From a virus: a stretch of DNA of 64,000 bases. The stretch lies in the IMG/VR virus record IMGVR_UViG_3300033149_006357, positions 1 to 64,000 of that record. One strand, written 5' to 3'. Under the pieces are notes generated by a model. It saw only the letters and a list, made by a program, of their open reading frames with translations. It searched no databases and had not been told where the DNA came from. Shown in pieces: positions 1 through 64,000 of the stretch (within the stretch, counting starts at the first letter, position 1; every line of letters begins with the position of its first letter). The position numbers and the translations under genes are program-made.

Positions 1-699
1 CTGGGATCGTCCTATGCCGGTAGTGGCAAAGGGATGTCCAGGAACGGACCTTCTCACGGTCCAAAGCAACGCACAAATCGTGGAAGCGTGAACCTGCCCG
101 TGTTTGGTGTCCCTGCTGGCTTCAAGCCAAAGGATTTGGTGCCCATACCCTGGATGGTAGCCTTGGCCCTCCAGGCAGATGGATGGTATTTGAGGAGCGA
201 CATCATCTGGGCGAAGGGATGGGACGGCCTGGGAATAGCTACGTATGGTTCTGCCATGCCGGGATCCCAGACGGATCGCCCCACAGGAACGCATGAGTAC
301 GTGTTTTTGCTCTCCAAGAGCAGACAATACTTTTATGATAACGAGGCGGTCAGGGTAAAGCATGCTACAGGAGACCATCAATTGCGCAGCGTCTGGCTGA
401 TCAGCCCAAAACCGTACAAGGGGCCGCATTACGCCGCGTTCCCGCCAGATCTGGTAGAGCCAATGGTGTTGGCCGGTACAAGCTCGAGCGGGTGCTGCGC
501 GGTGTGCAAAGATCCGTACCGCACCTGCGGGCATGATGCGGGGAGCGTTCCATGCACAGTGCTCGACCCATTTGCCGGGACGGGGAGGGTTGGCGTGGTA
601 AGCCTGGCGTATAGGAGGCACTTTATTGGCATCGAGGCCAAGCCAGAGTACGCGGGGATCATCAGGGATAGCTTGCGCGGATCAGACCTGCCATTTTAG
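1..699 (+). CDS. DNA methyltransferase, 5' end cut by window
   Basis: C-terminal part of a SAM-dependent DNA methyltransferase of the N6-adenine/N4-cytosine type. The frame is open from base 1, so the true start lies outside the window. The SAM-binding motif DPFAGTGRVG sits near the C-terminus, followed by FIGIEAKPEY, typical of these enzymes, and the visible part contains EYVFLLSKS, which resembles the segment after the catalytic motif. The catalytic D/N-PP-Y motif would lie upstream. A Cys-rich insertion (CCAVCKDPYRTCGH) just before the SAM motif looks like a small zinc knuckle, as in some phage methylases. A second, unrelated methylase lies at 19958. The sequence specificity cannot be told. 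Confidence 0.85.
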   Translation: MGSSYAGSGKGMSRNGPSHGPKQRTNRGSVNLPVFGVPAGFKPKDLVPIPWMVALALQADGWYLRSDIIWAKGWDGLGIATYGSAMPGSQTDRPTGTHEYVFLLSKSRQYFYDNEAVRVKHATGDHQLRSVWLISPKPYKGPHYAAFPPDLVEPMVLAGTSSSGCCAVCKDPYRTCGHDAGSVPCTVLDPFAGTGRVGVVSLAYRRHFIGIEAKPEYAGIIRDSLRGSDLPF

Positions 700-707
700 G
701 AGTCGAG

Positions 708-887
708 ATGCTGAGGACAAGATACAACCGGTGGATTCGATTTTGCGAGGAACACAACTGTCGGCATGCGCTGAGGTGCTTCAAAAGGATGCTGGATGGG
801 GATGTATTGGCGCTGGATTTGGTAAGACACGAACCGTATCCTGCGTATCGGTGGCTGTATCCGGCGTTGCATCCGGTGAGGAAATGA
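708..887 (+). CDS. small basic protein (59 aa), unknown
   Basis: Starts 8 bases after the methylase stop, preceded by the ribosome binding site AGGAG, and ends in an ATGA overlap with the next gene. The product is rich in Arg, Tyr and Trp (MLRTRYNRWIRFCEEHN...) and has no recognised domain. Support comes from the tight coupling on both sides rather than from homology. Confidence 0.5.
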   Translation: MLRTRYNRWIRFCEEHNCRHALRCFKRMLDGDVLALDLVRHEPYPAYRWLYPALHPVRK

Positions 888-1117
888 TGGATAAGTGTCA
901 AGTGTGTTTTGTGGGGGATATTACAACTGGTGGTTGCACATACTGCATAGGCGAGCGCTGCTGGGAATGCCACAATCCTATCCTGCGCGGGATGGGATAC
1001 ACCATACTCGGCGGGCGGTACTACCATTTGGGATGTTTTCGCTGGTACAGGCTGAGGAGTGACGGTGGAACCGCATATGGTCGAGATCGATGGCAGGGAA
1101 ATAGAGGGAGAAGATGA
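884..1117 (+). CDS. small zinc-finger protein (77 aa), LIM-like
   Basis: Two adjacent ATG codons overlap the upstream stop (ATGA) behind GAGG. The protein has closely spaced Cys pairs: C5-x2-C8, C18-x2-C21, then C26-x2-C29 and H48-x2-C51. The last two pairs, about 18 residues apart, match half of a LIM-type or treble-clef zinc finger. The tail is Arg-rich. It is probably a small zinc-binding adaptor; its partner is unknown. Confidence 0.55.
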   Translation: MMDKCQVCFVGDITTGGCTYCIGERCWECHNPILRGMGYTILGGRYYHLGCFRWYRLRSDGGTAYGRDRWQGNRGRR

Positions 1118-1221
1118 AAAGGAATGAAGAAGAGGCGGTATGGTTTGTGCTCGGATTGCTTTTGGTCTTTGGCATTCCAGTCATATCGCTAATAGCGCTC
1201 ATCATTAGCAATTGGGGGTAA
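1114..1221 (+). CDS. single-pass membrane peptide (35 aa)
   Basis: ATGA overlap with the preceding gene and a GGGAGAAG ribosome binding site. After a short charged N-terminus (MKRNEEEAVW) almost the whole chain is one hydrophobic helix (VLGLLLVFGIPVISLIALII). A tiny inner-membrane protein of unknown role. Translational coupling is the main support. Confidence 0.5.
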   Translation: MKRNEEEAVWFVLGLLLVFGIPVISLIALIISNWG

Positions 1222-1294
1222 GATGGAAAATGTGCATTTAGCAAGCGCGAATTTGTGTTGTCTTGATTGATCAACATCATCAGGAGGGTGTGAA

Positions 1295-1708
1295 ATGAAC
1301 GTAAAAGAGCTAGTAAACCGCGTGTTCAGGGATTGGTCCAGGGACATCGACGGTAAGATCCGCGAGATGTTGGACGAGCGGCTGCATGATACGATTGCAA
1401 AGCTCTTGGGTTTCGACGACTCTTATGGGCGATGGGAAATAGACCACTGCAACGGGCGGAATTCTCCCATTACCAGGTATCTTGACGAGAAGGTGCGCGA
1501 TGCCGTGAGGTGCTGGCTGGAGGAGCATTTTTGCGATCTGCCGGAGCCATCGGATGAATGGTACGAGGCACTGAGAAACGATTACTTGGGGGCGTACAAA
1601 TCTCATCTCAGGCGTCGTGCGTCGTTGTTAGCGGAGAGGGCGGCCAGAGACAGGCTCGACCTATTGTTGCGGGACGCCATAGACGAAGTGGATTTCAATT
1701 TTCAATGA
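1295..1708 (+). CDS. hypothetical helical protein (137 aa)
   Basis: Starts behind AGGAGGG and is followed by an ATGA overlap with the next gene. The chain is highly charged, largely helical, with repeated Arg/Asp/Glu stretches and an Arg-rich segment near residue 108 (LRRRASLLAERAARDRL). No family recognised. Position between tiny early genes suggests a host-interaction or regulatory role, which is inference only. Confidence 0.6.
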   Translation: MNVKELVNRVFRDWSRDIDGKIREMLDERLHDTIAKLLGFDDSYGRWEIDHCNGRNSPITRYLDEKVRDAVRCWLEEHFCDLPEPSDEWYEALRNDYLGAYKSHLRRRASLLAERAARDRLDLLLRDAIDEVDFNFQ

Positions 1709-2085
1709 CTGCTTTTCACATCATCGTGCTTATCGCGGGCATCGTGTCGCAATACAGCCCAGGGGTAATGGAGGAGGTTGTGGCCAACCGCGTGGCCTGG
1801 GAACAGTTGCCATATCCATTGCCGGGGGTGGACGGTTACGTGGCGGTCAGGGACTGCGACCGCATCGGGGACATCATGTATTTGAGGCCTGTCGGCGGCG
1901 AGTGGGAAAAGTTTCTAGTCGCGGACTGCGCCATGCCGCCCGGGACCGATGGGGCGTGGGAGTGGATGACGGAGTACAACATACTGGCGGAGGTGGACTA
2001 TTGGACCGCCGTCAGGTGGAAAACGGTTGGGAGTGTGATAAGGGCGGAAGTTGGCATTAAAGTGGAAAGGGGCTTGATGCCATAG
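1705..2085 (+). CDS. putative exported protein, possibly beta-barrel fold
   Basis: ATGA overlap with the upstream stop fixes the start. The N-terminus (MTAFHIIVLIAGIVSQYSPG) is hydrophobic and may be a signal peptide or anchor. The body contains GYVAVRDCDRIGD, a VADCAMPP segment and an AEVDYW motif, an arrangement that loosely recalls small double-psi beta-barrel (RlpA/3D-like) proteins that act on cell walls. That likeness is weak. It is the last gene before the repeat array at 2098. Confidence 0.55.
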   Translation: MTAFHIIVLIAGIVSQYSPGVMEEVVANRVAWEQLPYPLPGVDGYVAVRDCDRIGDIMYLRPVGGEWEKFLVADCAMPPGTDGAWEWMTEYNILAEVDYWTAVRWKTVGSVIRAEVGIKVERGLMP

Positions 2086-2097
2086 CTATATTGTACA

Positions 2098-2338
2098 AGA
2101 GACCCAGTGGGGTGTAGCGAGCCGTATTATACGAGAAGACCCAGAATGAAGTAGCGAGCCTCATTGTACAAGAGATCCAGAAAATGGAAGCGAGCCACAC
2201 TATATGAGAGAACCAGAAAATGGAGCGAGCCGTGTAATTCGAGAGATCCACATATGGGTAAGCGATTATGTAAGAGACCCATTACCAGAGAGGTACCATA
2301 TAAGAGATCCACCACCCACTAGCGTGAAGGAGAGAGCC
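2098..2338 (+). repeat. array of about seven imperfect 30-37 bp repeats
   Basis: The unit is AGAGAYCCA, then 8-9 variable bases, then AGCGAGCC, then about 10 variable AT-rich bases. AGAGAYCCA-like copies start at 2098, 2134 (AGAAGACCCA), 2171, 2207, 2242, 2273 and 2303, so the spacing is 36-37, then 35, 31 and 30. AGCGAGCC is exact at 2116, 2153, 2189 and 2224 and decays afterwards (AAGCGATT at 2260, AGCGTGAA at 2321). The array starts just after the stop at 2085 and ends a few bases before the start codon at 2346. No significant ORF explains it. It may encode a non-coding RNA or be a set of protein-binding sites for the IS110-like product that follows. Confidence 0.85.
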
Positions 2339-2345
2339 GATCATT

Positions 2346-2972
2346 ATGAAGCGTTATATTGCGTTGCAGAAGCATTTACAGAGAGTGCGTATCGGGCTGC
2401 AAAATCGTTTGGGCAGAGACGGTTTGTACAAAGAGGAGCTGTTGGAACTGTGCGAGTCTATTATTGGACTTGAGGACAGGCTCGATAAGGAGATCGAGCA
2501 AACTGCAAAAGAACACCCTATCTATCACGAGTTGCTAAAGATCAAGGGCATCGGGCCAAAACTTGCATCCAGACTGGTGGCGTACATAGATATCCGCAAA
2601 TGCAACACCGTCAGTCAGCTATGGAGATACGCGGGGTATGGGGTAGTAGACGGAAAAGCGGAGAGGGCCAAAAAGGGGGAAACTCGTCATTACTGTGGTG
2701 AGCTAAAGACCATCCTATACCTGGTAGCCCTGGCGTTTTTGAGGTCTCACAGCCCCTACACGCACCTATACTACGAAGAGCGCGAAAAGCATCCGGACCT
2801 CAAGCCGATGCACCAGCACCTCAGGGGCCTGCGCAAGATGATCAAGATGTTTCTGTCCCACCTATGGGAAAAGTGGCGCACCCTAGAAGGGCTGGAGACG
2901 CGCAAAGCATACGTGATAGAAGTACTCGGACACACACACATACACGAGGCAAAAGACTATGGATGGGAATAA
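2346..2972 (+). CDS. stand-alone IS110-type C-terminal (Transposase_20-like) protein
   Basis: 208 residues that match only the C-terminal half of IS110/IS116/IS902 transposases: a helical N-terminal coiled region (1-60), a helix-hairpin-helix (KIKGIGPKLASRLVA, 65-79), the conserved WRYAGYG (93-99) and the Arg/Leu-rich helices around GELKTILYLVALAFLRS (118-134). The N-terminal RuvC-like DEDD domain is absent. Where these transposases usually carry a conserved serine in an S-G motif after the AYxG box, this protein reads VVDGK, so the recombinase serine is apparently missing. The start is set by GAAGGAGAG upstream. The repeat array at 2098-2338 lies directly upstream, where IS110-group elements carry their guide (bridge) RNA. 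It is more likely a domesticated nucleic-acid-binding protein than an active transposase. Confidence 0.75.
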   Translation: MKRYIALQKHLQRVRIGLQNRLGRDGLYKEELLELCESIIGLEDRLDKEIEQTAKEHPIYHELLKIKGIGPKLASRLVAYIDIRKCNTVSQLWRYAGYGVVDGKAERAKKGETRHYCGELKTILYLVALAFLRSHSPYTHLYYEEREKHPDLKPMHQHLRGLRKMIKMFLSHLWEKWRTLEGLETRKAYVIEVLGHTHIHEAKDYGWE

Positions 2973-3129
2973 ATGGCTTATGGCGCTGACCATTGTATGT
3001 ATGCTAGCAGATGGGCATCTTGGATGCAAAGCCGAACAAGGGCGGGAAGAGTACCAAAAAAAGCTAATGGAAGAAAAGCGTAAAAGATGGGAGGATCTAC
3101 TACGCTCTGCGGCAGCTACACAGGACTAG
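2959..3129 (+). CDS. small putative lipoprotein (56 aa)
   Basis: Overlaps the end of the IS110-like gene by 14 bases and has a GAGG ribosome binding site. The N-terminus (MDGNKWLMALTIVCMLADGHLGC) looks like a short signal peptide ending in a lipobox-like LGC at residues 21-23. The rest is a charged helix (EYQKKLMEEKRKRWEDLL). Overlap and spacing suggest co-translation with its neighbour. Function unknown. Confidence 0.5.
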   Translation: MDGNKWLMALTIVCMLADGHLGCKAEQGREEYQKKLMEEKRKRWEDLLRSAAATQD

Positions 3130-3400
3130 ATGCCGGGCAGATGCATCCCTGCAGAATGAACCGGAAGACAGATCGAGGGACCGCTCGATGATCCCAATGT
3201 GGTGATATCACAAAGAGGAGGCGCCTGATGAGGGAGAGATAGGGACAAGGGCGCGGAGTGAATGCGAGGGGGCGGCATCCCGATGAGGCATGGGGGTGAT
3301 TTGGGGGGAGGAGGGGACTATCGCTGTCGTAGCAGTACGGTGCACGAGAAAACAGATGGGGGGTATTTGATAAATGACGATTAACGATGTACTTTTATGT
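3130..3400. other. G-rich non-coding stretch
   Basis: No convincing gene. The + strand is very purine- and G-rich between about 3210 and 3330 (runs of 4-6 G). A 40-codon frame can be read from the ATG at 3260 but has a poor ribosome binding site and a low-complexity Gly-rich product, so it is not called. Confidence 0.5.
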
Positions 3401-3407
3401 ATAACTG

Positions 3408-3699
3408 GCGATACTTAGCGATACTTAGCGTGCCGTGACGATATTGTATTAACACTTGCGCAACCTAGGGATAACGTTAGCTAGTGTGTATACACAAACG
3501 ACAGTTTGCTATGCCTAGGGAATGCCAGATAGCACTTGCAATACTTTTTTAGCTGCAGCGCGGCTTGCAATACATAGCGTATATGTAAGTGCGATACGCG
3601 CCTTACATGTAAGACCGATACACTGATACGGCGATACACCGATACACCGATACGCGTAAGGGCAACATACTGTTACACTGTTACACGTAAGACCGATAC
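3408..3699. repeat. GATAC iteron cluster, possible origin or regulator-binding region
   Basis: GCGATACTTA occurs twice in tandem (3408, 3418). GATAC then occurs at 3593, 3617, 3625, 3633, 3641, 3649 and 3695; the five copies from 3617 to 3653 are spaced exactly 8 bp. A 19-bp direct repeat, TTACAYGTAAGACCGATAC, starts at 3603 and 3681; its first ten bases are palindromic (TTACATGTAA) in the first copy. A second short repeat, ACTGTTAC, lies at 3669 and 3677. The region holds no gene. Iterons of this kind are typical of replication origins, partition sites or multi-site operators. Confidence 0.75.
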
Positions 3700-3720
3700 G
3701 CCGGCAAGCCGCCAAACTAG

Positions 3721-3743
3721 TTGACATAAATAACCTTAAAATT
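3721..3743 (+). promoter_or_regulatory. conserved upstream element (copy 1)
   Basis: TTGACATAA followed by ACCTTAAAATT. Nearly the same element lies at 60874 ahead of the other rightward promoter, with the same TGTTAC-type repeats further upstream. It is probably an activator-binding site, UP-element-like AT-rich box or operator. No suitably spaced -10 box follows the TTGACA, so it is not called as a promoter itself. Confidence 0.55.
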
Positions 3744-3822
3744 GACTGAACGTAGATATTGCCAAGTAGCGCCCGCTCGAGGGCGCGTGAGGTTGTGTTA
3801 CGTTGTGTTCTGTAAAGCGCGT

Positions 3823-3851
3823 TTGCAAGTCTCGGCGCCCTGTGGTATACT
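3823..3851 (+). promoter_or_regulatory. sigma70-type promoter, TTGCAA-N17-TATACT
   Basis: -35 TTGCAA at 3823-3828 and -10 TATACT at 3846-3851, 17 bp apart, about 70 bases upstream of the coiled-coil gene at 3920. The -10 context TGTGGTATACTTG is shared with the promoter at 60919. Confidence 0.75.
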
Positions 3852-3919
3852 TGGCGTGTGCGTGGAGGCGCATACGGCCGCTCTTTACCAGCCAAATAGA
3901 CTAGGAAGGAAGGAAAATC

Positions 3920-4711
3920 ATGTCGTACAAAGACCTAATCTCGGGCGCATCGGAAGAGTTTTTCGAGAGTGTCGATCTACGCAATGTGATCGAACGCTTC
4001 CCTACAATCACACTCTGTAGCGCGCTGTCGGCTGCTTGCAGCACTTGGCGTGAGTATGACGATGTGGAGGCGCAAGAGCAGATCGACGCGATCGAGAAAC
4101 AACTAGCCGCTCTTGCACAAGAGCGGCAAGGGCTCGATTTCTCAGTTTTTGCGCAAGCCTTGGCTGGGAAGGAAGCAAGCGAGATTGCCAGTATGCTTGC
4201 GGATCGAGAGAAGCGCCTTGCAGAGATTGCGAGCGAGCGAGAGAAACTTCAGGTCGAGAAGTCGCTTCTCCAAGAGCGACGCAAGACAGAAGCAGTACTT
4301 GCGTTCGTCAAGGCTTGTGGGGGGCGCCCGAGCACAGGGCGCGCGGCGACGTCCGATCTTACGGCTCTTGCGTGGTCTTGCAAAGCTTACGGAAGCGTTT
4401 GGACGATCTACGGATCACCTAGGTCTTGGCTTGTGTGGAAGGACAACAAGCCGGTCGCGTCAAGCAAGGACGTAGACATGGGTATCACAAGCCGAACTGG
4501 TTTTCGCAAGGTGATCTATGTCTTGGCCGGCAAGCTTGCCGGTTACGGCAAGGGTACCAATGCCTTGTCCAAGGCACACAAGGACAACATGTTGGGCGGC
4601 ATCCATGCCGGCGGATCGGCCGGCGTGGTAGACTTGTCCGATGTGGGCCCTTGGGCGCAAGGCTACACTGAGTTTTTCGCGCCCCCCAAGTCAAAGGACA
4701 AGACCAACTAG
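3920..4711 (+). CDS. coiled-coil protein (263 aa), unknown, own transcription unit
   Basis: A free-standing gene with its own promoter (3823), strong GGAAGGAAGG ribosome binding site and intrinsic terminator (4727), so probably an abundant product. Residues 50-125 form a charged coiled coil (EQIDAIEKQLAALAQERQ; AEIASEREKLQVEKSLLQER). The C-terminal half is Gly/Lys/Ser-rich and aromatic (SCKAYGSVWTIYGSPRSWLV; KVIYVLAGKLAGYGKG), which could be a nucleic-acid-binding or structural domain. No family recognised. Its place beside the iteron cluster allows a role in replication, segregation or DNA packaging, but this is speculation. Confidence 0.75.
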   Translation: MSYKDLISGASEEFFESVDLRNVIERFPTITLCSALSAACSTWREYDDVEAQEQIDAIEKQLAALAQERQGLDFSVFAQALAGKEASEIASMLADREKRLAEIASEREKLQVEKSLLQERRKTEAVLAFVKACGGRPSTGRAATSDLTALAWSCKAYGSVWTIYGSPRSWLVWKDNKPVASSKDVDMGITSRTGFRKVIYVLAGKLAGYGKGTNALSKAHKDNMLGGIHAGGSAGVVDLSDVGPWAQGYTEFFAPPKSKDKTN

Positions 4712-4726
4712 CAGAGTACCACTAGC

Positions 4727-4769
4727 AGAGCGCATGGCTATAGCGGCCGGCCATGCGCTCTTTCCCTTC
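4727..4769 (+). terminator. intrinsic terminator
   Basis: A perfect 12-bp stem, AGAGCGCATGGC (4727-4738) with GCCATGCGCTCT (4750-4761), an 11-base loop and a T/C-rich tail (TTCCCTTCT). Outer bases CTAGCAGA/TCTGCTAG can extend the structure. It closes the unit of the gene at 3920. Confidence 0.8.
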
Positions 4770-4785
4770 TCTGCTAGCGTAAAAG

Positions 4786-4841
4786 TTACCCATTGCAAAC
4801 TCTGGTACGTAAAGCAGACTATCACAAAGTGCAATGGGTAA
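4786..4841. promoter_or_regulatory. 12-bp perfect inverted repeat with internal direct repeat
   Basis: TTACCCATTGCA (4786-4797) is repeated inverted as TGCAATGGGTAA (4830-4841), separated by 32 bases. GTAAAGCAGA occurs inside the loop and again just after the right arm, so inverted and direct repeats overlap. No T-tract follows; an operator or regulatory RNA hairpin fits better than a terminator. Confidence 0.55.
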
Positions 4842-4892
4842 AGCAGATCATCGCGCCTCACGGATTGTGTTAGCCATAATCCGGGGGGAACG

Positions 4893-4982
4893 ATGGTTAA
4901 CAAAAGCATAATCGCGATGGTCGAGGCGAGCGCAGCGTATCCCCCACTATCACCCACAATGGTATCGTTACCATGGACGTGA
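4893..4982 (+). CDS. possible 29-aa peptide
   Basis: ATG behind GGGGGGAA, ending at 4982. The reading frame overlaps the first TATCGTTAC site, so it may only be a spurious frame or a leader peptide for the operon that starts at 5036. Confidence 0.2.
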   Translation: MVNKSIIAMVEASAAYPPLSPTMVSLPWT

Positions 4983-5020
4983 TAGTATCGTTACCATATC
5001 CACGGTGATATCGTTACACT
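4962..5020 (+). promoter_or_regulatory. three TATCGTTAC sites at 23-bp spacing
   Basis: TATCGTTAC starts at 4963, 4986 and 5009, exactly 23 bp apart; the first two copies extend to GTATCGTTACCAT. They end about 15 bases before the start codon at 5036. The regular spacing (about two helical turns) suggests cooperative binding of a phage regulator that controls the long early operon. No good -35/-10 pair was recognised between them. Confidence 0.65.
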
Positions 5021-5035
5021 AGAAAGGAAATACTC

Positions 5036-5320
5036 ATGATCAAAAAAGAGATCCCGGTCAAGGTCGCGGTCCTGACAATCTCAAGGCAGATCTTGCGACA
5101 GGTTCCTTATCGTCCCATGCTGCCAAGAGATGATAGGGAAATCATTGGCTGGTTCTGGGCGGATATCAAGGGCATCCGCAATGGAACCAACATTTGCGTC
5201 TTGGTACAAGATCTTTCCGTGGGCGATCTGGCTGTAGAGGACGGTAGGATGGATCGTCGTACAGGAAGGGTCAGGGGCAGGTATGGAGAGGTCGTGCCGG
5301 ATCACATCTATGTCAGGTAG
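5036..5320 (+). CDS. hypothetical protein (94 aa), first gene of early block
   Basis: Starts behind GAAAGGAAA, just after the 23-bp-spaced sites. The protein is small, mixed alpha/beta and charged (MIKKEIPVKVAVLTISRQIL...). Ends 12 bases before the next gene. No recognised family. Confidence 0.65.
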   Translation: MIKKEIPVKVAVLTISRQILRQVPYRPMLPRDDREIIGWFWADIKGIRNGTNICVLVQDLSVGDLAVEDGRMDRRTGRVRGRYGEVVPDHIYVR

Positions 5321-5332
5321 AAAGGATCTAAC

Positions 5333-5671
5333 ATGATCGAGAATGTAGTTGATCTGCTATGGCATCCGCATTTCCATAGGTTGGTCGGGGCTCACATCGA
5401 GCTGGACCTTCCTGCGGTCGGCCTGGTCAGGGTCGACCAGAAACGCATGGTCGTGTGGGCCGATTTAGCCCACGACCTGGATCGGGAAGGATTCGACTTT
5501 GAAGCGGTCGAGAATTATCTCGGTCAAGGGTGGTACATTGTCAAGGAAGTCGATGGCAATGGTGGAAGGATCGTCGCCATAACTCCAGACTACGACACAG
5601 CCAAAACGATCGCGGAATGCGATGAGGAGCACCGCGATATATGGCGTAACGGGAAGTTTGTATCCTGGTAG
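5333..5671 (+). CDS. hypothetical protein (112 aa), paralogue of 5801 gene
   Basis: Clearly homologous along its length to the product at 5801-6169. Shared blocks are LDLPAVGxxxVDQ, ADLAxDLDxxG, the GQGWYIVKEV/GEGWYIVKEV segment and the C-terminal AECDEEHRDIW...KxVSW. A hairpin follows both copies, so a gene-plus-hairpin unit was duplicated. GAAAGGATCT precedes both starts. Function unknown. Confidence 0.7.
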   Translation: MIENVVDLLWHPHFHRLVGAHIELDLPAVGLVRVDQKRMVVWADLAHDLDREGFDFEAVENYLGQGWYIVKEVDGNGGRIVAITPDYDTAKTIAECDEEHRDIWRNGKFVSW

Positions 5672-5679
5672 TCTTAATG

Positions 5680-5708
5680 CCCCGCCCGTCGGGCGATAAT
5701 AGGCGGGC
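5680..5708 (+). terminator. GC-rich intergenic hairpin (GCCCGCC/GGCGGGC family)
   Basis: GCCCCGCCC pairs with GGCGGGC at 5702-5708, and CGCCCG/CGGGCG can form a nested stem. No T-tract. Related hairpins lie at 6178, 11150 and 13221. It may attenuate transcription, or stabilise or process mRNA. Confidence 0.45.
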
Positions 5709-5800
5709 CAAAGGGGATTCCGCTCTTTTCACGGGAAGAGCATGGCCAAAGCCCCCGGTCGCGCTCTGCCATATCTGCGTCAAGTAGAAAGGATCTTACA

Positions 5801-6169
5801 ATGAACGAGCACATTCTCGACCTCATTTGCAGCCCGTATTTCAGGGGGCTGCGTGAGGGTGGCGTCAGGCTCGATCTGCCCGTGGTGGGCAAGATCATCG
5901 TCGATCAGAACCGCGAGGTCATCCAGGCGGATCTTGCGGATGACCTCGACCAGGCCGGATATTCTGGCTGGCACATTCTTGATTTGGCGAAAGAGTACAT
6001 CGGTGAGGGCTGGTACATCGTCAAAGAGGTGAGACGAAACGCCGATGGTGCTATCACCGAGATCAGGCAAATCATTGCGATGGCAGACTATGCGACCGCC
6101 AAGGCTGTTGCCGAATGCGATGAAGCCCACCGCGATATCTGGTGCGGCGGGAAGCTCGTATCCTGGTAA
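5801..6169 (+). CDS. hypothetical protein (122 aa), paralogue of 5333 gene
   Basis: Second copy of the family described for 5333, with a few extra residues in the middle (around GWHILDLAKEYIGEGWYIV). Conserved acidic and aromatic residues in both copies suggest a real fold rather than drift. The 130 bases between the copies hold the hairpin and no convincing gene. Confidence 0.7.
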   Translation: MNEHILDLICSPYFRGLREGGVRLDLPVVGKIIVDQNREVIQADLADDLDQAGYSGWHILDLAKEYIGEGWYIVKEVRRNADGAITEIRQIIAMADYATAKAVAECDEAHRDIWCGGKLVSW

Positions 6170-6177
6170 TCCATTAT

Positions 6178-6204
6178 GCCCGCCCGTCGGCATTGTAGGC
6201 GGGC
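6178..6204 (+). terminator. GC-rich intergenic hairpin, second copy
   Basis: GCCCGCC (6178-6184) pairs with GGCGGGC (6198-6204) around a 13-base loop. Same position relative to its gene as the hairpin at 5680. No T-tract. Confidence 0.45.
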
Positions 6205-6217
6205 AGGAGCGATTGAT

Positions 6218-6349
6218 ATGGTGGTGGCCGTCATCCTTTTGTCCCCAGCGATTGGGCACGCAATCGCCGGGGTGTTCATTCGGTGGTACGAAAAGCACCA
6301 CCCAATCTATGTGCCGGATTGGGTGGTAGAAAGGATGCCGGATGACTGA
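6218..6349 (+). CDS. small membrane peptide (43 aa)
   Basis: ATG eight bases after AGGAG, ending in overlap with the next gene (start 6342). The N-terminal half is hydrophobic (MVVAVILLSPAIGHAIAGVF), the rest polar (RWYEKHHPIYVPDWVVERM). Probably a single-pass membrane peptide of unknown function. Confidence 0.45.
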   Translation: MVVAVILLSPAIGHAIAGVFIRWYEKHHPIYVPDWVVERMPDD

Positions 6350-6602
6350 AAAACACCCAATCGTACATCGCATTGCCCTCGCGGTCACCGCCGCCGTATT
6401 TGAGGCGGTAGATGAGGCCGGGACGGATTACGACTCACTGTTCTGGGCGCTGACCAGGCGAGCCCGACCGATCGTGAAATCGCTGGAAACGATCGTCGGT
6501 CATCCTGTGGGGTTTGGGTTTGAGCTCACGGATGGCTGCTCGGTCGATGTATCCGTCGGCGAAAATGAGATCTTTGCAAGCATCGGAAAGAGGATCGCGT
6601 AG
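6342..6602 (+). CDS. hypothetical protein (86 aa)
   Basis: Overlaps the preceding small gene by 8 bases; GAAAGGATG upstream. Acidic, mixed alpha/beta protein (VHRIALAVTAAVFEAVDEAG...SVDVSVGENEIFASIGKRIA). The 'beta-strand at the end of a helical domain' pattern resembles other small early proteins here (for example 8322), but no family is recognised. Confidence 0.55.
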   Translation: MTEKHPIVHRIALAVTAAVFEAVDEAGTDYDSLFWALTRRARPIVKSLETIVGHPVGFGFELTDGCSVDVSVGENEIFASIGKRIA

Positions 6603-6610
6603 TAAGTGCT

Positions 6611-6683
6611 CAATCGGGCGTGTCCCCAAGGCGCTAGGCCGAATGGCCGTGAATGCGCACCACCCAGAATGCGCGCCCGATTG
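6611..6683. other. intergenic inverted repeat
   Basis: CAATCGGGCG (6611-6620) and CGCCCGATTG (6674-6683) are perfect inverted repeats with a 53-base interval. They fill most of the gap between two genes and could fold the mRNA into a long-range stem. Confidence 0.4.
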
Positions 6684-6723
6684 AAATCTCAAATCGGGAT
6701 CCGCACTAAGAGAGGGAAGTGAA

Positions 6724-6936
6724 ATGTGGCTCTCGGTAATAGGATTGGCGGTAGGCATAATCTGTATCGCAATCGCGGCTTGGGACTTGGCGGCCAACCA
6801 AATCCCTGTCGCCAAAGATTGTGATCGGCTATGCTATATGGCTGCGAAGGTCGCGCTGGACTTGCTCGACAAGGAAAACGTAGACGCGGCAAGGGATGTG
6901 CTCAAACGGCTATTGGAAGAACTTCAAGATTGCTAG
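6724..6936 (+). CDS. membrane-anchored small protein (70 aa)
   Basis: One N-terminal hydrophobic segment (VIGLAVGIICIAIAAWDLAA) and a soluble helical tail (VALDLLDKENVDAARDVLKR). GAGAGGGAAG ribosome binding site. Unknown function; possibly a membrane-tethered host-takeover protein. Confidence 0.55.
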   Translation: MWLSVIGLAVGIICIAIAAWDLAANQIPVAKDCDRLCYMAAKVALDLLDKENVDAARDVLKRLLEELQDC

Positions 6937-7003
6937 CCGATAATCCCCAGAAATGGGAATCTGCCAGGGATGGGCGCTGTTCGGCAGACCAAGAGGAGGG
7001 CGA

Positions 7004-7135
7004 ATGAATAGTTACAGAAGGTTCTGGCGCGTATGCGCCTGGAACAACAAGGGGAATCGCACCCGCGTCGTACTGAGGCCACGCCGGGAGCGGCGACGAG
7101 CAGCGCGGGCGCTATGGAAAGCCATCAAGAAGTGA
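7004..7135 (+). CDS. very basic small protein (43 aa)
   Basis: ATG at 7004 is chosen because GAGGAGGG lies just upstream. The product is strongly Arg-rich (VVLRPRRERRRAARALWKAIKK at its end), as expected for a nucleic-acid-binding peptide. Not recognised. Confidence 0.45.
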   Translation: MNSYRRFWRVCAWNNKGNRTRVVLRPRRERRRAARALWKAIKK

Positions 7136-7185
7136 TATGGCCCGGGCGAGCTCCTGCACCGGGCAAAGAAGAAAGGAGCAAAGAA

Positions 7186-7509
7186 GTGGATCGGAAAGAG
7201 CTAGAAAATGCTGTACTGGATGCAGCGCTTGCGATTTGCAAGAGATGGGGGCCGACCGTCATCGCCCCCGGGATTGGCAAAGTTGAGAGATCGCGGGATG
7301 GATACTCTGCTTATGTGACGCCAGGGGCAGATGCGTGGGGAACCATCCCACTGGGATCGGAATGGCAGGCACCGTCGCTGCGCGATCTGGAGACCGCCGA
7401 AAGACTTGTCATTGGGATCGCGCGGTACTGTGCAAGTGAGGACTTTCTCGGCAAGGTCGCCGGGTCGATTAGACGGATGAAGGCGATAGCCAGGGCCATT
7501 CAATCGTAA
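7186..7509 (+). CDS. hypothetical protein (107 aa), KELENAV family
   Basis: GTG start chosen for the GAAAGGAG site upstream and because the alignable part begins there (VDRKELENAVLDAALAICKRWG). It shares with 7625 an ELENAV...DAA...KWG block, a middle beta region, and a C-terminal helix ending in a SEDF...KAIARAI-like segment; 8647 shows a weaker version. So a small family has expanded here. A hairpin (GCCCGG/CCGGGC) sits just upstream. Function unknown. Confidence 0.6.
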   Translation: MDRKELENAVLDAALAICKRWGPTVIAPGIGKVERSRDGYSAYVTPGADAWGTIPLGSEWQAPSLRDLETAERLVIGIARYCASEDFLGKVAGSIRRMKAIARAIQS

Positions 7510-7524
7510 CACGCACAACAATAG

Positions 7525-7603
7525 CCCATCGCTGCTTTTGCGGCTTTGCAGGCGATGGGAATATCAAGCCGCACCGGATTTCGATCTGGTGCGGCTTTTT
7601 TCT
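7525..7603 (+). terminator. tandem hairpins with intrinsic terminator
   Basis: CCCATCGC (7525-7532) pairs with GCGATGGG (7552-7559). It is followed by a perfect stem AAGCCGCACC (7566-7575) / GGTGCGGCTT (7588-7597) that runs into a six-T tract (7596-7601). The second hairpin is a textbook intrinsic terminator, so the genes from 7625 on need read-through or another promoter. Confidence 0.85.
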
Positions 7604-7624
7604 TCTAACGAAAGCGAGTATCAG

Positions 7625-8197
7625 ATGATCGGAAAAGAGCGAATGGAACTAGAAAATGCGGTGTTCGATGCAGCCAAGACAGTCATCGAAAAATGGGGAA
7701 ATCCGATACGAACAGAGTTCGGCGAAATCTCCGGGTCGGAATCTGGGAATCAGATCAACATTCGTGAGGGCTGGTGGAGCACGGAAGTTGGTCGCTGGTG
7801 CGATCCCAACATGGACGATTTATGGCGTGCGAAGAGGGTCATCGAAACGATTGTATCGTATTGCGCGATAGAGGATTTTTCCAACAAAGTGTATGGGGCT
7901 GCCCAATGCTTGAGAGCAATCACCAACGCCATCGAGAGTAAAATGAGAAAAGTAAGCTCAGAAGTTAAGGACGTTTGGTGGATTAGATTGGGAAGGCGTG
8001 CCTCTACCGAGGCGCAAAAGAAATACGCCGAGCGCTTCGATGGCGAGATGTACAAACGAGCAACGGAAGGCTTATCTGGCGTGGCAGCCAATGTACTGAT
8101 CGACGATGCATTGGCCCTGTGCGGGTCACCCCATTACAAGCTGTCGCGCTCGGAATGGGATATGCCCCAAATCAAGTTCCTAGAACTGTTTTTGTGA
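7625..8197 (+). CDS. hypothetical protein (190 aa), KELENAV family, longer form
   Basis: The first 105 residues are homologous to the product at 7186 (RMELENAVFDAAKTVIEKWG; IVSYCAIEDFSNKVYGAAQC). About 80 extra residues at the C-terminus (WWIRLGRRASTEAQKKYAER...) are not shared. It follows the terminator at 7566. A start at 7625 or at the next in-frame ATG (7643) is possible. Function unknown. Confidence 0.6.
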   Translation: MIGKERMELENAVFDAAKTVIEKWGNPIRTEFGEISGSESGNQINIREGWWSTEVGRWCDPNMDDLWRAKRVIETIVSYCAIEDFSNKVYGAAQCLRAITNAIESKMRKVSSEVKDVWWIRLGRRASTEAQKKYAERFDGEMYKRATEGLSGVAANVLIDDALALCGSPHYKLSRSEWDMPQIKFLELFL

Positions 8198-8321
8198 TTG
8201 AGAAAAGAAGATAGGATGAGACAGGTCGAATTGGTCAGATTCGAAGCGATTACCACGGCCGGGTCAAGCTCAGCCCTGGAACGTGGGCGTTCGAGCGCCC
8301 AATCCCAAGAAAGGAAGAAAG

Positions 8322-8618
8322 GTGATAACGAAAATCAGAGCCCCCGACGCCGATTGCGCCCGGCTGGCAATGGCCACCGTCGATGCCATTGAGGAATGGG
8401 GAGCAGGGTCGCAAGAGGAAGGATTGGAAACGGCGATAGACGCGGTGCTCCGTGATGAGCGGGATCGGATCTTCGAGATGCACAACATCTACCCGGCGAT
8501 CTCAATCGAGGTTGTCGATAGCCACCCGTCTGTGGGCGGCGATGGGTACATTGACATCGAGATCGATGAAGGGTACGCCGATATCGCCGTGTACGTTCAG
8601 TACCCATTCCCAAGATAA
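8322..8618 (+). CDS. hypothetical acidic protein (98 aa)
   Basis: GTG start placed behind AAGGAAGAAAGG; upstream in-frame starts lack a binding site. Acidic, with an N-terminal helix (CARLAMATVDAIEEWGAG) and a C-terminal run of beta strands (GYIDIEIDEGYADIAVYVQY). The helix-EWG pattern echoes the KWG block of its neighbours, so it may be a distant member of that family. Confidence 0.5.
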   Translation: MITKIRAPDADCARLAMATVDAIEEWGAGSQEEGLETAIDAVLRDERDRIFEMHNIYPAISIEVVDSHPSVGGDGYIDIEIDEGYADIAVYVQYPFPR

Positions 8619-8634
8619 GTCCAGAAATGGACTT
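8617..8634 (+). other. GAAA-tetraloop hairpin at the gene end
   Basis: AAGTCCA-GAAA-TGGACTT, a perfect 7-bp stem capped by a GNRA tetraloop, overlapping the stop codon of the gene at 8322. Such very stable small hairpins often protect mRNA 3' ends. Confidence 0.5.
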
Positions 8635-8646
8635 GAAGGGGGCAGG

Positions 8647-9015
8647 ATGAAGAAACTGGTTGGAGCAATCACGGGGGTCGCGATGCTGGCCACGTTGAAA
8701 TGGGGAAACCCCGTTTCAACGCCAGAAGGATCAATCCTTAGGGTATCCCCGGATACGACAATGGTCAGCATCGAGTATCCCTACCACCGTTCGGTGATCG
8801 TCGATCCCGCCACACGCGAGAAAGATGTCGTCTGGGCGGCGAACGTGGTCGCGGCGGTCATTGACCGCTGTCTGGACGACTATCTGGTGAAAGAGCTCCG
8901 GGCGTCCGTGAAGCGGATGGTACGGGAGGCTGTGAAAAATGCCGATCTCGGAATGGGCGGAGGAAAATCTGAGGGAAACCATTTGAGAGGGAACGATGAA
9001 AAAGATAACATTTGA
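8647..9015 (+). CDS. hypothetical protein (122 aa), weak KWG-family member
   Basis: ATG behind AGGGGGCAGG. N-terminus (MKKLVGAITGVAMLATLKWGNPVS) is hydrophobic; the KWGNPV block matches 7625. It then has a beta region and a C-terminal helical domain (AANVVAAVIDRCLDDYLVKE). Overlaps the next gene by 20 bases. Function unknown. Confidence 0.55.
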   Translation: MKKLVGAITGVAMLATLKWGNPVSTPEGSILRVSPDTTMVSIEYPYHRSVIVDPATREKDVVWAANVVAAVIDRCLDDYLVKELRASVKRMVREAVKNADLGMGGGKSEGNHLRGNDEKDNI

Positions 9016-9313
9016 ACAGATCGTATCGGGCGAGTTTGCCCGATCTGGCAAGACCTGGGGCGACCGAATCGCCCCACATATCCACTGCACAGATGGGGCG
9101 GTGCTATCGGTGCAGGCATCATCCCTCCACTATTGCTCGCCCCGCGATGACCATGGGCCATATCAGTCTGTGGAAGTGGGCTATCCTACTAGCCCGCCAC
9201 CCCCCTCGTGGGATCGATACCAGGATGGCGAGAATCCCGTTTGGGGATTCGTTCCCGTGAATCTCGTTAGGCAATTCATCGAGGATCACGGCGGCGAATC
9301 CGACCAGGGCTAG
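8996..9313 (+). CDS. hypothetical protein (105 aa)
   Basis: Start at 8996 behind GAGAGGGAACG. Small protein with a Pro-rich middle (TSPPPPSWDRYQDG) and a C-terminal NLVRQFIEDHGG helix of a kind found in small phage proteins of unknown function. No motif that points to an activity. Confidence 0.55.
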   Translation: MKKITFEQIVSGEFARSGKTWGDRIAPHIHCTDGAVLSVQASSLHYCSPRDDHGPYQSVEVGYPTSPPPPSWDRYQDGENPVWGFVPVNLVRQFIEDHGGESDQG

Positions 9314-9332
9314 CACCCAGGGATGAGGATAC

Positions 9333-9590
9333 ATGTTGATCTCGGAATGGGTGGACGAAAATCTGACAGAGGAAGAGATCGCCGATATCGCCACATATGG
9401 GGCGCTCGGGCAACCAGGGCTCACATACGATGGTGAAATCCTGGAAATCTACGACCTCTGCCACAGAGACATTTGGGACAGCCTGGAAGACGATATCTCT
9501 CTGGCAGGGATAGACCATCTCGAGCAGTTGGAGATCGGGCTGACTATCCAGGCGGTCGAGAGAGAGTGCACGAGGAGGATACAATGTTGA
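9333..9590 (+). CDS. hypothetical acidic protein (85 aa)
   Basis: Starts behind GGATGAGG and ends inside the start of the next gene. Strongly acidic and helical (DENLTEEEIADIATYG; LEDDISLAGIDHLEQLEIG). Acidic small phage proteins are often DNA mimics or host enzyme inhibitors; there is no specific evidence for that here. Confidence 0.5.
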   Translation: MLISEWVDENLTEEEIADIATYGALGQPGLTYDGEILEIYDLCHRDIWDSLEDDISLAGIDHLEQLEIGLTIQAVERECTRRIQC

Positions 9591-9973
9591 TCCGATGTGT
9601 TGACAAAATGGCTTACCGCCGAAATGGCGAAGGCTGGGAAAGGGTGCAAATCTCGGTTGGAGATACCGTCTGCGGCGAGATAGAGGACATCGTGGCTGCG
9701 CCTCGAGATCGTGGCGTGAAGCTCATCGTGCAGGATGGTCGAGTGATCGCAACACGTCACGAGCCATATTGCGAGGCGCCGCGCCCGACAAACCGCGTGC
9801 GGATTATTGGAGACACCATCATGAGGTGCTGGACGGATGGTACGGCGCGACCGTCCAGGGCGCTCATGGCGGACGATGTGATCGATTTTGCCGATCTCGA
9901 ATCTTTGCTGGACATCGAGGTCGAGGACGGCAGGTGGATCCGCGTCGAAAATGGAGTGGTAATAGTGCAATGA
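9584..9973 (+). CDS. hypothetical beta-rich protein (129 aa)
   Basis: ATG behind GAGGAGG, overlapping the upstream stop by 7 bases. The chain alternates short beta strands (VQISVGDTVCGEIEDIV; NRVRIIGDTIM; IEVEDGRWIRVENGVVIV) and may be a small beta-barrel. ATGA overlap with the next gene. No family recognised. Confidence 0.55.
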   Translation: MLIRCVDKMAYRRNGEGWERVQISVGDTVCGEIEDIVAAPRDRGVKLIVQDGRVIATRHEPYCEAPRPTNRVRIIGDTIMRCWTDGTARPSRALMADDVIDFADLESLLDIEVEDGRWIRVENGVVIVQ

Positions 9974-10059
9974 CAACGTACATCTGCATGCGCAAGCCCA
10001 AAGCCAGACGTATCGACGGCATGGATCACTACGCGCTCTTCAAGGATTCGTACAAATGA
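9970..10059 (+). CDS. tiny basic peptide (29 aa)
   Basis: Bounded by ATGA overlaps at both ends (9970-9973 and 10056-10059), so it is translationally coupled to both neighbours. Sequence begins MTTYICMRKPKARRIDG. The position makes it likely to be translated; function unknown. Confidence 0.45.
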   Translation: MTTYICMRKPKARRIDGMDHYALFKDSYK

Positions 10060-10364
10060 GATACCTGATTAACTTTGGGCCGCCGCTGACGGCCGAGGAA
10101 AAAGATACTGTATCCGGTTATCGCCTTCTACAAGCAGAGGGCGATGACGCGGAAGAAAAGATCCGCAGCCTCGGCCGCGACGGTGATTGGTGGTGGACAT
10201 CCGACATCACCGTCCGATTGCCGAACGATCCGATAGAGGCCGCGATCATCGCACTCAAGATTGGCGATGCAATGCCGCTTTGGCCGACTGTCATCGACCT
10301 GCGTGACAACAGCCTCATCGATCTTGAAGCTATTGCGGTATGGGGCGCCCCGCGCTGCGGATGA
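10056..10364 (+). CDS. hypothetical protein (102 aa), YLxNFG family
   Basis: ATGA overlap with the preceding peptide. It is homologous to the C-terminal 98 residues of the gene at 10372: RYLINFGPPLTAEEKDTVSG and KYLVNFGKRLSKSEREVFLT align, as do the LPNDPIEAAIIALKI and LPDDPVEAVILMLKI blocks. A predicted alpha/beta fold of unknown role. Confidence 0.6.
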   Translation: MRYLINFGPPLTAEEKDTVSGYRLLQAEGDDAEEKIRSLGRDGDWWWTSDITVRLPNDPIEAAIIALKIGDAMPLWPTVIDLRDNSLIDLEAIAVWGAPRCG

Positions 10365-10371
10365 GGAGGAA

Positions 10372-10830
10372 ATGATGGGACATCTGACCGACATCGCTTA
10401 CGCGGCCGCATCAGACATCGACGTGGCCATGCGGATGGCCAATGGCGACTGGGCGGCGATGGCCATAGCACGATTGGCCAAGGTCGACCTGGAGGCCGGA
10501 TTAGAGGCCGCAAGAGCGGTAGAAAAGGCAAGGAAGGTGAAATATCTGGTCAATTTCGGAAAGCGCTTATCGAAGTCAGAGCGCGAAGTGTTTCTGACTT
10601 ACGCGGTCGTTCAGCCGACCGGAAACACAGTAGATGAAAAGATCGACAATTGCCATTTCACGACAGGGCAATGGCAAGATGCCGATCTCTACATCATGCT
10701 GCCGGATGATCCAGTCGAGGCCGTCATTCTCATGCTGAAGATTGCAAAGCGTGTCAAGGAATTGCCGGATATCGTGGTCTTGTCCGATGGTTATCCAAAG
10801 TTCATTCCAACAGAGGAGGTCATGTCATGA
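10372..10830 (+). CDS. hypothetical protein (152 aa), two-part YLxNFG family member
   Basis: Begins at ATGATG behind GAGGAGG. Residues 1-55 form an Ala-rich helical segment (TDIAYAAASDIDVAMRMANG) absent from the paralogue; residues 56-152 match the gene at 10056. An internal GTG at 10538 could give the short form alone. The stop overlaps the next start by 4 bases. Confidence 0.55.
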   Translation: MMGHLTDIAYAAASDIDVAMRMANGDWAAMAIARLAKVDLEAGLEAARAVEKARKVKYLVNFGKRLSKSEREVFLTYAVVQPTGNTVDEKIDNCHFTTGQWQDADLYIMLPDDPVEAVILMLKIAKRVKELPDIVVLSDGYPKFIPTEEVMS

Positions 10831-11141
10831 ACGTAACCGTGAAGGTAAGCGATCTGGTGTTCGATATGGAAACCCTTCATGCCGCCATTGCCGTGGCAAA
10901 GGCGAATGATGGGGAAGTCCGCATCGATGGCAATACGGTCGACATCTCCGGCCTCTATACAGAGGTCGACATGTGCAGGGCAAGACTGCGTTACGTCGAC
11001 CTCGAGGAGAGATTGTACGATGTCGAGCGCGAACTCTTGACGCTCAATCCGTATGATTTCATCGACCGCGGCCTTCTGCCCGAAGATCATCCATACGCGC
11101 TGCGGCTGGTGACCAAGGAGGATAGTGTTGTCTACATCTAG
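10827..11141 (+). CDS. hypothetical protein (104 aa)
   Basis: ATGA overlap with the preceding gene and GAGGAGG upstream. The central region is helical (MCRARLRYVDLEERLYDVER) between two beta-type parts. No recognised family. Confidence 0.55.
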   Translation: MNVTVKVSDLVFDMETLHAAIAVAKANDGEVRIDGNTVDISGLYTEVDMCRARLRYVDLEERLYDVERELLTLNPYDFIDRGLLPEDHPYALRLVTKEDSVVYI

Positions 11142-11149
11142 GCTTGTTC

Positions 11150-11186
11150 GCCCGCCGGGACAGGTTGACGCCCTGCGATGGCGGGC
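11150..11186 (+). terminator. GC-rich intergenic hairpin, third copy
   Basis: GCCCGCC (11150-11156) pairs with GGCGGGC (11180-11186), the same stem sequence as at 6178, in the gap between two genes. No T-tract. Confidence 0.45.
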
Positions 11187-11210
11187 CACACCGATAAAAG
11201 GAGACCGAAA

Positions 11211-11474
11211 GTGAAGCCAAGCGAATGGGCGAAAGTGATCGGGGCGATGCTTATCGCCGCAGCGGACAACCCGGATATGTTCAACTTTGAGGAAGACGAT
11301 TCCGGGATGTCGCCACACGACAAATCGATCATCAACATCGCACGCCGGCTCTTTCCCGATGAGCCAGTGCACAAGCAGGCGCTGTACGCCGCGACCGCCG
11401 CGTACATCGTGGACACGATCTTGGTAAAGATGCCAAAGGTTGAGGCCGCGATCGATGGCCTCGTGGAGGATTAA
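11211..11474 (+). CDS. hypothetical protein (87 aa), helical
   Basis: GTG start placed behind AAGGAGACC. All-helical, Ala-rich (SEWAKVIGAMLIAAADNPDM; ALYAATAAYIVDTILVKMP). It resembles the next gene in size and make-up, and the pair could form a complex, but this is inference. Confidence 0.5.
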   Translation: MKPSEWAKVIGAMLIAAADNPDMFNFEEDDSGMSPHDKSIINIARRLFPDEPVHKQALYAATAAYIVDTILVKMPKVEAAIDGLVED

Positions 11475-11477
11475 GAC

Positions 11478-11756
11478 ATGGGCGAGCTGACAAAGTGGTT
11501 CGAAGATGTGGCGAGGGTCATCGTCCTTGCCACGAACATCGATGGGTTCCTGGAGAACATTGCGGATGTCGCCGGTCCCCACGCCATGGCAATAGCGAAA
11601 GCGACGGATGTCGTCATGCCAGACGCAGATGCAATGAAAAAGGCATGCGTCGCTACCGTAGCCCTGATGACGGTCGAGTCGATGGCGGGTCACACAGAAT
11701 CCGTACTGAGCAGCGCGATCCGGCTAGACCGCCATCTGAGATCGGTGATGAACTAG
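11478..11756 (+). CDS. hypothetical protein (92 aa), helical
   Basis: Starts 4 bases after the preceding stop. Helical and Ala/Val-rich (FEDVARVIVLATNIDGFLEN; ACVATVALMTVESMAGHTES). No recognised motif. Confidence 0.5.
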   Translation: MGELTKWFEDVARVIVLATNIDGFLENIADVAGPHAMAIAKATDVVMPDADAMKKACVATVALMTVESMAGHTESVLSSAIRLDRHLRSVMN

Positions 11757-11799
11757 CATCATCGGGCTAGCATCCCGTTACCACTGCCAAGGTATAATT

Positions 11800-12333
11800 A
11801 TGTATCCAGAACTTTGCTCAAACTGTAATGAGATGTTGGACAGAATGGCGGCAGATCGCGGCATCCACAAGATCGAGGCCGCCGAGATAGCATGGAGAGA
11901 CCGCCTTTACTGCGGCGGGCGAAAATGCGCATCGCCGGAGCTCCTATCGGAGACAGACGATTGCGTAGCGACCGCCGTCGTCGATGGCCAGCACTGGACA
12001 GCAACGCTGGAAAAGAACGCCATCGTATGGGAGCTCAACGGCAACGTTGTTGATACATGGCGCGATTGCTCACAAATCACGTTTCGTGAGATCGTCGGGA
12101 TGAGGCCGCCCTTGAAGAGGGAAGACTTCCACAAAGTGTCAAAGATATCCATTGATATGCTCAAGGGCGTGACGTACACGCCGCCCAAGAAAGTATCCGT
12201 TCCAGGTGTGGACCTGTGGGATGTGTACATGTGGGTTGACACAATGACCGATAATGACATCGAAATGGAGGGCCTTGATACCTCGAAAAAAGTCATTGTG
12301 TTAGACGACTCAATCTACATAAGGAGAAAATAA
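11800..12333 (+). CDS. hypothetical zinc-binding protein (177 aa)
   Basis: N-terminus holds two Cys pairs (C6-x2-C9 and, about 30 residues on, CGGRKC), a probable zinc ribbon. The rest is a beta-rich domain followed by VDLWDVYMWVDTMTDNDIEM. The ATG follows a TATAAT-like AT-rich stretch but no clear binding site. The stop overlaps the next start (TAATG). The sequence does not show whether it belongs to the ubiquitin-like cassette downstream. Confidence 0.55.
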   Translation: MYPELCSNCNEMLDRMAADRGIHKIEAAEIAWRDRLYCGGRKCASPELLSETDDCVATAVVDGQHWTATLEKNAIVWELNGNVVDTWRDCSQITFREIVGMRPPLKREDFHKVSKISIDMLKGVTYTPPKKVSVPGVDLWDVYMWVDTMTDNDIEMEGLDTSKKVIVLDDSIYIRRK

Positions 12334-12692
12334 TGGAGAGGTCTGAGGATAAACAATGGTACGACGCCATTCTTGCAATGACAAGCAACCCGCACAACAT
12401 CTACATCGATCGGTTCAGCGATGGCGTCGCGATCACGATCTCTGCGGCGGGCGCGAGGATGTCCCTCATAATCCCCAATGACATGGAGCTCAAATGGACA
12501 TCAAAGGGGTGCTCGCATCCTGAGACGGAAAACGAGGTCTTGTACGTAGATGGTTCCGCAATGCAGCGCGTCTGCTGCAAACATTGCGGATTTATCATCC
12601 GGCCTTGGCGCGCATGCAAGACGCCCTGGCCGATAGATAGGGAAGCAGAGGCACACATAATGGGAGGTCTGGATGAAATTCTTGAAGATTGA
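12333..12692 (+). CDS. hypothetical protein with C-terminal zinc motif (119 aa)
   Basis: Starts at TAATG behind AAGGAG. Beta-rich N-terminal half (IYIDRFSDGVAITISAAGAR) then a Cys/His group: CSH at about 69, CC-x2-C near 90 and a later Cys. It likely binds zinc. Overlaps the next gene by 20 bases. Confidence 0.55.
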   Translation: MERSEDKQWYDAILAMTSNPHNIYIDRFSDGVAITISAAGARMSLIIPNDMELKWTSKGCSHPETENEVLYVDGSAMQRVCCKHCGFIIRPWRACKTPWPIDREAEAHIMGGLDEILED

Positions 12693-13023
12693 CCTGAAGC
12701 CGTGGCAACCACCGGTCTCATCAGCCGAGGCGGTCGCCATTATCTGGGCGCTGCCGACAGCGCTGGAGTTGATGCGTGACATCTTTCCAGATGTCCGCAT
12801 CGTAGAAAGGGGGAAAAGGTACTTCAAAATCAGCGGACCGACTGAATCGGTCAAACAGGTCGCGTCGAGGTACGCCGACATCCAATACGCGGCCTTGGGA
12901 TGTGGAGCACGTATCGTCGGAGATGCCATCGACATTCGATACGTGCCAAAGTCGGCGCTAGAAGCGATGGCTAAGGGAGTCCCGATGAGGGACATCATAT
13001 CTCATTTCTCAGAAGGAGAATAG
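12673..13023 (+). CDS. hypothetical protein (116 aa) leading the ubiquitin-like cassette
   Basis: ATG behind GGGAGGTCTGG; ends 2 bases before the ubiquitin-like gene, so it is translationally linked to it. Alpha/beta (MKFLKIDLKPWQPP; AVAIIWALPTALELMRDIFP; YRKYFKISG-type strand; AALGCGARIVGDAIDIRYV). One Cys lies near residue 77 in an LGCGAR segment, but the sequence does not look like a standard E2. It is a candidate accessory factor for the cassette. Confidence 0.5.
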   Translation: MKFLKIDLKPWQPPVSSAEAVAIIWALPTALELMRDIFPDVRIVERGKRYFKISGPTESVKQVASRYADIQYAALGCGARIVGDAIDIRYVPKSALEAMAKGVPMRDIISHFSEGE

Positions 13024-13025
13024 CG

Positions 13026-13214
13026 ATGAAGGTCACGATCGTAGGCGAGGGCAGGGAAATCACGTTGGAGGATGGGTTCACCCTGGAAGAACTGGTCGAA
13101 CAGGGCATCGTCCCATCCGACTACCGGGTCTTCGACAGCAACGGGAATGAAGTTGCTTCCGACGAGGAGGTGACCGGCGACCTGGTTGCCGCGCCCGTTA
13201 CCAAGAACGCCTAA
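13026..13214 (+). CDS. ubiquitin-like beta-grasp protein (62 aa)
   Basis: A short protein with the strand-helix-strand pattern of ThiS/MoaD/ubiquitin-like folds: MKVTIVGEGREITLEDG (hairpin), TLEELVEQGI (helix), then DYRVFDSNGNEV and a final DLVAAPVTK strand. It would be the modifier of the cassette that follows (E2-like 13262, JAB 13866, E1-like 14335). The chain ends in AAPVTKNA rather than the usual Gly-Gly, so if it is activated the C-terminal chemistry is atypical. The preceding stop is 2 bases away and GGAGAA serves as the ribosome binding site. The fold call rests on pattern and context. Confidence 0.65.
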   Translation: MKVTIVGEGREITLEDGFTLEELVEQGIVPSDYRVFDSNGNEVASDEEVTGDLVAAPVTKNA

Positions 13215-13220
13215 GTAAGC

Positions 13221-13246
13221 AGGGCGGGTCAATGGCGACCCGCCCT
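13221..13246 (+). terminator. GC-rich hairpin between the modifier and E2-like genes
   Basis: A perfect 10-bp stem, AGGGCGGGTC (13221-13230) with GACCCGCCCT (13237-13246), and a 6-base loop. No T-tract, so it may only reduce transcription or protect the upstream mRNA. This would give more of the small ubiquitin-like protein than of the downstream enzymes. Confidence 0.55.
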
Positions 13247-13261
13247 CATCGAGGTATTATC

Positions 13262-13885
13262 ATGTATGCACTTGCAGATTCTGAATCTACCCTGGAGGCG
13301 ATGGTAAGCGGTGAATGGGAAGATAAGGGGGTGTTCTTTGTCGCCAACGTCTTCCCAGAAGACCCAGACGGGCATGTGCATCAGCACATTATGGGCATCG
13401 CCCTGGGCGCTAAGTTTTTGTTCTCCCAATGGTGTTATCGAGAGCAGCACCCGCACCGCGCGAGCGACCGGTGCTTGTGCATCGGTTCAGGGGCGACTCA
13501 CGCGCGACTTCTTATCGATCGCGGTCACCTCACGCAGGCAATCGCGCTTGTCATCCGGCACCTCAACGAGGTGAACCTGGAAGATTGCTACAATCCCTAC
13601 GATGAGTTCAGCCCGTGCTCGAATTGCGGCTTGTATACGTCCACGCCGCACAAATGCAATGGATGCGGGGATTACTTTTGTGACAATTGCATGGAAGGCG
13701 ACTATTGCCTGACATGCATAGAATATGTCTGCCCGGAATGCGGGATATACGATCCGAACACGTGCATATTGTGCGGCCAAACGCACTGCACATGCGGATA
13801 CAGCGAGTGCGTGTGCTCGGCCCGTTTTCCGGATTACGAAATGATGGTGGAGGTCTTGAAAGATCATGGCATTGAGATACATTGA
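13262..13885 (+). CDS. E2-like conjugating protein fused to zinc-rich RING-like tail
   Basis: Start at 13262 behind GAGG. Residues 20-117 follow the pattern of bacterial and phage E2/UBC-like domains: beta strands (GVFFVANVFPED), an HPH motif at 63-65, CLCIG at 71-75 with C73 as the likely active-site cysteine, and a helix ending in LNEVNLEDCYNPYDEF (101-116). Residues 119-185 hold 16 Cys in pairs: C119-x2-C122, C132-x2-C135, C140-x2-C143, C149-x2-C152, C157-x2-C160, C168-x2-C171, then CTC and CVC. This is a binuclear treble-clef or RING-like array as used by E3 ligases. So one chain may join E2 and E3 functions. The C-terminal 20 residues overlap the JAB gene start. Confidence 0.6.
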   Translation: MYALADSESTLEAMVSGEWEDKGVFFVANVFPEDPDGHVHQHIMGIALGAKFLFSQWCYREQHPHRASDRCLCIGSGATHARLLIDRGHLTQAIALVIRHLNEVNLEDCYNPYDEFSPCSNCGLYTSTPHKCNGCGDYFCDNCMEGDYCLTCIEYVCPECGIYDPNTCILCGQTHCTCGYSECVCSARFPDYEMMVEVLKDHGIEIH

Positions 13886-14522
13886 GGAAGCAGCGCCGAC
13901 AAAATTGATCGTCACCGATAATGTAGCACACAAGATCGCGGTGCTCATGGCATCCGAGCCGAACGTGGAAATCGGCGGCGCTGGATACGTGGAAGGCAAC
14001 GAATGGACGCGCATCTGGTGCGGTACTACAGAGGCCAGCGTCGGCGAACACGAGATGTCCGCCGAGTCATTGGCCAACATCACGATGGAAGCCCTGAAGG
14101 CCGGATTGAAGCCCGCAGGGCTCAGATTGTACTGGCATACACATGGCGTCCATGGATTTGCCCCATCGTTTTCGCAGGTGGATTGGGACACAATCTATAA
14201 GCAAGCATCCCACGGGCTAAGGATCGTCAACGTCGTGTTTGGGGGTCTCACCAAATATGATGCGGTCGAGGCATGGAAAATCACGCCCGCAAGATATGTG
14301 GTGCGCAATGTAGAACTAGAATGGAGGCTGAGAGATGATAAGGGTTATTGGGATTGGGCATCTCGGTTCCTGGACGGCACTGGCATTAGAAAGAAGAGGA
14401 TGCCAGGTGTCAGTCTGGGATATGGACACGGTGGAGCCGCGCAATCTCCCGGTGTCCCCGTACACAAAGGACCAGGTTGGCCTTTTGAAGATAGAGGCGA
14501 TTGGTCAGCTTGGGACCTTTGA
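13866..14522 (+). CDS. JAB/MPN-domain (JAMM) metallopeptidase
   Basis: A JAMM-type isopeptidase-like domain, expected to trim or remove the ubiquitin-like modifier. E35 in VEIGGAGYVEG matches the catalytic Glu; H91-T-H93 and S103-x2-D106 in HTHGVHGFAPSFSQVD match the zinc site, with a spacing two residues longer than the usual HxH-x10-D. The domain ends near residue 156. The last 62 residues (from about 157) are encoded by bases that also code the start of the E1-like gene in another frame, and look low-complexity, so they may be a read-through tail rather than conserved sequence. Starts within the last codons of the E2-like gene. Confidence 0.75.
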   Translation: MALRYIEEAAPTKLIVTDNVAHKIAVLMASEPNVEIGGAGYVEGNEWTRIWCGTTEASVGEHEMSAESLANITMEALKAGLKPAGLRLYWHTHGVHGFAPSFSQVDWDTIYKQASHGLRIVNVVFGGLTKYDAVEAWKITPARYVVRNVELEWRLRDDKGYWDWASRFLDGTGIRKKRMPGVSLGYGHGGAAQSPGVPVHKGPGWPFEDRGDWSAWDL

Positions 14523-14874
14523 GACCAATGGGATGTGGATGGGAAACCCGCTGGACGGGATCGTGATATGCGCCGTCGATAACAACACGACCAGACAGCG
14601 CATCCGGGAGGCCACGGATGGGATCTTCATCGACGTGAGGTCTGCAGGAAAGTTTTGCGAGGTCTTCTGTCTGGATGGATCCCCAGAAAAAGAGGCCAGA
14701 TGGGATGCGTCATTCAGTGGCGTAATGGCGAGCGACGGGTGCGGGTCGTTCGCGTCTTCTGGCCTGTGGGTCGCATCCGTTGTGGCGGACATGATAGACG
14801 ACATCCAGGAAGGGAAAAGTGTACCCGCCCATATCATGAGAACAGGATACGGAGTGATCCAATGGAAGCCTTGA
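14335..14874 (+). CDS. ThiF/E1-like adenylyltransferase
   Basis: A Rossmann-type E1/ThiF/MoeB domain: G6-I-G8-H-L-G11 nucleotide loop, then D29-M-D31-T-V-E34-P-R-N37-L38, then K52 in the GLLKIEAI segment. The usual RQ after the N-L motif is replaced by PV. A possible catalytic Cys lies in SDGCGSFAS (near 136-143). At 179 residues it is a minimal form. The start sits behind GGAGG and overlaps the JAB frame by 188 bases. Its expected job is to adenylate the C-terminus of the small beta-grasp protein and hand it to the E2-like protein. Sulfur transfer (ThiF-like) is the alternative, but the JAB and E2 genes favour conjugation. Confidence 0.8.
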   Translation: MIRVIGIGHLGSWTALALERRGCQVSVWDMDTVEPRNLPVSPYTKDQVGLLKIEAIGQLGTFETNGMWMGNPLDGIVICAVDNNTTRQRIREATDGIFIDVRSAGKFCEVFCLDGSPEKEARWDASFSGVMASDGCGSFASSGLWVASVVADMIDDIQEGKSVPAHIMRTGYGVIQWKP

Positions 14875-14945
14875 TCATACTGATCGGAATTGGAGTGTGG
14901 ATTATCGGGTTGGCGATCATACACGAGGTGTTCGATGAACGTTAG
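14862..14945 (+). CDS. 27-aa membrane peptide
   Basis: Overlaps the end of the E1-like gene (start 14862) and the start of the next gene (14935). Almost entirely hydrophobic (MEALIILIGIGVWIIGLAII). Tight overlaps on both sides support translation; role unknown. Confidence 0.4.
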   Translation: MEALIILIGIGVWIIGLAIIHEVFDER

Positions 14946-15186
14946 AATCGCTTTCATGGAGAAGGAAAGCGCCGTCGAATTCGGTCCGGATGACGAGATT
15001 GACAGATCGCAGATCCGGGTACACGCGTCCATATTTCTCGGACATCTGAGCAGTCTCGACATCCCGCGCAAGTTTCACGGGTCGTTTCGGCTTCAGGAAT
15101 GGAAGGACCACTTCCAGGAAAGAGCCGGATACGACCCATATCCCGATGCCGACGGCGACGAGATGTGCTTTTTCGCTCTGACATAG
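14935..15186 (+). CDS. hypothetical acidic protein (83 aa)
   Basis: Start ATG at 14935 overlaps the membrane peptide stop, with GAGGTG upstream. Acidic (DEIDRSQIRVHASIFLGHLS; DPYPDADGDEMCFFALT). No recognised domain. Confidence 0.5.
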   Translation: MNVRIAFMEKESAVEFGPDDEIDRSQIRVHASIFLGHLSSLDIPRKFHGSFRLQEWKDHFQERAGYDPYPDADGDEMCFFALT

Positions 15187-15194
15187 GAGGCAGG

Positions 15195-15416
15195 ATGTAC
15201 AGGCCATTGATTGTGCTCGATCGTGGCAAGCTGATTGCATACGACATCCGCGATGGGAAAAAGGTCGTCCCGGTGCCGGAGCAGATGCAGTGGATGAAAT
15301 TGCTATGCTTTCCCAAAGCATTCTGTCCCGCGCACCTGGATTGGGACGGAGACCTACCGAGGGCGGTGTGGGTTATCAGTGAGCTTCACGGTCTCGGAAG
15401 AAGGCTGTGTAGATGA
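15195..15416 (+). CDS. hypothetical protein (73 aa)
   Basis: ATG behind AGGAGGCAGG. Short beta-strand rich N-terminus (MYRPLIVLDRGKLIAYDIRD), Cys at two places (LLCFPKAFC). ATGA overlap with the next gene. Confidence 0.5.
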   Translation: MYRPLIVLDRGKLIAYDIRDGKKVVPVPEQMQWMKLLCFPKAFCPAHLDWDGDLPRAVWVISELHGLGRRLCR

Positions 15417-15607
15417 ACACGTTTATCGTAGATGGAAAGGAGTACGGGGTCAAGGATGGAAAGTGTGTTCACGGAGAAGGGGACGAGATACAATCCGTGA
15501 GACACACCGGATACGGGATGTTCATTCTTGTGAACAACGCATGGTATCAAGTGCTCAGATATTATAACGGGATAGCATGCAAAAGAGTGGATTCAAAACG
15601 CAACTGA
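15413..15607 (+). CDS. hypothetical protein (64 aa), last gene of this unit
   Basis: ATGA overlap upstream, terminator downstream (15612). Small beta-rich protein (MNTFIVDGKEYGVKDGKCVH; YGMFILVNNAWYQVLRYYNG). No family recognised. Confidence 0.5.
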   Translation: MNTFIVDGKEYGVKDGKCVHGEGDEIQSVRHTGYGMFILVNNAWYQVLRYYNGIACKRVDSKRN

Positions 15608-15611
15608 CCAG

Positions 15612-15642
15612 GATGGGGGCGATTCGCCCCCATCATTTTTTT
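15612..15642 (+). terminator. intrinsic terminator
   Basis: GATGGGGGC (15612-15620) pairs with GCCCCCATC (15626-15634) around a five-base loop, followed by ATTTTTTT. A strong rho-independent terminator that separates the ubiquitin-like/small-gene block from the DNA-metabolism genes. Confidence 0.9.
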
Positions 15643-15691
15643 ATCGTCCATGCAAACCGGACGCAGAAACGCAGACTATCGGAGATGTAAG

Positions 15692-16747
15692 ATGATATTG
15701 GTAACAGGAGACTGGCACATCAGGGACAAAGAAGGGCTGGATGCACTTGACCGAGTTATCCAAGTGGCGTATAATAGACGGCCCGACCTGGTTGCGGTAT
15801 GTGGGGATGTGTTCCACTCATCGCGGCCGGGCAGCGAGATGGAGAAAGAGGTAGCCAGGCGATTGAAAGAGCTGTCGAAAATGTGCCCCGTGGTTGGCGT
15901 GAGCGGCAACCATGATTCTACATCGAGAGCCGCCGCGACGGACACGATGGATATCCTCTCGCCCTCCATATCCATCGCATCGGCCCCGAGGATAGTACAG
16001 GCCAGGGGATACTATATCGTCTGCATCCCCTGGCTGAGACCGAATCAAATCCTCGCAAACGAGCCCCGCCTGCAGCGCAACGCTGCAAACGCAAAGCTTG
16101 CATCTACTGTCGAGGCTATGGTAACAGGATATCTCACGGATGCCCCGGATGGCGCAGTAAAAGTGCTCATAGCACATTGTACCACCCTCGGAGCGGATTA
16201 TGGCGGGTACATCCCGACATCCCTTGGCGGGGAGCTGATCTGGAACACAGATTGGTTCTCCGGCTACGATGTCGTTTGTCTCGGACACATCCACAAAGCA
16301 CAGATCGTAGCGCCAAATGCCGCGTACTGCGGCAGCACCTATCGCAATACCATCGCCGAGAGGGATGTGCCAAAAGGCGTCTACATATGGGATGGCAAGT
16401 GGGAATGGGAGCCGATCTGGGCGCGCCCGATGTACCTGGTAGAAGGGACGCCAGATGAGGTCGAGATTCAGGTCGCTACGCTACCAGATGGCGCAGACGT
16501 GCAGGTCAGGGTACAACTGCAGCCACATGACGACTGGTACGGGATGGATGGGTCCAGGTTCCACAAGTTCCAGGTTCACCAGGTCATCGAGCGGGAGGGC
16601 CGGCCGTTCGCGCAAGATCCCTGGCAATCGATGAGCGTGCCAGAGGCGCTGAGGAGGTACTTTGAGATCATCGGAAAGGAGGAAAGCGAGATCGACCTAC
16701 TTATGTCCGCATTCGCAAAACTGGAGGAGTCCAAAAATGGACAATAA
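15692..16747 (+). CDS. SbcD/Mre11-like metallophosphatase nuclease
   Basis: Calcineurin-type phosphoesterase with the SbcD/Mre11 order of metal motifs: GDWHIRD (N-terminus), VCGDVFHSS, VSGNHDST, LIAHCTTLG and LGHIHKAQ. It would be the nuclease subunit of an SbcCD-like complex that opens hairpin or blocked DNA ends. No SbcC/Rad50 ATPase gene was found in the window, so its partner may be elsewhere in the phage, supplied by the host, or absent. Start 15692 is chosen for the GGAGATG site; an upstream start at 15650 adds 14 residues of poor quality. Overlaps the next gene by 11 bases. Confidence 0.85.
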   Translation: MILVTGDWHIRDKEGLDALDRVIQVAYNRRPDLVAVCGDVFHSSRPGSEMEKEVARRLKELSKMCPVVGVSGNHDSTSRAAATDTMDILSPSISIASAPRIVQARGYYIVCIPWLRPNQILANEPRLQRNAANAKLASTVEAMVTGYLTDAPDGAVKVLIAHCTTLGADYGGYIPTSLGGELIWNTDWFSGYDVVCLGHIHKAQIVAPNAAYCGSTYRNTIAERDVPKGVYIWDGKWEWEPIWARPMYLVEGTPDEVEIQVATLPDGADVQVRVQLQPHDDWYGMDGSRFHKFQVHQVIEREGRPFAQDPWQSMSVPEALRRYFEIIGKEESEIDLLMSAFAKLEESKNGQ

Positions 16748-17210
16748 AAAGACATGTCCCGTATGTGGGTATCGGGGATACAAACGACATCGCGGGAAAT
16801 ATTGTCCCGAATGTGGCGCCCGGTTGTACATCTACAAGCCGAAAAAGAAAGACAAGCCTTCCGTGTGGGTGGCCGAGGAGAAAAATCTGGGCGAACTTGT
16901 GGATGCGCTGGAAAGATACATCGCATCGGAATACGTTATCCCAAGATTCAGGTTTTCAAATCGCCTGCCAGAACTCGCGATGGCACGCACGCTGTACGAA
17001 AAGTGCAATTTCAATCAGAGCCTGGCCCTGCTTGTCATACGCAGGTACTTCACAACAAGCAGGAAGATAATATGGTATAGACCCAAGTCGATGGCGCAAG
17101 TCCTGTGGGATAACTCGCAGGGCGGGTGCTTCAGCACCGCGCTATCGCTGGCAAAAATGGATCACGCAAACGTGATCCAGAATCTAGAACAAGTAAAGGA
17201 GATGATATGA
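16737..17210 (+). CDS. zinc-ribbon protein (157 aa)
   Basis: N-terminal zinc ribbon, CPVC at 7-10 and CPEC at 24-27, followed by a basic segment (YKPKKKDKPS) and a helical domain (LGELVDALERYIASEYVIPR; LALLVIRRYFTTSRKI). Lies between the nuclease and the sliding clamp, overlapping both, so it probably acts in replication or repair; the exact role is unknown. GGAGGAG precedes the start. Confidence 0.65.
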   Translation: MDNKKTCPVCGYRGYKRHRGKYCPECGARLYIYKPKKKDKPSVWVAEEKNLGELVDALERYIASEYVIPRFRFSNRLPELAMARTLYEKCNFNQSLALLVIRRYFTTSRKIIWYRPKSMAQVLWDNSQGGCFSTALSLAKMDHANVIQNLEQVKEMI

Positions 17211-18244
17211 TCAGGGTAGACGGATCGGATTTCAAAACGATCCTGAAGGCCGCAATCGCCGGCCTGAGCAGGCGCGCCGCCGGCGACGCATCCAAGGTCA
17301 GGCTGAGAGCGACGGACGACATCATCGAGGCAAATGGCATGGACTACGAGCTCTACATCAAGGCAAGGGCGATGTGCCGGACGCCCGGGGATTCGTTGAA
17401 CATACTTGTGCCGCCGGAGATCGTATACACGATCGGCGATGGCGAGACAACGCTGATGCTGGATGACACGACGCTCATCGTACAAAGCAATGGTACGGCA
17501 AGGTTCCCGACGGAAGCGCCGACAGACTACCCGGCCATCGAGGGCATCATCGGGCAGAACATCCCGCTTTCAAAGCAAGACCTCAAGCCGCTTATCGCGG
17601 CGGCAAAAACCAACTCCGGGATGCTGAGGGACAGATGCATCCATATCCGGTCGAAAGACGAAATGGTATACTTTGGCACGACATACTCAGCCGTAAGGTT
17701 TTGCATCGTTCAAAAAGAGTACAATAGCAATGTCCCCATATCGGCGATGTGCGAGATCGCTCTGATCAACAGGGCGATGGCGGCCATAAATGGCAACGTC
17801 GTCCTATCGGATGACGCATGCGCCGTTGTCTCGGACAGGGGGCTTGCCAGGTTTCCGACAAGCGACACGTCATCGATCATGCTGACAGAGAATGTGGCGG
17901 GCCTCCAACCGCAGTTTTACTGGTCTGCGCCGGATGACATGATCGACGCCCTGCAGATCGCGCACGAGATCGGAGCCCAAATCGCAGAGTTCTCGTACAA
18001 GGCCGGACAAGTCGAAATGGTATGCAGCGGGAATACATCGTATCACAGGGCGTTTCCGGCACAATCCGACGAGCCATTCGAGGGCATGGTCAGCGTAAAC
18101 GACCTGCTCATAGCCGTAAAACACGTCGGCGTAGACAAAATCGGCATGATCCCCAACACTTCCACGGAAGACACATTGTACAACTGGAAGATCGGAGGGG
18201 ATGACACATTTTTCTTGTTGTTACCTTTCAGGAGGAAAGCATGA
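17207..18244 (+). CDS. DNA sliding clamp (DNA polymerase beta-clamp-like)
   Basis: 345 residues, the size of a bacterial DnaN clamp subunit. It shows three repeats of the clamp fold: an opening block (FKTILKAAIAGLSRRAAG), a middle block (SKQDLKPLIAAAKTNSG; FGTTYSAVRFCI), and a last block (VNDLLIAVKHVGVDKIGM) ending in a hydrophobic LLLPFRRKA, as clamp C-termini do. Identity to any known clamp is low by eye, so the assignment rests on length, three-part layout and neighbours. It would tether a polymerase or repair enzyme to DNA; no polymerase gene is in the window. ATGA overlap upstream, four-base overlap downstream. Confidence 0.65.
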   Translation: MIRVDGSDFKTILKAAIAGLSRRAAGDASKVRLRATDDIIEANGMDYELYIKARAMCRTPGDSLNILVPPEIVYTIGDGETTLMLDDTTLIVQSNGTARFPTEAPTDYPAIEGIIGQNIPLSKQDLKPLIAAAKTNSGMLRDRCIHIRSKDEMVYFGTTYSAVRFCIVQKEYNSNVPISAMCEIALINRAMAAINGNVVLSDDACAVVSDRGLARFPTSDTSSIMLTENVAGLQPQFYWSAPDDMIDALQIAHEIGAQIAEFSYKAGQVEMVCSGNTSYHRAFPAQSDEPFEGMVSVNDLLIAVKHVGVDKIGMIPNTSTEDTLYNWKIGGDDTFFLLLPFRRKA

Positions 18245-19332
18245 GCACAGAAGGAAGAATCGTATCGCGTTCGCCAGTGCACGTCATCAGCCAGAATGAC
18301 GTGTGGATCAACACCGATCCGGCAGCCGGTGAGGTGTACGAGATCGAGCGACGAAAGATCAATAGCAGGTGGGTTCCAGTATACGCATTGTCAAAGCTCG
18401 CCCTTGACAAGCTTCTGGTGGCCGCCGGCATCAAGCAGAAAGAATCCGTGGTCGAAGAGCTCCGGCCAAACGTATGGAAGGCAAAGTTCGTCGGCGAATG
18501 GGAACAACCGGACGGCACGCAAATCGAGCTCGAGGCCACAAAGGTGATCGATCTGACCATCGGCGGGCCAAGATACACGGAGAGATACCAAAAAGAGGTC
18601 GACAACCTGCTATCGAAATACGCCGCAGATCGCGGCATCAACAGAAGGCAAGACGAAACGCGCGATCAATGGTTCGGGCGCGTCCGGTATCACCTGCACA
18701 AGCAGGATCCGGACATCCTGGACGAGATAGACTTTATCGCAGCCGAGGTCGCAAAACGCACCACGCAAAAGGCTGCCCAGTTCGGAGCCGAGCTCGCCGA
18801 GACCGGGGCGATCAACAGGGCCATCCGGACACTGCTCCAGATCGGGACATATACCAAAGAGTACCTGGATAACAACCCGATTACCGTTTACCGATCCCAG
18901 ATCGACTGGGAAGCGGCGAGAAACCTGCTCGGAGAGGAATACACAAAGTCCGTTATCGCGGGGATGGTGCAGCAAAACCTCGGCGTCGATAGCGTAGAGA
19001 TGCTGTCCCTCGATGCGCCAGAAGAGGAAGAACCATCCATCTGGGAGGCCACCATCCAGAAGGAGCAGGAACTGTCGATCAAGGCATACTATGCAGACAG
19101 GGACGATAAAGACCCGGACGAGATGACGCAAGCCCTGTTTGGCAAAAACGTGTCGGAGCTCACGGACGGGGAAGCGCGACTGACGCTGCTTGCCCTGGAT
19201 GAGCTGGAACACGATGCGTCTTCTGGGGGCGACAGGGTAGAGTTTTTCAATCATTTAAGGGGGGTTATTCGCAAATGCGCAGGCGAAAGAAGGATCCCGG
19301 ATAAGGAAGAACTATGGCAAATGAACTTCTAA
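18241..19332 (+). CDS. putative recombination-associated protein (363 aa)
   Basis: Begins in overlap with the clamp gene, behind AGGAGG. The segment AELAETGAINRAIRTLLQIG (near residues 181-200) resembles the A-x-T-x-A-x-x-R-A-L/I-R signature seen in ERF/Rad52/RecT-type single-strand annealing proteins and the nearby ITVYRSQIDW region fits that family loosely. The C-terminal half is acidic and helical. A role in annealing or recombination would suit the neighbouring nuclease and clamp. Uncertain: no clear family match. Confidence 0.45.
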   Translation: MSTEGRIVSRSPVHVISQNDVWINTDPAAGEVYEIERRKINSRWVPVYALSKLALDKLLVAAGIKQKESVVEELRPNVWKAKFVGEWEQPDGTQIELEATKVIDLTIGGPRYTERYQKEVDNLLSKYAADRGINRRQDETRDQWFGRVRYHLHKQDPDILDEIDFIAAEVAKRTTQKAAQFGAELAETGAINRAIRTLLQIGTYTKEYLDNNPITVYRSQIDWEAARNLLGEEYTKSVIAGMVQQNLGVDSVEMLSLDAPEEEEPSIWEATIQKEQELSIKAYYADRDDKDPDEMTQALFGKNVSELTDGEARLTLLALDELEHDASSGGDRVEFFNHLRGVIRKCAGERRIPDKEELWQMNF

Positions 19333-19961
19333 CGAAACAAGATCAACTTGAAAGGTTTAGAAGGCTGGACAGGGAGGCATCCGAAATGCTATCCCTGTCA
19401 AAACTCACGATGACAAAAGCCATCCTCGACCTCAACGCCATCCGCGAGGAAGCCCTGTTCCTTGCGGCCGAGTATAACACGTTTGAGGAATACCTACACG
19501 ATTTCACGGACTACAACGGCGTAAGCAGGGCGATGATCTTCAATCACCTCGCCACGGTCAGACTGGCGCTCGCATCTGGCATGACAGAGAATGAAATTAT
19601 ACAGTATGGTATTTATACCCTCAAACCGTTTTACGAAACGGGCGCTGGCAAACCGATCCAGGAATACGATCGGTGGACTGGCGAGATCAAAAAGATCGAC
19701 GATCGCCTGAACGTAGACAGCGATTATGGGGATTACGTGCGTGAGCACATCTCTCCCGGAGACCCGCCCGCCGTGGCGCGTGCTATCGTCCGCCAAAAGA
19801 TGGCACCGGCAAGATACTCATTCTTTCCGGTGTTTTCTGGGGAAAAAGTTACAGATGTAGAGTGGTATCTCGAAAGCGGCGATAAAACTCTTGGACACGG
19901 GCTCATGAGAGACATGGGCGGAGATGTCCTCAAAGAGTTTGTGCGGAGACTGGGGAAATGA
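19314..19961 (+). CDS. hypothetical DNA-binding-like protein (215 aa)
   Basis: A helical protein with a segment (TFEEYLHDFTDYNGVSRAMIFNHLATV) that looks like a helix-turn-helix or ParB-like reading helix region, followed by alternating helices. Overlaps both neighbours (18 and 4 bases). It might be a replication initiator or partition-type protein; the match is by pattern only. Confidence 0.5.
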   Translation: MANELLTKQDQLERFRRLDREASEMLSLSKLTMTKAILDLNAIREEALFLAAEYNTFEEYLHDFTDYNGVSRAMIFNHLATVRLALASGMTENEIIQYGIYTLKPFYETGAGKPIQEYDRWTGEIKKIDDRLNVDSDYGDYVREHISPGDPPAVARAIVRQKMAPARYSFFPVFSGEKVTDVEWYLESGDKTLGHGLMRDMGGDVLKEFVRRLGK

Positions 19962-20752
19962 TTTACCAGATGGATTGCAAGGATTATTTTGCCAGGCTCT
20001 GCGACGTGGATATCATCATCACGGATCCGCCATACAACCTGTCTACAGATGGCGCTAACTTTGACCTGCGCGGCAGAAAGCCCATCCAAAGGGACTTTGG
20101 GGATTGGGACAAGATGTACGACCCAGGGCCATTCATCGACATGGCGGCAAAGTCCCTGGCGGATGGGGGGTGGTTGATAATCTGGACGGGGGATCGGTTG
20201 TTTGGGAGATACCATGCACTGATCAAAGATCACCCAGATCTAAGCTATCGCACAACGCTCACATGGTGCAAGACAAACCCCGCCCCAAATGTAAGGCGCA
20301 GAAACTGGACGTATGCCTTTGAATGGGTCGCCGTCGCATCAAAGGGGAAACCAAACACGTTTCATTTCCTGTCAGATGCAGAAATGAAAAACTATATCGT
20401 TGGCACGACATGCAGTCATCACGAACGCGTGCATTGGCACAGCGTAGACGGGGAAATCGCGCTGTGCCAGAAAGGGTGTCACATCTGTAAGACCGGGGGC
20501 ATCCAGACCAGAAAGGCCCACCCCACGCAAAAACCAATGTACGTGTGGGAATGGATACTGCGCGTCATATCCGATCCCGGACAGACTGCGTATGATCCAT
20601 ACGCCGGCGTTGGGTCCAGCGGTGCCGCTGCGGAAAAATACGGATTGGAATGGGTTGGCACGGAGATCAATCCGGAATACGCTACCGTTGGGAACCTCTG
20701 GCTATCCAACATACAGCCTAGGACAGAGTACGCGCAAATCTCCTTGTTCTAA
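19958..20752 (+). CDS. DNA (N6-adenine/N4-cytosine) methyltransferase, beta type
   Basis: Complete SAM-dependent DNA methylase of 264 residues. The catalytic DPPY lies at about 24-27 and the SAM-binding DPYAGVGSSG near 211-220, so the motif order is that of the beta group. A zinc-like CQKGCHIC insertion sits in the middle. It modifies phage or host DNA in a sequence-specific way, perhaps to escape restriction; no cognate restriction enzyme gene is present. Last gene before the convergent hairpin. Confidence 0.9.
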   Translation: MIYQMDCKDYFARLCDVDIIITDPPYNLSTDGANFDLRGRKPIQRDFGDWDKMYDPGPFIDMAAKSLADGGWLIIWTGDRLFGRYHALIKDHPDLSYRTTLTWCKTNPAPNVRRRNWTYAFEWVAVASKGKPNTFHFLSDAEMKNYIVGTTCSHHERVHWHSVDGEIALCQKGCHICKTGGIQTRKAHPTQKPMYVWEWILRVISDPGQTAYDPYAGVGSSGAAAEKYGLEWVGTEINPEYATVGNLWLSNIQPRTEYAQISLF

Positions 20753-20753
20753 G

Positions 20754-20783
20754 ATACGGGGGAGGTCTAGGCCTCCCCCGTAT
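20754..20783. terminator. convergent hairpin between rightward and leftward blocks
   Basis: A perfect 12-bp stem, ATACGGGGGAGG pairing with CCTCCCCCGTAT, lies right after the methylase stop and overlaps the stop codon of the leftward gene at 20767. Poor T-tracts on both strands. It most likely acts as a bidirectional transcription barrier at the meeting point of the two operons. Confidence 0.75.
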
Positions 20784-22065
20784 ACACTTTCCCATCCCAA
20801 ATCGCTATGCCATCTATGGATATCGGGGTAATGGCATAGTGATCATCGTCATAATCTATTACCGCAAAGCCCTGTTGCCAGTTTTGCGATGCGCTTGTCC
20901 CGGGCACGATTCCATCCACCCTGCATAGACACCCAGGGCAAAAACCCTCTATCACAACTGGGCCATCTTTCCCATACAGCGTCTTTGATACCCACTCCCT
21001 GCGATGGGCATGCCCAAATATCTCCGAGACCACAGACGATTCGATCTTTGCGCGTGCTGTACCACCTATGGTGGACGACACCACATCCCCGTGGCTAAGC
21101 CTTACCCTGTTTCCAAGGAGGCTCATTTCGTCGGGGTAGTCGCCAACCCAATCCACCTTGAGCTTGTGCAATGCAAGCAACCTCGGGACGCTGATCGATG
21201 GCGGCAAGTCTAGTTCGTCTACAGATTTCAAGCCATAAGCTACCGCAAAATGCTCCATCAAAATGGACCTCAGCCTGCGCTCATGGTTTCCTTCATACAG
21301 CCTGATCTGCGCATTCGGCAACATGTCCCTCAGCGTCTTGAGAAAAGCGTGCGCGGCCAACAGGCTCTTTTGCGTCTGATATTGATACTCTGGCGTGCGC
21401 ACAAACTTTGTCGTCCAGTCTGTCAAATCGAGCAGATCCCCGAGGATATCCACGCGATCTGGCCTTGCGTCTCTTGCCACGCTGAGCGCGATACGCAAAG
21501 CGCTCTCGTCGTGCAATGGCTCGTCTATCCTGTACCCAAAGTGCATATCTGCCAGCACGAGCGATCGGCGTAAACCAGTATGCTTTGGCAACGGAGCATC
21601 GTAGGTTACGTCGCACTCTATCGGAACAAGCACCGGCATGAGAGGTACGGGGACTTTGCGAACAAACTGAGCATGCACACTCCAAAGTTGCACGCTCTCG
21701 ATTCCGTTTTTGTTGACGTACCCACTCTCTATCCTGCCGTCTTCCCACCGCAGATCCACCCTCTCGTTCTTTGCCCACCCAGGATACGCCTTTATTTCAT
21801 ACTTGACTACTTTCCACACATCCAGGTCGACATTTGCGGCCTCGATGAGCTCGTCCAGCGTCTTCACCAGGCACGACGCCTCGGCGTAGTTTCCAGACTC
21901 GACCCACCTCGCCGGCGACTTGTCTTTCAGGCGCTTGTACTTGTTTTTACATGCGTCTTTGCTGCGACCTATACGCCTCCCGATCTGGGAAAACGGCATG
22001 CCCGCATTGCGCAGCGTCAATAACTCATCTATTTCGCTTTGAGTCCACTCTATGGTGTCGGCCAT
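20767..22065 (-). CDS. Myb/SANT-like HTH fused to calcineurin-type metallophosphatase (432 aa)
   Basis: Residues 1-46 (WTQSEIDELLTLRNAGMPFS...DACKNKYKRLK) form a Myb/SANT-like helix-turn-helix of the type found in phage terminase small subunits and GcrA-like proteins. Residues 165-420 are a metallophosphoesterase with VLADMHFGYR, DILGDLLDL, YEGNHERR, LSHGD and FGHAHRR. Myb-like DNA-binding plus phosphatase is known in several phages, where it may act in DNA repair or RNA/DNA end processing. It is the last gene of the leftward operon. Confidence 0.8.
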   Translation of the reverse strand: MADTIEWTQSEIDELLTLRNAGMPFSQIGRRIGRSKDACKNKYKRLKDKSPARWVESGNYAEASCLVKTLDELIEAANVDLDVWKVVKYEIKAYPGWAKNERVDLRWEDGRIESGYVNKNGIESVQLWSVHAQFVRKVPVPLMPVLVPIECDVTYDAPLPKHTGLRRSLVLADMHFGYRIDEPLHDESALRIALSVARDARPDRVDILGDLLDLTDWTTKFVRTPEYQYQTQKSLLAAHAFLKTLRDMLPNAQIRLYEGNHERRLRSILMEHFAVAYGLKSVDELDLPPSISVPRLLALHKLKVDWVGDYPDEMSLLGNRVRLSHGDVVSSTIGGTARAKIESSVVSEIFGHAHRREWVSKTLYGKDGPVVIEGFCPGCLCRVDGIVPGTSASQNWQQGFAVIDYDDDHYAITPISIDGIAIWDGKVYTGEA

Positions 22066-22808
22066 TCTTCCCTAAACACCCGTCTGACGATTTCTTCGAT
22101 CCTTGCGTAATCGATCTCGCCGCTTGGTGCAGGCGTGTATGGTGCCTGAGTAGGCAATGGCCCCTCTCCTACGATTGACAATTCCATGTCATCCACGTAG
22201 GCATCGTTATGCTTCAGCGCCCATTCGGATTGTCCCCAAGCCCACAGCGTAATACGATCAGATTTTGCTTGCGCCCGCACAGCGATCTGCTGGTACTCGT
22301 CATACGGTTGAACCGAGTTGCCATCGTTCGACCACACGATGTCCGCGCTCTCCGGGTCCGTTCCCCCGTAAGGGTCGATCCCGATGCGCATGCGGTAACG
22401 CCCGTTCGAGACATTCGGATCATCGCCACTGGACGACCAGGCTTGCACCCAGGCGCTAAACTGGTAGGTTTTCCCGAACTCTATCGGACTGATGATCTGG
22501 TAGATACCGGCGGTGTGCTTGCCCCAGCTCGTGAACCATTGCTGGGCATGCTGGCCAGAGTGTACCCGCCGGGGGTCCAAAGACACTTTGGCATCTTTGT
22601 ATTCTGGCCTGCGGTCGTTCTCGCTCCACCAGGCCACCCAGCCATTTGCCACATGAAGCTGTAGGATATCATCCTGGTATCGGAACCCTTCCTCAAAGTC
22701 CAAGTTTTGGATGTCCGACACCGAGGCTAAGTGGATCACCGACACCGGCTGGCAGCCTACCACCAAAGCAAGTACTACGGTGAAAATGAGGGCGATCTTT
22801 AGTTTCAT
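22050..22808 (-). CDS. lipoprotein with carbohydrate-binding-like domain (252 aa)
   Basis: Signal peptide with lipobox LVVGC (C19), then a beta-sandwich of the CBM4/9 type (FEEGFRYQDDILQLHVANGW; GKTYQFSAWVQAWSSS; VYYDMELSIV-like strand) and a Pro/Thr linker. Proteins of this type sit on the outside of the cell envelope and bind glycans. Why a phage late operon encodes one is not clear: superinfection exclusion or host-envelope attachment are options. The stop and next start overlap by 4 bases on both sides. Confidence 0.65.
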   Translation of the reverse strand: MKLKIALIFTVVLALVVGCQPVSVIHLASVSDIQNLDFEEGFRYQDDILQLHVANGWVAWWSENDRRPEYKDAKVSLDPRRVHSGQHAQQWFTSWGKHTAGIYQIISPIEFGKTYQFSAWVQAWSSSGDDPNVSNGRYRMRIGIDPYGGTDPESADIVWSNDGNSVQPYDEYQQIAVRAQAKSDRITLWAWGQSEWALKHNDAYVDDMELSIVGEGPLPTQAPYTPAPSGEIDYARIEEIVRRVFREEWPTP

Positions 22809-23056
22809 TGACTTTTCTCCTCTTGTTTGGGCTTCTCGGTCAGATACAGCCCATCGTTTTCCTGGACGATGACAGGATCATCAAAGTCCACACCGTGGTA
22901 CAGGCAGAGCATTTCTATCAGCCTCGTGTTCAATTCTGCGATCTCTTGCAACAGCTCGTGCCGCCTGCGTTGCGCGAGCATCACAAGGCCCGCATCGTGC
23001 CTGTCCAGCTTGACTTTCTTTGGCTGGCCGTCTTCGTACTTTGTTTTAGTCTCCAT
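22805..23056 (-). CDS. hypothetical helical protein (83 aa)
   Basis: Short charged protein, mostly helix (DAGLVMLAQRRRHELLQEIA) with a basic N-terminus and an acidic C-terminus. Small genes between fibre and lipoprotein genes are common in phages. Unknown role. Confidence 0.5.
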   Translation of the reverse strand: METKTKYEDGQPKKVKLDRHDAGLVMLAQRRRHELLQEIAELNTRLIEMLCLYHGVDFDDPVIVQENDGLYLTEKPKQEEKSQ

Positions 23057-23143
23057 ACAATTTCTGGTTTACCAAACTATGTCAAACTGACACAGATTGG
23101 AAGGCCGCCTTTCCTCGGCCTACTTTCATAAAAAGTTCGCGCT

Positions 23144-23218
23144 TCATCGGGGCCTCGCCGCACCTAACCCTCCACGCGCAGGGGCCGCCACCACCGCGCA
23201 CATCAATACCGTTTTCAT
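23144..23218 (-). CDS. possible 24-aa signal-like peptide
   Basis: ATGA overlap with the end of the large fibre gene and GGAGGG upstream. Sequence starts MKTVLMCAVVAAPARGGLG. The 88 bases up to the next gene (23056-23144) show no convincing coding region. Translation is plausible but unproven. Confidence 0.3.
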   Translation of the reverse strand: MKTVLMCAVVAAPARGGLGAARPR

Positions 23219-26200
23219 CGTTTGCCCTCCGTCAAGAGTTTTTCGATTCGCGCTATGCGCTGATCCAACTGTAGGATAGCACCACGCAGCAGTGCCGCGT
23301 GTCGTTTGCTGCTCATCATCAAGCCATTGTCGCATAGTGTGACGATGCCAAGCGCCTCGGTCCTTGGCCGCTCTACCAGGGCTTCCATGCGTGCGACTTT
23401 CGGATCGGTCGCCGCCCTGTCCAGAATCTGATTCAGCTCATGTAGTAGCGCCAGATCATCTTCCATGTCGTATGAGTGGAGCGACCCGTCGTAATAGAAA
23501 TCGCCTTCCTTGTCGAAAATGAACCGGGTGGCGTCGTGGTCACCGATCGAGAGAATGTTGCCATTGGCATTCAGGTATGTTGCGCCAGTTCCAGACTTGA
23601 TGGATCCAAGCAGTGCAATCACCCCGTAGTTGCTTGTCGTCTTGCCTGTTTCGGCGTTGCCCGTCAGATATCCCCACAACGTCATTGCGCCATGAGCGTA
23701 TGCGCCGACCTCGCGGAAGCTAGAAATTCGTAGGCCCCCATCGCTGCCGTGGTGCTTTTGAAAAAAGGCAAATGTATCTGTCTCGGTCAGGTTGGTCATT
23801 CCGTGCGCCACATCGCTGGATTTGAGCGAGATGATCTCGTCATCGTATCCGGCCTGATTGATGGTCAGGCCAAGAGTTTGTTTGGCGTTTGAGTTGTCAT
23901 TAACATATATGGAGTTAGATGTATGAATCTCTCCACTAGATAGTCCAGACGCATAATCGCCAACAGTCAGTGCTATTCCGCTAAGATAGAGATAGGCTGC
24001 GGTAAGTTGAAATCGTTGAAGGCCACCGAGCGACATCCCTATATCACCATTTGCACCAGCAGAATCGGCGCGCATTATCATGGCCGTGGAGTCCGACCCA
24101 TCCTCGCAATACAGTACTATTCCCGGATAACCACCAACGTCATTACCGCGAATGTAAGAGTACAATGTAGAGCCATCCATCCATCGAATCGCACTGGGAT
24201 TTCCTGTCCCCTGGGAAATTGTGATGCCATCGGCATTGAGTACTACATCGCCGCCACCGGCCACCAGCTTTCCATCGCTATCAAAATACGCTTGCAATGT
24301 ATCGTTGTTCCGCCCCTCGAACCGATACGTTGATCCATTTCTGTATAGCCGCAAGCCCGTAAAATTAGACCCAGGCGTGCCTGCGCCGAGACGGATTTCA
24401 CCACCATCCCCCATATCAAGAAGGCCATTGATCTCGCCTGCTTGTGCCTTGATGGTCCCGACAACTTCTAGCAATGCCGCAGAAGCATCCCAGAGAACAT
24501 ACTGTGAGCTGCCGCCTAGCAACACATCCCCTTTATCCAGCGTCAGGCCGCCCCAGCTCTTATTATCCACCCCGCTGACTCCGAAAGCCGCGTCGCCCTC
24601 GTCATCGATGGCCCACAGGCCCTCAGCATCGGCCCAGGCCAAGGTATTTGGCGTGCGCCAGTGCCAGGTGGAAGTCTCAGCGAATACCGGCGCTCCACTT
24701 TCAAATATGGCCCGGATCTCGTCAAAGGTCATGGCGCGCCCAATCACAGCAAGGTCATCCACGTTGCAGCAGCCAGCTTCGCCTATTCCCAACTTGTATT
24801 TCCCAAAGGCCATGCCATCCCCGAGGTTGGTAAGCTCGGTGCCTGCATAGAGTGTGCCACCCTCTACACCTGTGTACAGCCGCAAGGAGCTATTGGCATA
24901 GTCGTAGACAATCGCAAAGAAAACCTTGTCCCATGGTTTCCAGTCTACAGAAGATCCACTGCCGGTTACGGTCCAGCCCGAATCATTTAGATCCTTGAAC
25001 CACAAGCAGATAGTGTCGTGGGCGTGCCATTTCATTAACGCCAGGCTGCTATTGCCGTAATAATTGCCGACCTGGAGCGGGCGGAAGGTGTGGCCCGAGG
25101 TCGTATCGTTCTCCTCTGTCGTTGTCTGGAACCAGCCAAAGATAGAGAATACATCGTGTGGCACGATGTCGGGATACAGCAAGCTGCTGGCGCTTCTGCT
25201 ACTGGTGCTGTTGTGCGCAGTGCCGCTCCAGGAATGGCCCGGGCCAAGGCTGCCGTCGCAGTAGGGAGTAGCATATCCTCGTTCCTCGAGCTGCGCTGCA
25301 TCCAGATAAAAGCCCTGCCCGTCGGCAGTTACACCCTCAAAAATGACGTAAAGGTTGATGCTTGTCCGATCGGTATAATCGGGCTCAAACGTGGCAAACA
25401 CTCGAATCCAGTCATCTGCATCCGCGACCAATGCCACAGTTTGGGTTTCCGATTGATTCGGGTTCGCTCCGCCTTTCCAATATACTCTTAGCTTAATATC
25501 GTCGCCTACAGGTATGTCTCGATTTTTGACCCAAACTGACCAAGTATACGTTGATGTACCGGATATTGGTATATCAGGATAGCTGGCTTGAGCAAAGATT
25601 TGGCCGCCCCCCGATTCCACCAGACAACTGTATGACCCGATGTGCGCTTCGCTGTCAGTTCTAGTAAGTGTGCCAAGACTAGCTGAGCTCCATCCAGCCA
25701 GATTCACTTCAAAACTCGGATTTGTACAGAGATTCGTCGTCGCCTCCGCAACCTGTACTGCCTTCCCAAACTTCCCCGGCCTGAAGATGACCCCACCATC
25801 AATCGTCGGCACCTGGCCCATGTGCCCGTGCGCGTCACCGGTGAAATCCGTCTCATACGGTTCCGGGCCGTCAAAGTGGCAGATCATAAGAGCATCGCTA
25901 AGCTGGATCGCATGCTTGCCAACTATCCACCCCTGTGCTCGGAAATTGCCGGCCACATCCAGATCGAACTGCGCATCGGGCGCACAGTTGATTCCAATGT
26001 TGGATCCGGAATAGTCCACAAAAAGCAAGTTGGGGCCAACGACCAGATCATCGCCAACCTGCAAGCCACCATCCGCATCGATCTGTGCGTCGAATGTCCA
26101 GGCGCCCGTCACGGTTTCATTCTGTGCAAGTGCTGCATATTGAGGATGATCGTCATCCCCCAGGCCACCCAAAAGCCCGTGATCTATATTGGCCTCGTCC

Positions 26201-26568
26201 ACGTCGATCGCGCCAGCATTGAAGACCAGGCCACTACCGATATTTACACGGATATCGTTGTCGTTCTCAACCAGGCCATAAGCCGTATCGATAATATCGG
26301 TCACATCCACTGCAATAGATGCCGACGCAACATCGATCCCGTCGCCCGCGCCGACATTGAGCGTCGCCGTGCCTGGCAAGCTACCACCACCATACAATCC
26401 CTGTCCGGCGACGATGGTCCCACTCACTCCACTGGTCGGCCTGGGGGACGCGGACACGTTCCCTGTAGCACCGGCCAACTTTTTCTCAAGCTCGCGTAGC
26501 GCAGATTCTGCCCTGCCAATACGCGAATTGACTTTCCTGAACTCTCTGGTAACCTGTGGCTCTCTCAT
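23215..26568 (-). CDS. tail fibre/tip protein with CBM- and LamG-like domains (1,117 aa)
   Basis: The N-terminus (residues 1-35) is a coiled coil. It is followed by Gly-rich collar repeats (GQGLYGGGSLPGTATLNVGA) and a beta-rich central part with a CBM-like sandwich (NLCTNPSFEVNLAGWSSASL; FYLDAAQLEERG) and a LamG/concanavalin-like domain around residues 440-620. The C-terminus is a coiled coil (ARIEKLLTEGKR) of a kind often seen in fibre trimerisation. The whole layout fits a receptor-binding fibre or tail-tip protein that recognises a surface glycan. Encoded next to the baseplate genes. Confidence 0.8.
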   Translation of the reverse strand: MREPQVTREFRKVNSRIGRAESALRELEKKLAGATGNVSASPRPTSGVSGTIVAGQGLYGGGSLPGTATLNVGAGDGIDVASASIAVDVTDIIDTAYGLVENDNDIRVNIGSGLVFNAGAIDVDEANIDHGLLGGLGDDDHPQYAALAQNETVTGAWTFDAQIDADGGLQVGDDLVVGPNLLFVDYSGSNIGINCAPDAQFDLDVAGNFRAQGWIVGKHAIQLSDALMICHFDGPEPYETDFTGDAHGHMGQVPTIDGGVIFRPGKFGKAVQVAEATTNLCTNPSFEVNLAGWSSASLGTLTRTDSEAHIGSYSCLVESGGGQIFAQASYPDIPISGTSTYTWSVWVKNRDIPVGDDIKLRVYWKGGANPNQSETQTVALVADADDWIRVFATFEPDYTDRTSINLYVIFEGVTADGQGFYLDAAQLEERGYATPYCDGSLGPGHSWSGTAHNSTSSRSASSLLYPDIVPHDVFSIFGWFQTTTEENDTTSGHTFRPLQVGNYYGNSSLALMKWHAHDTICLWFKDLNDSGWTVTGSGSSVDWKPWDKVFFAIVYDYANSSLRLYTGVEGGTLYAGTELTNLGDGMAFGKYKLGIGEAGCCNVDDLAVIGRAMTFDEIRAIFESGAPVFAETSTWHWRTPNTLAWADAEGLWAIDDEGDAAFGVSGVDNKSWGGLTLDKGDVLLGGSSQYVLWDASAALLEVVGTIKAQAGEINGLLDMGDGGEIRLGAGTPGSNFTGLRLYRNGSTYRFEGRNNDTLQAYFDSDGKLVAGGGDVVLNADGITISQGTGNPSAIRWMDGSTLYSYIRGNDVGGYPGIVLYCEDGSDSTAMIMRADSAGANGDIGMSLGGLQRFQLTAAYLYLSGIALTVGDYASGLSSGEIHTSNSIYVNDNSNAKQTLGLTINQAGYDDEIISLKSSDVAHGMTNLTETDTFAFFQKHHGSDGGLRISSFREVGAYAHGAMTLWGYLTGNAETGKTTSNYGVIALLGSIKSGTGATYLNANGNILSIGDHDATRFIFDKEGDFYYDGSLHSYDMEDDLALLHELNQILDRAATDPKVARMEALVERPRTEALGIVTLCDNGLMMSSKRHAALLRGAILQLDQRIARIEKLLTEGKR

Positions 26569-28811
26569 CTCCTGCCCTCCGCAATACGTACCAGCTCACG
26601 CATGTAGCGCTCGAAATCGTCTCTCGCGTTTGCCGGCGTGACGGATGCCGTCATGTTGTCGTAGTCGACCTCCACCACAACCACGCGCTCCGTGGTCCAC
26701 TCATCCGTCAGATCCGACCCGGAGTTCAAGACGGACCTCCAATCCTGAACCAGCATCAGGCGGCCGGTTGCCTGGACCTCATCCGCGCTCACCGGTAGCC
26801 CGAACTGAGTAAGCGCCCCGCTCACGCGATACCTCGCCGACCTCTTCGGTTCCTTGTTTGAACTCAGATACAGTTGCACCAAATCGGACGCCTCAGAATC
26901 CGTGTCCACGACATCGAGCTCGATGGTCTTTTTCCTGACATACATCTTGTTCAGGTACGCATCCGAATCGCTTGCCCAGCTCGTCAACTGCCTTTCCCCC
27001 AATTTGTCCTCGTAAACGCCCCTCACGCTCTGATAAGCGTCCTGGGCATCTATCGATGCGTCCATATTCGACAGCTCCCTGGTGATCACATAATCGATGT
27101 TTGCGCTGGTCTGCGGCTCCAAAAATACCACCTTGTCGTCATCGAGTTTTAAGCCCCACGCAAGGAGATCGCTATTTTGATCCCCATATTTACATGCCCA
27201 CGACAAGACATCTTCCCACGTATTGAACTCGAACACCGCCGGTTCGAGCGCCTTCGTAGATGTCTCGACCCAATCCGTGTCCGAGCTCCAACCGTGATCG
27301 CCGGAGCTCAGGGCGTCTATCGCTTCTTGCACGAGAAACGTGGCCGTGACATCGTTTGTTTTGGCATACGCACGGATATTGGTGAAGTTCACGAAAGAGT
27401 ACTCGTTCGCAGTGCCAGCCAGATACCCCTCAAAATACAATCTCCAGCCATCGTTTGGCGTGACGAACAGAGAGATATCGACGGAGGTATGGTTTTGCGG
27501 AACGCCGCCCTCCCTTACATCGACCGTGGGCCAATATGGTGCCCCGTTGTAATCTTGCACCTGCGCCTTGAATGGCGAATAAATGCGAATCGTCTCGGTG
27601 GCAGACCACCCGGAGATGTCGAAAGAGTCATTCACGTCCAACTGATTGGACGCGGCGTTCCACGACTGAACTGTGGCATAGTTGTCCTGGTCGACGTTGT
27701 GTAAGATCCACCCGGTCGCAGACGACGCCCACCTTTCCCCAACCGGGCTCGAATACGCGATCGTGGATGTGGAGATCGAGGATATCGTTGCCTCGAAATA
27801 CGGAGCGCACACCGCGATGACATCGTTCTCGCCCCAGCCATTTATGTGATCTTCGTCCGTAACCGTGATCGTGTTCGCGCCGGTATCCACGGACTGTATC
27901 TCTGCCGTGCTCTTCTTCGTCAGGTTTGCGAGCATCTGCCCCACGGCCAGGTTGCTTTCGCCGACCATGCTGATGCCGTATGTGATCACCGCCCCGGAGA
28001 TGTCCGTGATGCCAGCGGAGAAATACGGGCCGTATACCACGATATCCTCGGACGCAGACCATCCGGAGATGTCCCCCGCCTCCGATACGGTGATCCTGTT
28101 CGTCGATGTATTTATTGCGCTGATGGTTGCGCTCTTATCCTGATTTATGTTGTACAGTTCCATCCCGGTGTCAATATGAGACTCCCCAGCATCGCTTGTA
28201 TAATACACATAACCGTTTGTTGCGTCGACCGACGCGATTTCGGCATCAAAGAGCACGCCGTTCCCAAGGCAGATGCTCACATCGCATTTTATGCGCTGGG
28301 AATACCCGGAATCGCCAGGGGCGGTATACTTGTAGTACACATAGTCCTGAGCGTTAAACTCTTTCCCGTTTCCTGCTGCGATATACAAACCACCGGCATT
28401 CGAGCTGGTACTAAACAGATCCGGCCTGATGCCCCACTTGGGAACCGCAGACGCGAGATCCCACTGATTGATCCGCTTGTCACAATATGCCTCGTTTACC
28501 TCGTCATCCCCGGCGATGGCGATCCAGCCAAGACACGACACGCTTATTTTCCCGGCCCCATTGCTAAACGATTCCTGTATTCCGCGTATCTGCCCGTCGA
28601 ACAGGATGGTGTTGAGATATTTGCGCACCTTGATCCTGTACCCGATGCCGATGTCCTTGTACCCGATCCCCACTTCCCTCGGAAGCGCAAAGCGTAGATA
28701 TCCGTACCCGCTCCCATTCTCGCCATAATGTGTTGACCATGAAATGTTCGTCGCATCGTTTATGATGTACTGCACATCCATATATTCATCATACGTCTCG
28801 ATCTCGATCAT
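26565..28811 (-). CDS. baseplate/tail-tip hub protein (748 aa)
   Basis: Large beta-rich protein. The first 130 residues (IYNDATNISWSTHYGENGSGY-like start; IKVRKYLNTILFDGQIRGIQ) recall the hub domains of siphovirus baseplates. The middle has repeated TSTNRITVSEAGDISGWSAS-type units, each ending in GWSA. Position after the distal-tail protein and before the fibre matches the Tal/hub slot. No peptidase motif is visible. Confidence 0.65.
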   Translation of the reverse strand: MIEIETYDEYMDVQYIINDATNISWSTHYGENGSGYGYLRFALPREVGIGYKDIGIGYRIKVRKYLNTILFDGQIRGIQESFSNGAGKISVSCLGWIAIAGDDEVNEAYCDKRINQWDLASAVPKWGIRPDLFSTSSNAGGLYIAAGNGKEFNAQDYVYYKYTAPGDSGYSQRIKCDVSICLGNGVLFDAEIASVDATNGYVYYTSDAGESHIDTGMELYNINQDKSATISAINTSTNRITVSEAGDISGWSASEDIVVYGPYFSAGITDISGAVITYGISMVGESNLAVGQMLANLTKKSTAEIQSVDTGANTITVTDEDHINGWGENDVIAVCAPYFEATISSISTSTIAYSSPVGERWASSATGWILHNVDQDNYATVQSWNAASNQLDVNDSFDISGWSATETIRIYSPFKAQVQDYNGAPYWPTVDVREGGVPQNHTSVDISLFVTPNDGWRLYFEGYLAGTANEYSFVNFTNIRAYAKTNDVTATFLVQEAIDALSSGDHGWSSDTDWVETSTKALEPAVFEFNTWEDVLSWACKYGDQNSDLLAWGLKLDDDKVVFLEPQTSANIDYVITRELSNMDASIDAQDAYQSVRGVYEDKLGERQLTSWASDSDAYLNKMYVRKKTIELDVVDTDSEASDLVQLYLSSNKEPKRSARYRVSGALTQFGLPVSADEVQATGRLMLVQDWRSVLNSGSDLTDEWTTERVVVVEVDYDNMTASVTPANARDDFERYMRELVRIAEGRR

Positions 28812-28814
28812 ACG

Positions 28815-30251
28815 CTACTCCTCAAACGGGTACACTGTCAAGTAGTATCCTGCTAATGTAATATCCGAGACAAAATCCATGTCGTATACATCGTCATCCT
28901 GGCATAATATACGCACCCTGGAATCGAATCCTTTGCGCAAAATGAACTTTGCCCAGTTTACACCGTACTTCCTCCAGGCGTACTCAAATTCCGGCGTGGA
29001 CGGATTCGAGAAGCGGTAGACCTGTTGCGTGAAAGCGTCTATGGATAGCCTGTCGTATTGCGTTATTTGACCAGAGGATCCGTCCGACTCGAGCTTCGCG
29101 ATCCACCTCGTGCTCACCGGAATCCAGAGCCACACAAACTGGAAATCCCCGGCGCTGATCTGCGTCACACTCACCTTGAGCTCGACATTTGCCATAAAAT
29201 CGCCAACGTCCGCCTCCTGAATAGAATCCGGTATCACAAATGGCGGGAAGTCCAGCTCGTCGAAAATGTAAAAGCGCCAATCCGTATCGGACACGGTAAG
29301 CGTCTTCGAGTTTATCTGGTTAGAAACAACGCCCGCAACCGCCACCTTAACGTAATACGACCCACCAGTGACTCTGGCAAGCAAAATAGGCGTGATCTTT
29401 CCAGTATAAGTGCGATCCATATCTATCCCGCCATCTGTACCGAGTGTCCATGTCGCCTGCGCACCGCTGCTAGATGTCGTGAGATAGTATCCACCGGGAA
29501 CGGCCCCGGCGGTTAGCGTGAAATTATTGAGCGTGCCAAAGTCATCCGCATAGATTAAGTCCAGATTTGTACTTGTGCCTTCCAGCGCCTCCCTGACATG
29601 TACATACACCTGCCTGATGTTCGCGGCATCGGCATCTGTACGATATACCCGAACGATCGGCAGAATGGCATCGCCAATTATATCTGAGGACGAGTCAATA
29701 ACAAATGACGAATCATGTGTCCCGTCGTCATAGTTGTCCAAGCCGCTCACGGACTTGACGGTGACCGCGCTGTCCGGATCGCTCATCGCCCAGGGAAACG
29801 TCTTTAGCATTACCTCGACGCTGATCCCGTAGTCGCTGGCGCTGTTTACCCTCGCCAGCTTTTCCATGCCTGGACCGTGAATCATGCCGGCAAGCGCGAT
29901 CCTCGGGACGCTGACGGCATACCGATTATCGTAACGATAAAACGTCGACCGCACAGACGCGCCAAGCCCCACCGGCTTGTACTCGATATACCCGCCAGGC
30001 TTGTCCATCACCGCACGCTGCAAAGCGCGAAAAGCGCTCATCGCGCTTTCCTGCGTCGTGCCAAAACAGATTACCATGAACTTTATATCCACCACGCCAC
30101 GTGCGACAAAACCAAGCTGCGTCGCCATAGCTCTTTCCTGCTCATTCATATCGATTGATGATGGTACGACTTGATAAGTCGCCGTCTCGTCCTCGAAAAT
30201 GCTACAAGTGATAGTCGACAGGTTGTCAGGGTGAATCTTGAAAACTCCCAT
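28815..30251 (-). CDS. distal tail (Dit-like) protein (478 aa)
   Basis: Directly downstream of the tape measure gene, as Dit is in siphoviruses. The N-terminal domain (VFKIHPDNLSTITCSIFED; ARGVVDIKFMVICFGTTQES) and the YRYDNRYAVSV block recall Dit/major tail-like folds, while the C-terminal half is a beta-rich extension with a carbohydrate-binding look (GNYYLTTSSSGAQATWTLGT-like). It would join the tail tube to the baseplate. The start codon overlaps the tape measure stop by one base. Confidence 0.65.
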   Translation of the reverse strand: MGVFKIHPDNLSTITCSIFEDETATYQVVPSSIDMNEQERAMATQLGFVARGVVDIKFMVICFGTTQESAMSAFRALQRAVMDKPGGYIEYKPVGLGASVRSTFYRYDNRYAVSVPRIALAGMIHGPGMEKLARVNSASDYGISVEVMLKTFPWAMSDPDSAVTVKSVSGLDNYDDGTHDSSFVIDSSSDIIGDAILPIVRVYRTDADAANIRQVYVHVREALEGTSTNLDLIYADDFGTLNNFTLTAGAVPGGYYLTTSSSGAQATWTLGTDGGIDMDRTYTGKITPILLARVTGGSYYVKVAVAGVVSNQINSKTLTVSDTDWRFYIFDELDFPPFVIPDSIQEADVGDFMANVELKVSVTQISAGDFQFVWLWIPVSTRWIAKLESDGSSGQITQYDRLSIDAFTQQVYRFSNPSTPEFEYAWRKYGVNWAKFILRKGFDSRVRILCQDDDVYDMDFVSDITLAGYYLTVYPFEE

Positions 30252-33200
30252 TACACTACCCCTATACTGGAATACGCCTTGTTCTTCGATACGAGCAGAT
30301 TAAGCTGTTCCATAAACGACCCCGCATCCTCCGGCCTCGTGATGTTTGGAAACGCCCCGCTGAACGCGCCCGCATAGAAGTTCATCGTGTTCGGCCTGCT
30401 CACCACGTCCGAAAGCGACATCTTCATATCGGACAGCGCCGCGGCGGCAGCAGATTGAAAATCAAAATCCCTCATGCCAATAGCCATATTGTGCACAATA
30501 GCTTTCCCAGATTCGCTAAGTCCATACAACGGGCTTCTCTTGTCTTTTGGTTCCGAAAATGGCAACAGATTGCGCAATTCTTGCAACTTTTTTCTAAACC
30601 ACTCTGTCACCTCCCCCCACTTTCTTTTAATGCCCTCCTTGACTGAGTTGGCTATCTTTGCGCCAATAGATACCGCATCCCTTAGCCACTCTGGGCCAGC
30701 CTTTAGTACGCCAGACAAGAATGGCTTAAGTATCAACTCAACAAACGTATCTATGAGATCCTGGGCGAGCTTAAGCGCATCAATTTCCAGCAAAGCGATA
30801 AACCAGGCAAATATCTGCGTAAAAACGTCGAGCAACTTCTCCGCCAATTCAGACACAAACAAAGTAAGCTTTAGTACGCCGATAGTAAACCAGAGCACGA
30901 GCTTATCCTTCAGCTTTGTCGAAAGCTCCGGCAGCTTTTCCGTCATCACCGTCAGCCACAGGCCAATTATACTGCCAATCGCCCACGACACGAGCTTGGT
31001 AAGATTCTCAGCGCCTTCTACAAACAGCTCTATCGCCTTTTCAAACAACGTGCTAAAGAAAGTAGACATCGTTTCGGAGTGCTTTGGCATTTCACCGGTC
31101 ATGCGATACGTCGCAAGTCGGATTACACGCCGAAACTCAAGTTTCAGCAACACGGACCACAGCCTGACCTTTCTGCGCACGACGCTGATCGCTCCGGGTA
31201 TGATGCTGCCAATGGATGCGCCGATCTTCTCCTTTTCCTTCTCGCCCTTTTTCGCAAGCTCCTCCTTGAACTTGTCAATCCCCGCTTCCACCCAACCCAT
31301 GACGGCACTGCTAAGCTTCTCGGCCCATTCTGGCGTTTTCTCAATAATATAGTTCACGGCCTCGTCGATCAAAAACGAGAACTGCTGAGAAAGCGACATC
31401 TCGTCCCAATCCTCTGGGAGCTCTACGCCCACTATATCGAGCAACTTTTTCAGTATCACCTTTAGCTTGCCCTCGACAGGCAATGCCAGAAACTCCTCGA
31501 CGCTCTTTCTGGCCTCATAGAAATTATCCGAAAGAGACAGCGCTGAGTCCGCCAGATTATCGAGCATGCCGGCGATGTCATCTTTCACGTCGAAATCGAG
31601 CTTGAAATCGGTTTCGACGGCGGCCTTCTCCATCGCTTTTGCCATGCGCTCGAGCAGTTTGGTCTGTTTGAGCTGGAGGTCGATGGTCTCTCTCTGCGCC
31701 GCGATGAGCTCGCGCTGCCAATCCACCGCCTCTTTTGCGACATTTACCTCGTTCTCCGCCGCACGCAGTTTTTCCTGCAACTCTTTTGGAACAAATCCCG
31801 CGCGCTCTGCGGCGGCGACCTGCTCCTGTACATCCTTGAGCTTGTTCACGGCTTGCTGGTATCTCAAAATCCTGCGGATGTACTCGACGATCTCAGCCCC
31901 GCCCTCGCCCAGTTTCTTCGAGATCCCGGCTATGATTTCTTCGCTCACCTGACCAGTCTGCCTGAAAACGCTTAGGAGCTGCGCCACGTCCTTGCGCACA
32001 GATCTGAGTATGGCTGGCATTCGTTTTTCGGATATCGCACCGGCGGACACTGCCTGTCGCAACGCATCTCGGATCGGGGCGACGATATCCCGCAGCACGC
32101 TAAAATCCGCAAGGGCAAATCCCTTGAGATACTCCATCATGACGCCACGACCCCACCTGACAATATGAGACAGCGGCCCTTTCTTTGGCGGCGAATGGGA
32201 TGCCAGAAAAGCGCCGATCATACCCCCGATCAGTTTCATGATGCCCTCTATCAGCGCATCCGCGGCCTTTAACATCCCCTCTGCGAACGACGCGACCAGG
32301 TTCCAGCCCCAGACCAGCGCCTGAGAGATCCATGAATCCACCAGCAACTTGATCGCCGTGAGCAGGTTGATGAACGCGTCCTTTAGATCCCTCTTCGCGC
32401 CCTCTACGTCCCCGAGGATCATCTTGTTGATCGCGCCCAGGACGTTGTGTAGCGCCATAAAGATCGCGCCGAAATTGTCCACTATCGATTGCACGAACTG
32501 CGCCATCCTACTATTTGCGTCTTGCAAAAGCTCGGACAGATGCTCGACAAAACCTTTCAGGCGCTCTGTTATCGAGCGGACGATGTTCTCGAAATCAAGC
32601 GCAAACTGCTTGAACCACCCCGTGAAGAAACCAATGAGCGGGGCGAGCATGCTCTTAATGGTCGCCAGCAACTCCTTCACGGAATCTTTGATGCCTGCAA
32701 AGTTCTCGTCCCACAGCTTCTTGAAGCCCCTGACGACGGCGATGATCCCGGCGATGGCGGCACTGATGGCTATCATCCACGGTAGAGATATCGCAAGTTG
32801 CCTGCCAACGGCGCGGATAAGCGGCACCAATGCCTTGATGGCCGGAGCGAGCGACATAATCGCGCCAAGCAACGTACCAGCCACCGCGCCCCACTTTACG
32901 AAGTTTGCAATCATATCCTTTACATTTTCTGGCAACCCAACGAACGATTTAAGCAACTTGTTCATCCCGAAAATGAGCTTTGCCAGTATCGGCTCAAACC
33001 TTCTTCCAAACACCAGTAGCGATTCCTCGAACAAGCGCTTCATCGAGCTGAGCTGCTTTCCTGCGGTCTTCATCGCCTCGTTGTAAACACCTTGCACCGA
33101 ATTCGCCTCTTTCAACAGGCCATTGATAAGAGCGAGATAGCGCTCCTGTTGAGTTAGAGCCTTGACGCTCTTTCCGATTTCCTTTGCATAGTCCTGGTAG

Positions 33201-35275
33201 AAGTGAATGGCGTTCCGGCCAATGCCAAGCGCGTTCAGTAGCTGAGAGTTTCCAGTCTGAATAAAGTAAATAAACCTGCCAAAGACCTCGGAGCTCGTCA
33301 GGTTGGAGATGGTCACGCCGAGGTTCTTGGCAGCTTGCGCCAAATCCTCGACTTTATCGACAGGAAGTCTCGCCCTCAAAAACTGAGTGAGCGCTTTTGT
33401 GGCTTCTCGTGTCGTGATTCCAGTGTCCACGAGCGTATCGCGCAAGTAATCGACATATCCTGTGAATTTCCCGACATCCGCACCGGCCTCTTGCGCGATG
33501 TTCGTTGCTACGGTGCGCATCGTCATCTCGAGCGTCCTGACCTCTGCGCCAAGCATGCCGGTTTTTACCATGAGGCCCGTCATCCCAAGACCAAGCGCCG
33601 TGAAGGTGCTGCTGGCAATTGTCACGAGCGCCCTGAACTTATCCGCAAGCGTCCCCGACACAGACGCCACAGCGGTAAAGGACCGCACCAGTTGGTCCGC
33701 GAACCTTCCGGCCCCAACGATCAGCATCGAGAACGCAGGATCGATCTGCCCCAAGGCGCCACCAACCGCACCGATGATCCCAATGGTGGCCCCAAGGGAC
33801 ATCCCAAACATCGCGGCACTCTCGGACGCGCCGTAAAGCCGATTCCCAAGGCTCGATATCCCAGATGACATCATGCCTTTCGGGGCAACATAGTACAACA
33901 AGTCGCTCTGCGCACTGGTCGCATCCTTTGTCGCTGCACTGAAGCTCTCAACGCCGAGCCTGGCATCGTCCACGTTTTTTCTAAAAATGCCAAATATCCC
34001 GCGCCTGCGTGGCCGCCCTTGCTCGAGCCTCTTGGCCTCTATGGCAAATTGCTGCAGGATTGCCTGAAGCTCCTTAAAGTTCTTCGCAAGCTCCTCTGGA
34101 ACCTCTCCCCCGGTCGCCCTTAAGACCATCATGACTCTGTTGAACTCTTTGACCTTCGACCTGGCACGCTCCAGATATTGCACGGAAATTTCGCCAGATG
34201 AACGCCACCTGGACTCAACATATCCGAGGTTTGTAGCCATTGTGGACAGGGCAGACGACATCCTGGTGATCAGCTTTGACTGGATGCCAGAACGCCTTGC
34301 GACATCATCGCTCATCTCCTCGTATGCCCGCCTGAAAAGAAAAGGCTGCGAGATCAGCCTCTCGAATTTCTCAGAAAAATTATCCAATCCAATCTGGCTA
34401 AGGGCAAATTCGGTGCGCTGATTCTTCAGCGACGCCCCAAGGTCGTCCATGCGCATCCTTGTACGCAAAATGCCCTTCTCCAGGTTGTTCATGACGGCGT
34501 TGTACTCTTCTAGTGGAGCGCCAAGCCGAACGAGGAGCGCTCTGAGCGCCATCATCTCGCGGCCCTGTGTCTCCCAGGCCGCCTCGCCAACCTCCCCGAC
34601 CTGCTTGATCGCGGACGCGTATAGCATCAGTTTTTGCGACAGCTCGGTAAGCTCTTTCAAGCGCGCTGCAACGCCGCGCCTGAATCGTATCTCATCGGCC
34701 TCCATCTCTCGCCATGCCTGTGCCTGCACCCTGACGTTGGTCGTGAGTATGCCCATTCTCTCAGATAGCGCACCGATATCGCCAGACATCTTCCCAAACA
34801 ACCTGGATGTCTTGGAGACAAACGAGAATATCGATTGCGAGATCCGCCCAACCTGCTCGACGGGCTTCGCCAGGCCCTTCAGCATGTCGCTTCTTTCGAT
34901 CAGGCTCGAAAGGGCCGAAGAAACCATGCTAATTCCAGATGCAGTATCCGTAAAGCTCTCGCCAATCGAGCTCAGGCCAAGCCGGATGCTCGACACGGCG
35001 TCCATAACAGACATCTCGACTGGCTCCATCGCTATCGCGATGGCTGCAGCGTTGCCATTGAACTGCGTCTTGAATTTCCTCGTCTCTCCAGTGGCCTCGG
35101 TGAAAAGCTTTACTATCTTTTCAACTGCCGGCTCCATACTGTCCGAGAAATCGCTGGCCGACTCAGAAATAGATCGCATGGACGATTCAACGGTACTTGC
35201 CAGATCCTTGATCGCACCTGTCGCTAAATCGCTCAGTGTGATTTTGATTTCGCCAGAAAAGATTTCTTCTGCCAT
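30251..35275 (-). CDS. tape measure protein (1,674 aa)
   Basis: Typical tape measure make-up: long, Ala/Leu/Lys-rich, coiled-coil N-terminal and middle parts, and several hydrophobic segments between about residues 500 and 900 (IGIIGAVGGALGQ; AIAGIIAVVRG), which insert into membranes on infection. Two copies of an S-P-x-x-x-x-P-L-x-x-(I/L)-x-x-x-G motif (around 1080 and 1590) are a frequent sign near the C-terminal part of such proteins. Length predicts a tail of roughly 250 nm if 1.5 A per residue holds. Follows the chaperone gene with a terminator in between. Confidence 0.9.
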   Translation of the reverse strand: MAEEIFSGEIKITLSDLATGAIKDLASTVESSMRSISESASDFSDSMEPAVEKIVKLFTEATGETRKFKTQFNGNAAAIAIAMEPVEMSVMDAVSSIRLGLSSIGESFTDTASGISMVSSALSSLIERSDMLKGLAKPVEQVGRISQSIFSFVSKTSRLFGKMSGDIGALSERMGILTTNVRVQAQAWREMEADEIRFRRGVAARLKELTELSQKLMLYASAIKQVGEVGEAAWETQGREMMALRALLVRLGAPLEEYNAVMNNLEKGILRTRMRMDDLGASLKNQRTEFALSQIGLDNFSEKFERLISQPFLFRRAYEEMSDDVARRSGIQSKLITRMSSALSTMATNLGYVESRWRSSGEISVQYLERARSKVKEFNRVMMVLRATGGEVPEELAKNFKELQAILQQFAIEAKRLEQGRPRRRGIFGIFRKNVDDARLGVESFSAATKDATSAQSDLLYYVAPKGMMSSGISSLGNRLYGASESAAMFGMSLGATIGIIGAVGGALGQIDPAFSMLIVGAGRFADQLVRSFTAVASVSGTLADKFRALVTIASSTFTALGLGMTGLMVKTGMLGAEVRTLEMTMRTVATNIAQEAGADVGKFTGYVDYLRDTLVDTGITTREATKALTQFLRARLPVDKVEDLAQAAKNLGVTISNLTSSEVFGRFIYFIQTGNSQLLNALGIGRNAIHFYQDYAKEIGKSVKALTQQERYLALINGLLKEANSVQGVYNEAMKTAGKQLSSMKRLFEESLLVFGRRFEPILAKLIFGMNKLLKSFVGLPENVKDMIANFVKWGAVAGTLLGAIMSLAPAIKALVPLIRAVGRQLAISLPWMIAISAAIAGIIAVVRGFKKLWDENFAGIKDSVKELLATIKSMLAPLIGFFTGWFKQFALDFENIVRSITERLKGFVEHLSELLQDANSRMAQFVQSIVDNFGAIFMALHNVLGAINKMILGDVEGAKRDLKDAFINLLTAIKLLVDSWISQALVWGWNLVASFAEGMLKAADALIEGIMKLIGGMIGAFLASHSPPKKGPLSHIVRWGRGVMMEYLKGFALADFSVLRDIVAPIRDALRQAVSAGAISEKRMPAILRSVRKDVAQLLSVFRQTGQVSEEIIAGISKKLGEGGAEIVEYIRRILRYQQAVNKLKDVQEQVAAAERAGFVPKELQEKLRAAENEVNVAKEAVDWQRELIAAQRETIDLQLKQTKLLERMAKAMEKAAVETDFKLDFDVKDDIAGMLDNLADSALSLSDNFYEARKSVEEFLALPVEGKLKVILKKLLDIVGVELPEDWDEMSLSQQFSFLIDEAVNYIIEKTPEWAEKLSSAVMGWVEAGIDKFKEELAKKGEKEKEKIGASIGSIIPGAISVVRRKVRLWSVLLKLEFRRVIRLATYRMTGEMPKHSETMSTFFSTLFEKAIELFVEGAENLTKLVSWAIGSIIGLWLTVMTEKLPELSTKLKDKLVLWFTIGVLKLTLFVSELAEKLLDVFTQIFAWFIALLEIDALKLAQDLIDTFVELILKPFLSGVLKAGPEWLRDAVSIGAKIANSVKEGIKRKWGEVTEWFRKKLQELRNLLPFSEPKDKRSPLYGLSESGKAIVHNMAIGMRDFDFQSAAAAALSDMKMSLSDVVSRPNTMNFYAGAFSGAFPNITRPEDAGSFMEQLNLLVSKNKAYSSIGVV

Positions 35276-35289
35276 AATAGATTCCTAGC

Positions 35290-35318
35290 AAAAACGGGGG
35301 CTAGTGATTGGCCCCCGT
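35290..35318 (-). terminator. intrinsic terminator after the tail chaperone genes
   Basis: On the minus strand an ACGGGGGC/GCCCCCGT stem (35294-35301 with 35311-35318) runs into TTTTT. It overlaps the stop codon of the long chaperone frame and lies just upstream of the tape measure start at 35275, so tape measure transcription may be reduced here. Confidence 0.75.
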
Positions 35319-35783
35319 CAGCATTTGAGTTGCTCTCGCAGATGGTACGAAAAAGCTACCCTCGGGGGGTGAAACTTCGTTCCCATCTTCGTCAACGTAT
35401 TTAATTTCCCCATCAGCCCCTACGATCTGGCGCACCATCATCAGGCCCTTTCTCTTTGCCACATCGTATACATCGCCCTTTACGGGGGCGATCTTCAGGT
35501 CTTTCGCCAGGCTCGTTATCTTTTCTCCAATATCTGCAGAGGACATTGCCCCTCTGTGACGATATCTCCATCTAAACTTTTTGGGATCCCCGCCTGCGCT
35601 TACCCAAAAGCGAAAGTCGTCTTGTTCCTGGGCCTCAATCGAAGCGTCAAGATAGCGTATCCAATCGCGCCAATACATGTCGCGCTCGATTTCCATCACG
35701 GACACGCCAGTATGTTTCGAGACGAGCAATATGACGGGGGCTAGTCCTCCTTCTTCTCTTCCTGAGCCCCCGAGCCTGCGAAG
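35301..35783 (-). CDS. tail assembly chaperone, -1 frame extension (gpGT-like)
   Basis: Open without a stop from the slippery site at 35789-35783 to 35301. The zero-frame gene (35741-36193) reaches A AAA AAC, slips by -1, and continues in this frame, giving a fusion of about 297 residues. The region from 35729 on has no good ribosome binding site of its own (only a TTG and later ATG in VSVMEIERD), so expression by frameshifting is the natural reading. This is the G/GT arrangement of lambda-like tails: the short form and the frameshift form assist tape measure folding and tail tube assembly. Confidence 0.75.
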   Translation of the reverse strand, partial: LRRLGGSGREEGGLAPVILLVSKHTGVSVMEIERDMYWRDWIRYLDASIEAQEQDDFRFWVSAGGDPKKFRWRYRHRGAMSSADIGEKITSLAKDLKIAPVKGDVYDVAKRKGLMMVRQIVGADGEIKYVDEDGNEVSPPEGSFFVPSARATQMLTGANH

Positions 35784-35789
35784 TTTTTT
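35736..35789 (-). promoter_or_regulatory. programmed -1 frameshift signal
   Basis: A AAA AAC slippery heptamer at 35789-35783 in the zero frame of the 36193 gene, then an 11-base spacer and a stem GGGGGCT (35771-35765) / AGCCCCC (35742-35736) that covers the zero-frame stop codon. This matches a standard -1 frameshift cassette. Confidence 0.8.
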
Positions 35790-36193
35790 AGTGCAGTGAG
35801 TACTTCCTCGCCGAAACTCGTCTTAATGTGAAACTGCACGGCTCTCCACAGCGCGATGCCGATCTCCTGCATCGTCCCATTATTCTCAAGAAACTCATAA
35901 TCTTTTTGCAATAGGAATGGTACGATCTCCCTGGAAAAACGATCGTATTTCTCTCCAAGGACATTTGACACAAACCCAATTGCTCTCAAAATCGTATCGA
36001 GCTGCAACCTGATCTCGCCATCGAAGTCCTCGGAGAACCACTCATCAATGCGTATGCCGCCCTTGTATGCAGCATACACGATCTCCGCACACATTCCAAT
36101 CACATCTGGCATGATCTGGATCGCACGCAGACCTTTAAGCGGGGTGATGTCCCACGTTTCGCCACCCACGCTTACCGTCACTTTTTCTTCCAT
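35741..36193 (-). CDS. tail assembly chaperone, short form (gpG-like)
   Basis: 150 residues, starting behind the major tail protein gene and ending at TAG inside the frameshift stem. The N-terminus (EEKVTVSVGGETWDITPLKG) is beta-rich and the rest helical, as in tail chaperones that bind the tape measure protein. Its second, longer product arises at the slippery site near its C-terminus (see the frameshift signal). Confidence 0.75.
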   Translation of the reverse strand: MEEKVTVSVGGETWDITPLKGLRAIQIMPDVIGMCAEIVYAAYKGGIRIDEWFSEDFDGEIRLQLDTILRAIGFVSNVLGEKYDRFSREIVPFLLQKDYEFLENNGTMQEIGIALWRAVQFHIKTSFGEEVLTALKNFAGSGAQEEKKED

Positions 36194-36202
36194 TTTTATC
36201 CC

Positions 36203-36841
36203 CTAGTAAAGATACAGAGAGCCCAGCCTGTTGCCACGGCTACGGGCCGTCACTGGCTTCGCGGTAAACTCCAATGAGACAGTGTTGTTTTCACGCGAGT
36301 TCATCGCCCACTCAAGACCGCCACTCACAAACACATCATAGAGCGTGAGCACGCCGCCGGAAATGCCGCTGGTGACGTCCTCCGATGACGGGGCGTCACA
36401 CGAGTCATTGGTGAACTCGACGCTGATCGGCCTCGACCGCATCGTGCAGCCGCCGCCAAATGTATACACGCGCTCATTCCCGAGCGAGTACATCGTACCG
36501 GTGCCAAGAGCGAGCTCCAATGTTTGCGGCTTGAATTCAAGAATCTCGATCGTCAGCCTGGTCTCCTCGCCCGTCACCTGGTACACCGTGTTGAGCGCCA
36601 GGTTGAATGTCTCAACAGGCTCATATGTTGGTTCATACGACCAAGACAGATCCGCAACACCGCCGATCTCAACGCTCTGCCCAGCCTGCAACCCAATAGA
36701 CGCCTCATATGTGCTATACACCCAAGATGACGTTTCCAACGAACCGTACAGGTTGGATGTACCAATCTTGATCGCGCCCTCCGGCTTCAAGAAAAAACCA
36801 GCAGTAATGGTTGGGGCCGAAGGAGTGTAATACGTTGCCAT
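36203..36841 (-). CDS. major tail (tube) protein (212 aa)
   Basis: Beta-rich protein in the slot between neck/terminator genes and tail chaperones. Begins MATYYTPSAPTITAGFFLKP and has repeats of strands typical for tube subunits (VSLEFTAKPVTARSRGNRLG). Tail tube by position and size; no sheath gene exists in the window, so the tail is probably non-contractile. Confidence 0.7.
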   Translation of the reverse strand: MATYYTPSAPTITAGFFLKPEGAIKIGTSNLYGSLETSSWVYSTYEASIGLQAGQSVEIGGVADLSWSYEPTYEPVETFNLALNTVYQVTGEETRLTIEILEFKPQTLELALGTGTMYSLGNERVYTFGGGCTMRSRPISVEFTNDSCDAPSSEDVTSGISGGVLTLYDVFVSGGLEWAMNSRENNTVSLEFTAKPVTARSRGNRLGSLYLY

Positions 36842-37096
36842 TTATGTCCTCCTACTTACATCTTCTGATGTCGGATTAAGCCTCACGAAAAGCGGCCTCG
36901 AAGTACCGCTCCCGCATGGACAATATCGCCTGATATCCAATAAGCGATCTGCGTCCTCTGGGTGAACCCACGTCCCATGTTTTCCTATCAAGTACGATAC
37001 GTTGTCCAAAGCTAGACTAAGAACTTTCTGCTCACCAAACCCCCTATTTGTACCCAAGAACACCCAATCATAACGATCCGCCATCTCCACACTCAT
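36842..37096 (-). CDS. small neck/tail protein (84 aa)
   Basis: Short gene squeezed between the major tail protein and the tail terminator, overlapping the latter by 29 bases. It contains a CPCGSG segment (near residue 59), which could bind a metal. Function in the neck is inferred from position only. Confidence 0.5.
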   Translation of the reverse strand: MSVEMADRYDWVFLGTNRGFGEQKVLSLALDNVSYLIGKHGTWVHPEDADRLLDIRRYCPCGSGTSRPLFVRLNPTSEDVSRRT

Positions 37097-37595
37097 TCAA
37101 CAAGCTAAACGATATAACAGCATACAAAATCGGATATTCAGAGTTTTGCCCGTACCACGCCGTCCTATCCTCGACAGAGATCGTGGCGGCGGGCAGATCC
37201 AGCCTATATCTCGGAGAGCTCGTGCTATCCGGGAACCACCTTGCACCTCTAAGCCCGTAGACGATGCGACTGACAACCGTCCTGAAATCCGCATGGACTG
37301 TATCATATGGCACGGTATCTGACGATTGTGGCACCGCCAGATCGCTGATATGAACCTCCACATCGTACCTCACAACCGGTCTCTGCCCAGGAGAGTTGCG
37401 GATATCGGATAGCGTCTCTGTCGCGCGTCGAACATGTACAGCGATCACATAGTACTGCGATGGTGGATTCAGAATCGTCGGCGAGATCTCCGCTATCTGC
37501 CTGTCCACGCCCTGGTGCGAGATGCCAGATACAAACCCGTCCTTGTTATTTTCCAGCCACTCAGAAATCGCAGAAACGGCAGCATCTATGTTCAT
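37068..37595 (-). CDS. tail terminator-like protein (175 aa)
   Basis: Alpha/beta protein (MNIDAAVSAISEWLENNKDG; YYVIAVHVRRATETLSDI; RYDVEVHISDLAV; YPILYAVISFSLLNECG) similar in layout to gpU/HK97 gp10-gp11 neck proteins. Tail terminator or tail-completion factor by position. Confidence 0.6.
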   Translation of the reverse strand: MNIDAAVSAISEWLENNKDGFVSGISHQGVDRQIAEISPTILNPPSQYYVIAVHVRRATETLSDIRNSPGQRPVVRYDVEVHISDLAVPQSSDTVPYDTVHADFRTVVSRIVYGLRGARWFPDSTSSPRYRLDLPAATISVEDRTAWYGQNSEYPILYAVISFSLLNECGDGGSL

Positions 37596-38170
37596 AGTTC
37601 ACCATCGCGCATGCGCTGCATGATCATCTCCCTGATACGAGGTCTTGCCGCATCGTATGCGTCCTCCAGGAAATCTCTATCCAGGTAAATCCCTGGATGG
37701 TTGACGTGCGTCCATATCCACCTGTCCTGCCCATCCATGTAAAAAGCTAGCGGGTGCACGGTCCCGTCCTTATCTGGCTGCAGATACCTCTCTCCGTACA
37801 ATGGAATTCTGTGTGGAGCTGTACCGCCTGGCCACTTGTACGGAATGCCTTTTGTGAAAAATCCCACATGTGGAGACGCAGAATATACATTTATATTTAC
37901 GCCAAGCTCATCGATGCCCGCAATATGCCTTGCGCCGAAATGCCAACTTGCGGAGAGCCCATCCTTAATCGGAACTTCGCCAAGCCTCTCGCTTGGCCTC
38001 TCGCCAAATCTCCACGAGAACATATCCAGGTTTTCCGACCCATCTGGCGCGTATTCTTTCACCCATTTGATCAACTCATCCGCCGCATCCAGGCCGAGTA
38101 ATTCTATGCGCCCTTCCTTTGATGCGAAAAAGTACTTGACCCTCCTGACAAGCCTACCAAACAGATTCAT
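37592..38170 (-). CDS. head-tail joining protein (192 aa)
   Basis: Basic N-terminus (MNLFGRLVRRVKYFFASKEG), a body with SENLDMFSWRFGERPS and a C-terminal helix (DFLEDAYDAARPRIREMIMQ). The C-terminal helix plus position between connector and terminator fit an HK97 gp10-like neck protein. Overlaps its neighbours by 1-4 bases. Confidence 0.6.
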   Translation of the reverse strand: MNLFGRLVRRVKYFFASKEGRIELLGLDAADELIKWVKEYAPDGSENLDMFSWRFGERPSERLGEVPIKDGLSASWHFGARHIAGIDELGVNINVYSASPHVGFFTKGIPYKWPGGTAPHRIPLYGERYLQPDKDGTVHPLAFYMDGQDRWIWTHVNHPGIYLDRDFLEDAYDAARPRIREMIMQRMRDGEL

Positions 38171-38778
38171 CAGTCCACGCTCGATGATCGCAACTCATAC
38201 ACATAGTCCCAATCTATATCCAGAGACCTCACCTCGGCGTATTCATCCATCAACATCTCCGTGTACTCGGCAAGACCCTGGAACCTGGTCGGATCTATGT
38301 AGTCCTCGACAAAATCGATGCGCGGGCCATATGGCTCACTCAACCACTTCTCCGCTTTCGTGCCTTTGTAATAATCCGCCCTAAAACCGATCCCAGTTTC
38401 CAAGATATCCCTGCGCATCCGATCGAACAGCTCTCCAAAGACATTGCCCTGCGCGGCCCTCGAGGCAAAACCGCCCATAGCGGGGGCAGGGCGTAAGATG
38501 TATCCACCAGCAAGCGCCGCCGTGCCAACCGCACTCATGTAAGACAAAAACGTCGTCTGAGACATGGGCCACGTTTCGCCTGATAGCACGGCGAACGGAA
38601 TCTTGTAACCCACGGATCGAAACGTGGCCTCTACCAGTGAGTCCGTCCACGGTATCAGCGTATCGATCCTGGATGCAGTTGGCATGCTGTTTGCATTCGC
38701 GGTCGACCCAACAAACAGCGTCGTCAGCAGGTAGCTGACCTGATCAGATGTGCAGTATGGAGTTGTCGGGGCCATCAC
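38170..38778 (-). CDS. head-tail connector (gp6-like) protein (202 aa)
   Basis: Helical protein directly downstream of the capsid gene. The N-terminal part (PYCTSDQVSYLLTTLFVGS; SRIDTLIPWTDSLVEATF) has the look of head completion/connector proteins that close the portal. Hydrophobic central segment (FLSYMSAVGTAALAGGYIL). Position is the strongest support. Confidence 0.6.
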   Translation of the reverse strand: MMAPTTPYCTSDQVSYLLTTLFVGSTANANSMPTASRIDTLIPWTDSLVEATFRSVGYKIPFAVLSGETWPMSQTTFLSYMSAVGTAALAGGYILRPAPAMGGFASRAAQGNVFGELFDRMRRDILETGIGFRADYYKGTKAEKWLSEPYGPRIDFVEDYIDPTRFQGLAEYTEMLMDEYAEVRSLDIDWDYVYELRSSSVD

Positions 38779-38783
38779 ACCCC

Positions 38784-39938
38784 CTAGTTAAAGACATCCA
38801 GCACAAAAACCTCTTGCGATGACTTTAGAACAGGGAATCCCTTGATCCCAACGCCAAGCTCGGTCGTCCACGGCGGTTTCTTCATCACGTCGATCCATGT
38901 GTACTTGCCCGGCTTATAGCTTTGATCCGGCCCTGCGGTCGGTGCCGTCGCAAGATATGCAATGTCTCCGCCAAGCGCACCAGGCGGGATAATGATGACT
39001 TTGCCCGGCTTCAAGAAATGCACATGGTTCTCTGTAACACCGCTCTCGCTGCCCAGGTTGGTCTCGTATGTCCACACGGCAGAATATGTGAGAATGTTAT
39101 ATCCCAGCTTCGTCTCAAGGAAATCCTGCAGATCCGGGTAGTTCACAAAACGCTGACCGGTATCCGTTCCCTTGAACCAGTTGATCACATTGGGCCTGGT
39201 CGCCATGTATGACAACACATCCTCACCCATGATTACGGTTGCGCCACGGATAGGCATGTGAATGGTGTTCGCCATCAGATCCCGCACGACCTCCAGGTCG
39301 AGGATCGGATCCGCGCTCGCGTGCTTCCAGTTATACCCGCCGCCGGATCGACTGTTGTAGCCAGAAAGAGAACTCACGTCCTGCTTGAAATTCGCTCTGA
39401 ACTCCAGATCCAACGTGATGGACGCATTGCCCCAATACGCAGGAGCGCTCGTGATGGTGTTGCCATCATCATCTTTCGGCGGCCATGTGATCGTGCCTTG
39501 CAATGCCTGCAAACACAGGTACTCGATGGTCGCCTCTACCTCATCATCTGCGCTGGCAAGTTTCGTTCGCACGTGGCGTAGCGCTTTGTTGCGCTTGTTC
39601 GCCAGAACGCGGCTCTTGATGGCCAGCTCGCCAGGCTCGCGCAGCGTCATCACTGCTTCCTCGTCGAGCTTCCTGGCGGCCATGACGTTCATGACATCCG
39701 CCATGATCTGGTAAAACCCAGGATCATCCCCAGGGATTGGCGTACCGTCCATCGAGTAAATGCCAGCAATGCGATTCGCAGCACGCACAACATCCCACAG
39801 CACCTGATACTCGCCGATGTCTTTCTCCGGGAAGAATCTCCTACCAATATACTGTGCCCGCAACGCTTCCGACGTTGGCCTTTCCTTGACCATCGCGTCG
39901 AGAAACTTGGTTGTCAATACATTAGGAAAAGTAGCCAT
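38784..39938 (-). CDS. major capsid protein (gpE-like, 384 aa)
   Basis: Main coat protein. The sequence fits the lambda gpE/phage capsid E family: an N-terminal FLDAMVKERPTSEALRAQY block, a middle with RATVIMGEDVLSYMATRPNV (a capsid P-domain landmark) and a C-terminal HVHFLKPGKVIIIPPGALGG strand pair. Located between the decoration protein and the connector, as in related genomes. Confidence 0.8.
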   Translation of the reverse strand: MATFPNVLTTKFLDAMVKERPTSEALRAQYIGRRFFPEKDIGEYQVLWDVVRAANRIAGIYSMDGTPIPGDDPGFYQIMADVMNVMAARKLDEEAVMTLREPGELAIKSRVLANKRNKALRHVRTKLASADDEVEATIEYLCLQALQGTITWPPKDDDGNTITSAPAYWGNASITLDLEFRANFKQDVSSLSGYNSRSGGGYNWKHASADPILDLEVVRDLMANTIHMPIRGATVIMGEDVLSYMATRPNVINWFKGTDTGQRFVNYPDLQDFLETKLGYNILTYSAVWTYETNLGSESGVTENHVHFLKPGKVIIIPPGALGGDIAYLATAPTAGPDQSYKPGKYTWIDVMKKPPWTTELGVGIKGFPVLKSSQEVFVLDVFN

Positions 39939-39947
39939 TCGTCTCTC

Positions 39948-40340
39948 CTATACCCAAGTGATGTCATCTAGTGCAGTTTTTACAGCCGCCGGGACCGTGC
40001 CAACCGCGCCGCCATACACAAAGCAGCGCGACTCGATAAACACGCCGTGCCAAACCGGCGCGACAAGACGGTTCCCATACGTCATATCATAGGTCTCATG
40101 CAGCACACCGACTGGCGTATCAGATCCGGTCCCATACGCTGCACTTGCATTGTACGGCACGTATTTATTCGTGCTGGAATCTTTAGCCACGACTATTCCC
40201 GCATATACCCACTTCTCATGATACGAATTTTCTGCGATGTACGTGCTCGCGTCGAACTCGCGGCTCTCGCGCAACGAAAAGTGGTTGTCTCGAAGCACAG
40301 TCAAAGGCTGACGATGCTTCCTGGTTGTTCTAAATGCCAT
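39948..40340 (-). CDS. head decoration protein (gpD-like, 130 aa)
   Basis: ATG at 40340 is chosen for the GGAGGGGAA site in front of it. Beta-rich protein (AFRTTRKHRQPLTVLRDNHF; VPAAVKTALDDITWV) in the usual position of decoration/head-stabilisation proteins between protease and capsid. Assigned by size and place. Confidence 0.6.
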   Translation of the reverse strand: MAFRTTRKHRQPLTVLRDNHFSLRESREFDASTYIAENSYHEKWVYAGIVVAKDSSTNKYVPYNASAAYGTGSDTPVGVLHETYDMTYGNRLVAPVWHGVFIESRCFVYGGAVGTVPAAVKTALDDITWV

Positions 40341-40348
40341 TTCCCCTC

Positions 40349-41449
40349 CTACATCGCCCAAACTTCTTTGGCGAAGTCCTCGACATTATCGTCATCCTCG
40401 TTGCCAAGATCTCGGTCTTTATCGCCCTCGGTCTGCGTACTCAGCATAACGCTGCCGGGCAGGATATTGACCAGCCTGGCAATCGCTTTTCGGAAATACG
40501 CCACGACCTCATCCGCACTCCCCCTGTCCTCGAGCTTGACCGCATCGTCGCCATCGCCAATTGGCGCAAGGGACAGCGTATCGCGCACCCAGTCCACGAA
40601 GACAGGCGGATGCCCCCTGCCATCATCGTCGCGGTAGTTCTCTGCGCTCATCACGACGTTATTCACGAGCGATTCGACCCACATCGCGCGATAACGATCC
40701 ACAAGATCGCGCTGTTGATCTGCCTCGCTCTCAAGAGCCGTAAGGCGCTCTTCCAGCTCGCTCATCTCTGTCACAAGACTATCCCGCTCTTCAACAAGCT
40801 GTCTGTACTCCTCAAGATTAATCTCGTTCATATCCTCCTCCAAATCATCCAGCGACATACGAATCTCTGGATGCTCCCAATCTGGATGAAATTCGATGCT
40901 CGCGTACCTAAATTGGCCGTTCTTGATCACCTCCAGGCCGGTGGGAGTTGGCTTGACCAGTGCGCACAACCAGTCGCCATTCATAAACAGATCCTCAAAC
41001 CACCCAACTGCGCCAAAATCCGGTTTATGGCGATGATCTAGTGAGATATCTATCCCAACCCTGTTCATCTTGAAATTATCGATGAACGACTGCAATGTAG
41101 CGTCATCGAACACAAGCTCGCCACCACGATACCTAAAACGGCCCCTCTTTACCAAATGGACAAGCAGCCGCTCGTCGCCCTCGTCCCCGATTATCTGAAT
41201 CGGCGGCATATTTTTGATATGCGGCCTGTTCGTAATCGCGGCCCCAAGAACGGTAGGGCCAACTGTCTCCAAAATAAATGTATCAAAAAAGTCGCCCATG
41301 ACGCCCTTTTCTTTCAGCATCGCGGTGCAGATGGCATACGCCTGCTGCTCCGCATCCTGGCCCTCTTCCTTCGGTTCAGGACGAGAGCCCGGATCTTTCT
41401 TCCACTTCTCAAGAAGTGAGCTCACGCACCTCTCCAATGCTTCGGGCAT
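40349..41449 (-). CDS. prohead protease/scaffold, Mu gpI-like (366 aa)
   Basis: Residues 95-190 show the prohead protease pattern (GGELVFDDATLQSFIDNF; NRVGIDISLDHRHKP; GEWFEDLFMNGDWLCALVKP-like; FRYASIEFHPDW). H and D/S residues there form the expected active site of Mu I-type proteases. Residues 205-260 are a coiled coil (YRQLVEERDSLVTEMSELEE), the likely scaffold part. So one protein probably serves as protease and internal scaffold. A strong promoter lies just upstream at 41467-41495. Confidence 0.75.
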   Translation of the reverse strand: MPEALERCVSSLLEKWKKDPGSRPEPKEEGQDAEQQAYAICTAMLKEKGVMGDFFDTFILETVGPTVLGAAITNRPHIKNMPPIQIIGDEGDERLLVHLVKRGRFRYRGGELVFDDATLQSFIDNFKMNRVGIDISLDHRHKPDFGAVGWFEDLFMNGDWLCALVKPTPTGLEVIKNGQFRYASIEFHPDWEHPEIRMSLDDLEEDMNEINLEEYRQLVEERDSLVTEMSELEERLTALESEADQQRDLVDRYRAMWVESLVNNVVMSAENYRDDDGRGHPPVFVDWVRDTLSLAPIGDGDDAVKLEDRGSADEVVAYFRKAIARLVNILPGSVMLSTQTEGDKDRDLGNEDDDNVEDFAKEVWAM

Positions 41450-41466
41450 ATCACACCTCTCTAATT

Positions 41467-41495
41467 AGTATAACATCTAATAAATAGTATGTCAA
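41467..41495 (-). promoter_or_regulatory. sigma70-type promoter, TTGACA-N17-TATACT (leftward)
   Basis: -35 TTGACA (minus strand of 41490-41495) and -10 TATACT (minus strand of 41467-41472) with a 17-bp spacer: a perfect consensus -35 and near-perfect -10. It reads into the protease and capsid genes. The bases before the -10 (ATGTTATACT) match the promoter at 45351. Confidence 0.85.
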
Positions 41496-41833
41496 GTATC
41501 ACTTACGCGCTCAAGAACGCTTATCCTGCCATCATACACCACGTATTCGCTTCCGTCGGACCTGATCCATTGCACATCACAAAAATAGCTGCCAGGAGAC
41601 ACGTCTGTATCCGTCGGCGTCAGTGTAAATATGGCAACCCCGCTAGATCCCTGGGTTGCGACATCTGCATCCTTCTGAATGGCCGCGCTCGCATCTGAAT
41701 CGCTACGGTTCGATTTCATCGTAAAGCGCACAGTGTCCGACGTAATATTTTGGGCCACGCCATCTATTTTACACGTAATCGTAAATCGCTTCGTTTCTCC
41801 AGCCCTAAAATCGCTAATGCGTGTCGTACTCAT
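41492..41833 (-). CDS. BppU-like/beta-sandwich virion protein (113 aa)
   Basis: ATG at 41833 is chosen for the GAGG site; the longer frame has no support. Beta-rich Ig-like protein (MSTTRISDFRAGETKRFTIT; VRFTMKSNRSDSDASAAIQK; SYFCDVQWIRSDGSEYVVYD) similar to the N-terminal domains of baseplate and decoration proteins that attach by beta-strands. Its place next to the fibre-like gene at 41841 suggests a virion surface role. Confidence 0.6.
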   Translation of the reverse strand: MSTTRISDFRAGETKRFTITCKIDGVAQNITSDTVRFTMKSNRSDSDASAAIQKDADVATQGSSGVAIFTLTPTDTDVSPGSYFCDVQWIRSDGSEYVVYDGRISVLERVSDT

Positions 41834-41840
41834 ACACACC

Positions 41841-43526
41841 TCACAAATCGGCAACCATCTCATCTGCTACATAATCAAATATTATAGCATCCGCACTCAC
41901 AGCCCCAACGATCTCATCTGAAATCGGTATCTCTACAACATCTACAATCGCCACTGTTGGGCCATGCGATCTCACAACTAAAAACACAGCCGTTGGTGTA
42001 TATGACATGGATGACATATATACATCCGGATTGACGGAAACGGCTATAGCGCTAATCGCCTCTGGCGCGATCCCGACAGACCCAAGGACAACGGCCGGAT
42101 CGACACCGGAAACAATTGCCACCGTCGGTGTTGGCGATATAGAAATCCCGCCAAGCACAACCGTTGGGGCAACACCGCCCGCCACCAGTGCAGACGGCGC
42201 AACCGTAACCACAATGCTGCCCAGTACAACCGCAGGATCCATTCCAGACGCAATAGCGCTAATGGAAGACGGACTTACACTAACACTGCCCAACACAACA
42301 ACGGGATCGGCTGCACCGGTCACAACTGAGCTTTCTGTCGGCACTACAATTAGATCCCCAGTGGTTACTGTTGGATCAACCGTTGTCACAACACCAGATA
42401 CGACGGCCGGCGTGACCACAACAGATCCAAGATCGACCGCAGGATCAACACCCGCCGTTACCGCCGAAATCGAGTCGGGCGATACCGCGACCGAGCCGAG
42501 AACCGTCATTGGATCAACCGTCGTCGCCACGCCTGACACGGCAGTCGGTGTAACCGTCAAAGATCCAAGCGCCACCTCCGGATCGACCACAGAGGCCACT
42601 GCCGACGTAGCGGTTGGCGTAATTGCGACAGACCCAAGTGCCACTTCTGGATCAATGCCCGTAACCACCACTGAGTCGGCAGCCGGTGCGATTGTCAAGG
42701 AACCGAGGACAACGGCCGGATCAACCTTGGTCGCTACAACAGATACAGAAGTTGGCGTAATTGTGACATCTCCGCCCGCTGTTGCAACTTCCAAATACTG
42801 GATCGGGAGAAGGTATGCAGTGCCACCAGCACGGGCACGGACGATCTCATACCGCCGCCGCACCTCGGTGGCGGAGAGGGCGCGGTTGTAGATGCGGGCC
42901 ATGAGCAAAAGCCCGGCTGGAACTTCAGCGCCAGCGACAAAATCTGAATCTCGGCCAAGATAGATATCAGTTGCAGAAGCAAATGAATAGCTGATAGATG
43001 CTGCCGTAGTATTCTGTTCTGCTACCTGCTCCCCATTATGGTAAACGCGTTGAAACTCTCCTCCTTTGAATACTGCAACGACATGAGCCAACTCTTGTGC
43101 CACAATATATGCCCCATACCCAGCCAAGTACGTGGTATTGCCATCTCCAACGTAAAATCGCCAATCGTCATTAACCTGATATAGTAGCCAGCCATCATCA
43201 TCGCGCTGATGAGAGAAGATCTTCCCGCCAGCGTCGATGCGATCTGGGATAAACAACGCTTCCAGCGTCAACTCTGCGGTTGGTTCCAAGTGATCGGCGG
43301 CATCAATCTTGACCCATGTCCAGTTACTTATGTCGTCCTGTAGGCGAAGAGCGGGACCATATTGTGTAGCTTCCCTCCTGACCGTATTCTCTATTGCTGC
43401 GGCATGCCCGTACCTGGTATAGTCTGGCACGAACAGCCCATGATCACGGTCGAATCGCCATTCCCCGACTAGGCCGCGATCAAGCGGATCGCTAAGTTGT
43501 GGCATACCTGGCAATAGAATGCTCAT
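41841..43526 (-). CDS. LamG-like protein with 23-residue tandem repeats (561 aa)
   Basis: Residues 1-215 form a concanavalin/LamG-like sandwich (LVGEWRFDRDHGLFVPDYTR; LEALFIPDRIDAGGKIFSH; LLLMARIYNRALSATEVRRR), a glycan-binding fold. Residues 220-520 hold 11 repeats of 23 residues with the core D-P-x-V-x-L-G-S-x-x-x-x-P (for example DPEVALGSVAITP). They would form a long rod of short beta turns. The whole fits a surface fibre that binds polysaccharide. The repeats also appear as a 69-bp period in the DNA. Confidence 0.75.
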   Translation of the reverse strand: MSILLPGMPQLSDPLDRGLVGEWRFDRDHGLFVPDYTRYGHAAAIENTVRREATQYGPALRLQDDISNWTWVKIDAADHLEPTAELTLEALFIPDRIDAGGKIFSHQRDDDGWLLYQVNDDWRFYVGDGNTTYLAGYGAYIVAQELAHVVAVFKGGEFQRVYHNGEQVAEQNTTAASISYSFASATDIYLGRDSDFVAGAEVPAGLLLMARIYNRALSATEVRRRYEIVRARAGGTAYLLPIQYLEVATAGGDVTITPTSVSVVATKVDPAVVLGSLTIAPAADSVVVTGIDPEVALGSVAITPTATSAVASVVDPEVALGSLTVTPTAVSGVATTVDPMTVLGSVAVSPDSISAVTAGVDPAVDLGSVVVTPAVVSGVVTTVDPTVTTGDLIVVPTESSVVTGAADPVVVLGSVSVSPSSISAIASGMDPAVVLGSIVVTVAPSALVAGGVAPTVVLGGISISPTPTVAIVSGVDPAVVLGSVGIAPEAISAIAVSVNPDVYMSSMSYTPTAVFLVVRSHGPTVAIVDVVEIPISDEIVGAVSADAIIFDYVADEMVADL

Positions 43527-43533
43527 CTATCCT

Positions 43534-43887
43534 CTACGCGGCGGAGTAGGTATTTGCATACCACTGGTATTGCCGTGTGATACGATCTGGTACTACAGCC
43601 TCCAGTTCCGCAAACCGGGCACGTAGGCGCTCCAGATAGTCCCCTGGCGGATCGTTCCTATGATAGGAGACCGCCCCCCGAATCTCGACTAGATCGCCTG
43701 CGCGGATCGCGTCCAGTTCAGCTTGCACGATGTCGGGAACGGCGGACTGGAAATTGGCAATATCCGGGTCTGATGCCATCCTGTCCCTGATCTCCTGCGC
43801 AACCCCAGTGGGCACGTGCAATACGTATTGGTATGATGTCCGATAGATGTTTCGGACGGTCCCTCGAAGGATATGGATGTCGGCCAT
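43534..43887 (-). CDS. hypothetical protein (117 aa), fibre cluster
   Basis: Small helical protein (MADIHILRGTVRNIYRTSYQ; LERLRARFAELEAVVPDRIT) that overlaps the next gene by one base. Unknown role near the fibre-like genes. Confidence 0.5.
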   Translation of the reverse strand: MADIHILRGTVRNIYRTSYQYVLHVPTGVAQEIRDRMASDPDIANFQSAVPDIVQAELDAIRAGDLVEIRGAVSYHRNDPPGDYLERLRARFAELEAVVPDRITRQYQWYANTYSAA

Positions 43888-44276
43888 TACTGATACGCTC
43901 CCATTGCGGATACCCAGACGTCCACACTGTCCGTGCTATCGTTGTTCGTCACGGACACGCGTAGGGTATCCAGTGCTGAAACGTTGATCTGGTACGTGGC
44001 CCGCTCCTCACTGCTCGTTACCTCTGGGATCGAGGCTTCGAACAGCGCGAGCGTATCGACCTCGTTCGCCCCATCGGCATCCACGCCGAACAGCTCGACC
44101 GTCACATCGGCGTCCGGCGTGCCGCCAAAGATAACAACCACCTTGATTGCCACCACGATATACGGGTTCGCGCCATTGCAATCAATGTCCCCGGTCGTGG
44201 TGGACCCGGCAGTGACGGTGGTCTTGCTACCGTCTGAGCCGATTACATCTGCCCAAGCACTTTTCGTCCAAGCCAT
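43887..44276 (-). CDS. hypothetical beta-rich virion protein (129 aa)
   Basis: Beta-strand-rich (GSDGSKTTVTAGSTTTGDID; NPYIVVAIKVVVIFGGTPDA; SALDTLRVSVTNNDSTDSVD). Compact jelly-roll-like protein similar in look to small tail or capsid decoration proteins. No specific match. Confidence 0.5.
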   Translation of the reverse strand: MAWTKSAWADVIGSDGSKTTVTAGSTTTGDIDCNGANPYIVVAIKVVVIFGGTPDADVTVELFGVDADGANEVDTLALFEASIPEVTSSEERATYQINVSALDTLRVSVTNNDSTDSVDVWVSAMGAYQ

Positions 44277-44287
44277 GGGTCATCTCC

Positions 44288-44746
44288 TTAGGATTCGTTC
44301 AGTCGGAGCTCGAGATCCTGGAGCGTCAGCGTCTGTCCATCCGACACGGTTCTGTCACTGGACAAGTCCCAGTAAGCCAACACCTCGCGGTTGGCTACCG
44401 TGCCGTCGTCATCCGTGAGCACGGCATACCGAGCGCCATTGCCGGACGCGGGGATAGGCCCGCCACTGGCCGTCCACGACACGTCCTTGACCTGAACCAG
44501 CGCCCGATCATTCGCGTCGTCCTCGGTCAGCGTATCAAAGTCCGTTGAGTTGCGGTCCAACTGATACCCGCCACTAGTATATCCATTACCCGCAGCAATC
44601 TCTGTGAGATCGCCGAGTACATTAGTGTCTGGGTCAGGCGCCGTGGCGCTCGTGACCAACGCAACATAAAAGTTGGTCGGCGCGCCTGTGTTGCGAAAAT
44701 AGGCGTCCAAAATCGCCTGTTTTCCCCTATTCGTCCATCCTGCCAT
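44288..44746 (-). CDS. putative virion tip or decoration protein (152 aa)
   Basis: Beta-rich, opening MAGWTNRGKQAILDAYFRNT, the kind of start seen in small tail fibre or collar proteins, followed by strands (PTNFYVALVTSATAPDPDTN). The start is certain from AAGGAGAATGG. Overlaps the small gene at 44727. Confidence 0.55.
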   Translation of the reverse strand: MAGWTNRGKQAILDAYFRNTGAPTNFYVALVTSATAPDPDTNVLGDLTEIAAGNGYTSGGYQLDRNSTDFDTLTEDDANDRALVQVKDVSWTASGGPIPASGNGARYAVLTDDDGTVANREVLAYWDLSSDRTVSDGQTLTLQDLELRLNES

Positions 44747-44897
44747 TCTCCTTACCTCCTCTTACAAGTTTCAAAGCGATAGAAGCTAATAGGAATACCT
44801 CAAACAAGGCGAAATCGTCACAGTAACGACATCGGTGCTCCTGATGGCCGCTCCAGGAACATAGACAATACTCGTTTCTAACGTTGGCCTCTTGCAT
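44727..44897 (-). CDS. small zinc-finger plus hydrophobic peptide (56 aa)
   Basis: Overlaps the gene before (20 bases) and after (20 bases). Contains C-x-C at 11-13, H18, H21, and C23-x2-C26 (a small zinc-finger look) then a hydrophobic stretch (FALFEVFLLASIALKLVRGG). Coding in a crowded region is supported by its Cys pattern and overlaps, but it could also be a chance frame. Confidence 0.3.
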   Translation of the reverse strand: MQEANVRNEYCLCSWSGHQEHRCRYCDDFALFEVFLLASIALKLVRGGKENGRMDE

Positions 44898-45318
44898 TTG
44901 TATCTCCCGACTTCATTCTCTCAACGCTTTTCTCAAGGACCGCTATCCTGCCATCAACCTCTTGCCAGTACGACTTGGATGTCTTGTCATGATCCTGCGC
45001 CCAATCCTTTAGCCTGAGAACACAATCCGTCACGTCTTCGACCGTGCCCGCGACGTCCACCATCGACTTGTTCAGCGCAGAAATGCTCTCCTTCACCTCT
45101 GATAGCGCGCCCACCATCTCGGCGGTCAGGTTTCGCCATGACGAAATATAATCGTTTCTCGCCCTGACCGCATCGTCTACAAGGCCACGTATAAATGCGT
45201 CGTAGCTCTCCCGGCTTGTCTCGAGCTGTGTAAAATATTGCCTCAAAAAAACAGACACACCGATTAACACGAGCGCCAACAACCCCAAAGCACCATACTG
45301 GAGGAATTCGCTTTCCAT
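44878..45318 (-). CDS. holin-like membrane protein (146 aa)
   Basis: N-terminal transmembrane segment (LQYGALGLLALVLIGVSVFL) followed by a long coiled-coil tail (MVGALSEVKESISALNKSMV; GRIAVLEKSVERMK). The start MESEFLQYG... recalls the BhlA/UviB holin-like family. It would form the pores that let a lysin out at the end of infection, but no endolysin was recognised in the window. Alternatively it is a virion-anchoring protein. Confidence 0.55.
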   Translation of the reverse strand: MESEFLQYGALGLLALVLIGVSVFLRQYFTQLETSRESYDAFIRGLVDDAVRARNDYISSWRNLTAEMVGALSEVKESISALNKSMVDVAGTVEDVTDCVLRLKDWAQDHDKTSKSYWQEVDGRIAVLEKSVERMKSGDTNARGQR

Positions 45319-45350
45319 GCTATACCCAATCGTTTAGTATTATTACACAA

Positions 45351-45379
45351 AGTATAACATTCCTATCCGCTAAAGTCAA
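45351..45379 (-). promoter_or_regulatory. sigma70-type promoter, TTGACT-N17-TATACT (leftward)
   Basis: -35 TTGACT (minus strand of 45374-45379) and -10 TATACT (minus strand of 45351-45356), 17-bp spacer, directly upstream of the holin-like gene (start 45318). The ATGTTATACT context is shared with 41467. It overlaps the last codons of the glycosyltransferase gene at 45376. Confidence 0.85.
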
Positions 45380-48300
45380 AAAACTTTCCCAAGCTCAATG
45401 ATCTTTTCCTCAAAGAATCGCGCAACGGGTTCCCACCTCAAATCTTGCAGTATATGAGATGACCGGTCTTTGAGGCGATCCGCAAGTCCAGAAGTATACT
45501 TGATATCCAGTATCGCGTTCGCAACATCGACCGGGTCGGCCAACAAGAGCTTCGCCCCAGAATGCCAGGTCGTCCAGTGCTTCGGCCTCACCATGTAGCA
45601 ATACTTTGAATGCACCTCCGACCTCACCATGCCATCCTCAACGGAGATCGTCGGTACGCCACATGCGGCCACCTCCAACGGAGGCAGACCGAACCCCTCC
45701 GCACTGCTCACATCGACATATGCATCCATCAGCCCATACCGCGTGATCATATCCAGGTTGTTGAAAATCGCGCCCCTCATCTGCGCCGATGGCGGCATGC
45801 TCAACAAATACTCGTCCAGTTCATCCCATCCGTTATACGGAACACCCTTCCACATATTCTCGAATTCGACCGGAAACAAGATATGTTTTGAAAGTGGCAG
45901 CCCAGTAAGCCTCTCCTCTCGCTCGATAATCCAGGGCAGATCCCATCCCTGCATAACATGGCGATTGTACTTTTTCGTGTGTAAATACAGGTATACATCA
46001 TCCTCGCCCCTCTCAAGCAATATCTTCACGGCCTCGATCAAGTACGGCTGCTGTTTGACGCGCTTGTTCGTCCCAACATTGCAAATCACAAACTTGCCAT
46101 CAAAGCCAACCAGCTTTCGGTATCTCGACCGCTTCTCCTCGGACAACGGCGCAAATGGCGCGTGATCCATGCCATGATACTGCCAAAAAACGCCAGTATC
46201 CTGACCAAATACTCTGTTTATTGCATCCACCCCGGACTTGCAATACGTCACGGCGACATTCACTTTCTCCACAAGCTGCACGGTCGGCTTGTTGATGCCA
46301 TCCCCCTCGACCGGGAAATACACGATCTTCGGAAGGGATCCCTGACCAAGCGCATCCAAAGACATCAGATGCGCCATAGCAGATCCGGGGTCGTAAAGCT
46401 CAAAATATACGTGTGGTTGAGCCCACCTCACAAACTCCGGCAGCATCTTATATCCCTGCAAATCATCCGGATGCATGGGGTAAAAATTGAACGGCAATTC
46501 GTCTTTCTTTGGCACATCCGTATCCATGATTCCAAATACGTACAGGTCAATATCGTCATTCTCGATAAGCCGCTTGTATATTTCGTTAACAACCACGCCG
46601 AAGCCGGTCGTCAACCTGGGGCTGTCCGCAACGGCCGCGACCCTGATCTTCCTCTTTGTAGTTATTACTTTGTTAACCTTTACCTCAAGCGCTAAACCGT
46701 TCACGCGATGGATCATATCGATAACCTGCGCAACATACCTCTCATCCGAATAAAACGAGTCGTCGGCGCACAAACTGACCCCAAACGCATCATCGCCCCA
46801 TGACGCAACATCCAATGTGATTTGCTTTAGCTCATCTACTGTTTTCCAGCGAAACCGATCCGGCACCGTTTCCCTGTGGCCACCAGCGTCAAACGCTATC
46901 GGCACACACCCAGCGCCCATGGCCTCCAATGGCACAAGGCCGAAATGCTCACACTCGTTCGGATAGTCTTTTCCATATATCCCCTTAAAGCACCAGACCA
47001 TCTTCGCCCCGCGATATAGAGACTCCAAATCGCCCTGAGGAATATCCTCGAGCAAAACGATATTATCAAGCCCTTTAATGCTACTGGCAATCAGCTCCTC
47101 ATACTCTGCAAACCTGCCCGTCTTTCCGCCAACGACGACGAGCTTCCAGCCATCCAGCTCCATCCTAACGAACTCATCGATTGCCGCAAGCGGGGCTTTA
47201 AACGGATCAAGCCGCCCAACAAACAGGATAATATTCTCTTTCTTGCCAGGGCCGTATTTCGGCACAGAATGGTAAACCGGAAAGACACAGCTCCGATCTA
47301 TGTTCCACCGCTTGCAAACCCATTCCGCTGTGAACTTTGAATTGGTCATGATCGCGCCGTAATCTTTTACATCTTTCAGCTTTCCGTCCGGGAAAAAGAT
47401 GTACGCGAGGTAGCGCCTTGCTTTCACCGGTTTGAACAACTCGTGACCCATAACGATGCACACATCGTACTCATCCAGCTCATCTCCCTCCTCGTACCTA
47501 AAACCAAACAAGGACTCACACTCATCCGGAGAATAATAAGCATCCGTGAAAACAGGATATGCATCGATCCCGTTTTCCTGCAACAGATGCACGAGCTGAT
47601 AAAACGATTTCTGTGCGCCACCCACACCGTGGCTGTGCTGACACCACACCGCAACGGTTGGTTTAAAATTGATCGCCCTAATCAAGGGCAGCCTCGATCT
47701 CCACTTTAAATTGTCCATGTACTGCGCCCTGCCGACATCCGCCGTCGCGCGTATCCCGCCAGATGCCTTGAGGTGTTGGCCAAACGCAGTCGGACAAATC
47801 ACAAGCCTCTTCCCCGCCAGAAACAGCCTGTATGTCCCATCGGTCTCCTCGCCATGCGCCACGCCCGGCGAGTACACCTCTGGCCACCCGCCGACCTCGC
47901 GCATGGCATCGGCATTATACAGACAATTCGAGTATATATGTTCGACTTCCTGAAAATCATCTAGATCATGGTACATCCTTTGTTGCCAATTTGAGTTCCG
48001 AAACCCAACTCGCCCGGAGATCTCATCTTTCTTGTCAAGAGGAACTACCCCTACATGCGACATATCATGAAATACATCATCGATATACTCCGACTCAAAC
48101 CACAACCCACCGACCGCATCGACCTTTTTGTCGATCGCGGTATTCACCATGCTTTCAAGAACACGTCTCGATAATATGATGTCGTCGTCGGCCCTGAATA
48201 TGTATTTGTACCCCCTAAATCTCGGATCGTAAAGCGGGATGTTGTGATTATGTGCCTGGGAAATATGAGATCCCTCGACAACAAAGACACCCCTGACAAG

Positions 48301-48471
48301 AGAGTGGAGGCCCAACAGAGCCTCTGTTGTTTTCGTCGCACCGACTTTCTCCGTTCCATCGTTGATAATAAGAATATCAAAATCCTGATACGTCTGCAAC
48401 AACAAAGACGCCAAAAGCCTACCCAAAATAGAATCCCGATTTTTCGTGCTAATCTCAACCAGAATACGCAC
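45376..48471 (-). CDS. three-domain glycosyltransferase (1,031 aa)
   Basis: GTG start at 48471 behind GGAGGTCGT. Domain 1 (1-260) is a GT2-type transferase: VEISTKNRDSILGRLLASLL and the acidic FRADDDIILS motif, then PGVAHGEETDGTYRLFLAGK. Domain 2 (265-600) is GT4-like (GVGGAQKSFYQLVHLLQENG; LFVGRLDPFKAPLAA; EHFGLVPLEAMGAGCVPIAF). Domain 3 (615-1031) is another GT4 (TTGFGVVVNEIYKRL; NVGTNKRVKQQPYLIEA; SAEGFGLPPLEVAACGVPTI). Three transfer steps in one chain suggest a polysaccharide-building enzyme. It stands next to other glycan-type genes (48455-52366). Confidence 0.85.
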   Translation of the reverse strand: MRILVEISTKNRDSILGRLLASLLLQTYQDFDILIINDGTEKVGATKTTEALLGLHSLVRGVFVVEGSHISQAHNHNIPLYDPRFRGYKYIFRADDDIILSRRVLESMVNTAIDKKVDAVGGLWFESEYIDDVFHDMSHVGVVPLDKKDEISGRVGFRNSNWQQRMYHDLDDFQEVEHIYSNCLYNADAMREVGGWPEVYSPGVAHGEETDGTYRLFLAGKRLVICPTAFGQHLKASGGIRATADVGRAQYMDNLKWRSRLPLIRAINFKPTVAVWCQHSHGVGGAQKSFYQLVHLLQENGIDAYPVFTDAYYSPDECESLFGFRYEEGDELDEYDVCIVMGHELFKPVKARRYLAYIFFPDGKLKDVKDYGAIMTNSKFTAEWVCKRWNIDRSCVFPVYHSVPKYGPGKKENIILFVGRLDPFKAPLAAIDEFVRMELDGWKLVVVGGKTGRFAEYEELIASSIKGLDNIVLLEDIPQGDLESLYRGAKMVWCFKGIYGKDYPNECEHFGLVPLEAMGAGCVPIAFDAGGHRETVPDRFRWKTVDELKQITLDVASWGDDAFGVSLCADDSFYSDERYVAQVIDMIHRVNGLALEVKVNKVITTKRKIRVAAVADSPRLTTGFGVVVNEIYKRLIENDDIDLYVFGIMDTDVPKKDELPFNFYPMHPDDLQGYKMLPEFVRWAQPHVYFELYDPGSAMAHLMSLDALGQGSLPKIVYFPVEGDGINKPTVQLVEKVNVAVTYCKSGVDAINRVFGQDTGVFWQYHGMDHAPFAPLSEEKRSRYRKLVGFDGKFVICNVGTNKRVKQQPYLIEAVKILLERGEDDVYLYLHTKKYNRHVMQGWDLPWIIEREERLTGLPLSKHILFPVEFENMWKGVPYNGWDELDEYLLSMPPSAQMRGAIFNNLDMITRYGLMDAYVDVSSAEGFGLPPLEVAACGVPTISVEDGMVRSEVHSKYCYMVRPKHWTTWHSGAKLLLADPVDVANAILDIKYTSGLADRLKDRSSHILQDLRWEPVARFFEEKIIELGKVF

Positions 48472-49411
48472 AGTACGACCTCCAATGCTTTGAAAACGAA
48501 TCAAAATCGCAGTGAGATATAGCCCACTCTCTTGCCATGCCCACCTTGTACCTTCTATCCAATCTCCTCATGGCCTCCCTGACTGCATATGGCGAGATGT
48601 CATCCAGTATCTCGCCGCACCCGTCATCCATCTCGCATGCAAGGCCGGTCGTATATGTCACAAGCGGCACGTCGCACGCAAGAGCCTCCATCAACAGGTA
48701 CGCGTTGCCCTCGTGCCTTGTTGGCGCGATCAACATCTTTGCTTGCCCAAGACGCCTCGCCTCTCTGGTCATTCTTCCAGAAAACTCATTCATTGGGGCA
48801 ACTTCGATATCAAACAAATCATACAATGCACGAATTACGTCCGCCCCCTTCCTTGCGGACGTTGCCCCATGCATCAAAAGCTCGCCTCTCTCCTCTGGCG
48901 GCCTGTAAATGTCCAAAAATATGCCGTGATGAATAACCTCGACATCCTTATCGATCCCGGCGCGCCTCAGGTCATCCGCACAGTCCTTGCTCACGCAGAC
49001 GACATCGACGCTCTCATCGCTCCACAGATCGTGCTGGGCAAATACGTGGTCCATCCCAACCGCTTCGCCCCACGGATACACCTGAGACTGAAGCCACCTT
49101 CCAAAATACGAGCCATGAACAACGCTGATCAGGCGCCCGACTTTTCCCTGCAGGCCAGTACCCCAGTAACCATCCGCGATCACGATCGTGCTGTCATCGA
49201 CAATGCCGTTCTCCAGCAGGTACTCATTCAAAACGGCGGCGCACACATAATCCGGCTGCTTTACGTTGATCCACCCAGGGTAATCCGACCATGAGATCAA
49301 CTTGAGGTCCGGGACCGCCTTGGACAGATAATAGGCAAACTTCTCAACACCGCCACACTGTATACCGACCTTATCATTTCTCTTGTACTTTGATACGTGT
49401 ATGACATTCAT
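48455..49411 (-). CDS. GT4-family glycosyltransferase (318 aa)
   Basis: ATG at 49411 behind AAAGGAGCGAAG. Two Rossmann-like halves: NVIHVSKYKRNDKVG...CGGVEKFAYYLSKAVPDLKL (acceptor side) and LIAPTRHEGNAYLLMEALACDVPLVTY (donor-binding side with E-x7-E-type residues). Acts on an unknown sugar donor. The upstream neighbour and this one overlap, so they are co-expressed. Confidence 0.8.
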   Translation of the reverse strand: MNVIHVSKYKRNDKVGIQCGGVEKFAYYLSKAVPDLKLISWSDYPGWINVKQPDYVCAAVLNEYLLENGIVDDSTIVIADGYWGTGLQGKVGRLISVVHGSYFGRWLQSQVYPWGEAVGMDHVFAQHDLWSDESVDVVCVSKDCADDLRRAGIDKDVEVIHHGIFLDIYRPPEERGELLMHGATSARKGADVIRALYDLFDIEVAPMNEFSGRMTREARRLGQAKMLIAPTRHEGNAYLLMEALACDVPLVTYTTGLACEMDDGCGEILDDISPYAVREAMRRLDRRYKVGMAREWAISHCDFDSFSKHWRSYCAYSG

Positions 49412-49898
49412 CTTCGCTCCTTTCGGCAATAATCCACGCGGCCTTTTCGCCATTCCAATCCGGATCGATCATTATCCCATATACCACACACACCTCCTCG
49501 ATCTTGTACACCACCATAGACAAGTTGCACTTGTCCACGGGCACATACATAAACAGCCTGCCGCCGATTTTCAGTTTTGGGATCACGCTATCGACCGCAT
49601 CGCGCGGATGTACGTCATCCCATAGATCATCCAACAGGAAAGCGTTGTCTATAATCCCGTCCGCAGCGCCCTCTATATTCTTATTGATTATAATATCCAC
49701 CAACGTCGGATGATCGCGCGCAAGCAGCTTGACCTCGCGCGGCAAATCGCCGACAAGCACCGCATACTCGGCGCGAACGTTATGGTTTATAGCGATGTAT
49801 GGCCTATCTGTACGCGCAACCTGCATGCACAAACCCATTTCATCGCCCATAAAGTAGATAAAGTTTTTATCGTGCCAATACCATGTCTCTTTACCCAA
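49374..49898 (-). CDS. hypothetical, methyltransferase-like C-terminal fold (174 aa)
   Basis: TTG at 49898 follows GGAGG at a loose distance and overlaps the previous gene; a later ATG (49850) is the alternative. The segment VIPKLKIGGRLFMYVPVDKC resembles the late strands of SAM methyltransferases, but the GxG SAM-binding start is missing, so it may be inactive or incomplete. It lies inside the glycan cassette. Confidence 0.45.
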   Translation of the reverse strand: MGKETWYWHDKNFIYFMGDEMGLCMQVARTDRPYIAINHNVRAEYAVLVGDLPREVKLLARDHPTLVDIIINKNIEGAADGIIDNAFLLDDLWDDVHPRDAVDSVIPKLKIGGRLFMYVPVDKCNLSMVVYKIEEVCVVYGIMIDPDWNGEKAAWIIAERSEDECHTRIKVQEK

Positions 49899-50943
49899 AG
49901 TACCCTAAACCTCCTAACCTGTAACCGACGACCAGGTTCTCCTCTTCTGCATCGTAGTCGATCCCGTACTGGCTACAATGCTGTCTCAGGCAGAACTCAC
50001 CCATCGTGGCAAGCTCATCGCCGCCAATGCCCCCGCGATTCTCGAGCTCTATCGATACGCGATCCCCGTCTATCTTGCGCACAAACTGCGACCCATCCCC
50101 AAACACCACACCCCTGTGCCTCATGCGTGGCGGAGTATCCCCGGCCTGGCACACGTATGGTTTCTCGAAATCGGCGAGATACAAATCCGTATCCAAAATG
50201 TGAGAGGCCAACAGGCTGTATACGCTGCCCGGGGAAAGCAGGGCATCGGGCGCCACAAGAACCCCCTTGTCGCTGTCGATGGCGCGAATCTCCCTATTAA
50301 CAATACACGGAACGTTCGTGAGAAAGTCATACAGCCCGAACCCATGCATTTTGATCCCGCGATCACCCAGACCCTCTCCGTGATCTGCGACTATGATTAT
50401 CAGCGTGTTCTCCAGATCGATAGTCCACAAGAAATCCTGCATGGCAGAATCCACATATGCGGCCGCAGTGTCATACGACCCGCCAGTATATTCTGTATGC
50501 ATATCGTCCGTATGAACAACCACAAACCACGGGGCACCAGAGAACTTATTGATGATGTTTCCGGCAGCCCCGAATATGTCCATCCCAAGCCAACCCCTGC
50601 AATCGACATATACGTCCACGCCTCTCCTGTACCACCTGCTCAGGTTGGATACAAACCCAGTCCTGTACCCGGCAGTCTTCGCAAGCTGCGACAGCATTTC
50701 CACACCATCCGGAATTCTATAATCTCGAATTTCATACATCATAGAATACAAACCCAATTCATCCGGATGGCATCCACTCAGCATGTGCGTCATCGCAGGG
50801 TCCGTGCAATGGCTGGTCGACCAGTAATTCGTGAACAGTGTGCCGTAATCCTCCGCAAAAGAGCACAAGAACGGCATCTTGCTCGGTCGAACGCGATCCA
50901 GCCGCAAACAATCAACTACAATCAAAAGGGCAGAGCTAAGCAT
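49891..50943 (-). CDS. sulfatase/alkaline-phosphatase superfamily protein (350 aa)
   Basis: The N-terminus (LLIVVDCLRLDRV, with D10 and R14-type ligands) matches the metal motif of sulfatases and phosphoglycerate mutase-like enzymes. The middle has LIIIVADHGEGLGDRG and MHGFGLYDFLTNVP, the second metal site; a C/S-x-P-x-R nucleophile motif is not clearly present (STSHCTDPAMTHMLSG is the likely region). So it could be a sulfatase, a phosphodiesterase or a phosphoethanolamine transferase-like enzyme. Co-located with glycosyltransferases, it may add or remove a charged group on surface glycans. Confidence 0.65.
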   Translation of the reverse strand: MLSSALLIVVDCLRLDRVRPSKMPFLCSFAEDYGTLFTNYWSTSHCTDPAMTHMLSGCHPDELGLYSMMYEIRDYRIPDGVEMLSQLAKTAGYRTGFVSNLSRWYRRGVDVYVDCRGWLGMDIFGAAGNIINKFSGAPWFVVVHTDDMHTEYTGGSYDTAAAYVDSAMQDFLWTIDLENTLIIIVADHGEGLGDRGIKMHGFGLYDFLTNVPCIVNREIRAIDSDKGVLVAPDALLSPGSVYSLLASHILDTDLYLADFEKPYVCQAGDTPPRMRHRGVVFGDGSQFVRKIDGDRVSIELENRGGIGGDELATMGEFCLRQHCSQYGIDYDAEEENLVVGYRLGGLGYFG

Positions 50944-50944
50944 T

Positions 50945-51511
50945 TCATTTCCTTTCTAACAGAAATCTCCATTCCCCACCATGCTGTGGCCACGGCGGGG
51001 GATTGTTATAATCCACATCCTCATACTTTACGATTTTCAAATCGCAAAACAAAAAGTACCTCACCCAGGTCTGTCTGGGCAAGATACTCAAATGTGTCGA
51101 TTCCGAGTACGCGCCTTTCTCAAGTCTCGGCACAACGACGATGCAATACCGCGCCATCTTCCTCCATGCATCCAGCGCCACAACTGGAAACGGGGAATGC
51201 TCAAGCACGTGTCTCGCAAAAACAAGACCGAAATCACCGAATGCCTCGTGCATATCCATACAAACCACGTTCAGTCCGGCGGCAGACGCGTTTTCAAAAT
51301 CTTTCCCAATTGCAGTGCCGGTCCACTCATACCCAAGCACCTCGAATATCGGCTTGCAAAAACCAGACCCACATCCAACGTCCAGAACGGTCCGGCAGTC
51401 CAGATCTGGACACCACTTTTCTATCACGTCCCTTGCTAACCGTGTATGATTTGGATCTTGCGGCTGTGGTTTCGCAAACCCGATCTGCTTATCAACGAGA
51501 TGACTCAACAT
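50945..51511 (-). CDS. SAM-dependent methyltransferase (188 aa)
   Basis: Class I methyltransferase with the SAM site TVLDVGCGSGFCKPIFEVLG, a middle acidic region and LEHSPFPVVALDAWRKMARY. The target is probably a sugar or lipid in the glycan assembly. Sits next to the next methyltransferase, overlapping it by 20 bases. Confidence 0.8.
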   Translation of the reverse strand: MLSHLVDKQIGFAKPQPQDPNHTRLARDVIEKWCPDLDCRTVLDVGCGSGFCKPIFEVLGYEWTGTAIGKDFENASAAGLNVVCMDMHEAFGDFGLVFARHVLEHSPFPVVALDAWRKMARYCIVVVPRLEKGAYSESTHLSILPRQTWVRYFLFCDLKIVKYEDVDYNNPPPWPQHGGEWRFLLERK

Positions 51512-52061
51512 TTTTGACGAGCCTTACACTGATGTCCAACCCGCGCCTGACTACCATGTTATCCAGAACAAAACGCGTTCTGATACCATAGTCAGAGAAC
51601 CTGTCAACAAATGGCTCCCCACCTCTCAGGCAGAAATAATCAAAGCTTTTCTCCGAAAACCAATTTCTGTGTGTCGGGTCGCCAAATGCCCACGGACTCA
51701 AAAAATGCGGCACGCAATGCTCCGCTGCACCACCATTTTTCAGAACCCGCCACGTCTCATTCATAAAGTAGATGAAAGAATCCCTGGAAATGTGCTCAAG
51801 AAACTGGTTCGACTTGATCAAATCCACAGACTCGTCCGGCAACGGAATCCCGAACTCCAGATCGTAATAGATGTCGCAGTGATAATCCGCCGATGGATCC
51901 AGCCCGATCCAAATCTCGCTTTCATGTCCCGTACTTTTCCTGCCCGGGCCTAGCTCAACTACAATCCTATCGAGGCGCTTCCTCGCAACGATATCGTCAA
52001 ATACTCGTTTCAGCGGAAGCTCGCAAGCCACGACATTTGGCAAATTATATGGATAACTCAC
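51492..52061 (-). CDS. SAM-dependent methyltransferase-like protein (189 aa)
   Basis: Class I methyltransferase fold: VVELGPGRKSTG at the SAM site, then IWIGLDPSADYHCDIYYDLE, LPDESVDLIKSNQFLEHISR and ETWRVLKNGGAAEHCVPHFL. This form resembles the methylases of sugar-chain pathways. Overlaps the 50945 gene. Confidence 0.75.
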   Translation of the reverse strand: MSYPYNLPNVVACELPLKRVFDDIVARKRLDRIVVELGPGRKSTGHESEIWIGLDPSADYHCDIYYDLEFGIPLPDESVDLIKSNQFLEHISRDSFIYFMNETWRVLKNGGAAEHCVPHFLSPWAFGDPTHRNWFSEKSFDYFCLRGGEPFVDRFSDYGIRTRFVLDNMVVRRGLDISVRLVKNVESSR

Positions 52062-52366
52062 ATCAATCTCCTTGCCCTCAAAAACAAAAAGCGGTTCGTG
52101 CCAACGATAGCCCCCTCACCAAGAGACACATCCACCTTCACCGGGATAAAGTACACAAATGGATACTCCCTCAGCCTCAACAGGCTTGGCACGCCGCCCC
52201 CTCTGGATAAATGGTACTTGACTACCCGCTCCAATACCCTGTGCATATTCTTATCTGTAACAAAGTTGGCCCCAAATGCGCCCTCCAGCGACTCCTTCTC
52301 AATCCTATCCACAGGTATGCCACACACATTCACATAATTATCCCTGATCCCGCTCGCTATTCTCAT
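52058..52366 (-). CDS. hypothetical protein (102 aa)
   Basis: Start at 52366 behind GAGGAAA. Alpha/beta small protein (MRIASGIRDNYVNVCGIPVD; FVTDKNMHRVLERVVKYHLS; VYFIPVKVDVSLGEGAIVGT). Overlaps the next gene by four bases. Its ending sounds like a partner of the methyltransferase, but no family is recognised. Confidence 0.5.
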   Translation of the reverse strand: MRIASGIRDNYVNVCGIPVDRIEKESLEGAFGANFVTDKNMHRVLERVVKYHLSRGGGVPSLLRLREYPFVYFIPVKVDVSLGEGAIVGTNRFLFLRARRLM

Positions 52367-54356
52367 TTTCCTCTTCCTCATCGCTAAACGGATCGAAATC
52401 GATTCCGTAGATCATCGACCACTTTGCGCGCTCACTCTCCTTCCATGCCTGAATGTACTCGTCATCCTCCTCCAGGCTTTTCGGTGTGCCTTTAAGCATC
52501 CACTCAGTGTACCTTGAATTCCTGGACATTTTCATCGGCGGAAACTCGATGCTTTTCCCATCGTTGCTCGCGTGAACCATGTTGACCCATTTCCACGCCT
52601 TTTCGACATCGCCGTTGGATGCAACATACGCAAGGTACGACACATAGTTTACATATGGTCTGTACGACATATATTTGGCGGACCCAACCATATATGCCGA
52701 AAGCATATCCGTCATCGCCTCCTCGTATTTAAGGATGTTTTTGTCCTTCGTCAAAAACTTTGCGCCTCCTTTTCTCGCCCTTGAATGAATGATCTCATGT
52801 GTTATGACATAACGCGCAAATTCCTTGTTCTTGGACATCATCTTCCTGCCACGTTCTGTAAAAAATACCTTGCCCTCCTCCGGGCTCCAGAACCCAAGCG
52901 ACTTGTCTATCCCTGGATAATTTTTATACACAGAATCCTCCGCTTTGCCAAATCCAACCTTGTTGATCCCGGAAATCCTTGACGAGACGCCAGACAGCGT
53001 ATCATTAAACAGCCCAGAATCGACAGCGTATTCTTTGCTTGTGAACTTTCCCGCCTTATCATGGTACGGATTCGCAAGCTCCACTTCCTCGAGCGATTTG
53101 GCTTTGGCCATCTGCTCTACAAATGACAAGTCCGTATCGCCAAAGCCAGCCAGATCCTTTACGGTATCTTTTATCGCATTGATGATCGCCTTTTTCACGC
53201 TGACGGACACAGCCGTCAGGCCAGCCGCATGCACGGTATCGATAATAAAACGCCTCGACCTTACATCGCCGCGTTCTATTGTTCTCATCCCTGTGAGATC
53301 CGAGTAGCCGCCATGCGCGCCGCCGATCAGATCTGAAATGCGACCGGCGTTCCACCTGACATACGCATACACACCGATCGGCGAGATTCGCTTTCCGGTC
53401 TTCGCCGACAAATCGCGCGCGATCTCTGCCCACGAGGATCCATTCAAATGCTTTTCATCGGCCCACGCATTTGCCTTTCGCCTGTTACCATCGCCCATGT
53501 ACAGCGCTATTCTAGACACTGCATCAGACTGCTTTATATTCGCGGGATGCCGCGGGATCTTCATCTTCGACCCAATCAGCGACTCCGAAAGACCGTTTTC
53601 GAGACCGCTCCCGAATATTCTCGATAGGAACCCCTGTTTTCTAGCTCTCGGCCTGCCACGTACCATTCCATACGCTATAGTGCGCTTCACAAAGTCATCC
53701 TCTCTTTTTGTCCTGCGCTCCCTACGCAACAATCCGGCAACATATGGGTTCAAATGTATTCTCCTGGCACCAGGCTCACGAACAAACACGGCAGAGGACG
53801 AGAAACGGCGCTTGATACCAGATGCCAGCATGTAACTTGTTAAACTCTTATGGACCCTGACAACCGCATTCGGATTTCTAAGACCTTTTGGAACCCTCTT
53901 TGTCACATCCCTGATTACGCTTGCCGCACGACGGCGATCCTCTTTCGTATACCCCACCTCTCCAAGCGCACCCTCTCCAAGCACAACTGCGGCAGATGCA
54001 AGAAACTTTTTACTCTTTAACAGCTTTGCCGATTCCATACCAAGGTGTGTACCAAACGTTTTCCCAATAATGGTCACCGCATGCTTGATATCTGTAAACC
54101 TGCCAGCTATGTCATGGTAAGGATTTGCAAGATCGATAGACATTTCCACGTTGAGATTGACAGGCCCAGACGCGGCGGCGACCGTGGAATACGACATCAA
54201 AATCTCACGGACATCCTGCTCATCGAGGCCATACTTTGGAGCCATCTCAAACATTTTCTTGGCAAGACCCTCGATCACGGTCTCATCTTCTGCGCCCCTG
54301 ATCACATCTGCCAAGACGCCATCATCGTATTCAAGCGTTCTATTGGAGCCTGCCAT
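52338..54356 (-). CDS. two-part metalloprotease-like virion protein (672 aa)
   Basis: Two units, each starting with an NPYHDxxG(R/K)FT motif (78-88 and 429-439). The first unit is homologous to the whole gene at 54416, but at the HELVH position it reads AYGMVR (228-233) and the third-ligand block is ENGLSE rather than EEGFTD, so this copy is catalytically dead. The second unit carries an intact HEIIH (520-524) and EEAMTD (about 543-548), a gluzincin-type zinc protease. The NPYHD motif is common in phage head proteins with attached enzymes. Likely packaged in the virion. Confidence 0.7.
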   Translation of the reverse strand: MAGSNRTLEYDDGVLADVIRGAEDETVIEGLAKKMFEMAPKYGLDEQDVREILMSYSTVAAASGPVNLNVEMSIDLANPYHDIAGRFTDIKHAVTIIGKTFGTHLGMESAKLLKSKKFLASAAVVLGEGALGEVGYTKEDRRRAASVIRDVTKRVPKGLRNPNAVVRVHKSLTSYMLASGIKRRFSSSAVFVREPGARRIHLNPYVAGLLRRERRTKREDDFVKRTIAYGMVRGRPRARKQGFLSRIFGSGLENGLSESLIGSKMKIPRHPANIKQSDAVSRIALYMGDGNRRKANAWADEKHLNGSSWAEIARDLSAKTGKRISPIGVYAYVRWNAGRISDLIGGAHGGYSDLTGMRTIERGDVRSRRFIIDTVHAAGLTAVSVSVKKAIINAIKDTVKDLAGFGDTDLSFVEQMAKAKSLEEVELANPYHDKAGKFTSKEYAVDSGLFNDTLSGVSSRISGINKVGFGKAEDSVYKNYPGIDKSLGFWSPEEGKVFFTERGRKMMSKNKEFARYVITHEIIHSRARKGGAKFLTKDKNILKYEEAMTDMLSAYMVGSAKYMSYRPYVNYVSYLAYVASNGDVEKAWKWVNMVHASNDGKSIEFPPMKMSRNSRYTEWMLKGTPKSLEEDDEYIQAWKESERAKWSMIYGIDFDPFSDEEEENENSERDQG

Positions 54357-54415
54357 AAAAAACCCCGCAAATCAGATTAGCCCGGCCCGAAACCATTCCT
54401 CTGTATAATCGGATA

Positions 54416-55633
54416 TCACCCGCGTATCGCATCCGTGGCATCCGACACGCCATCAGACCCGCCCATCCCTATCTCCTGCGCGGTGGCCAGCACCGCACTT
54501 ATCAGCGCCCGCTTCGCTCTTGCGGCAACGTACACAGACGGTATGCCAGATGCGGCATATGCCCAAAAACGCCCCATGTTTATCTTGCCCTTTTCCCTTG
54601 GAATACCGGTAAGTTTGTTATAGCCGCCATCTGGGCTCCCGATAAGCTTGGCGAGCTTGCCGCGGCCATTTTTAACATAAGCGAAAACATGAAACGGCGA
54701 AACGTTCGTGCCAAGAGCGGCCGATAGATCCCTGGACACATCCATCCACCTGGACCCGGCAAGATGTTTGTCCTCGATCCATTTCATCGCCTTTGTCCTA
54801 CTTCCGCCAACCTTGAGCGCCATCGTCGATACGGCATCTGAATACGCCTTGTAACCAGGAGACCCCCAGCGCGTGTATTTCGACGATATGGTATCTGTAA
54901 ACCCTTCTTCGATCGACATACCAAGTACATACGAAAGCGCCCCCCTGCGCTTCGTGCGCCTTCTGGTGTGAACCAACTCATGGGCAACTGTGTGCTCGGC
55001 CCTCCTGCGCTCCAAATTGGTTTTGTCCTTCTTTCCAAGCAAATGCGAGATAAACGGGCTGATGTGCGCGTTGCGGTTTCCAAGCCTGGTCACAAAACCA
55101 AACGACAATATAGAAGTTGGGGACCCCCTCCCCGACACGACATACGACAGCTCGCCAGGATGGGTACGAACAACGGCTCTTGGATGCCTAAGACGCCCTG
55201 GAATCTTTTTGTAAACACCCTGCACCGACCTCTTTCGCTCCGCGCTGCTGCCAACCGATTGCACATTGCCGGCGACCTGCAAACCGAGCGCAGAATATAG
55301 AGCAGCGCGAAACATCTTGCTTTTCATCAGTTCCGCAGATTCTCTAATCATATTCTTGCCGAATGACACCCCGATGGCCACAACAGCATTTTTTGCATTA
55401 GTAAACCTTCCAAGCTCATCATGATATGGGTTTGCGAGCTTCCTCGTTTGATCCGCATGCACGATATGGCCATCCATATACGCTTCTTCTGCGGCAATAG
55501 AAAGCTGGAAAAGCGCCTCCGATCTGGTAATGCCAGCTTTCTCTGTGGCCTCCATTGCTTTCAAAAAGAAATTGTATACATCTCTTGGGCTTTTCGTTCC
55601 CCTAAGAAAAAGCACAACGTCTTCTCTACTCAT
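54416..55633 (-). CDS. metalloprotease-like virion protein (405 aa)
   Basis: ATG at 55633 behind GGAGGGAAAG. Contains NPYHDELGRFT (68-78), then HELVH (218-222) and EEGFTD (about 237-242): the two metal motifs of a zinc-dependent protease. The rest is helical and basic. Encoded directly after the portal gene, where Mu-like phages carry the gpF minor head protein. It may be a packaged enzyme that acts in assembly or on DNA entry. It is the active homologue of the first unit of 52338. Confidence 0.7.
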   Translation of the reverse strand: MSREDVVLFLRGTKSPRDVYNFFLKAMEATEKAGITRSEALFQLSIAAEEAYMDGHIVHADQTRKLANPYHDELGRFTNAKNAVVAIGVSFGKNMIRESAELMKSKMFRAALYSALGLQVAGNVQSVGSSAERKRSVQGVYKKIPGRLRHPRAVVRTHPGELSYVVSGRGSPTSILSFGFVTRLGNRNAHISPFISHLLGKKDKTNLERRRAEHTVAHELVHTRRRTKRRGALSYVLGMSIEEGFTDTISSKYTRWGSPGYKAYSDAVSTMALKVGGSRTKAMKWIEDKHLAGSRWMDVSRDLSAALGTNVSPFHVFAYVKNGRGKLAKLIGSPDGGYNKLTGIPREKGKINMGRFWAYAASGIPSVYVAARAKRALISAVLATAQEIGMGGSDGVSDATDAIRG

Positions 55634-57326
55634 CTTTCCCTCCAAAATCTATGTAAAACCTTTTTTGGTATGATATCCTTTCTGCCATTTCTGGACTAAG
55701 CACGATCGGAACTCTCGCGCCGGCCGCTATTTTCGATGTAATCGACTCAACTACGCCCTTATCCGACGGCGGCCCAGCAAACTCCGAGATATCCTCTGGC
55801 GATGGCTCATCGAAGCCCTCTTCCTCAGGAGAAAAATCCTCTGCCGCGTCAAGCAGCTCATCCTCTTCGCTGGTATCTTTGACTGGAATGTTGCTGACGC
55901 GGTACACCTCTTTCCAATCGATCTTTGTAAGAGCGCTGGATTTCGGATCGTTCCCGGCAATAGAGATCAGCTTGAACATCCGCTCCTTCTCGTATGGATC
56001 GTACCCCTCCGTGGAGATAATCGCGGGTGGCGCGTTGTTGCCAAAGTTGTATTGCACCAACTGCGGCACAACGTACCGATTGATCTGCGTCAGTAAAGAG
56101 GCCAGTATATGCTCGTTGTGCAACATCGTAACCGCAAGATGTGTGCGTGCGCTCGCATATCCGCCGACAGCGCTCTGCTCAATAGACTGATCCCCGATCA
56201 CAAGAGACCGGACGATAAGCGTCCCGAGTGTCTCGATAGCATCCACAAACTGCGCCGCCCGTTTATCATCCGACAAATACTCAAGCCGCCATGCTTCTTT
56301 CCCGCTATCCGGATCCGTATCGCTTGGCAATGCAATGGCGTTTGACTTTGCGACGTTCGTAGCAACAAGAAATGCGTATTTCATCGTTCCCATCGCCGTG
56401 CCATCCGGCTGCAATATCTGCCCTCTGGATGGTGCGTAGCACACTGTCACCGGAGTGCCAGTACGCTCCAGATATCTCACAAACGCGCGAAGTGCAATAT
56501 CATACCACACCCAGTACGGGTATACAGGCTGTAACGCGCTCTTGCCCCAGATGTTGCGAAACTTTTTATCGTGCGTCAAAATAAGGGCGACATCTCTCGG
56601 AACTCTGATCTCGTCTTTTCCCGTAACCTTCTGCACATACCCGTTGAACTCGCCACGGCTTGTGTATAAAACCCGATCGATGGTGCGCGGGTTGACGGGC
56701 TTGATGCTGCGATACCCTATATATGTTTTTCTTCCGTCGATCCCCCAAAAACGCGCGGGCTGCCTGTCGAACTCCTTTTCGCCAAAATACGCCCCATAAG
56801 CGAGACACTCCATGAAATCATTAGCATGCTGCCGAAACACCCTGCCAACCAATGCTTGAATCGCAACCTTGATCTTCTCGTCCCGACAATCGACATACCA
56901 CGACAATGGATCCCTGAGTGCCGATCGGATCCATGCCTTCTTCATCTCCAGCGCAAAAACAACCTGCCCGCTCTTCAGCATATCATCGATGCGGTCGAAC
57001 GACAGCGCATCCTCTGGACGATACACGCCACCGCTGCCGAAAATAACGCCAAACATATCCTCCTGATCGTCCCCGACTGTGAGGTTCGACATCATCTTCG
57101 GAGCCTTCATCTCTGCCTCGAGCTCCTCCAAAATCGGGATGGCCGCATCACCAACGAGGGACACAAGCTGCCTTGCGATAGGCTTCGGGACAGAAGAGGC
57201 TTTGGATAGTATGCGACGCTCTTCTTTCAATCTCTTCCTGTCCAGGGCCGCACATCTTCTCGAACAATAATATTTACCGCTGCGCACCTTATTATCGCAA
57301 CCAGGACGAGAACAAATCTCAGACAT
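55626..57326 (-). CDS. portal protein, with N-terminal zinc finger (566 aa)
   Basis: Portal of the DUF935/Mu gp29-like kind: helices around LKSGQVVFALEMKKAWIRSA, the wing region (AYGAYFGEKEFDRQPARFWG), the IGYRSIKPVNPRTIDRVLYT block and the clip/crown helices (SAVGGYASARTHLAVTMLHN). The N-terminus has a Cys pattern, C5-x4-C9 with C21-x3-C25, an unusual zinc finger for a portal. Follows the terminase gene, overlapping it by 8 bases. Confidence 0.85.
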   Translation of the reverse strand: MSEICSRPGCDNKVRSGKYYCSRRCAALDRKRLKEERRILSKASSVPKPIARQLVSLVGDAAIPILEELEAEMKAPKMMSNLTVGDDQEDMFGVIFGSGGVYRPEDALSFDRIDDMLKSGQVVFALEMKKAWIRSALRDPLSWYVDCRDEKIKVAIQALVGRVFRQHANDFMECLAYGAYFGEKEFDRQPARFWGIDGRKTYIGYRSIKPVNPRTIDRVLYTSRGEFNGYVQKVTGKDEIRVPRDVALILTHDKKFRNIWGKSALQPVYPYWVWYDIALRAFVRYLERTGTPVTVCYAPSRGQILQPDGTAMGTMKYAFLVATNVAKSNAIALPSDTDPDSGKEAWRLEYLSDDKRAAQFVDAIETLGTLIVRSLVIGDQSIEQSAVGGYASARTHLAVTMLHNEHILASLLTQINRYVVPQLVQYNFGNNAPPAIISTEGYDPYEKERMFKLISIAGNDPKSSALTKIDWKEVYRVSNIPVKDTSEEDELLDAAEDFSPEEEGFDEPSPEDISEFAGPPSDKGVVESITSKIAAGARVPIVLSPEMAERISYQKRFYIDFGGKDE

Positions 57327-58920
57327 CTACCAAATCGACCTCCCTGGTATTCTCCGGCGGTACAAGATCCTCATAAGTGTTGCCGGTATCTCTCATACGC
57401 ACAAACTCGCTCATACTGATACCATCATCAACTACGGCGTCCACTGCGCGGCGACCGGAAAACGAGTTCGTATCCAGTTCCAACACGAACCCGCCATTCT
57501 TGTGAAGCTCCGAATACGCAAGCGCAAACGCGATCACTGGATCGTCATAGTATCCACCGGCGGCCTCTGCCTTTCCATCTCCAATATCCTGAAATGCGAC
57601 AAAGCAGGAATATGTGAACGGATCGCGGATAACTACCTGTTTCCCAGCGATAGCCGTACGCAAGAGGTTAAGCATGCGCATCTTCGATGTTCTGCCCCTC
57701 GCGCCAGCCTTCGTGCGTCGACCAATAACATACGAATCTGGATCCGCAAGTCGCATCGAATGCCTGAAATACACCATATCGCCAGCACCAAACCTCTCTA
57801 TGACCATCGCCCCTGGGTACTTTCTGTGATGCTTCGAGACAACGCCATCTACGTTCACGAGCTTCCCGTCATCCATCGCCATGGTATACCCGGCGACCTG
57901 CTCGACAGGCGTGCTGTTGGAATGCCAGCTCGCTATCTCTACCCCATATTCGTTCAGCGTAATGATCGAGGTGTAATCGCCGCCGCCGCCCTCTGCGACA
58001 TCCACGCCCGTGTAACTCATCTTCGTCGGCCGATCTATGCGCGTGCCCCCAAGCCACAACTCAGGATGCTTTTCCTTTGGCTTATAGCAATCGGCAAGAG
58101 CTTCCTGGTCGAAGAATGGAGAGCCGGATGCAACGAATTCCAGCTCGAACTCCTGCGCGATCTGGTATGGCGTAAGCCCGCTGGTCGCAGTCTTGTACCA
58201 CTCCTCCGAAAGGCCGCAATCTTTCCAGTAGGCCCGAATCGGATGGAAATGATCGTCGATCCCGTGTATCGCCGCCTGCCAGATCCTGAAGAAAAAGTTT
58301 GATGTGCCGTTCGGCGTACTAATGATCAACATCTGCCCTCCATGTGACGCCGCGGGCCGGATAGCCTCCCACGTCTCCTCGCTATTCGGCAAGTGCGCCG
58401 CCTCGTCCAACACAACAAGCGTCGCGCTGTAACTCGCGCCGCTTCTTCCCGTCGTCGTAAGAGAGTCAATCGAACTCTCTTTAACGATGATGGTATTTCC
58501 GTCCACCTTCCTGAAAATGACGCTGAAACGCGTCTGGGAGTTGGTCCCGATATCCGGCCTTAGAAATGACGGAAGGTGGTTATACATAAACTTTACATAG
58601 CCAAGCAGCCGGATCGCCTTTTTCTCTTTCTCGGAAAGGAAAAGAACCTCAACGTCCGGATGGAACAATATCTTCCACAAGCAGTATCCGGCGGCGGCCC
58701 AGCTACACCCTATCTGGCGGGTTTTGTTGACGATGATATCCTCGCCGGCCTGCAGCCTTTCCCACAACTCGATCTGGTATGGATATGGCGGGTCTTTCTT
58801 CCACGAAATAGCACCGCGAGATGTATGCTTGATCCACCCATAGTTCTCAAGAAAATATCTCGCGCTTTTGGCGCACTTGACAAACTCTTCTTTTTGTTTC
58901 GCGTTAAGCGGCCTGTTCAT
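57319..58920 (-). CDS. terminase large subunit (533 aa)
   Basis: DNA-packaging ATPase-nuclease. The Walker A-like site is VNKTRQIGCSW (64-74) and Walker B is VVLDEAAH (169-176). The C-terminal RNase H-like nuclease includes SYTGVDVAEGGGGDYTS and the late acidic YYDDPVIAFALAY. It translocates DNA into the prohead through the portal and cuts it. The small subunit is probably the gene at 58904. Confidence 0.95.
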   Translation of the reverse strand: MNRPLNAKQKEEFVKCAKSARYFLENYGWIKHTSRGAISWKKDPPYPYQIELWERLQAGEDIIVNKTRQIGCSWAAAGYCLWKILFHPDVEVLFLSEKEKKAIRLLGYVKFMYNHLPSFLRPDIGTNSQTRFSVIFRKVDGNTIIVKESSIDSLTTTGRSGASYSATLVVLDEAAHLPNSEETWEAIRPAASHGGQMLIISTPNGTSNFFFRIWQAAIHGIDDHFHPIRAYWKDCGLSEEWYKTATSGLTPYQIAQEFELEFVASGSPFFDQEALADCYKPKEKHPELWLGGTRIDRPTKMSYTGVDVAEGGGGDYTSIITLNEYGVEIASWHSNSTPVEQVAGYTMAMDDGKLVNVDGVVSKHHRKYPGAMVIERFGAGDMVYFRHSMRLADPDSYVIGRRTKAGARGRTSKMRMLNLLRTAIAGKQVVIRDPFTYSCFVAFQDIGDGKAEAAGGYYDDPVIAFALAYSELHKNGGFVLELDTNSFSGRRAVDAVVDDGISMSEFVRMRDTGNTYEDLVPPENTREVDLVDV

Positions 58921-59443
58921 TTTCTTCCAACATAGAGAATATTAGGTTATCCGCATCCGCTACGACCGCCAGCCCATCGCCAAGATCGGATATCGAGTAC
59001 TTTGCGAGGCTTATCCACGAACTAACAAGAGATGCATGATCCGGAGACCCGTAGTCATCGAACGAATCTATGATCTCATACAACTTGTCCCTGACCATAG
59101 ATATCTGGCTGGCATAAAACCCTTTGTATGGATGGCGCAGCGCCTGAATAAGCGTCACCAATATTCTGGCCATATCCCTGACGACCCTCACACCAAGATC
59201 GCCATTGAGCATGGCGAGAATATACTTGTCGATGATGCTCATTATCTGAATCGATGTGCGATCCGCGTTATACGCGGCCGAGATCCACCCGTCCGCCAGA
59301 GACCACGAAATTATCGCGTAACGGCCTATTTCCTCGCCAAGAAGCCGCTCGGTGTAGTCCACAAACTCAGAAGGAGAGACCTGCGCGCCGGCATTGACAA
59401 GCTCGACATATTTCTCTTTTGCGAGCTCCCTTATCGTATCCAT
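58904..59443 (-). CDS. putative terminase small subunit (179 aa)
   Basis: Helical protein just ahead of the large terminase gene and overlapping it by 17 bases, as small subunits are. The N-terminus (ELAKEKYVELVNAGAQVSPS; EFVDYTERLLGEEIGRYAII) is helical; the HTH is not clear. The promoter at 59450-59478 reaches to within a few bases of its ATG, so its mRNA may be leaderless. Assigned from position. Confidence 0.55.
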   Translation of the reverse strand: MDTIRELAKEKYVELVNAGAQVSPSEFVDYTERLLGEEIGRYAIISWSLADGWISAAYNADRTSIQIMSIIDKYILAMLNGDLGVRVVRDMARILVTLIQALRHPYKGFYASQISMVRDKLYEIIDSFDDYGSPDHASLVSSWISLAKYSISDLGDGLAVVADADNLIFSMLEENEQAA

Positions 59444-59449
59444 ACCAAA

Positions 59450-59478
59450 ATTGTACCACAGTTTCTAATCATTTTCAA
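59450..59478 (-). promoter_or_regulatory. sigma70-type promoter, TTGAAA-N17-TACAAT (leftward)
   Basis: -35 TTGAAA (minus strand of 59473-59478) and -10 TACAAT (minus strand of 59450-59455), 17-bp spacer, context TGTGGTACAATTTTGG, which resembles the rightward promoters. It would start the terminase-portal-late transcript at about 59443, the ATG itself. Confidence 0.65.
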
Positions 59479-59953
59479 ATCTGCGACTCGTCATCCACGA
59501 CTCGAGGTGGGCATACCTTGTCTGATACAAGTGCCCAATGCCACCGTGCTCACATCTCCATCCTGGCCCATATTTCCTGTGGTTGTAGCGCATGTCATAC
59601 TCTACATTTCCGCCGCAAACAGGGCACCTATCTGGAACCCTCCATACCTTGCTTATCAGGTCTAAGTCTACCCTGGATGCAAACCTTGGATTAAACGTGT
59701 ATGGTGCCGGCCTTCCGCCAGAGCGCAGGTACCCCGCCACTATACCCACACCTCTACATGTGCTCTTCCTGCATATGTGACAATACTTGTCTTTACCTAT
59801 AAGGTGCTCTTCCCCATCATGTACAACATAATAACTATGTCCAATTATAGACACGTTGTATTGTACAGGGGGAGCCGGGATTTCGATATGCTCCTCATCG
59901 CGTTGTACCAATCCACAAGATCTTGACCGTACATCCTCATGTGGTGTTTCCAT
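59465..59953 (-). CDS. zinc-finger protein (162 aa)
   Basis: Two Cys pairs: CHIC near residue 58 with a later Cys, and CPVC near 109 followed by a WRCEHGG segment. A treble-clef or zinc-ribbon protein. Its start (59953) is supported by AGAGGAAGT but lies 109 bases inside the HNH gene in another frame. Perhaps part of the packaging machinery (HNH plus zinc-finger near terminases). Confidence 0.55.
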   Translation of the reverse strand: METPHEDVRSRSCGLVQRDEEHIEIPAPPVQYNVSIIGHSYYVVHDGEEHLIGKDKYCHICRKSTCRGVGIVAGYLRSGGRPAPYTFNPRFASRVDLDLISKVWRVPDRCPVCGGNVEYDMRYNHRKYGPGWRCEHGGIGHLYQTRYAHLESWMTSRRFEND

Positions 59954-60264
59954 ACTTCCTCTCTACTTGGAGGTCTGTATATGTTGCAATCCGCACAAAT
60001 CAGAATGCAGTTAAAGGCGCAATAAAACAAACGCCGCTTATTCAGCGGCATTCCCATAATTTGAGCTCTACTAACTATACCCTCGTGCATGACTATATTA
60101 TGGCCTTGTACCAACTTAGTACCACATACAAGACAATGCGTGTCCCTATACAGCAACTTCCTTTTCAGCCACTTCCTTATTTCCGGTATACTCCCAGACG
60201 ACTGTATCCCCCACCCCCTTTTCCCGGAAAGGGATAATACGTCATCGACACACGCTATTTTCAT
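59845..60264 (-). CDS. HNH endonuclease (139 aa)
   Basis: HNH-type zinc motif: CLVCGTKLVQGHNIVMHEG supplies C-x2-C and HNH-like His/Asn residues, followed by YCAFNCILICADCN, the second Cys pair and N of the H-N-H/N group. HNH nucleases next to terminase are common in phages that use cohesive ends, where they are needed for packaging. Start ATG at 60264 behind AAAGGTGG. The gene's 3' part overlaps the 59465 gene by 109 bases. Confidence 0.75.
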   Translation of the reverse strand: MKIACVDDVLSLSGKRGWGIQSSGSIPEIRKWLKRKLLYRDTHCLVCGTKLVQGHNIVMHEGIVSRAQIMGMPLNKRRLFYCAFNCILICADCNIYRPPSREEVWKHHMRMYGQDLVDWYNAMRSISKSRLPLYNTTCL

Positions 60265-60269
60265 GTCCA

Positions 60270-60755
60270 CCTTTCAGGCTTCGCCATTTAACGCTACCTG
60301 TTACCGAGGGCGATCTGCGCTCTCATTGGTTTTTCCTGGAAATGGGGAAGAAAAAGTAGCTGTCAAACATATATGCTGTATAACATTCGCTCTCTTAAAG
60401 GAGTAAAGATCTCTGTCGTAAATAGAGAAGGTTGTTCTATAAGACCCCAGTTCTAGGGGTGTTTGCCGCTCACTCTTTCCAGGCTGGTACTTTGGCACTA
60501 ACCACCCATTTACCGACAGTTTTATCGGCCCCACGTCCCCGGAAATAGTCCAAAGGCCGCCCTCGCGGGTTATGTACTGTCGTACCCCTCGCCATAATCC
60601 GTTTCCGGCCGCACAAGTGCCATTTGTGCTTATAAGGCGATCCGGCTTGTACGTGTAGGTGAAGCCCACTCCTCAGCATCGTTCACCCTTGTGTCCTGAT
60701 CCCGGCCGCAATTTACCGGTAACAGGAGGAGCAAAAAACGATCTTTGTTGCGTAT
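60270..60755 (-). ncRNA. candidate structured leader RNA of the late operon
   Basis: About 485 bases between the leftward promoter at 60762 and the HNH gene. Several local inverted repeats are present: GCACAA/TTGTGC, GGTGAA/TTCACC, CCGATA... with ...TGTCGG and CCCCTAG with GGGG. Two frames can be read through it (a GTG frame from 60669 and an ATG frame from 60679), but neither has a good start or a recognised product, and they disagree about frame. A structured untranslated leader or antiterminator-like RNA is the better reading; unproven. Confidence 0.4.
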
Positions 60756-60761
60756 GCGCCA

Positions 60762-60790
60762 AGGATAGCATGAAAACGAGGGGATGTCAA
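60762..60790 (-). promoter_or_regulatory. sigma70-type promoter, TTGACA-N17-TATCCT (leftward)
   Basis: -35 TTGACA (minus strand of 60785-60790) and -10 TATCCT (minus strand of 60762-60767), 17-bp spacer. It reads leftward into the candidate leader and the HNH/terminase genes. Back-to-back with the rightward promoter at 60919. Confidence 0.75.
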
Positions 60791-60836
60791 TGGCGAATTT
60801 CAAAGTCGCAAAATTGCTTTTGGACGTACCGCTACG

Positions 60837-60903
60837 TACTGTTACGTGTTGCTGTAACAAGTTATATAGCGTGTTTACATAATTTACCTTAAAATTTTGC
60901 CAG
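60837..60903 (+). promoter_or_regulatory. operator-like repeats plus conserved element (copy 2)
   Basis: TACTGTTAC at 60837, then an inverted repeat TGTTAC (60840-60845) / GTAACA (60854-60859), then TTTACATAA and ACCTTAAAATT at 60874-60896, near-identical to the element at 3721. Probably a binding site for a phage regulator that controls both rightward promoters. Confidence 0.6.
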
Positions 60904-60918
60904 TTCTGGCCAAAACCC

Positions 60919-60948
60919 TTGACAAAACGTTTGTAGGTGTGGTATACT
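60919..60948 (+). promoter_or_regulatory. sigma70-type promoter, TTGACA-N18-TATACT (rightward)
   Basis: -35 TTGACA (60919-60924) and -10 TATACT (60943-60948), 18-bp spacer. TGTGGTATACTTG matches the context at 3841-3853. It drives the SSB-RuvC block. Confidence 0.85.
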
Positions 60949-60971
60949 TGAGGCAAAAAGGAGTGGCTGCC

Positions 60972-61370
60972 GTGAATAGCCAGCTAGTGATCTTGGTGGG
61001 TACTATTGCGAGGCCAAAGGCGCGGTATACGCCTAACGGCGTCCTAGTCTTCTCGTTCTCGTTGCCTACGCATTCTTTTTATGGCAAGGGCGAGGACAGG
61101 GAATTGCGTACCACGTGGTTCAGGGTGACCGTCTTTGGGAAAAGGGCTGAAATTTGTCAGGAGCGCCTTTCCGACGGCGGGACAGTGCAAGTTGTCGGCT
61201 ACTTGCAGGGGGACGAGCATGGCAACCCGCGCACATGGCAGGATGACAACGGGAACGTGAGGTCGTCATTCGACGTGGTTGCGAGGGATGTCACAATCCT
61301 GGGGAAACGGGGTAGCAAGAAAGGCGAGGAGAAAAAACAACAAGGAGAGGGTGACTGGATTCCATTCTAA
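60972..61370 (+). CDS. ssb: single-stranded DNA-binding protein (SSB, 132 aa)
   Basis: OB-fold SSB: NSQLVILVGTIARPKARYTP, LVFSFSLPTHSFYGKGEDRE, TTWFRVTVFGKRAEICQERL, GGTVQVVGYLQGDEHGN and a C-terminal acidic tip GEGDWIPF, the partner-binding tail of SSBs. GTG start is chosen for AAAGGAG and the correct distance. Covers ssDNA in replication and recombination. First gene from the rightward promoter. Confidence 0.9.
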   Translation: MNSQLVILVGTIARPKARYTPNGVLVFSFSLPTHSFYGKGEDRELRTTWFRVTVFGKRAEICQERLSDGGTVQVVGYLQGDEHGNPRTWQDDNGNVRSSFDVVARDVTILGKRGSKKGEEKKQQGEGDWIPF

Positions 61371-61744
61371 TGGTTGCGAGCGGATACATTCCATACACAC
61401 CAACGAACTGCTTTGACCACGGAGTGGGCATCATAAAGTGCGCTTTAGGAGAGGATTTTTCCGCGACAGGCAAGAGCCCCGATGCCAGGGCGTTTATCGG
61501 AGAGATTGCGCGGATCTTTAAAAACAGGAGAATACTCGTTTGGAATAACCTTGACGTAAGAAAACGTTTCCCGCGAAACGTGGAGTACATGGGCGATGTA
61601 GATAGTATATTCGTGGACGACCCGTGGAATTATATATGGTGTAGCCTTGTACTTACGGATGAGGGCCATTTACATATGATCGTCGGCGGTCCAATCGGAA
61701 AAAATCGAACGGTTGTCGCATGCGCGATCTCTACGTTGGCATAG
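61370..61744 (+). CDS. hypothetical protein (124 aa)
   Basis: Start overlaps the SSB stop (TAATG). Alpha/beta protein (DHGVGIIKCALGEDFSATGK; RILVWNNLDVRKRFPRNVEY; WNYIWCSLVLTDEGHLHMIV). Overlaps the RuvC gene by 25 bases. Located between SSB and RuvC, so a role in recombination is likely. No family recognised. Confidence 0.55.
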   Translation: MVASGYIPYTPTNCFDHGVGIIKCALGEDFSATGKSPDARAFIGEIARIFKNRRILVWNNLDVRKRFPRNVEYMGDVDSIFVDDPWNYIWCSLVLTDEGHLHMIVGGPIGKNRTVVACAISTLA

Positions 61745-62226
61745 ATAATGGGACGCGCATCATAGGGATGGCCGCCGTAGACGAGAGGAGAAATGTAGTA
61801 TGGACGAGGCTGATACGTGTAAGCGGGAAAATAGATAGCAGGCTGAAAAAGATCTGGAAAGAGGCAACGGACTCACTTTGCGGTCTAGATGGCAGGTTTT
61901 ACGTTGGAATAGAAGGACCATTTTTCGGGCGCAATACGCGCAACAACAGGACGCCGATCTTACTGGGATACTCATGGGGCATAATGTACGCGTGTGCATT
62001 GAGCGCTGGAGCGAGTGGGGTATACGAGATAGCCCCGTCCACAGCAAAATTGGCACTTACAGGCGCAGGCAACGCGACAAAAGAACAAATGTGCGAATGC
62101 GCTGGCTACGATAGTCAGGACGTGAGCGATGCGGTGGGAGTGGCGCTAGCGGTATATGATAAGCTTAGAGGAGATCGTAAGCACAAAAATAGAGTGCCTA
62201 AAAAAGGGGAAAAAGCAAGTCCTTGA
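61720..62226 (+). CDS. RuvC-like Holliday junction resolvase (168 aa)
   Basis: RNase H-fold resolvase with the acidic site D9 (YVGIDNGTRIIGMA), E65 (FYVGIEGPFF), and D134/D137 (DSQDVSDAVGVALAVYDKL). It also has APSTAKLALTGAGNATKEQM, a RuvC hallmark. Cuts four-way DNA junctions in recombination or before packaging. Overlaps both neighbours. Confidence 0.9.
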   Translation: MRDLYVGIDNGTRIIGMAAVDERRNVVWTRLIRVSGKIDSRLKKIWKEATDSLCGLDGRFYVGIEGPFFGRNTRNNRTPILLGYSWGIMYACALSAGASGVYEIAPSTAKLALTGAGNATKEQMCECAGYDSQDVSDAVGVALAVYDKLRGDRKHKNRVPKKGEKASP

Positions 62227-62530
62227 AGGTCGAGACCTACTCATATTGGAGGAGCTGAAGAGGCTCACAAGTCCAGACGTTGGATATACGATGAAAGAGC
62301 TCTTTTACCTTTTGAAAGGGAACGGGATCGACTTTCGTCTAAAGCGGTATGGCTTTCCGGGCCTGACGCTTTATGGCAAGGTACATGTCCATACAACGCT
62401 GATGAGGACGTTAAACAACCTTTGGTGGAACGACAAGATACAAAAGTTCGCCGATGGGATATACCATAGAAGCGGGAGGTATCGAGGAGTAATATGGGTA
62501 ATGCCAAGGAAAAAGTCTATGAGTTCGTGA
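62156..62530 (+). CDS. hypothetical protein (124 aa), winged-helix-like
   Basis: Starts inside the RuvC 3' end (71-base overlap). The body resembles a winged helix (LLILEELKRLTSPDVGYTMK; ELFYLLKGNGIDFRLKRYGF; LMRTLNNLWWNDKIQKFADG). Possibly a DNA-binding protein. Overlaps the next gene by 37 bases. Confidence 0.5.
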   Translation: MISLEEIVSTKIECLKKGKKQVLEGRDLLILEELKRLTSPDVGYTMKELFYLLKGNGIDFRLKRYGFPGLTLYGKVHVHTTLMRTLNNLWWNDKIQKFADGIYHRSGRYRGVIWVMPRKKSMSS

Positions 62531-62709
62531 TCGATTATCTGAACGAGCACGGGACGACGCCAACGTATCAGAGAATCGGGGAGGCGATCGGTGCATCTGG
62601 TGCTACGGCATTCAACTATGTCCGGCAGCTTGTCGCCGAGGGAAGGCTAAGGATCGATGGGCACCGTGTTGCCGTGATGGAGGGAAAATGGATCGCCTCA
62701 CAAGAATAG
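62494..62709 (+). CDS. LexA-like winged-helix DNA-binding protein (71 aa)
   Basis: Matches the LexA N-terminal DNA-binding domain: VYEFVIDYLNEHGTTPTYQRI, then GEAIGASGATAFNYVRQLVAE (recognition helix) and the wing GRLRIDGHRVAVM. It lacks the protease domain, so it is a regulator or repressor-like protein. It is a candidate to bind the shared element or TGTTAC-type sites. Confidence 0.7.
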   Translation: MGNAKEKVYEFVIDYLNEHGTTPTYQRIGEAIGASGATAFNYVRQLVAEGRLRIDGHRVAVMEGKWIASQE

Positions 62710-62933
62710 TCGTGGAGGCCGTGCACAAGGCCAGGGCGCAAATGGCGACCTCGAAAGCGACGTGGTCGGATGCGAGCTTCGATGAGTTGCCAGACCGACA
62801 AAAACGTAGATGCATCGCGATTGCAAATAGTGTCGTGAGCGCTCTAAGGAACAACGGAATCCTTGCAGAGCCACAGCGTATCAGAAAGCCATTTGGGCAA
62901 TACAGGGTGTTGAGGAGGCGAGGTGGGCAATAG
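62688..62933 (+). CDS. hypothetical protein (81 aa)
   Basis: Start at 62688 behind ATGGAGGGAAA, overlapping the winged-helix gene. Helical, basic (IVVEAVHKARAQMATSKATW; LPDRQKRRCIAIANSVVSAL). Unknown. Confidence 0.5.
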   Translation: MDRLTRIVVEAVHKARAQMATSKATWSDASFDELPDRQKRRCIAIANSVVSALRNNGILAEPQRIRKPFGQYRVLRRRGGQ

Positions 62934-63267
62934 AATTACTATTACAGGATACGCGCGGAAGATCTTGCGCTCCCAAAACAACACTGGGAAAACAGTGGCA
63001 GTGGTCATCGTCAGGTCTATTCGTAGATACGGCGATGACGAGAGAGAGGTATCGTGGTTTAGGTGTGTAGCGTGGGACAACTTTGCAGAACGCATCTTGA
63101 GCTCTGTTGGGATAGGGGATGGCGTTCGCATCGTGGGATCGATCATACCAGATCCTAAAACGGGCAATCCAAAGCTATATGTAAATAGAGAGGGTGAGAC
63201 ATTTACCAGATACGAAGTCAGGATTACCAGCTTTGATGTACTAAAGAAATACGAGGAAGGCCAATGA
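62923..63267 (+). CDS. second SSB-like OB-fold protein (114 aa)
   Basis: GTG start after GAGGAGGCGAG. OB-fold SSB-like: NRITITGYARKILRSQNNTG, TVAVVIVRSIRRYGDDEREV, SWFRCVAWDNFAERILSSVG, GDGVRIVGSIIPDPKTGNPK. It lacks the acidic C-terminal tip (ends KKYEEGQ) that the SSB at 60972 has. Possibly a specialised or replication-bubble-specific SSB. Confidence 0.75.
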   Translation: MGNRITITGYARKILRSQNNTGKTVAVVIVRSIRRYGDDEREVSWFRCVAWDNFAERILSSVGIGDGVRIVGSIIPDPKTGNPKLYVNREGETFTRYEVRITSFDVLKKYEEGQ

Positions 63268-63566
63268 CGGGAATAGCGTGGTTGTTGATCGGAATGCTGT
63301 GCAGGTACGTTTTGCCATACGTGTTGGAGGGGTTGCGGATTGTCGGAGAGAAGAACTCGTGGCACGCATGGCCGGCATTCCAGTTGAAGTATCTCACGTC
63401 GTTTTTCACGGGCGTGATCGAGTTTGGGCTGTACCTTGTGATGAACGCGGGCGCGGTCGACAGCTTGTTAAGTCTTGACGTGGTGTCCGCCTTTCTGGTC
63501 GGGTATGGCGCGGTCGATTTGAGTAGAACGGTATCTAAGGCGCTTACATACTGGAGAAAGAGATGA
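63264..63566 (+). CDS. membrane protein (100 aa)
   Basis: ATGA overlap with the preceding gene. Several hydrophobic segments (MTGIAWLLIGMLCRYVLPYV; YLTSFFTGVIEFGLYLVMNA; VSAFLVGYGAVDL). It ends in a short basic tail. Possibly an inner-membrane or holin-type protein; no specific match. Confidence 0.6.
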   Translation: MTGIAWLLIGMLCRYVLPYVLEGLRIVGEKNSWHAWPAFQLKYLTSFFTGVIEFGLYLVMNAGAVDSLLSLDVVSAFLVGYGAVDLSRTVSKALTYWRKR

Positions 63567-63946
63567 ACGATTTTGGTGACGTAATCACAAAGCTGTTTAG
63601 CGACACGTCTGCCTTTGCGGTCGCATGGGAGATTTTGGATGCGGAGAGCAGGAATGTCGCCGAGGCGAAAAACAAAGTACAGATGGCGGAGTCGCTACTT
63701 TCGGCGGAAGAGACTAGAGCGCTGTATGAGGCGCAGGAACAAGGGATGATCGATGGTAGAAACGAAGCGGCCCGCAGCCTGCAGCGCGAGTACATTCTGC
63801 TGAACGATAGTGTTGTGAAAGGCTTGAGGGATCAGTTGATCAAAGCGAGGGCGGAGTACGAGACCGCGAAAGCAAGGTTGGATGCGTTCGAAAGATCCGT
63901 ATCCGTCGCAAAGGCGTTTATGTACAAGGGGGTAAAAATTGATTGA
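63563..63946 (+). CDS. coiled-coil protein (127 aa)
   Basis: ATGA overlap with the membrane gene, so the two are probably co-translated. Long helix with heptad pattern (ESLLSAEETRALYEAQEQGM; GLRDQLIKARAEYETAKARL). A conserved pattern of phage genes with a membrane protein plus a coiled coil suggests a complex. The role is unknown. Confidence 0.55.
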   Translation: MNDFGDVITKLFSDTSAFAVAWEILDAESRNVAEAKNKVQMAESLLSAEETRALYEAQEQGMIDGRNEAARSLQREYILLNDSVVKGLRDQLIKARAEYETAKARLDAFERSVSVAKAFMYKGVKID

Positions 63947-64000
63947 GGTGTCTGTTTTTGGACAAGGGGAGCGGACGTTTGTTTCTGTCCTTGGGATGTG
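63939..64000 (+). CDS. partial CDS running off the window
   Basis: TTG at 63939 (behind AAGGGGGTAAAA) overlaps the preceding stop and stays open to the end of the window: 20 codons, starting LIEVSVFGQGERTFVSV. Too short to identify. Confidence 0.4.
   Translation, partial: MIEVSVFGQGERTFVSVLGM

What the first reader, a model, noticed from the sequence alone, without database searches (positions are those of the whole stretch)
2098..2972. Short-repeat array coupled to a stand-alone IS110-type C-terminal protein
Seen: about seven units of AGAGAYCCA-N8/9-AGCGAGCC-N10 (2098-2338), then a 208-residue protein matching only the C-terminal (Transposase_20, HhH) half of IS110 transposases, without the DEDD domain and apparently without the recombinase serine. 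Known: IS110-group elements encode a structured bridge RNA from the non-coding region next to the transposase gene, and the RNA is bound by the protein. Inference: a phage has kept the RNA/DNA-binding half of an IS110 recombinase together with an array of RNA- or DNA-binding sites, giving a domesticated RNA-guided, regulatory or inhibitory system. The array does not look like CRISPR and is not a normal IS. I know of no described system with this layout.
Basis: partly seen in the sequence, partly recalled or inferred. Interest (0 to 1): 0.92.

Follow-up and report, generated by a model that had tools for sequence, protein, structure and literature searches.

The report
Phage TIGR array with TasA gene
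A virus of bacteria carries a short list of two-part guide RNAs next to the gene for a protein that uses them to find DNA; this is a member of the TIGR-Tas systems described in 2025, not a new kind of system, and what it aims at is still unknown.

Summary
In detail: window 2098-2345 holds an alternating two-repeat array directly upstream of an intact 208-aa gene (2346-2972). The layout is known. It is a TIGR-TasA locus (Faure et al., Science 2025, PMC12045711): edge repeat (AGAGAYCCA), 9-nt spacer A, loop repeat (AGCGAGCC+N), 9-nt spacer B, 36-nt period, then a stand-alone Nop-domain protein. Four units are intact; the last three have damaged loop repeats. The family profile scores TasH 204 and TasR 196 bits, IS621 only 39. 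The predicted fold (pLDDT 95) matches TasH and TasR at Z 22, IS621 at Z 15. A repeat-only DNA search found at least 120 viral stretches; 86 encode a Tas relative, always on the array's strand, median 23 bp away. No IS110 DEDD domain exists in the record. Most likely the array yields about four guide RNAs that lead a TasA dimer to bind, not cut, two-part DNA targets. No target was found, here or (beyond chance) for 1,248 related guides against 1.2 Mb. New member of a known kind. Extras: spacer B here varies mainly by transitions; about 75 mycobacteriophages carry a stem-loop version, a tractable model.

The parts
2063..2092 (+). candidate promoter of the array (TGGAAA-18-TATATT)
   Evidence: 9 of 12 consensus bases, not more than shuffles give; position just before the first edge repeat is suggestive only
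2098..2133 (+). TIGR unit 1: edge AGAGACCCA, spacer A GTGGGGTGT, loop AGCGAGCCG, spacer B TATTATACG
2134..2170 (+). TIGR unit 2: edge AGAAGACCCA (one base longer), spacer A GAATGAAGT, loop AGCGAGCCT, spacer B CATTGTACA
2171..2206 (+). TIGR unit 3: edge AGAGATCCA, spacer A GAAAATGGA, loop AGCGAGCCA, spacer B CACTATATG
2207..2241 (+). TIGR unit 4: edge AGAGAACCA, spacer A GAAAATGG (8 nt), loop AGCGAGCCG, spacer B TGTAATTCG
2242..2272 (+). damaged TIGR unit 5 (31 nt): intact edge repeat, loop repeat cut to AGCGA
2273..2302 (+). damaged TIGR unit 6 (30 nt): intact edge repeat, loop repeat not recognisable (AGGTACC)
2303..2345 (+). terminal unit 7: intact edge repeat, degenerate remainder that holds the likely Shine-Dalgarno sequence AAGGAG of tasA
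2346..2972 (+). tasA, 208 aa: stand-alone Nop-domain (coiled coil, HhH/Transposase_20, C-terminal helices) TIGR-associated protein

Best explanation
It is a dual-repeat TIGR array followed by a tasA gene in a tailed phage. Shown here: array anatomy, protein family and fold, and conserved coupling of array and gene in relatives. Inferred from the published system: the array and tasA are transcribed together; TasA is needed for cutting the transcript into ~36-nt tigRNAs, perhaps by a host RNase; a TasA dimer holds one tigRNA through the box C (CC/CCA) and box D (AG) ends of edge and loop repeats; spacer A pairs with one strand and spacer B with the other strand of an adjoining ~18-bp site, unwinding and sharply bending the DNA. 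As TasA has no nuclease domain, the most likely outcome is binding without cutting, which blocks transcription or replication of DNA of another element or of the host. That last step (which DNA, to what end) is not shown; I give it about even odds, and the stated confidence is for the identity and the guide-RNA binding mechanism.
For: Edge/9/loop/9 units of 36 nt as defined in PMC12045711. phmmer of this protein alone against solved structures: TasR 9mty 104.7 bits, TasH 71.4 bits, no IS110 transposase named as such at E<=1. Family profile: TasH 203.7, TasR 196.4, IS621 38.8, ISCro4 38.3 bits. AlphaFold2 model pLDDT 95.3; VIA-align Z 22.3 (TasH-tigRNA-dsDNA), 22.1 (TasR-tigRNA-DNA, 192 residues, rmsd 1.9 A), 14.9 (IS621), 6.5 (archaeal Nop56/58). 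TasA relatives in viral contigs carry ~36-nt dual-repeat arrays beside the gene, and the two closest, L036 (45% identity) and L079 (44%), have them directly upstream as here. Conversely a DNA search for the repeats alone gave at least 120 viral stretches, 86 with a Tas relative, all 86 co-directional, median distance 23 bp, 70 within 100 bp. Box D covaries between edge and loop within loci (AG/AG here, TG/TG in L015) as the paper reports.
Against: No RNA data, so processing and binding are inferred. Three of seven units are damaged, so part of the array may be dead. No natural target was found: own genome best 15 of 18, as for decoy pairs; exact bipartite matches in viral contigs were 0, 1, 1 and 2 per scan in unrelated contigs and genes, about what chance would give. 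No terminator lies between array and gene, so array processing without harming the tasA message is assumed.
Confidence: 0.93

Rival explanations
1. Domesticated or decayed IS110 element: the DEDD half was lost and the repeats are what is left of, or evolved from, the bridge-RNA region.
For: Pfam names the protein Transposase_20; the fold does match IS621/ISCro4 at Z about 15.
Against: Profile bits 204/196 for TasH/TasR against 39 for IS621; PF01548 (DEDD_Tnp_IS110) has no match in the 77-kb record while the control genomes ring; dozens of relatives are solo Nop proteins too; the array fits tigRNA units, not one two-loop bridge RNA, and folds no better than shuffles (z -1.0).
Confidence: 0.02
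2. TasA-bound DNA operator array: the repeats are double-stranded binding sites for the protein, which represses its own promoter, and no guide RNA is made.
For: The array sits between a possible promoter and the tasA start codon; the last repeat overlaps the ribosome-binding site.
Against: In 61 of 86 relatives the nearest unit lies downstream of the gene, where an operator would make little sense; always co-directional; strict 9-nt variable spacers (1,378 and 1,380 of 1,461 units) fit guides, not operators; FpTasA with its array gave 36-nt RNAs in PMC12045711.
Confidence: 0.03
3. Same TIGR-TasA locus, but inactive: the array has decayed and only four or fewer guides are left, with no current function.
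For: Units 5-7 have broken loop repeats and irregular lengths; the closest relatives have 8 or more clean units.
Against: Four consecutive units and the tasA frame are intact, and all residues invariant in the nine-member alignment are present.
Confidence: 0.2
4. RNA-guided regulator of the phage's own genes (self-targeting guides).
For: Gene regulation is among the roles proposed for TIGR systems (PMC12045711).
Against: No match beyond decoys in this phage's whole record, with or without wobble pairs, and none in the first 100 kb of Microcystis phage Mvi-JY20 (108 kb), another phage with such a locus; 1,248 distinct related units show no excess of self-matches in their own loci.
Confidence: 0.05

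Closest known systems
TIGR-TasA with dual-repeat array (Faure et al. 2025, PMC12045711; e.g. Flavonifractor plautii FpTIGR)
   Same: Alternating edge and loop repeats of 8-12 nt, 9-nt spacers A and B, ~36-nt units, solo Nop-domain Tas protein beside the array; many such loci lie in tailed phages
   Different: Only four intact units; array upstream and leading straight into the gene, without its own terminator; box D is AG rather than UG; spacer B sequences are unusually alike
Microcystis phage Mvi-JY20 locus (PP438412, protein XAI95461, annotated hypothetical)
   Same: TasA homologue (37% identity), loop repeat GCGAGCC, about 9 units of ~36 nt, not annotated as such in the record
   Different: Array lies downstream of the gene and ends in a terminator-like hairpin; edge repeat ACGAAACCC
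TasR (9mty) and TasH (9w04, 21kl) of the same systems
   Same: Fold Z about 22 over the whole protein; same tigRNA logic
   Different: They carry an N-terminal RuvC or HNH nuclease; this protein has none
IS110-family recombinases (IS621 8wt6, ISCro4 9t56)
   Same: Shared Nop/Transposase_20 fold, Z about 15
   Different: No DEDD domain, no catalytic serine segment, no bridge RNA, no element ends

Membership tests
TIGR-Tas, dual-repeat type | Two alternating 8-12-nt repeats separated by ~9-nt spacers, most often 5-15 units | tested here: met
   four clean units plus three damaged ones
TIGR-Tas, dual-repeat type | Array next to a gene for a Nop-domain Tas protein | tested here: met
   conserved in relatives
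[quoted passage not shown]
   box C CC(A), box D AG in both repeats here; TG in both in L015 and L009
TIGR-Tas, dual-repeat type | Typically (not by definition) the array ends with a truncated edge repeat and a rho-independent terminator | tested here: not met
   no terminator-like site at 1700-4000; the paper calls this typical only, and upstream arrays of the closest relatives run into the gene likewise
TIGR-Tas, dual-repeat type | Transcription and processing into 36-nt tigRNAs bound by Tas | not testable with these tools
   needs small-RNA sequencing
TIGR-Tas, dual-repeat type | Spacers A and B pair with opposite strands of adjoining DNA | tested here: inconclusive
   no natural target found beyond chance
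TasA (solo Nop) subtype | No N-terminal HNH or RuvC domain | tested here: met
   208 aa, only PF02371; model fully covered by the Nop part of TasH/TasR
IS110 transposase | N-terminal DEDD (RuvC-like) domain | tested here: not met
IS110 transposase | Catalytic serine in the Transposase_20 domain (position from general knowledge of IS621) | tested here: inconclusive
   no serine in residues 93-117, but the IS621 sequence alignment ends just before that site, so the position was read by eye
CRISPR | One repeat of about 25 nt or more with longer spacers | tested here: not met

The most novel reading that the evidence does not exclude
The spacer B series of this array (TATTGTACA, TATTATACG, CATTGTACA, CACTATATG, with partial TTATGTA and CATATA) keeps one purine/pyrimidine string, YRYYRYRYR, while spacer A is free. 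Read most boldly, the phage keeps one half of each guide on a shared, wobble-tolerant or promoter -10-like target class and varies only the other half, so that the array is a list of promoters to be silenced by nuclease-free TasA.
Probability: 0.07. Interest if true: 0.7.

Novelty: new member of a known kind. Interest (0 to 1): 0.38.

Why it matters
It shows that an unaided reading of raw sequence found the anatomy of a system described only in 2025. It adds a member with a partly decayed array to the TasA group, whose natural targets and purpose are the main open question. The side results make that question more testable: a repeat-only search recovers TIGR loci in large numbers, the guides do not aim at the phages' own DNA near the arrays, and a stem-loop TasA system sits in about 75 sequenced mycobacteriophages of a genetically tractable host.

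Tried and rejected
Self-targets in the own record with both possible orders of the two halves and gaps 0-2, with and without G-U/G-T wobble: same as decoy pairs. Cross-targets of 1,248 distinct guides against 1.2 Mb of held phage DNA, gaps -3 to +5: same as decoys at every gap. Promoter motifs among 2,605 spacers: no enrichment of TATAAT or its complement. Exact targets of units 1-3 in viral contigs: isolated hits in unrelated genes. Shared 9-mers between unrelated arrays: 47 against 30 expected, part of the excess from related loci; the 9-mer CATTGTACA shared by this array and the Mvi-JY20 array is one of them and was not followed further. Protein relatives in plasmids: none. Rfam: none. Structured RNA over the array: z -1.0. 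Transition-only variation of spacer B: extreme among 231 array sides, but with an ordinary transition bias of 2:1 the chance of at most 2 transversions in 16 changes is 0.06, so drift of copied units suffices. Close relatives by protein sequence alone in viral contigs: none, hence the alignment-based search.

Full report
Check of the observation. Window 2098-2345 holds seven edge repeats (AGAGAYCCA with two variants) and four copies of AGCGAGCC in alternation. TRF reports a 36-nt period. AGCGAGCC occurs nowhere else in the 77-kb record, and a unit pattern that forms a chain of four here never forms a chain longer than one in 100 dinucleotide shuffles. Each clean unit is 9 (edge) + 9 (spacer A) + 9 (loop) + 9 (spacer B). 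Unit 2 has one extra base in the edge repeat and unit 4 one base less in spacer A. Units 5 and 6 have lost part of the loop repeat, and unit 7 runs into the ribosome-binding site of the gene at 2346-2972.

What it is. A search of solved structures with the single protein gave TasR (9mty, 105 bits) and TasH (71 bits) and no IS621-type transposase. These names belong to TIGR-Tas, described by Faure and colleagues in Science in 2025 (PMC12045711, read). [quoted passage not shown] They are processed to 36-nt tigRNAs whose two spacers pair with opposite strands of DNA. Solo-Nop TasA is reported as the commonest effector. Every visible feature of this locus fits that description except the typical terminator.

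Protein tests. A 50-member profile of relatives found here scores TasH 203.7, TasR 196.4, IS621 38.8 and ISCro4 38.3 bits. AlphaFold2 with 49 aligned sequences gives mean pLDDT 95.3. Against solved structures the model scores Z 22.3 with TasH bound to tigRNA and DNA, 22.1 with TasR (192 residues, rmsd 1.9 A), about 15 with IS621 and ISCro4, and 6.5 with archaeal Nop56/58. Foldseek agrees in order. The DEDD domain of IS110 is absent from the whole record.

Coupling in relatives. Eleven relatives were fetched with a two-sequence alignment, ten from viral contigs and one from a bacterial genome. All but one (L007, where only a looser repeat was seen) show ~36-nt dual-repeat arrays beside the gene. 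In 86 of them a Tas relative was found by HMM, on the same strand in all 86, with median distance 23 bp and 70 within 100 bp. The stretches are of unequal length, so 86 is a lower bound. From 124 loci 1,461 units were read, of which 1,378 have a 9-nt spacer A and 1,380 a 9-nt spacer B. The two closest relatives of the window protein (L036, L079) carry their arrays directly upstream, as here, with 8 or more clean units.

Mechanism. Shown: anatomy, family, fold, and coupling. Inferred from the published system: co-transcription, processing to tigRNAs that needs the Tas protein, a dimer holding one tigRNA through boxes C and D, and bipartite binding of DNA with strong bending. As no nuclease is fused, binding without cutting is the likely action. 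The paper itself proposes blocking of transcription or replication of other elements, or help to integrases, for TasA. I rate silencing of foreign or host DNA as the most likely purpose, at about even odds, with the rest spread over integrase help, partition and unknown roles.

Targets. None was found. In the own record the best matches (15 of 18) equal those of decoy pairs made by recombining A and B halves, also with wobble allowed. The same holds for Microcystis phage Mvi-JY20 (first 100 kb searched). For 1,248 distinct guides against 1.2 Mb of held phage DNA, no order of halves and no gap from -3 to +5 exceeds decoys, in self or in other loci. This speaks against self-regulation near the arrays. 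It says nothing about hosts or distant phages. Exact matches for units 1-3 in the viral collection were few and lay in unrelated genes.

Array growth. Spacers within one array resemble each other more than spacers of different arrays: pairs with at least 7 of 9 identities at unit distance 1 are 17 against 2.8 expected for A and 19 against 2.6 for B. In 190 of 253 such pairs at any distance only one half is alike. Copying of half units inside arrays is the simplest reading, and bears on the open question of how these arrays grow. The null used pairs from different arrays, so compositional likeness within a genome adds to the excess.

An oddity of this array. Spacer B of units 1-3, of the half unit before the first edge repeat, and of the partial units 5 and 6 differ only by transitions; unit 4 adds two transversions (sequence). 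Among 231 array sides this is the extreme value, and random quartets reach it 4 times in 200,000. If the spacers are drifted copies, a transition bias of 2:1 makes it unremarkable (P = 0.06). The likeness of the complements to -10 boxes is not general among TIGR spacers. I leave it as unexplained, with drift of copies as the default.

A tractable relative. The homologues in mycobacteriophages (75 records) have no dual-repeat array in the record examined. In the gap upstream of the gene they have five stem-loops, found as inverted repeats and kept in nine aligned phages with 99% of cells paired, six pairs with changes on both sides, and a covariation score above all 500 shuffles and all slid controls. 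Inside the stems, two ~9-nt stretches after CCA and before CG vary between phages as exchangeable cassettes. This looks like the stem-loop TIGR type of PMC12045711. The paper cites a mycobacteriophage review for phage TIGR loci, so the authors probably know of them; I could not see its table S1. Their spacers also have no match beyond decoys in two of the phage genomes.

Verdict. Ordinary as a kind, sound as an observation: a TIGR-TasA locus, partly decayed, in a phage record that is probably complete (96-nt terminal direct repeat).

Noticed in passing
L003 2117-2452 (Mycobacterium phage Buttons MN119377, upstream of gp66) and the same place in L142-L149: Five conserved stem-loops with covarying stems and exchangeable ~9-nt spacer pairs upstream of a TasA homologue in about 75 Mycobacterium smegmatis phages, where it is annotated as transposase, DNA-binding or hypothetical protein: looks like a stem-loop TIGR array in a tractable host. 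In many of the records a Cas4-family exonuclease gene follows directly.
   Followed up: partly
   Followed up: partly
1,461 units in 124 loci (L002-L135, window): Spacers inside one TIGR array are often partial copies of one another, usually in one half only, which suggests growth by copying of half units.
   Followed up: partly
2089-2302: Spacer B of successive units in the window array varies mainly by transitions around YRYYRYRYR; extreme among 231 array sides.
   Followed up: partly
1-96 of the window and the last 96 bases of the record (L004 16984-17079): A 96-nt terminal direct repeat: the 77,079-base record is probably a complete genome of about 76,983 bp, and the methyltransferase gene at 34-699 spans the junction.
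   Followed up: yes
61720-62226: Separate gene for a RuvC Holliday-junction resolvase (PF02075) in a phage whose Tas protein lacks a RuvC domain.
   Followed up: no
2959-3129: Small ORF of 56 aa with a hydrophobic N-terminus and a lipobox-like HLGC that overlaps the end of tasA; no family found.
   Followed up: no
3400-3720: Intergenic stretch rich in short repeats (GCGATACTTA, ACCGATAC, ACTGTTAC); possibly an origin or control region.
   Followed up: no
L002 4640-4990 (Microcystis phage Mvi-JY20): Unannotated TIGR array of about nine units with a terminator-like hairpin after a TasA gene; its spacer CATTGTACA is identical to spacer B of unit 2 in the window.
   Followed up: partly

Follow-up and report, generated by a model that had tools for sequence, protein, structure and literature searches.

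P0001, a 207-residue protein encoded in a 64,000-nucleotide stretch of viral DNA (the window; positions 1 to 64,000 of IMG/VR record IMGVR_UViG_3300033149_006357), is probably the E2-like carrier of a phage cassette for conjugation of a ubiquitin-like protein (Ubl), with a zinc tail that docks a target or a partner of the cascade. We assign this reading a probability of about 0.6. The proposal is based, at the level of sequence, on gene order, motifs, the cysteine pattern, and the ThiF and JAMM residues of the neighboring products. The cassette is carried by a bacterial virus, is surrounded by replication and DNA-processing genes, and looks like a tiny kit for ubiquitin-like protein tagging.

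The cassette and its cysteine-rich ORF

The gene order in the window is a small Ubl-like ORF, P0001, a JAB/JAMM peptidase, and a ThiF/E1 enzyme, in a compact arrangement with overlaps. The ORF of P0001 (13262-13885, plus strand), which was assigned from its translation and its rank in a profile search, encodes 207 residues followed by a stop codon; an in-frame ATG at 13232 is an alternative start that adds ten residues. P0001 contains cysteines 58, 71, 73, and 109 before the tail. The tail itself has sixteen (119, 122, 132, 135, 140, 143, 149, 152, 157, 160, 168, 171, 176, 178, 183, and 185) arranged in eight CxxC or CxC pairs, and the translation thus bears out the count and positions given in the original prediction, which listed sixteen cysteines in eight pairs or near-pairs within residues 119-185. 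The 32 other large ORFs of the window (at least 200 residues) contain at most 5 cysteines per 67 residues. A scan of the six frames, with the P0001 tail included, found at least 14 cysteines in 21 of 31,957 stop-free segments of 67 residues, with a maximum of 16. The cysteine density of the tail is not due to chance. The GC content at the third codon position of the tail is 0.64, the same as in the neighboring genes. The ORF is real.

The candidate Ubl is a 62-residue ORF (13026-13214, plus strand) that is preceded by GAAGGAG and ends with alanine (...KNA). It occupies the position of the small Ubl-like ORFs in other phage cassettes, and its top Pfam match is SAMP2 (E 0.045, below the cut-off). 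A hidden Markov model (HMM) of phage Ubl candidates did not recover it (E 6.9), and its matches in a PDB search were chance-like. We consider it a candidate Ubl mainly because of its place, its size, and the weak SAMP2 match. The terminal alanine agrees with PMC10097602, in which the cGAS enzymes of CBASS are conjugated through a C-terminal Gly or Ala. The NA ending, in place of GG, speaks against a Ubl.

The next ORF (13866-14522, plus strand) is JAB/JAMM peptidase-like. Its alignment contains the JAMM residues E36, H91-x-H93, S103, and D106, and its Pfam match to Prok-JAB (E 0.17) is below the cut-off. The E1/ThiF-like adenylating enzyme (14335-14874, plus strand) matches Pfam ThiF with E 3.1e-7 and 30.2 bits against a cut-off of 28.1, and its best NCBIfam matches are ThiF models. 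The GxGxxG motif, D29/D31, N37, K52, D82-N83, and R87 are invariant in six sequences, and a GGAGG site precedes the start at 14335. A stretch of 188 nucleotides (14335-14522) is shared by the JAB and ThiF ORFs, which use different frames. Within the overlap, the GC content at codon position 3 of the JAB frame drops to 0.44, compared with 0.64-0.79 in the other cassette genes. Therefore, the end of the JAB ORF may extend beyond the original gene as a result of a lost stop codon or a frameshift.

Downstream of the cassette are genes for an SbcD-like nuclease, a sliding-clamp-like protein, and a DNA methyltransferase. An ORF with paired CxxC knuckles (16662-17210) adjoins the SbcD-like nuclease gene. 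Elsewhere in the window, the adjacent ORFs 10056-10364 and 10261-10830 resemble paralogues with YLINFG and YLVNFG stretches, and 7033-7509 and 7538-8197 form a second paralogue-like pair.

The E2-like region of P0001

The E2-like region was assigned from alignments to residues 20-117 (13319-13612, plus strand), of which only residues 62-117 aligned stably. MAFFT did not place residues 20-60 stably against the family, so that residues 62-117 carry the E2 claim. This part contains the motif HPH (residues 63-65; 13448-13456, plus strand), located by alignment and motif count where E2s have HPN, and the predicted catalytic cysteine C73 (13478-13480, plus strand). The sequence HPH-x7-C73-x-G75 preserves the eukaryotic HPN-to-Cys spacing, with the cysteine ten residues after H63 and HPH in place of HPN. 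H65, C73, and G75 are near-invariant in a 27-row alignment, two rows of which cover the tail only, and in a set of 24 diverse rows that excludes P0001, the corresponding His, Cys, and Gly do not vary. The pattern HP[HN]-x7-C-x-G occurred in 10 of 200,000 shuffles of P0001 residues 1-118. Among 2,768 ORFs of the fetched loci, it occurred in two, both of which are the gene upstream of JAB. The pattern [HN][PTQ]H-x5-7-C-x-G, narrower than the HPH/NPH/HSH...CxG motif of the cassettes, was found in 25 of these ORFs, all 25 of which are in the E2 position of a cassette (positional E2s).

An HMM of phage positional E2s, with L030, L037, L039, and L053 left out of the seed segments because they lack the motif as written, ranked P0001 first among the 554 ORFs of the window (E 0.006; next 3.8). 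Among 2,769 proteins, P0001 came next after the true members, with E 0.028. A connection to known E2s is provided by the phage relative L020, for which a PDB search returned UBE2D-type E2s in 48 of 49 rows (E 0.066-1.3). The alignment matches up HPN and the catalytic cysteine. The sole Pfam match of L020 is UQ_con (E 0.18, 11.9 bits against a cut-off of 27).

Other searches for E2s were negative. Full-length P0001 had no Pfam match at E ≤1, and its E2 part had none at E ≤10. The PDB matches of P0001 did not include an E2, and the search with L013, from another phage locus, did not find one. A four-sequence profile including P0001 ranked ribosomal protein L13 above E2s, and profile A5 had no match in the PDB. 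UQ_con did not match the window's own record, in a search whose control also matched nowhere. In the model of P0001, the beta region has pLDDT below 50 and the helices around residues 75-103 are confident. The family model of L044 (pLDDT 93.5) matched nothing in the PDB by Foldseek or VIA, including any E2, and a BFVD search with it found one uncharacterised siphovirus protein (E 2.4e-5). The order of elements in the family model, with a helix, short strands, the motif, the cysteine, and three helices, could be read as that of a UBC domain that has diverged. Since there is no UBC profile match above the cut-off, we call P0001 E2-like and do not file it as a UBC member. The genomic pairing of E2/UBC proteins with E1, Ubl, and JAB is present in the window, with ThiF above its cut-off and the Ubl recognized by place and size only. 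The E2-type catalytic region of the original prediction is thus supported, as E2-like, by the motif, profile rank, gene order, and the similarity of L020 to UBE2D, whereas the fold searches gave no match. Overall, the sequences support an E2-like P0001, with each single link to E2s being weak.

The predicted zinc tail

Residues 119-152 (13616-13717, plus strand) were assigned as a binuclear treble-clef-type zinc module from ligand spacing, Pfam, the structure model, and VIA. They are followed by a second run of eight cysteines in four pairs (residues 157-185; 13730-13816, plus strand), which matches Pfam zf-tcix with E 0.061. The ligand spacing in residues 119-152 is C-x2-C-x9-C-x2-C-x4-C-x2-C-x5-C-x2-C, which fits both AN1 and FYVE/PHD-type modules. 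AN1 fingers have the spacing C-x2-4-C-x9-12-C-x1-2-C-x4-C-x2-[HC]-x5-[HC]-x1-2-C, and our comparison also accepted Cys in place of His, as well as a final C-x2-C. The AN1 histidine ligands 6 and 7 are absent from the tail, which has C143 and C149 instead. The hallmark of FYVE domains is a basic RRHHCR-type motif; it is absent from the tail, where PHKCNGCG stands in its place. The tail sequence is acidic, not basic.

All Pfam matches of the tail were below the cut-offs: AN1 (E 0.019, 15.5 bits against 27.9), FYVE (E 0.04-0.05, 14.5 bits against 27.8), and TRAF3_RING (E 0.047). The tail model is confident only for approximately residues 121-150 (pLDDT block means 89-94). In VIA, nine FYVE rows had Z 4.2-5.0 and rmsd 2.1-3.2, and a tenth had Z 3.6, values below the Z of 8 under which similarity may reflect a common arrangement. 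The best FYVE match covered 45 residues with Z 5.0 and rmsd 2.5; AN1 reached Z 3.4 and PHD Z 2.1-2.3. The top Foldseek match was the AN1 finger of Cuz1 (E 0.65, probability 0.82), and the TRAF3 RING matched with E 2.6. A PDB sequence search with the tail gave chance-like matches.

The consensus for RING domains in PMC11354881, C-x2-C-x9-39-C-x1-3-H-x2-3-C-x2-C-x4-48-C-x2-C, has no match in the tail, even when ligand 4 may be either His or Cys. For E2 activation, an archaeal RING E3 requires the residues I, W, and R, as reported in PMC5654768. Counterparts of these E2-activating residues (I, W, R/K) appear to be absent from the tail of P0001, which contains no Trp at all. N121 and I153 stand at positions that we take, by ligand order, to be equivalent to those of the archaeal RING. 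The spacing, Pfam, and structure matches together make a binuclear treble clef likely and a RING not. The first half of the tail is therefore likely a FYVE/AN1-type binuclear treble clef, a prediction for which the evidence is weak but consistent. Of the RING-like tail first envisaged for this chain, the binuclear treble clef is retained on the strength of Pfam, VIA, and Foldseek, whereas the RING identity is not supported, given the spacing and the I, W, and R positions. The outcome that the original prediction named as refuting it, plain zinc ribbons lacking RING geometry, was not fully observed, because residues 119-152 are modeled as a FYVE/AN1-like treble clef instead of plain ribbons; residues 157-185 have no confident model.

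Distribution of the cassette and the tail

Using a ThiF alignment, we fetched 56 viral ThiF loci. Near-identical loci are among those counted (L033-L035, L017/L018, L029/L030/L041, and L011/L025) and some of the loci, though few, are truncated where the contig ends, so that the following fractions describe loci, not independent events. A JAB gene is located just upstream of ThiF in 52 of the 56 loci, an HPH/NPH/HSH...CxG motif occurs in the ORF upstream of JAB in 47, and a small ORF ending with GG, NA, or NN precedes the E2-position ORF in 18. Four annotated phage records have the same neighborhood, and a fifth, unannotated, was recognized by ORF reading. The Ubl-E2-JAB-E1 cassettes (L006-L061) are seemingly common in uncultivated phages. 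Crassvirales-type cassettes (L001-L003, L005) contain a long E2-position protein with HSH...C[LT]GxG, and crAss-like cassettes adjoin primase, uracil-DNA glycosylase, and resolvase genes. Profile comparison did not match P0001 to the crAss-like E2 candidates or to L004.

Single-sequence patterns of the window JAB or ThiF alone found no relative in viral_contigs, nor did searches with the JAB in phages and the ThiF in plasmids. PHROGs, searched at E 0.01, has no family for the E2 and JAB proteins of L044 and L020 or for the Ubl of L018. Neither the phage Ubl-E2-JAB-E1 cassette nor an E2 with a fused zinc cleft was found in titles and abstracts of open-licence PMC articles. Related fusions may be described in the work of Burroughs et al. 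2011 on RING fingers of prokaryotes.

The tail was present in none of the 50 positional E2s with a readable ORF, and none of these has more than one CxxC. The other positional E2s range from 206 to 588 residues and vary in the parts beyond the core, as would be expected of accessory regions specific to each lineage. The 61 loci L001-L061 contain no ORF of at least 50 residues with at least four CxxC, and thus show no separate zinc ligase close to the cassettes. Relatives of P0001 were found neither by tblastn in phages and plasmids nor by peptide patterns in viral_contigs and genome_contigs. Scans of viral contigs for the cysteine pattern, in which many matches were low-complexity frames, returned 11 stretches in one case and at least 120 in another, 80 of which are the listed loci. 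In L062-L152, 46 translated frames contained the cysteine motif, and none had an upstream E2 motif among the matches listed. Because these searches did not yield a second tailed E2, the tail is rare or unique in what was searched, and the fusion rests on one sequence. The spacing of residues 119-152 was also observed in two phage or viral proteins of other types: a phage protein with a weak Pfam IBR match (L065, 1-516, minus strand), in which an N-terminal zinc module is followed by a region that presumably resembles amidoligases, and a stand-alone module of 61 residues (L064, 10130-10315, minus strand).

Proposed mechanism and alternatives

Based on the gene content and motifs, a conjugation mechanism can be proposed. 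The ThiF-like E1 would adenylate the small Ubl, which would then be passed to C73 of P0001, presumably by thioester transfer. The tail, with its FYVE/AN1-type cleft and second four-pair run, may bind zinc and dock the target or a cascade partner. Docking by the tail would direct conjugation even though no separate ligase gene adjoins the cassette. The conjugate would be reversed or trimmed by the JAB peptidase. We also speculate, as a rather doubtful extension, that the cassette is self-sufficient and that one short chain combines an E2 with a non-RING ligase, the FYVE/AN1-like cleft replacing an E3 in cis. The chain would then be a lineage-specific solution within a large, apparently undescribed phage Ubl-E2-JAB-E1 family that modifies host or phage proteins.

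The tail could instead bind nucleic acid or the replisome and bring the E2 to DNA-bound targets, without a role as a ligase. The nuclease, clamp, and methyltransferase genes downstream, the similar DNA-processing neighbors of crAss-like cassettes, and the phage zinc clefs of the same spacing in other proteins agree with this possibility. However, the tail is acidic and no DNA-binding zinc family rose above noise in Pfam, and we consider it unlikely. An E2 and a RING-type E3 in one chain, with the tail binding its own E2~Ubl and activating transfer, is slightly less likely still: FYVE and AN1 outscore RING, the RING consensus spacing is absent, and N121, no residue, and I153 stand where the archaeal E3 has I, W, and R. 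The points in its favor are the weak TRAF3_RING matches in Pfam and Foldseek, eight cysteines compatible with a cross-brace, and the lack of a separate zinc E3 gene near the cassette.

An improbable alternative is that the cassette encodes a ThiS/ThiF/JAB-like pathway for a sulfur carrier or a metabolite, with P0001 a degenerate or unrelated cysteine protein. The NCBIfam matches of the E1 and the missing UBC fold match would be explained, but the HPH-x7-C-x-G motif has E2 spacing, L020 matches UBE2D, the His, Cys, and Gly are invariant in the 24 diverse rows, and no rhodanese or sulfur gene was noticed in the stretch read. The occurrence of the tail in a single sequence and in none of the 50 positional E2s would also agree with a recent fusion, of no functional significance, between the E2 and an unrelated zinc protein. 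With all sixteen cysteines intact and the third-position GC content equal to that of the neighbors, such a fusion is very improbable. We therefore prefer the reading of P0001 as an E2-like carrier with a docking tail.

Relation to known systems and significance

Bil operons are a host antiphage system. The BilA-D defence operons contain the same set of Ubl, E2, E1, and JAB as the window, according to PMC11354881, whereas the window cassette is phage-borne, its Ubl ends with NA, and its E2 has a zinc tail. Operon type 6d of Iyer et al. 2006, described in PMC1779556, resembles the window in having separate genes for Ubl, JAB, E1-like, and E2-like proteins. The window has four such separate, adjacent genes, with the identity of the Ubl inferred. 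In the same description, the type 6d E2 has no His upstream of the Cys and one downstream, and the operon includes a helical protein; P0001 has H65 upstream of C73 and a zinc tail. CBASS Cap2/Cap3, described in PMC10097602, likewise combines E1/E2 conjugation with reversal by a JAB, but Cap2 is an E1-E2 fusion that conjugates cGAS with no separate Ubl, unlike the window. The ubiquitin/E1/E2/small RING operon of Caldiarchaeum, described in PMC5654768, resembles the window in combining a prokaryotic E1-E2 cascade with a zinc partner, which there is a separate, true RING protein with a cross-brace; the window has a fused, predicted non-RING treble clef that may likewise form a cross-brace. Among zinc families, P0001 residues 119-152 share ligand spacing with AN1 (PF01428) and FYVE (PF01363), from which the tail differs by Cys in place of His ligands and by the missing basic motif, respectively.

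Most work on prokaryotic E1/E2/JAB systems has treated them as host defences; for a kit carried by a phage, one must ask which proteins the virus modifies. The phage E2s are connected to UBE2D through the active-site motif. If the proposal is true, an E2 that carries its own zinc module would show how a specificity similar to that of a ligase can evolve in the absence of a RING. The broad occurrence of the cassette in phages makes the tagging targets and the specificity of the zinc module testable on many genomes.
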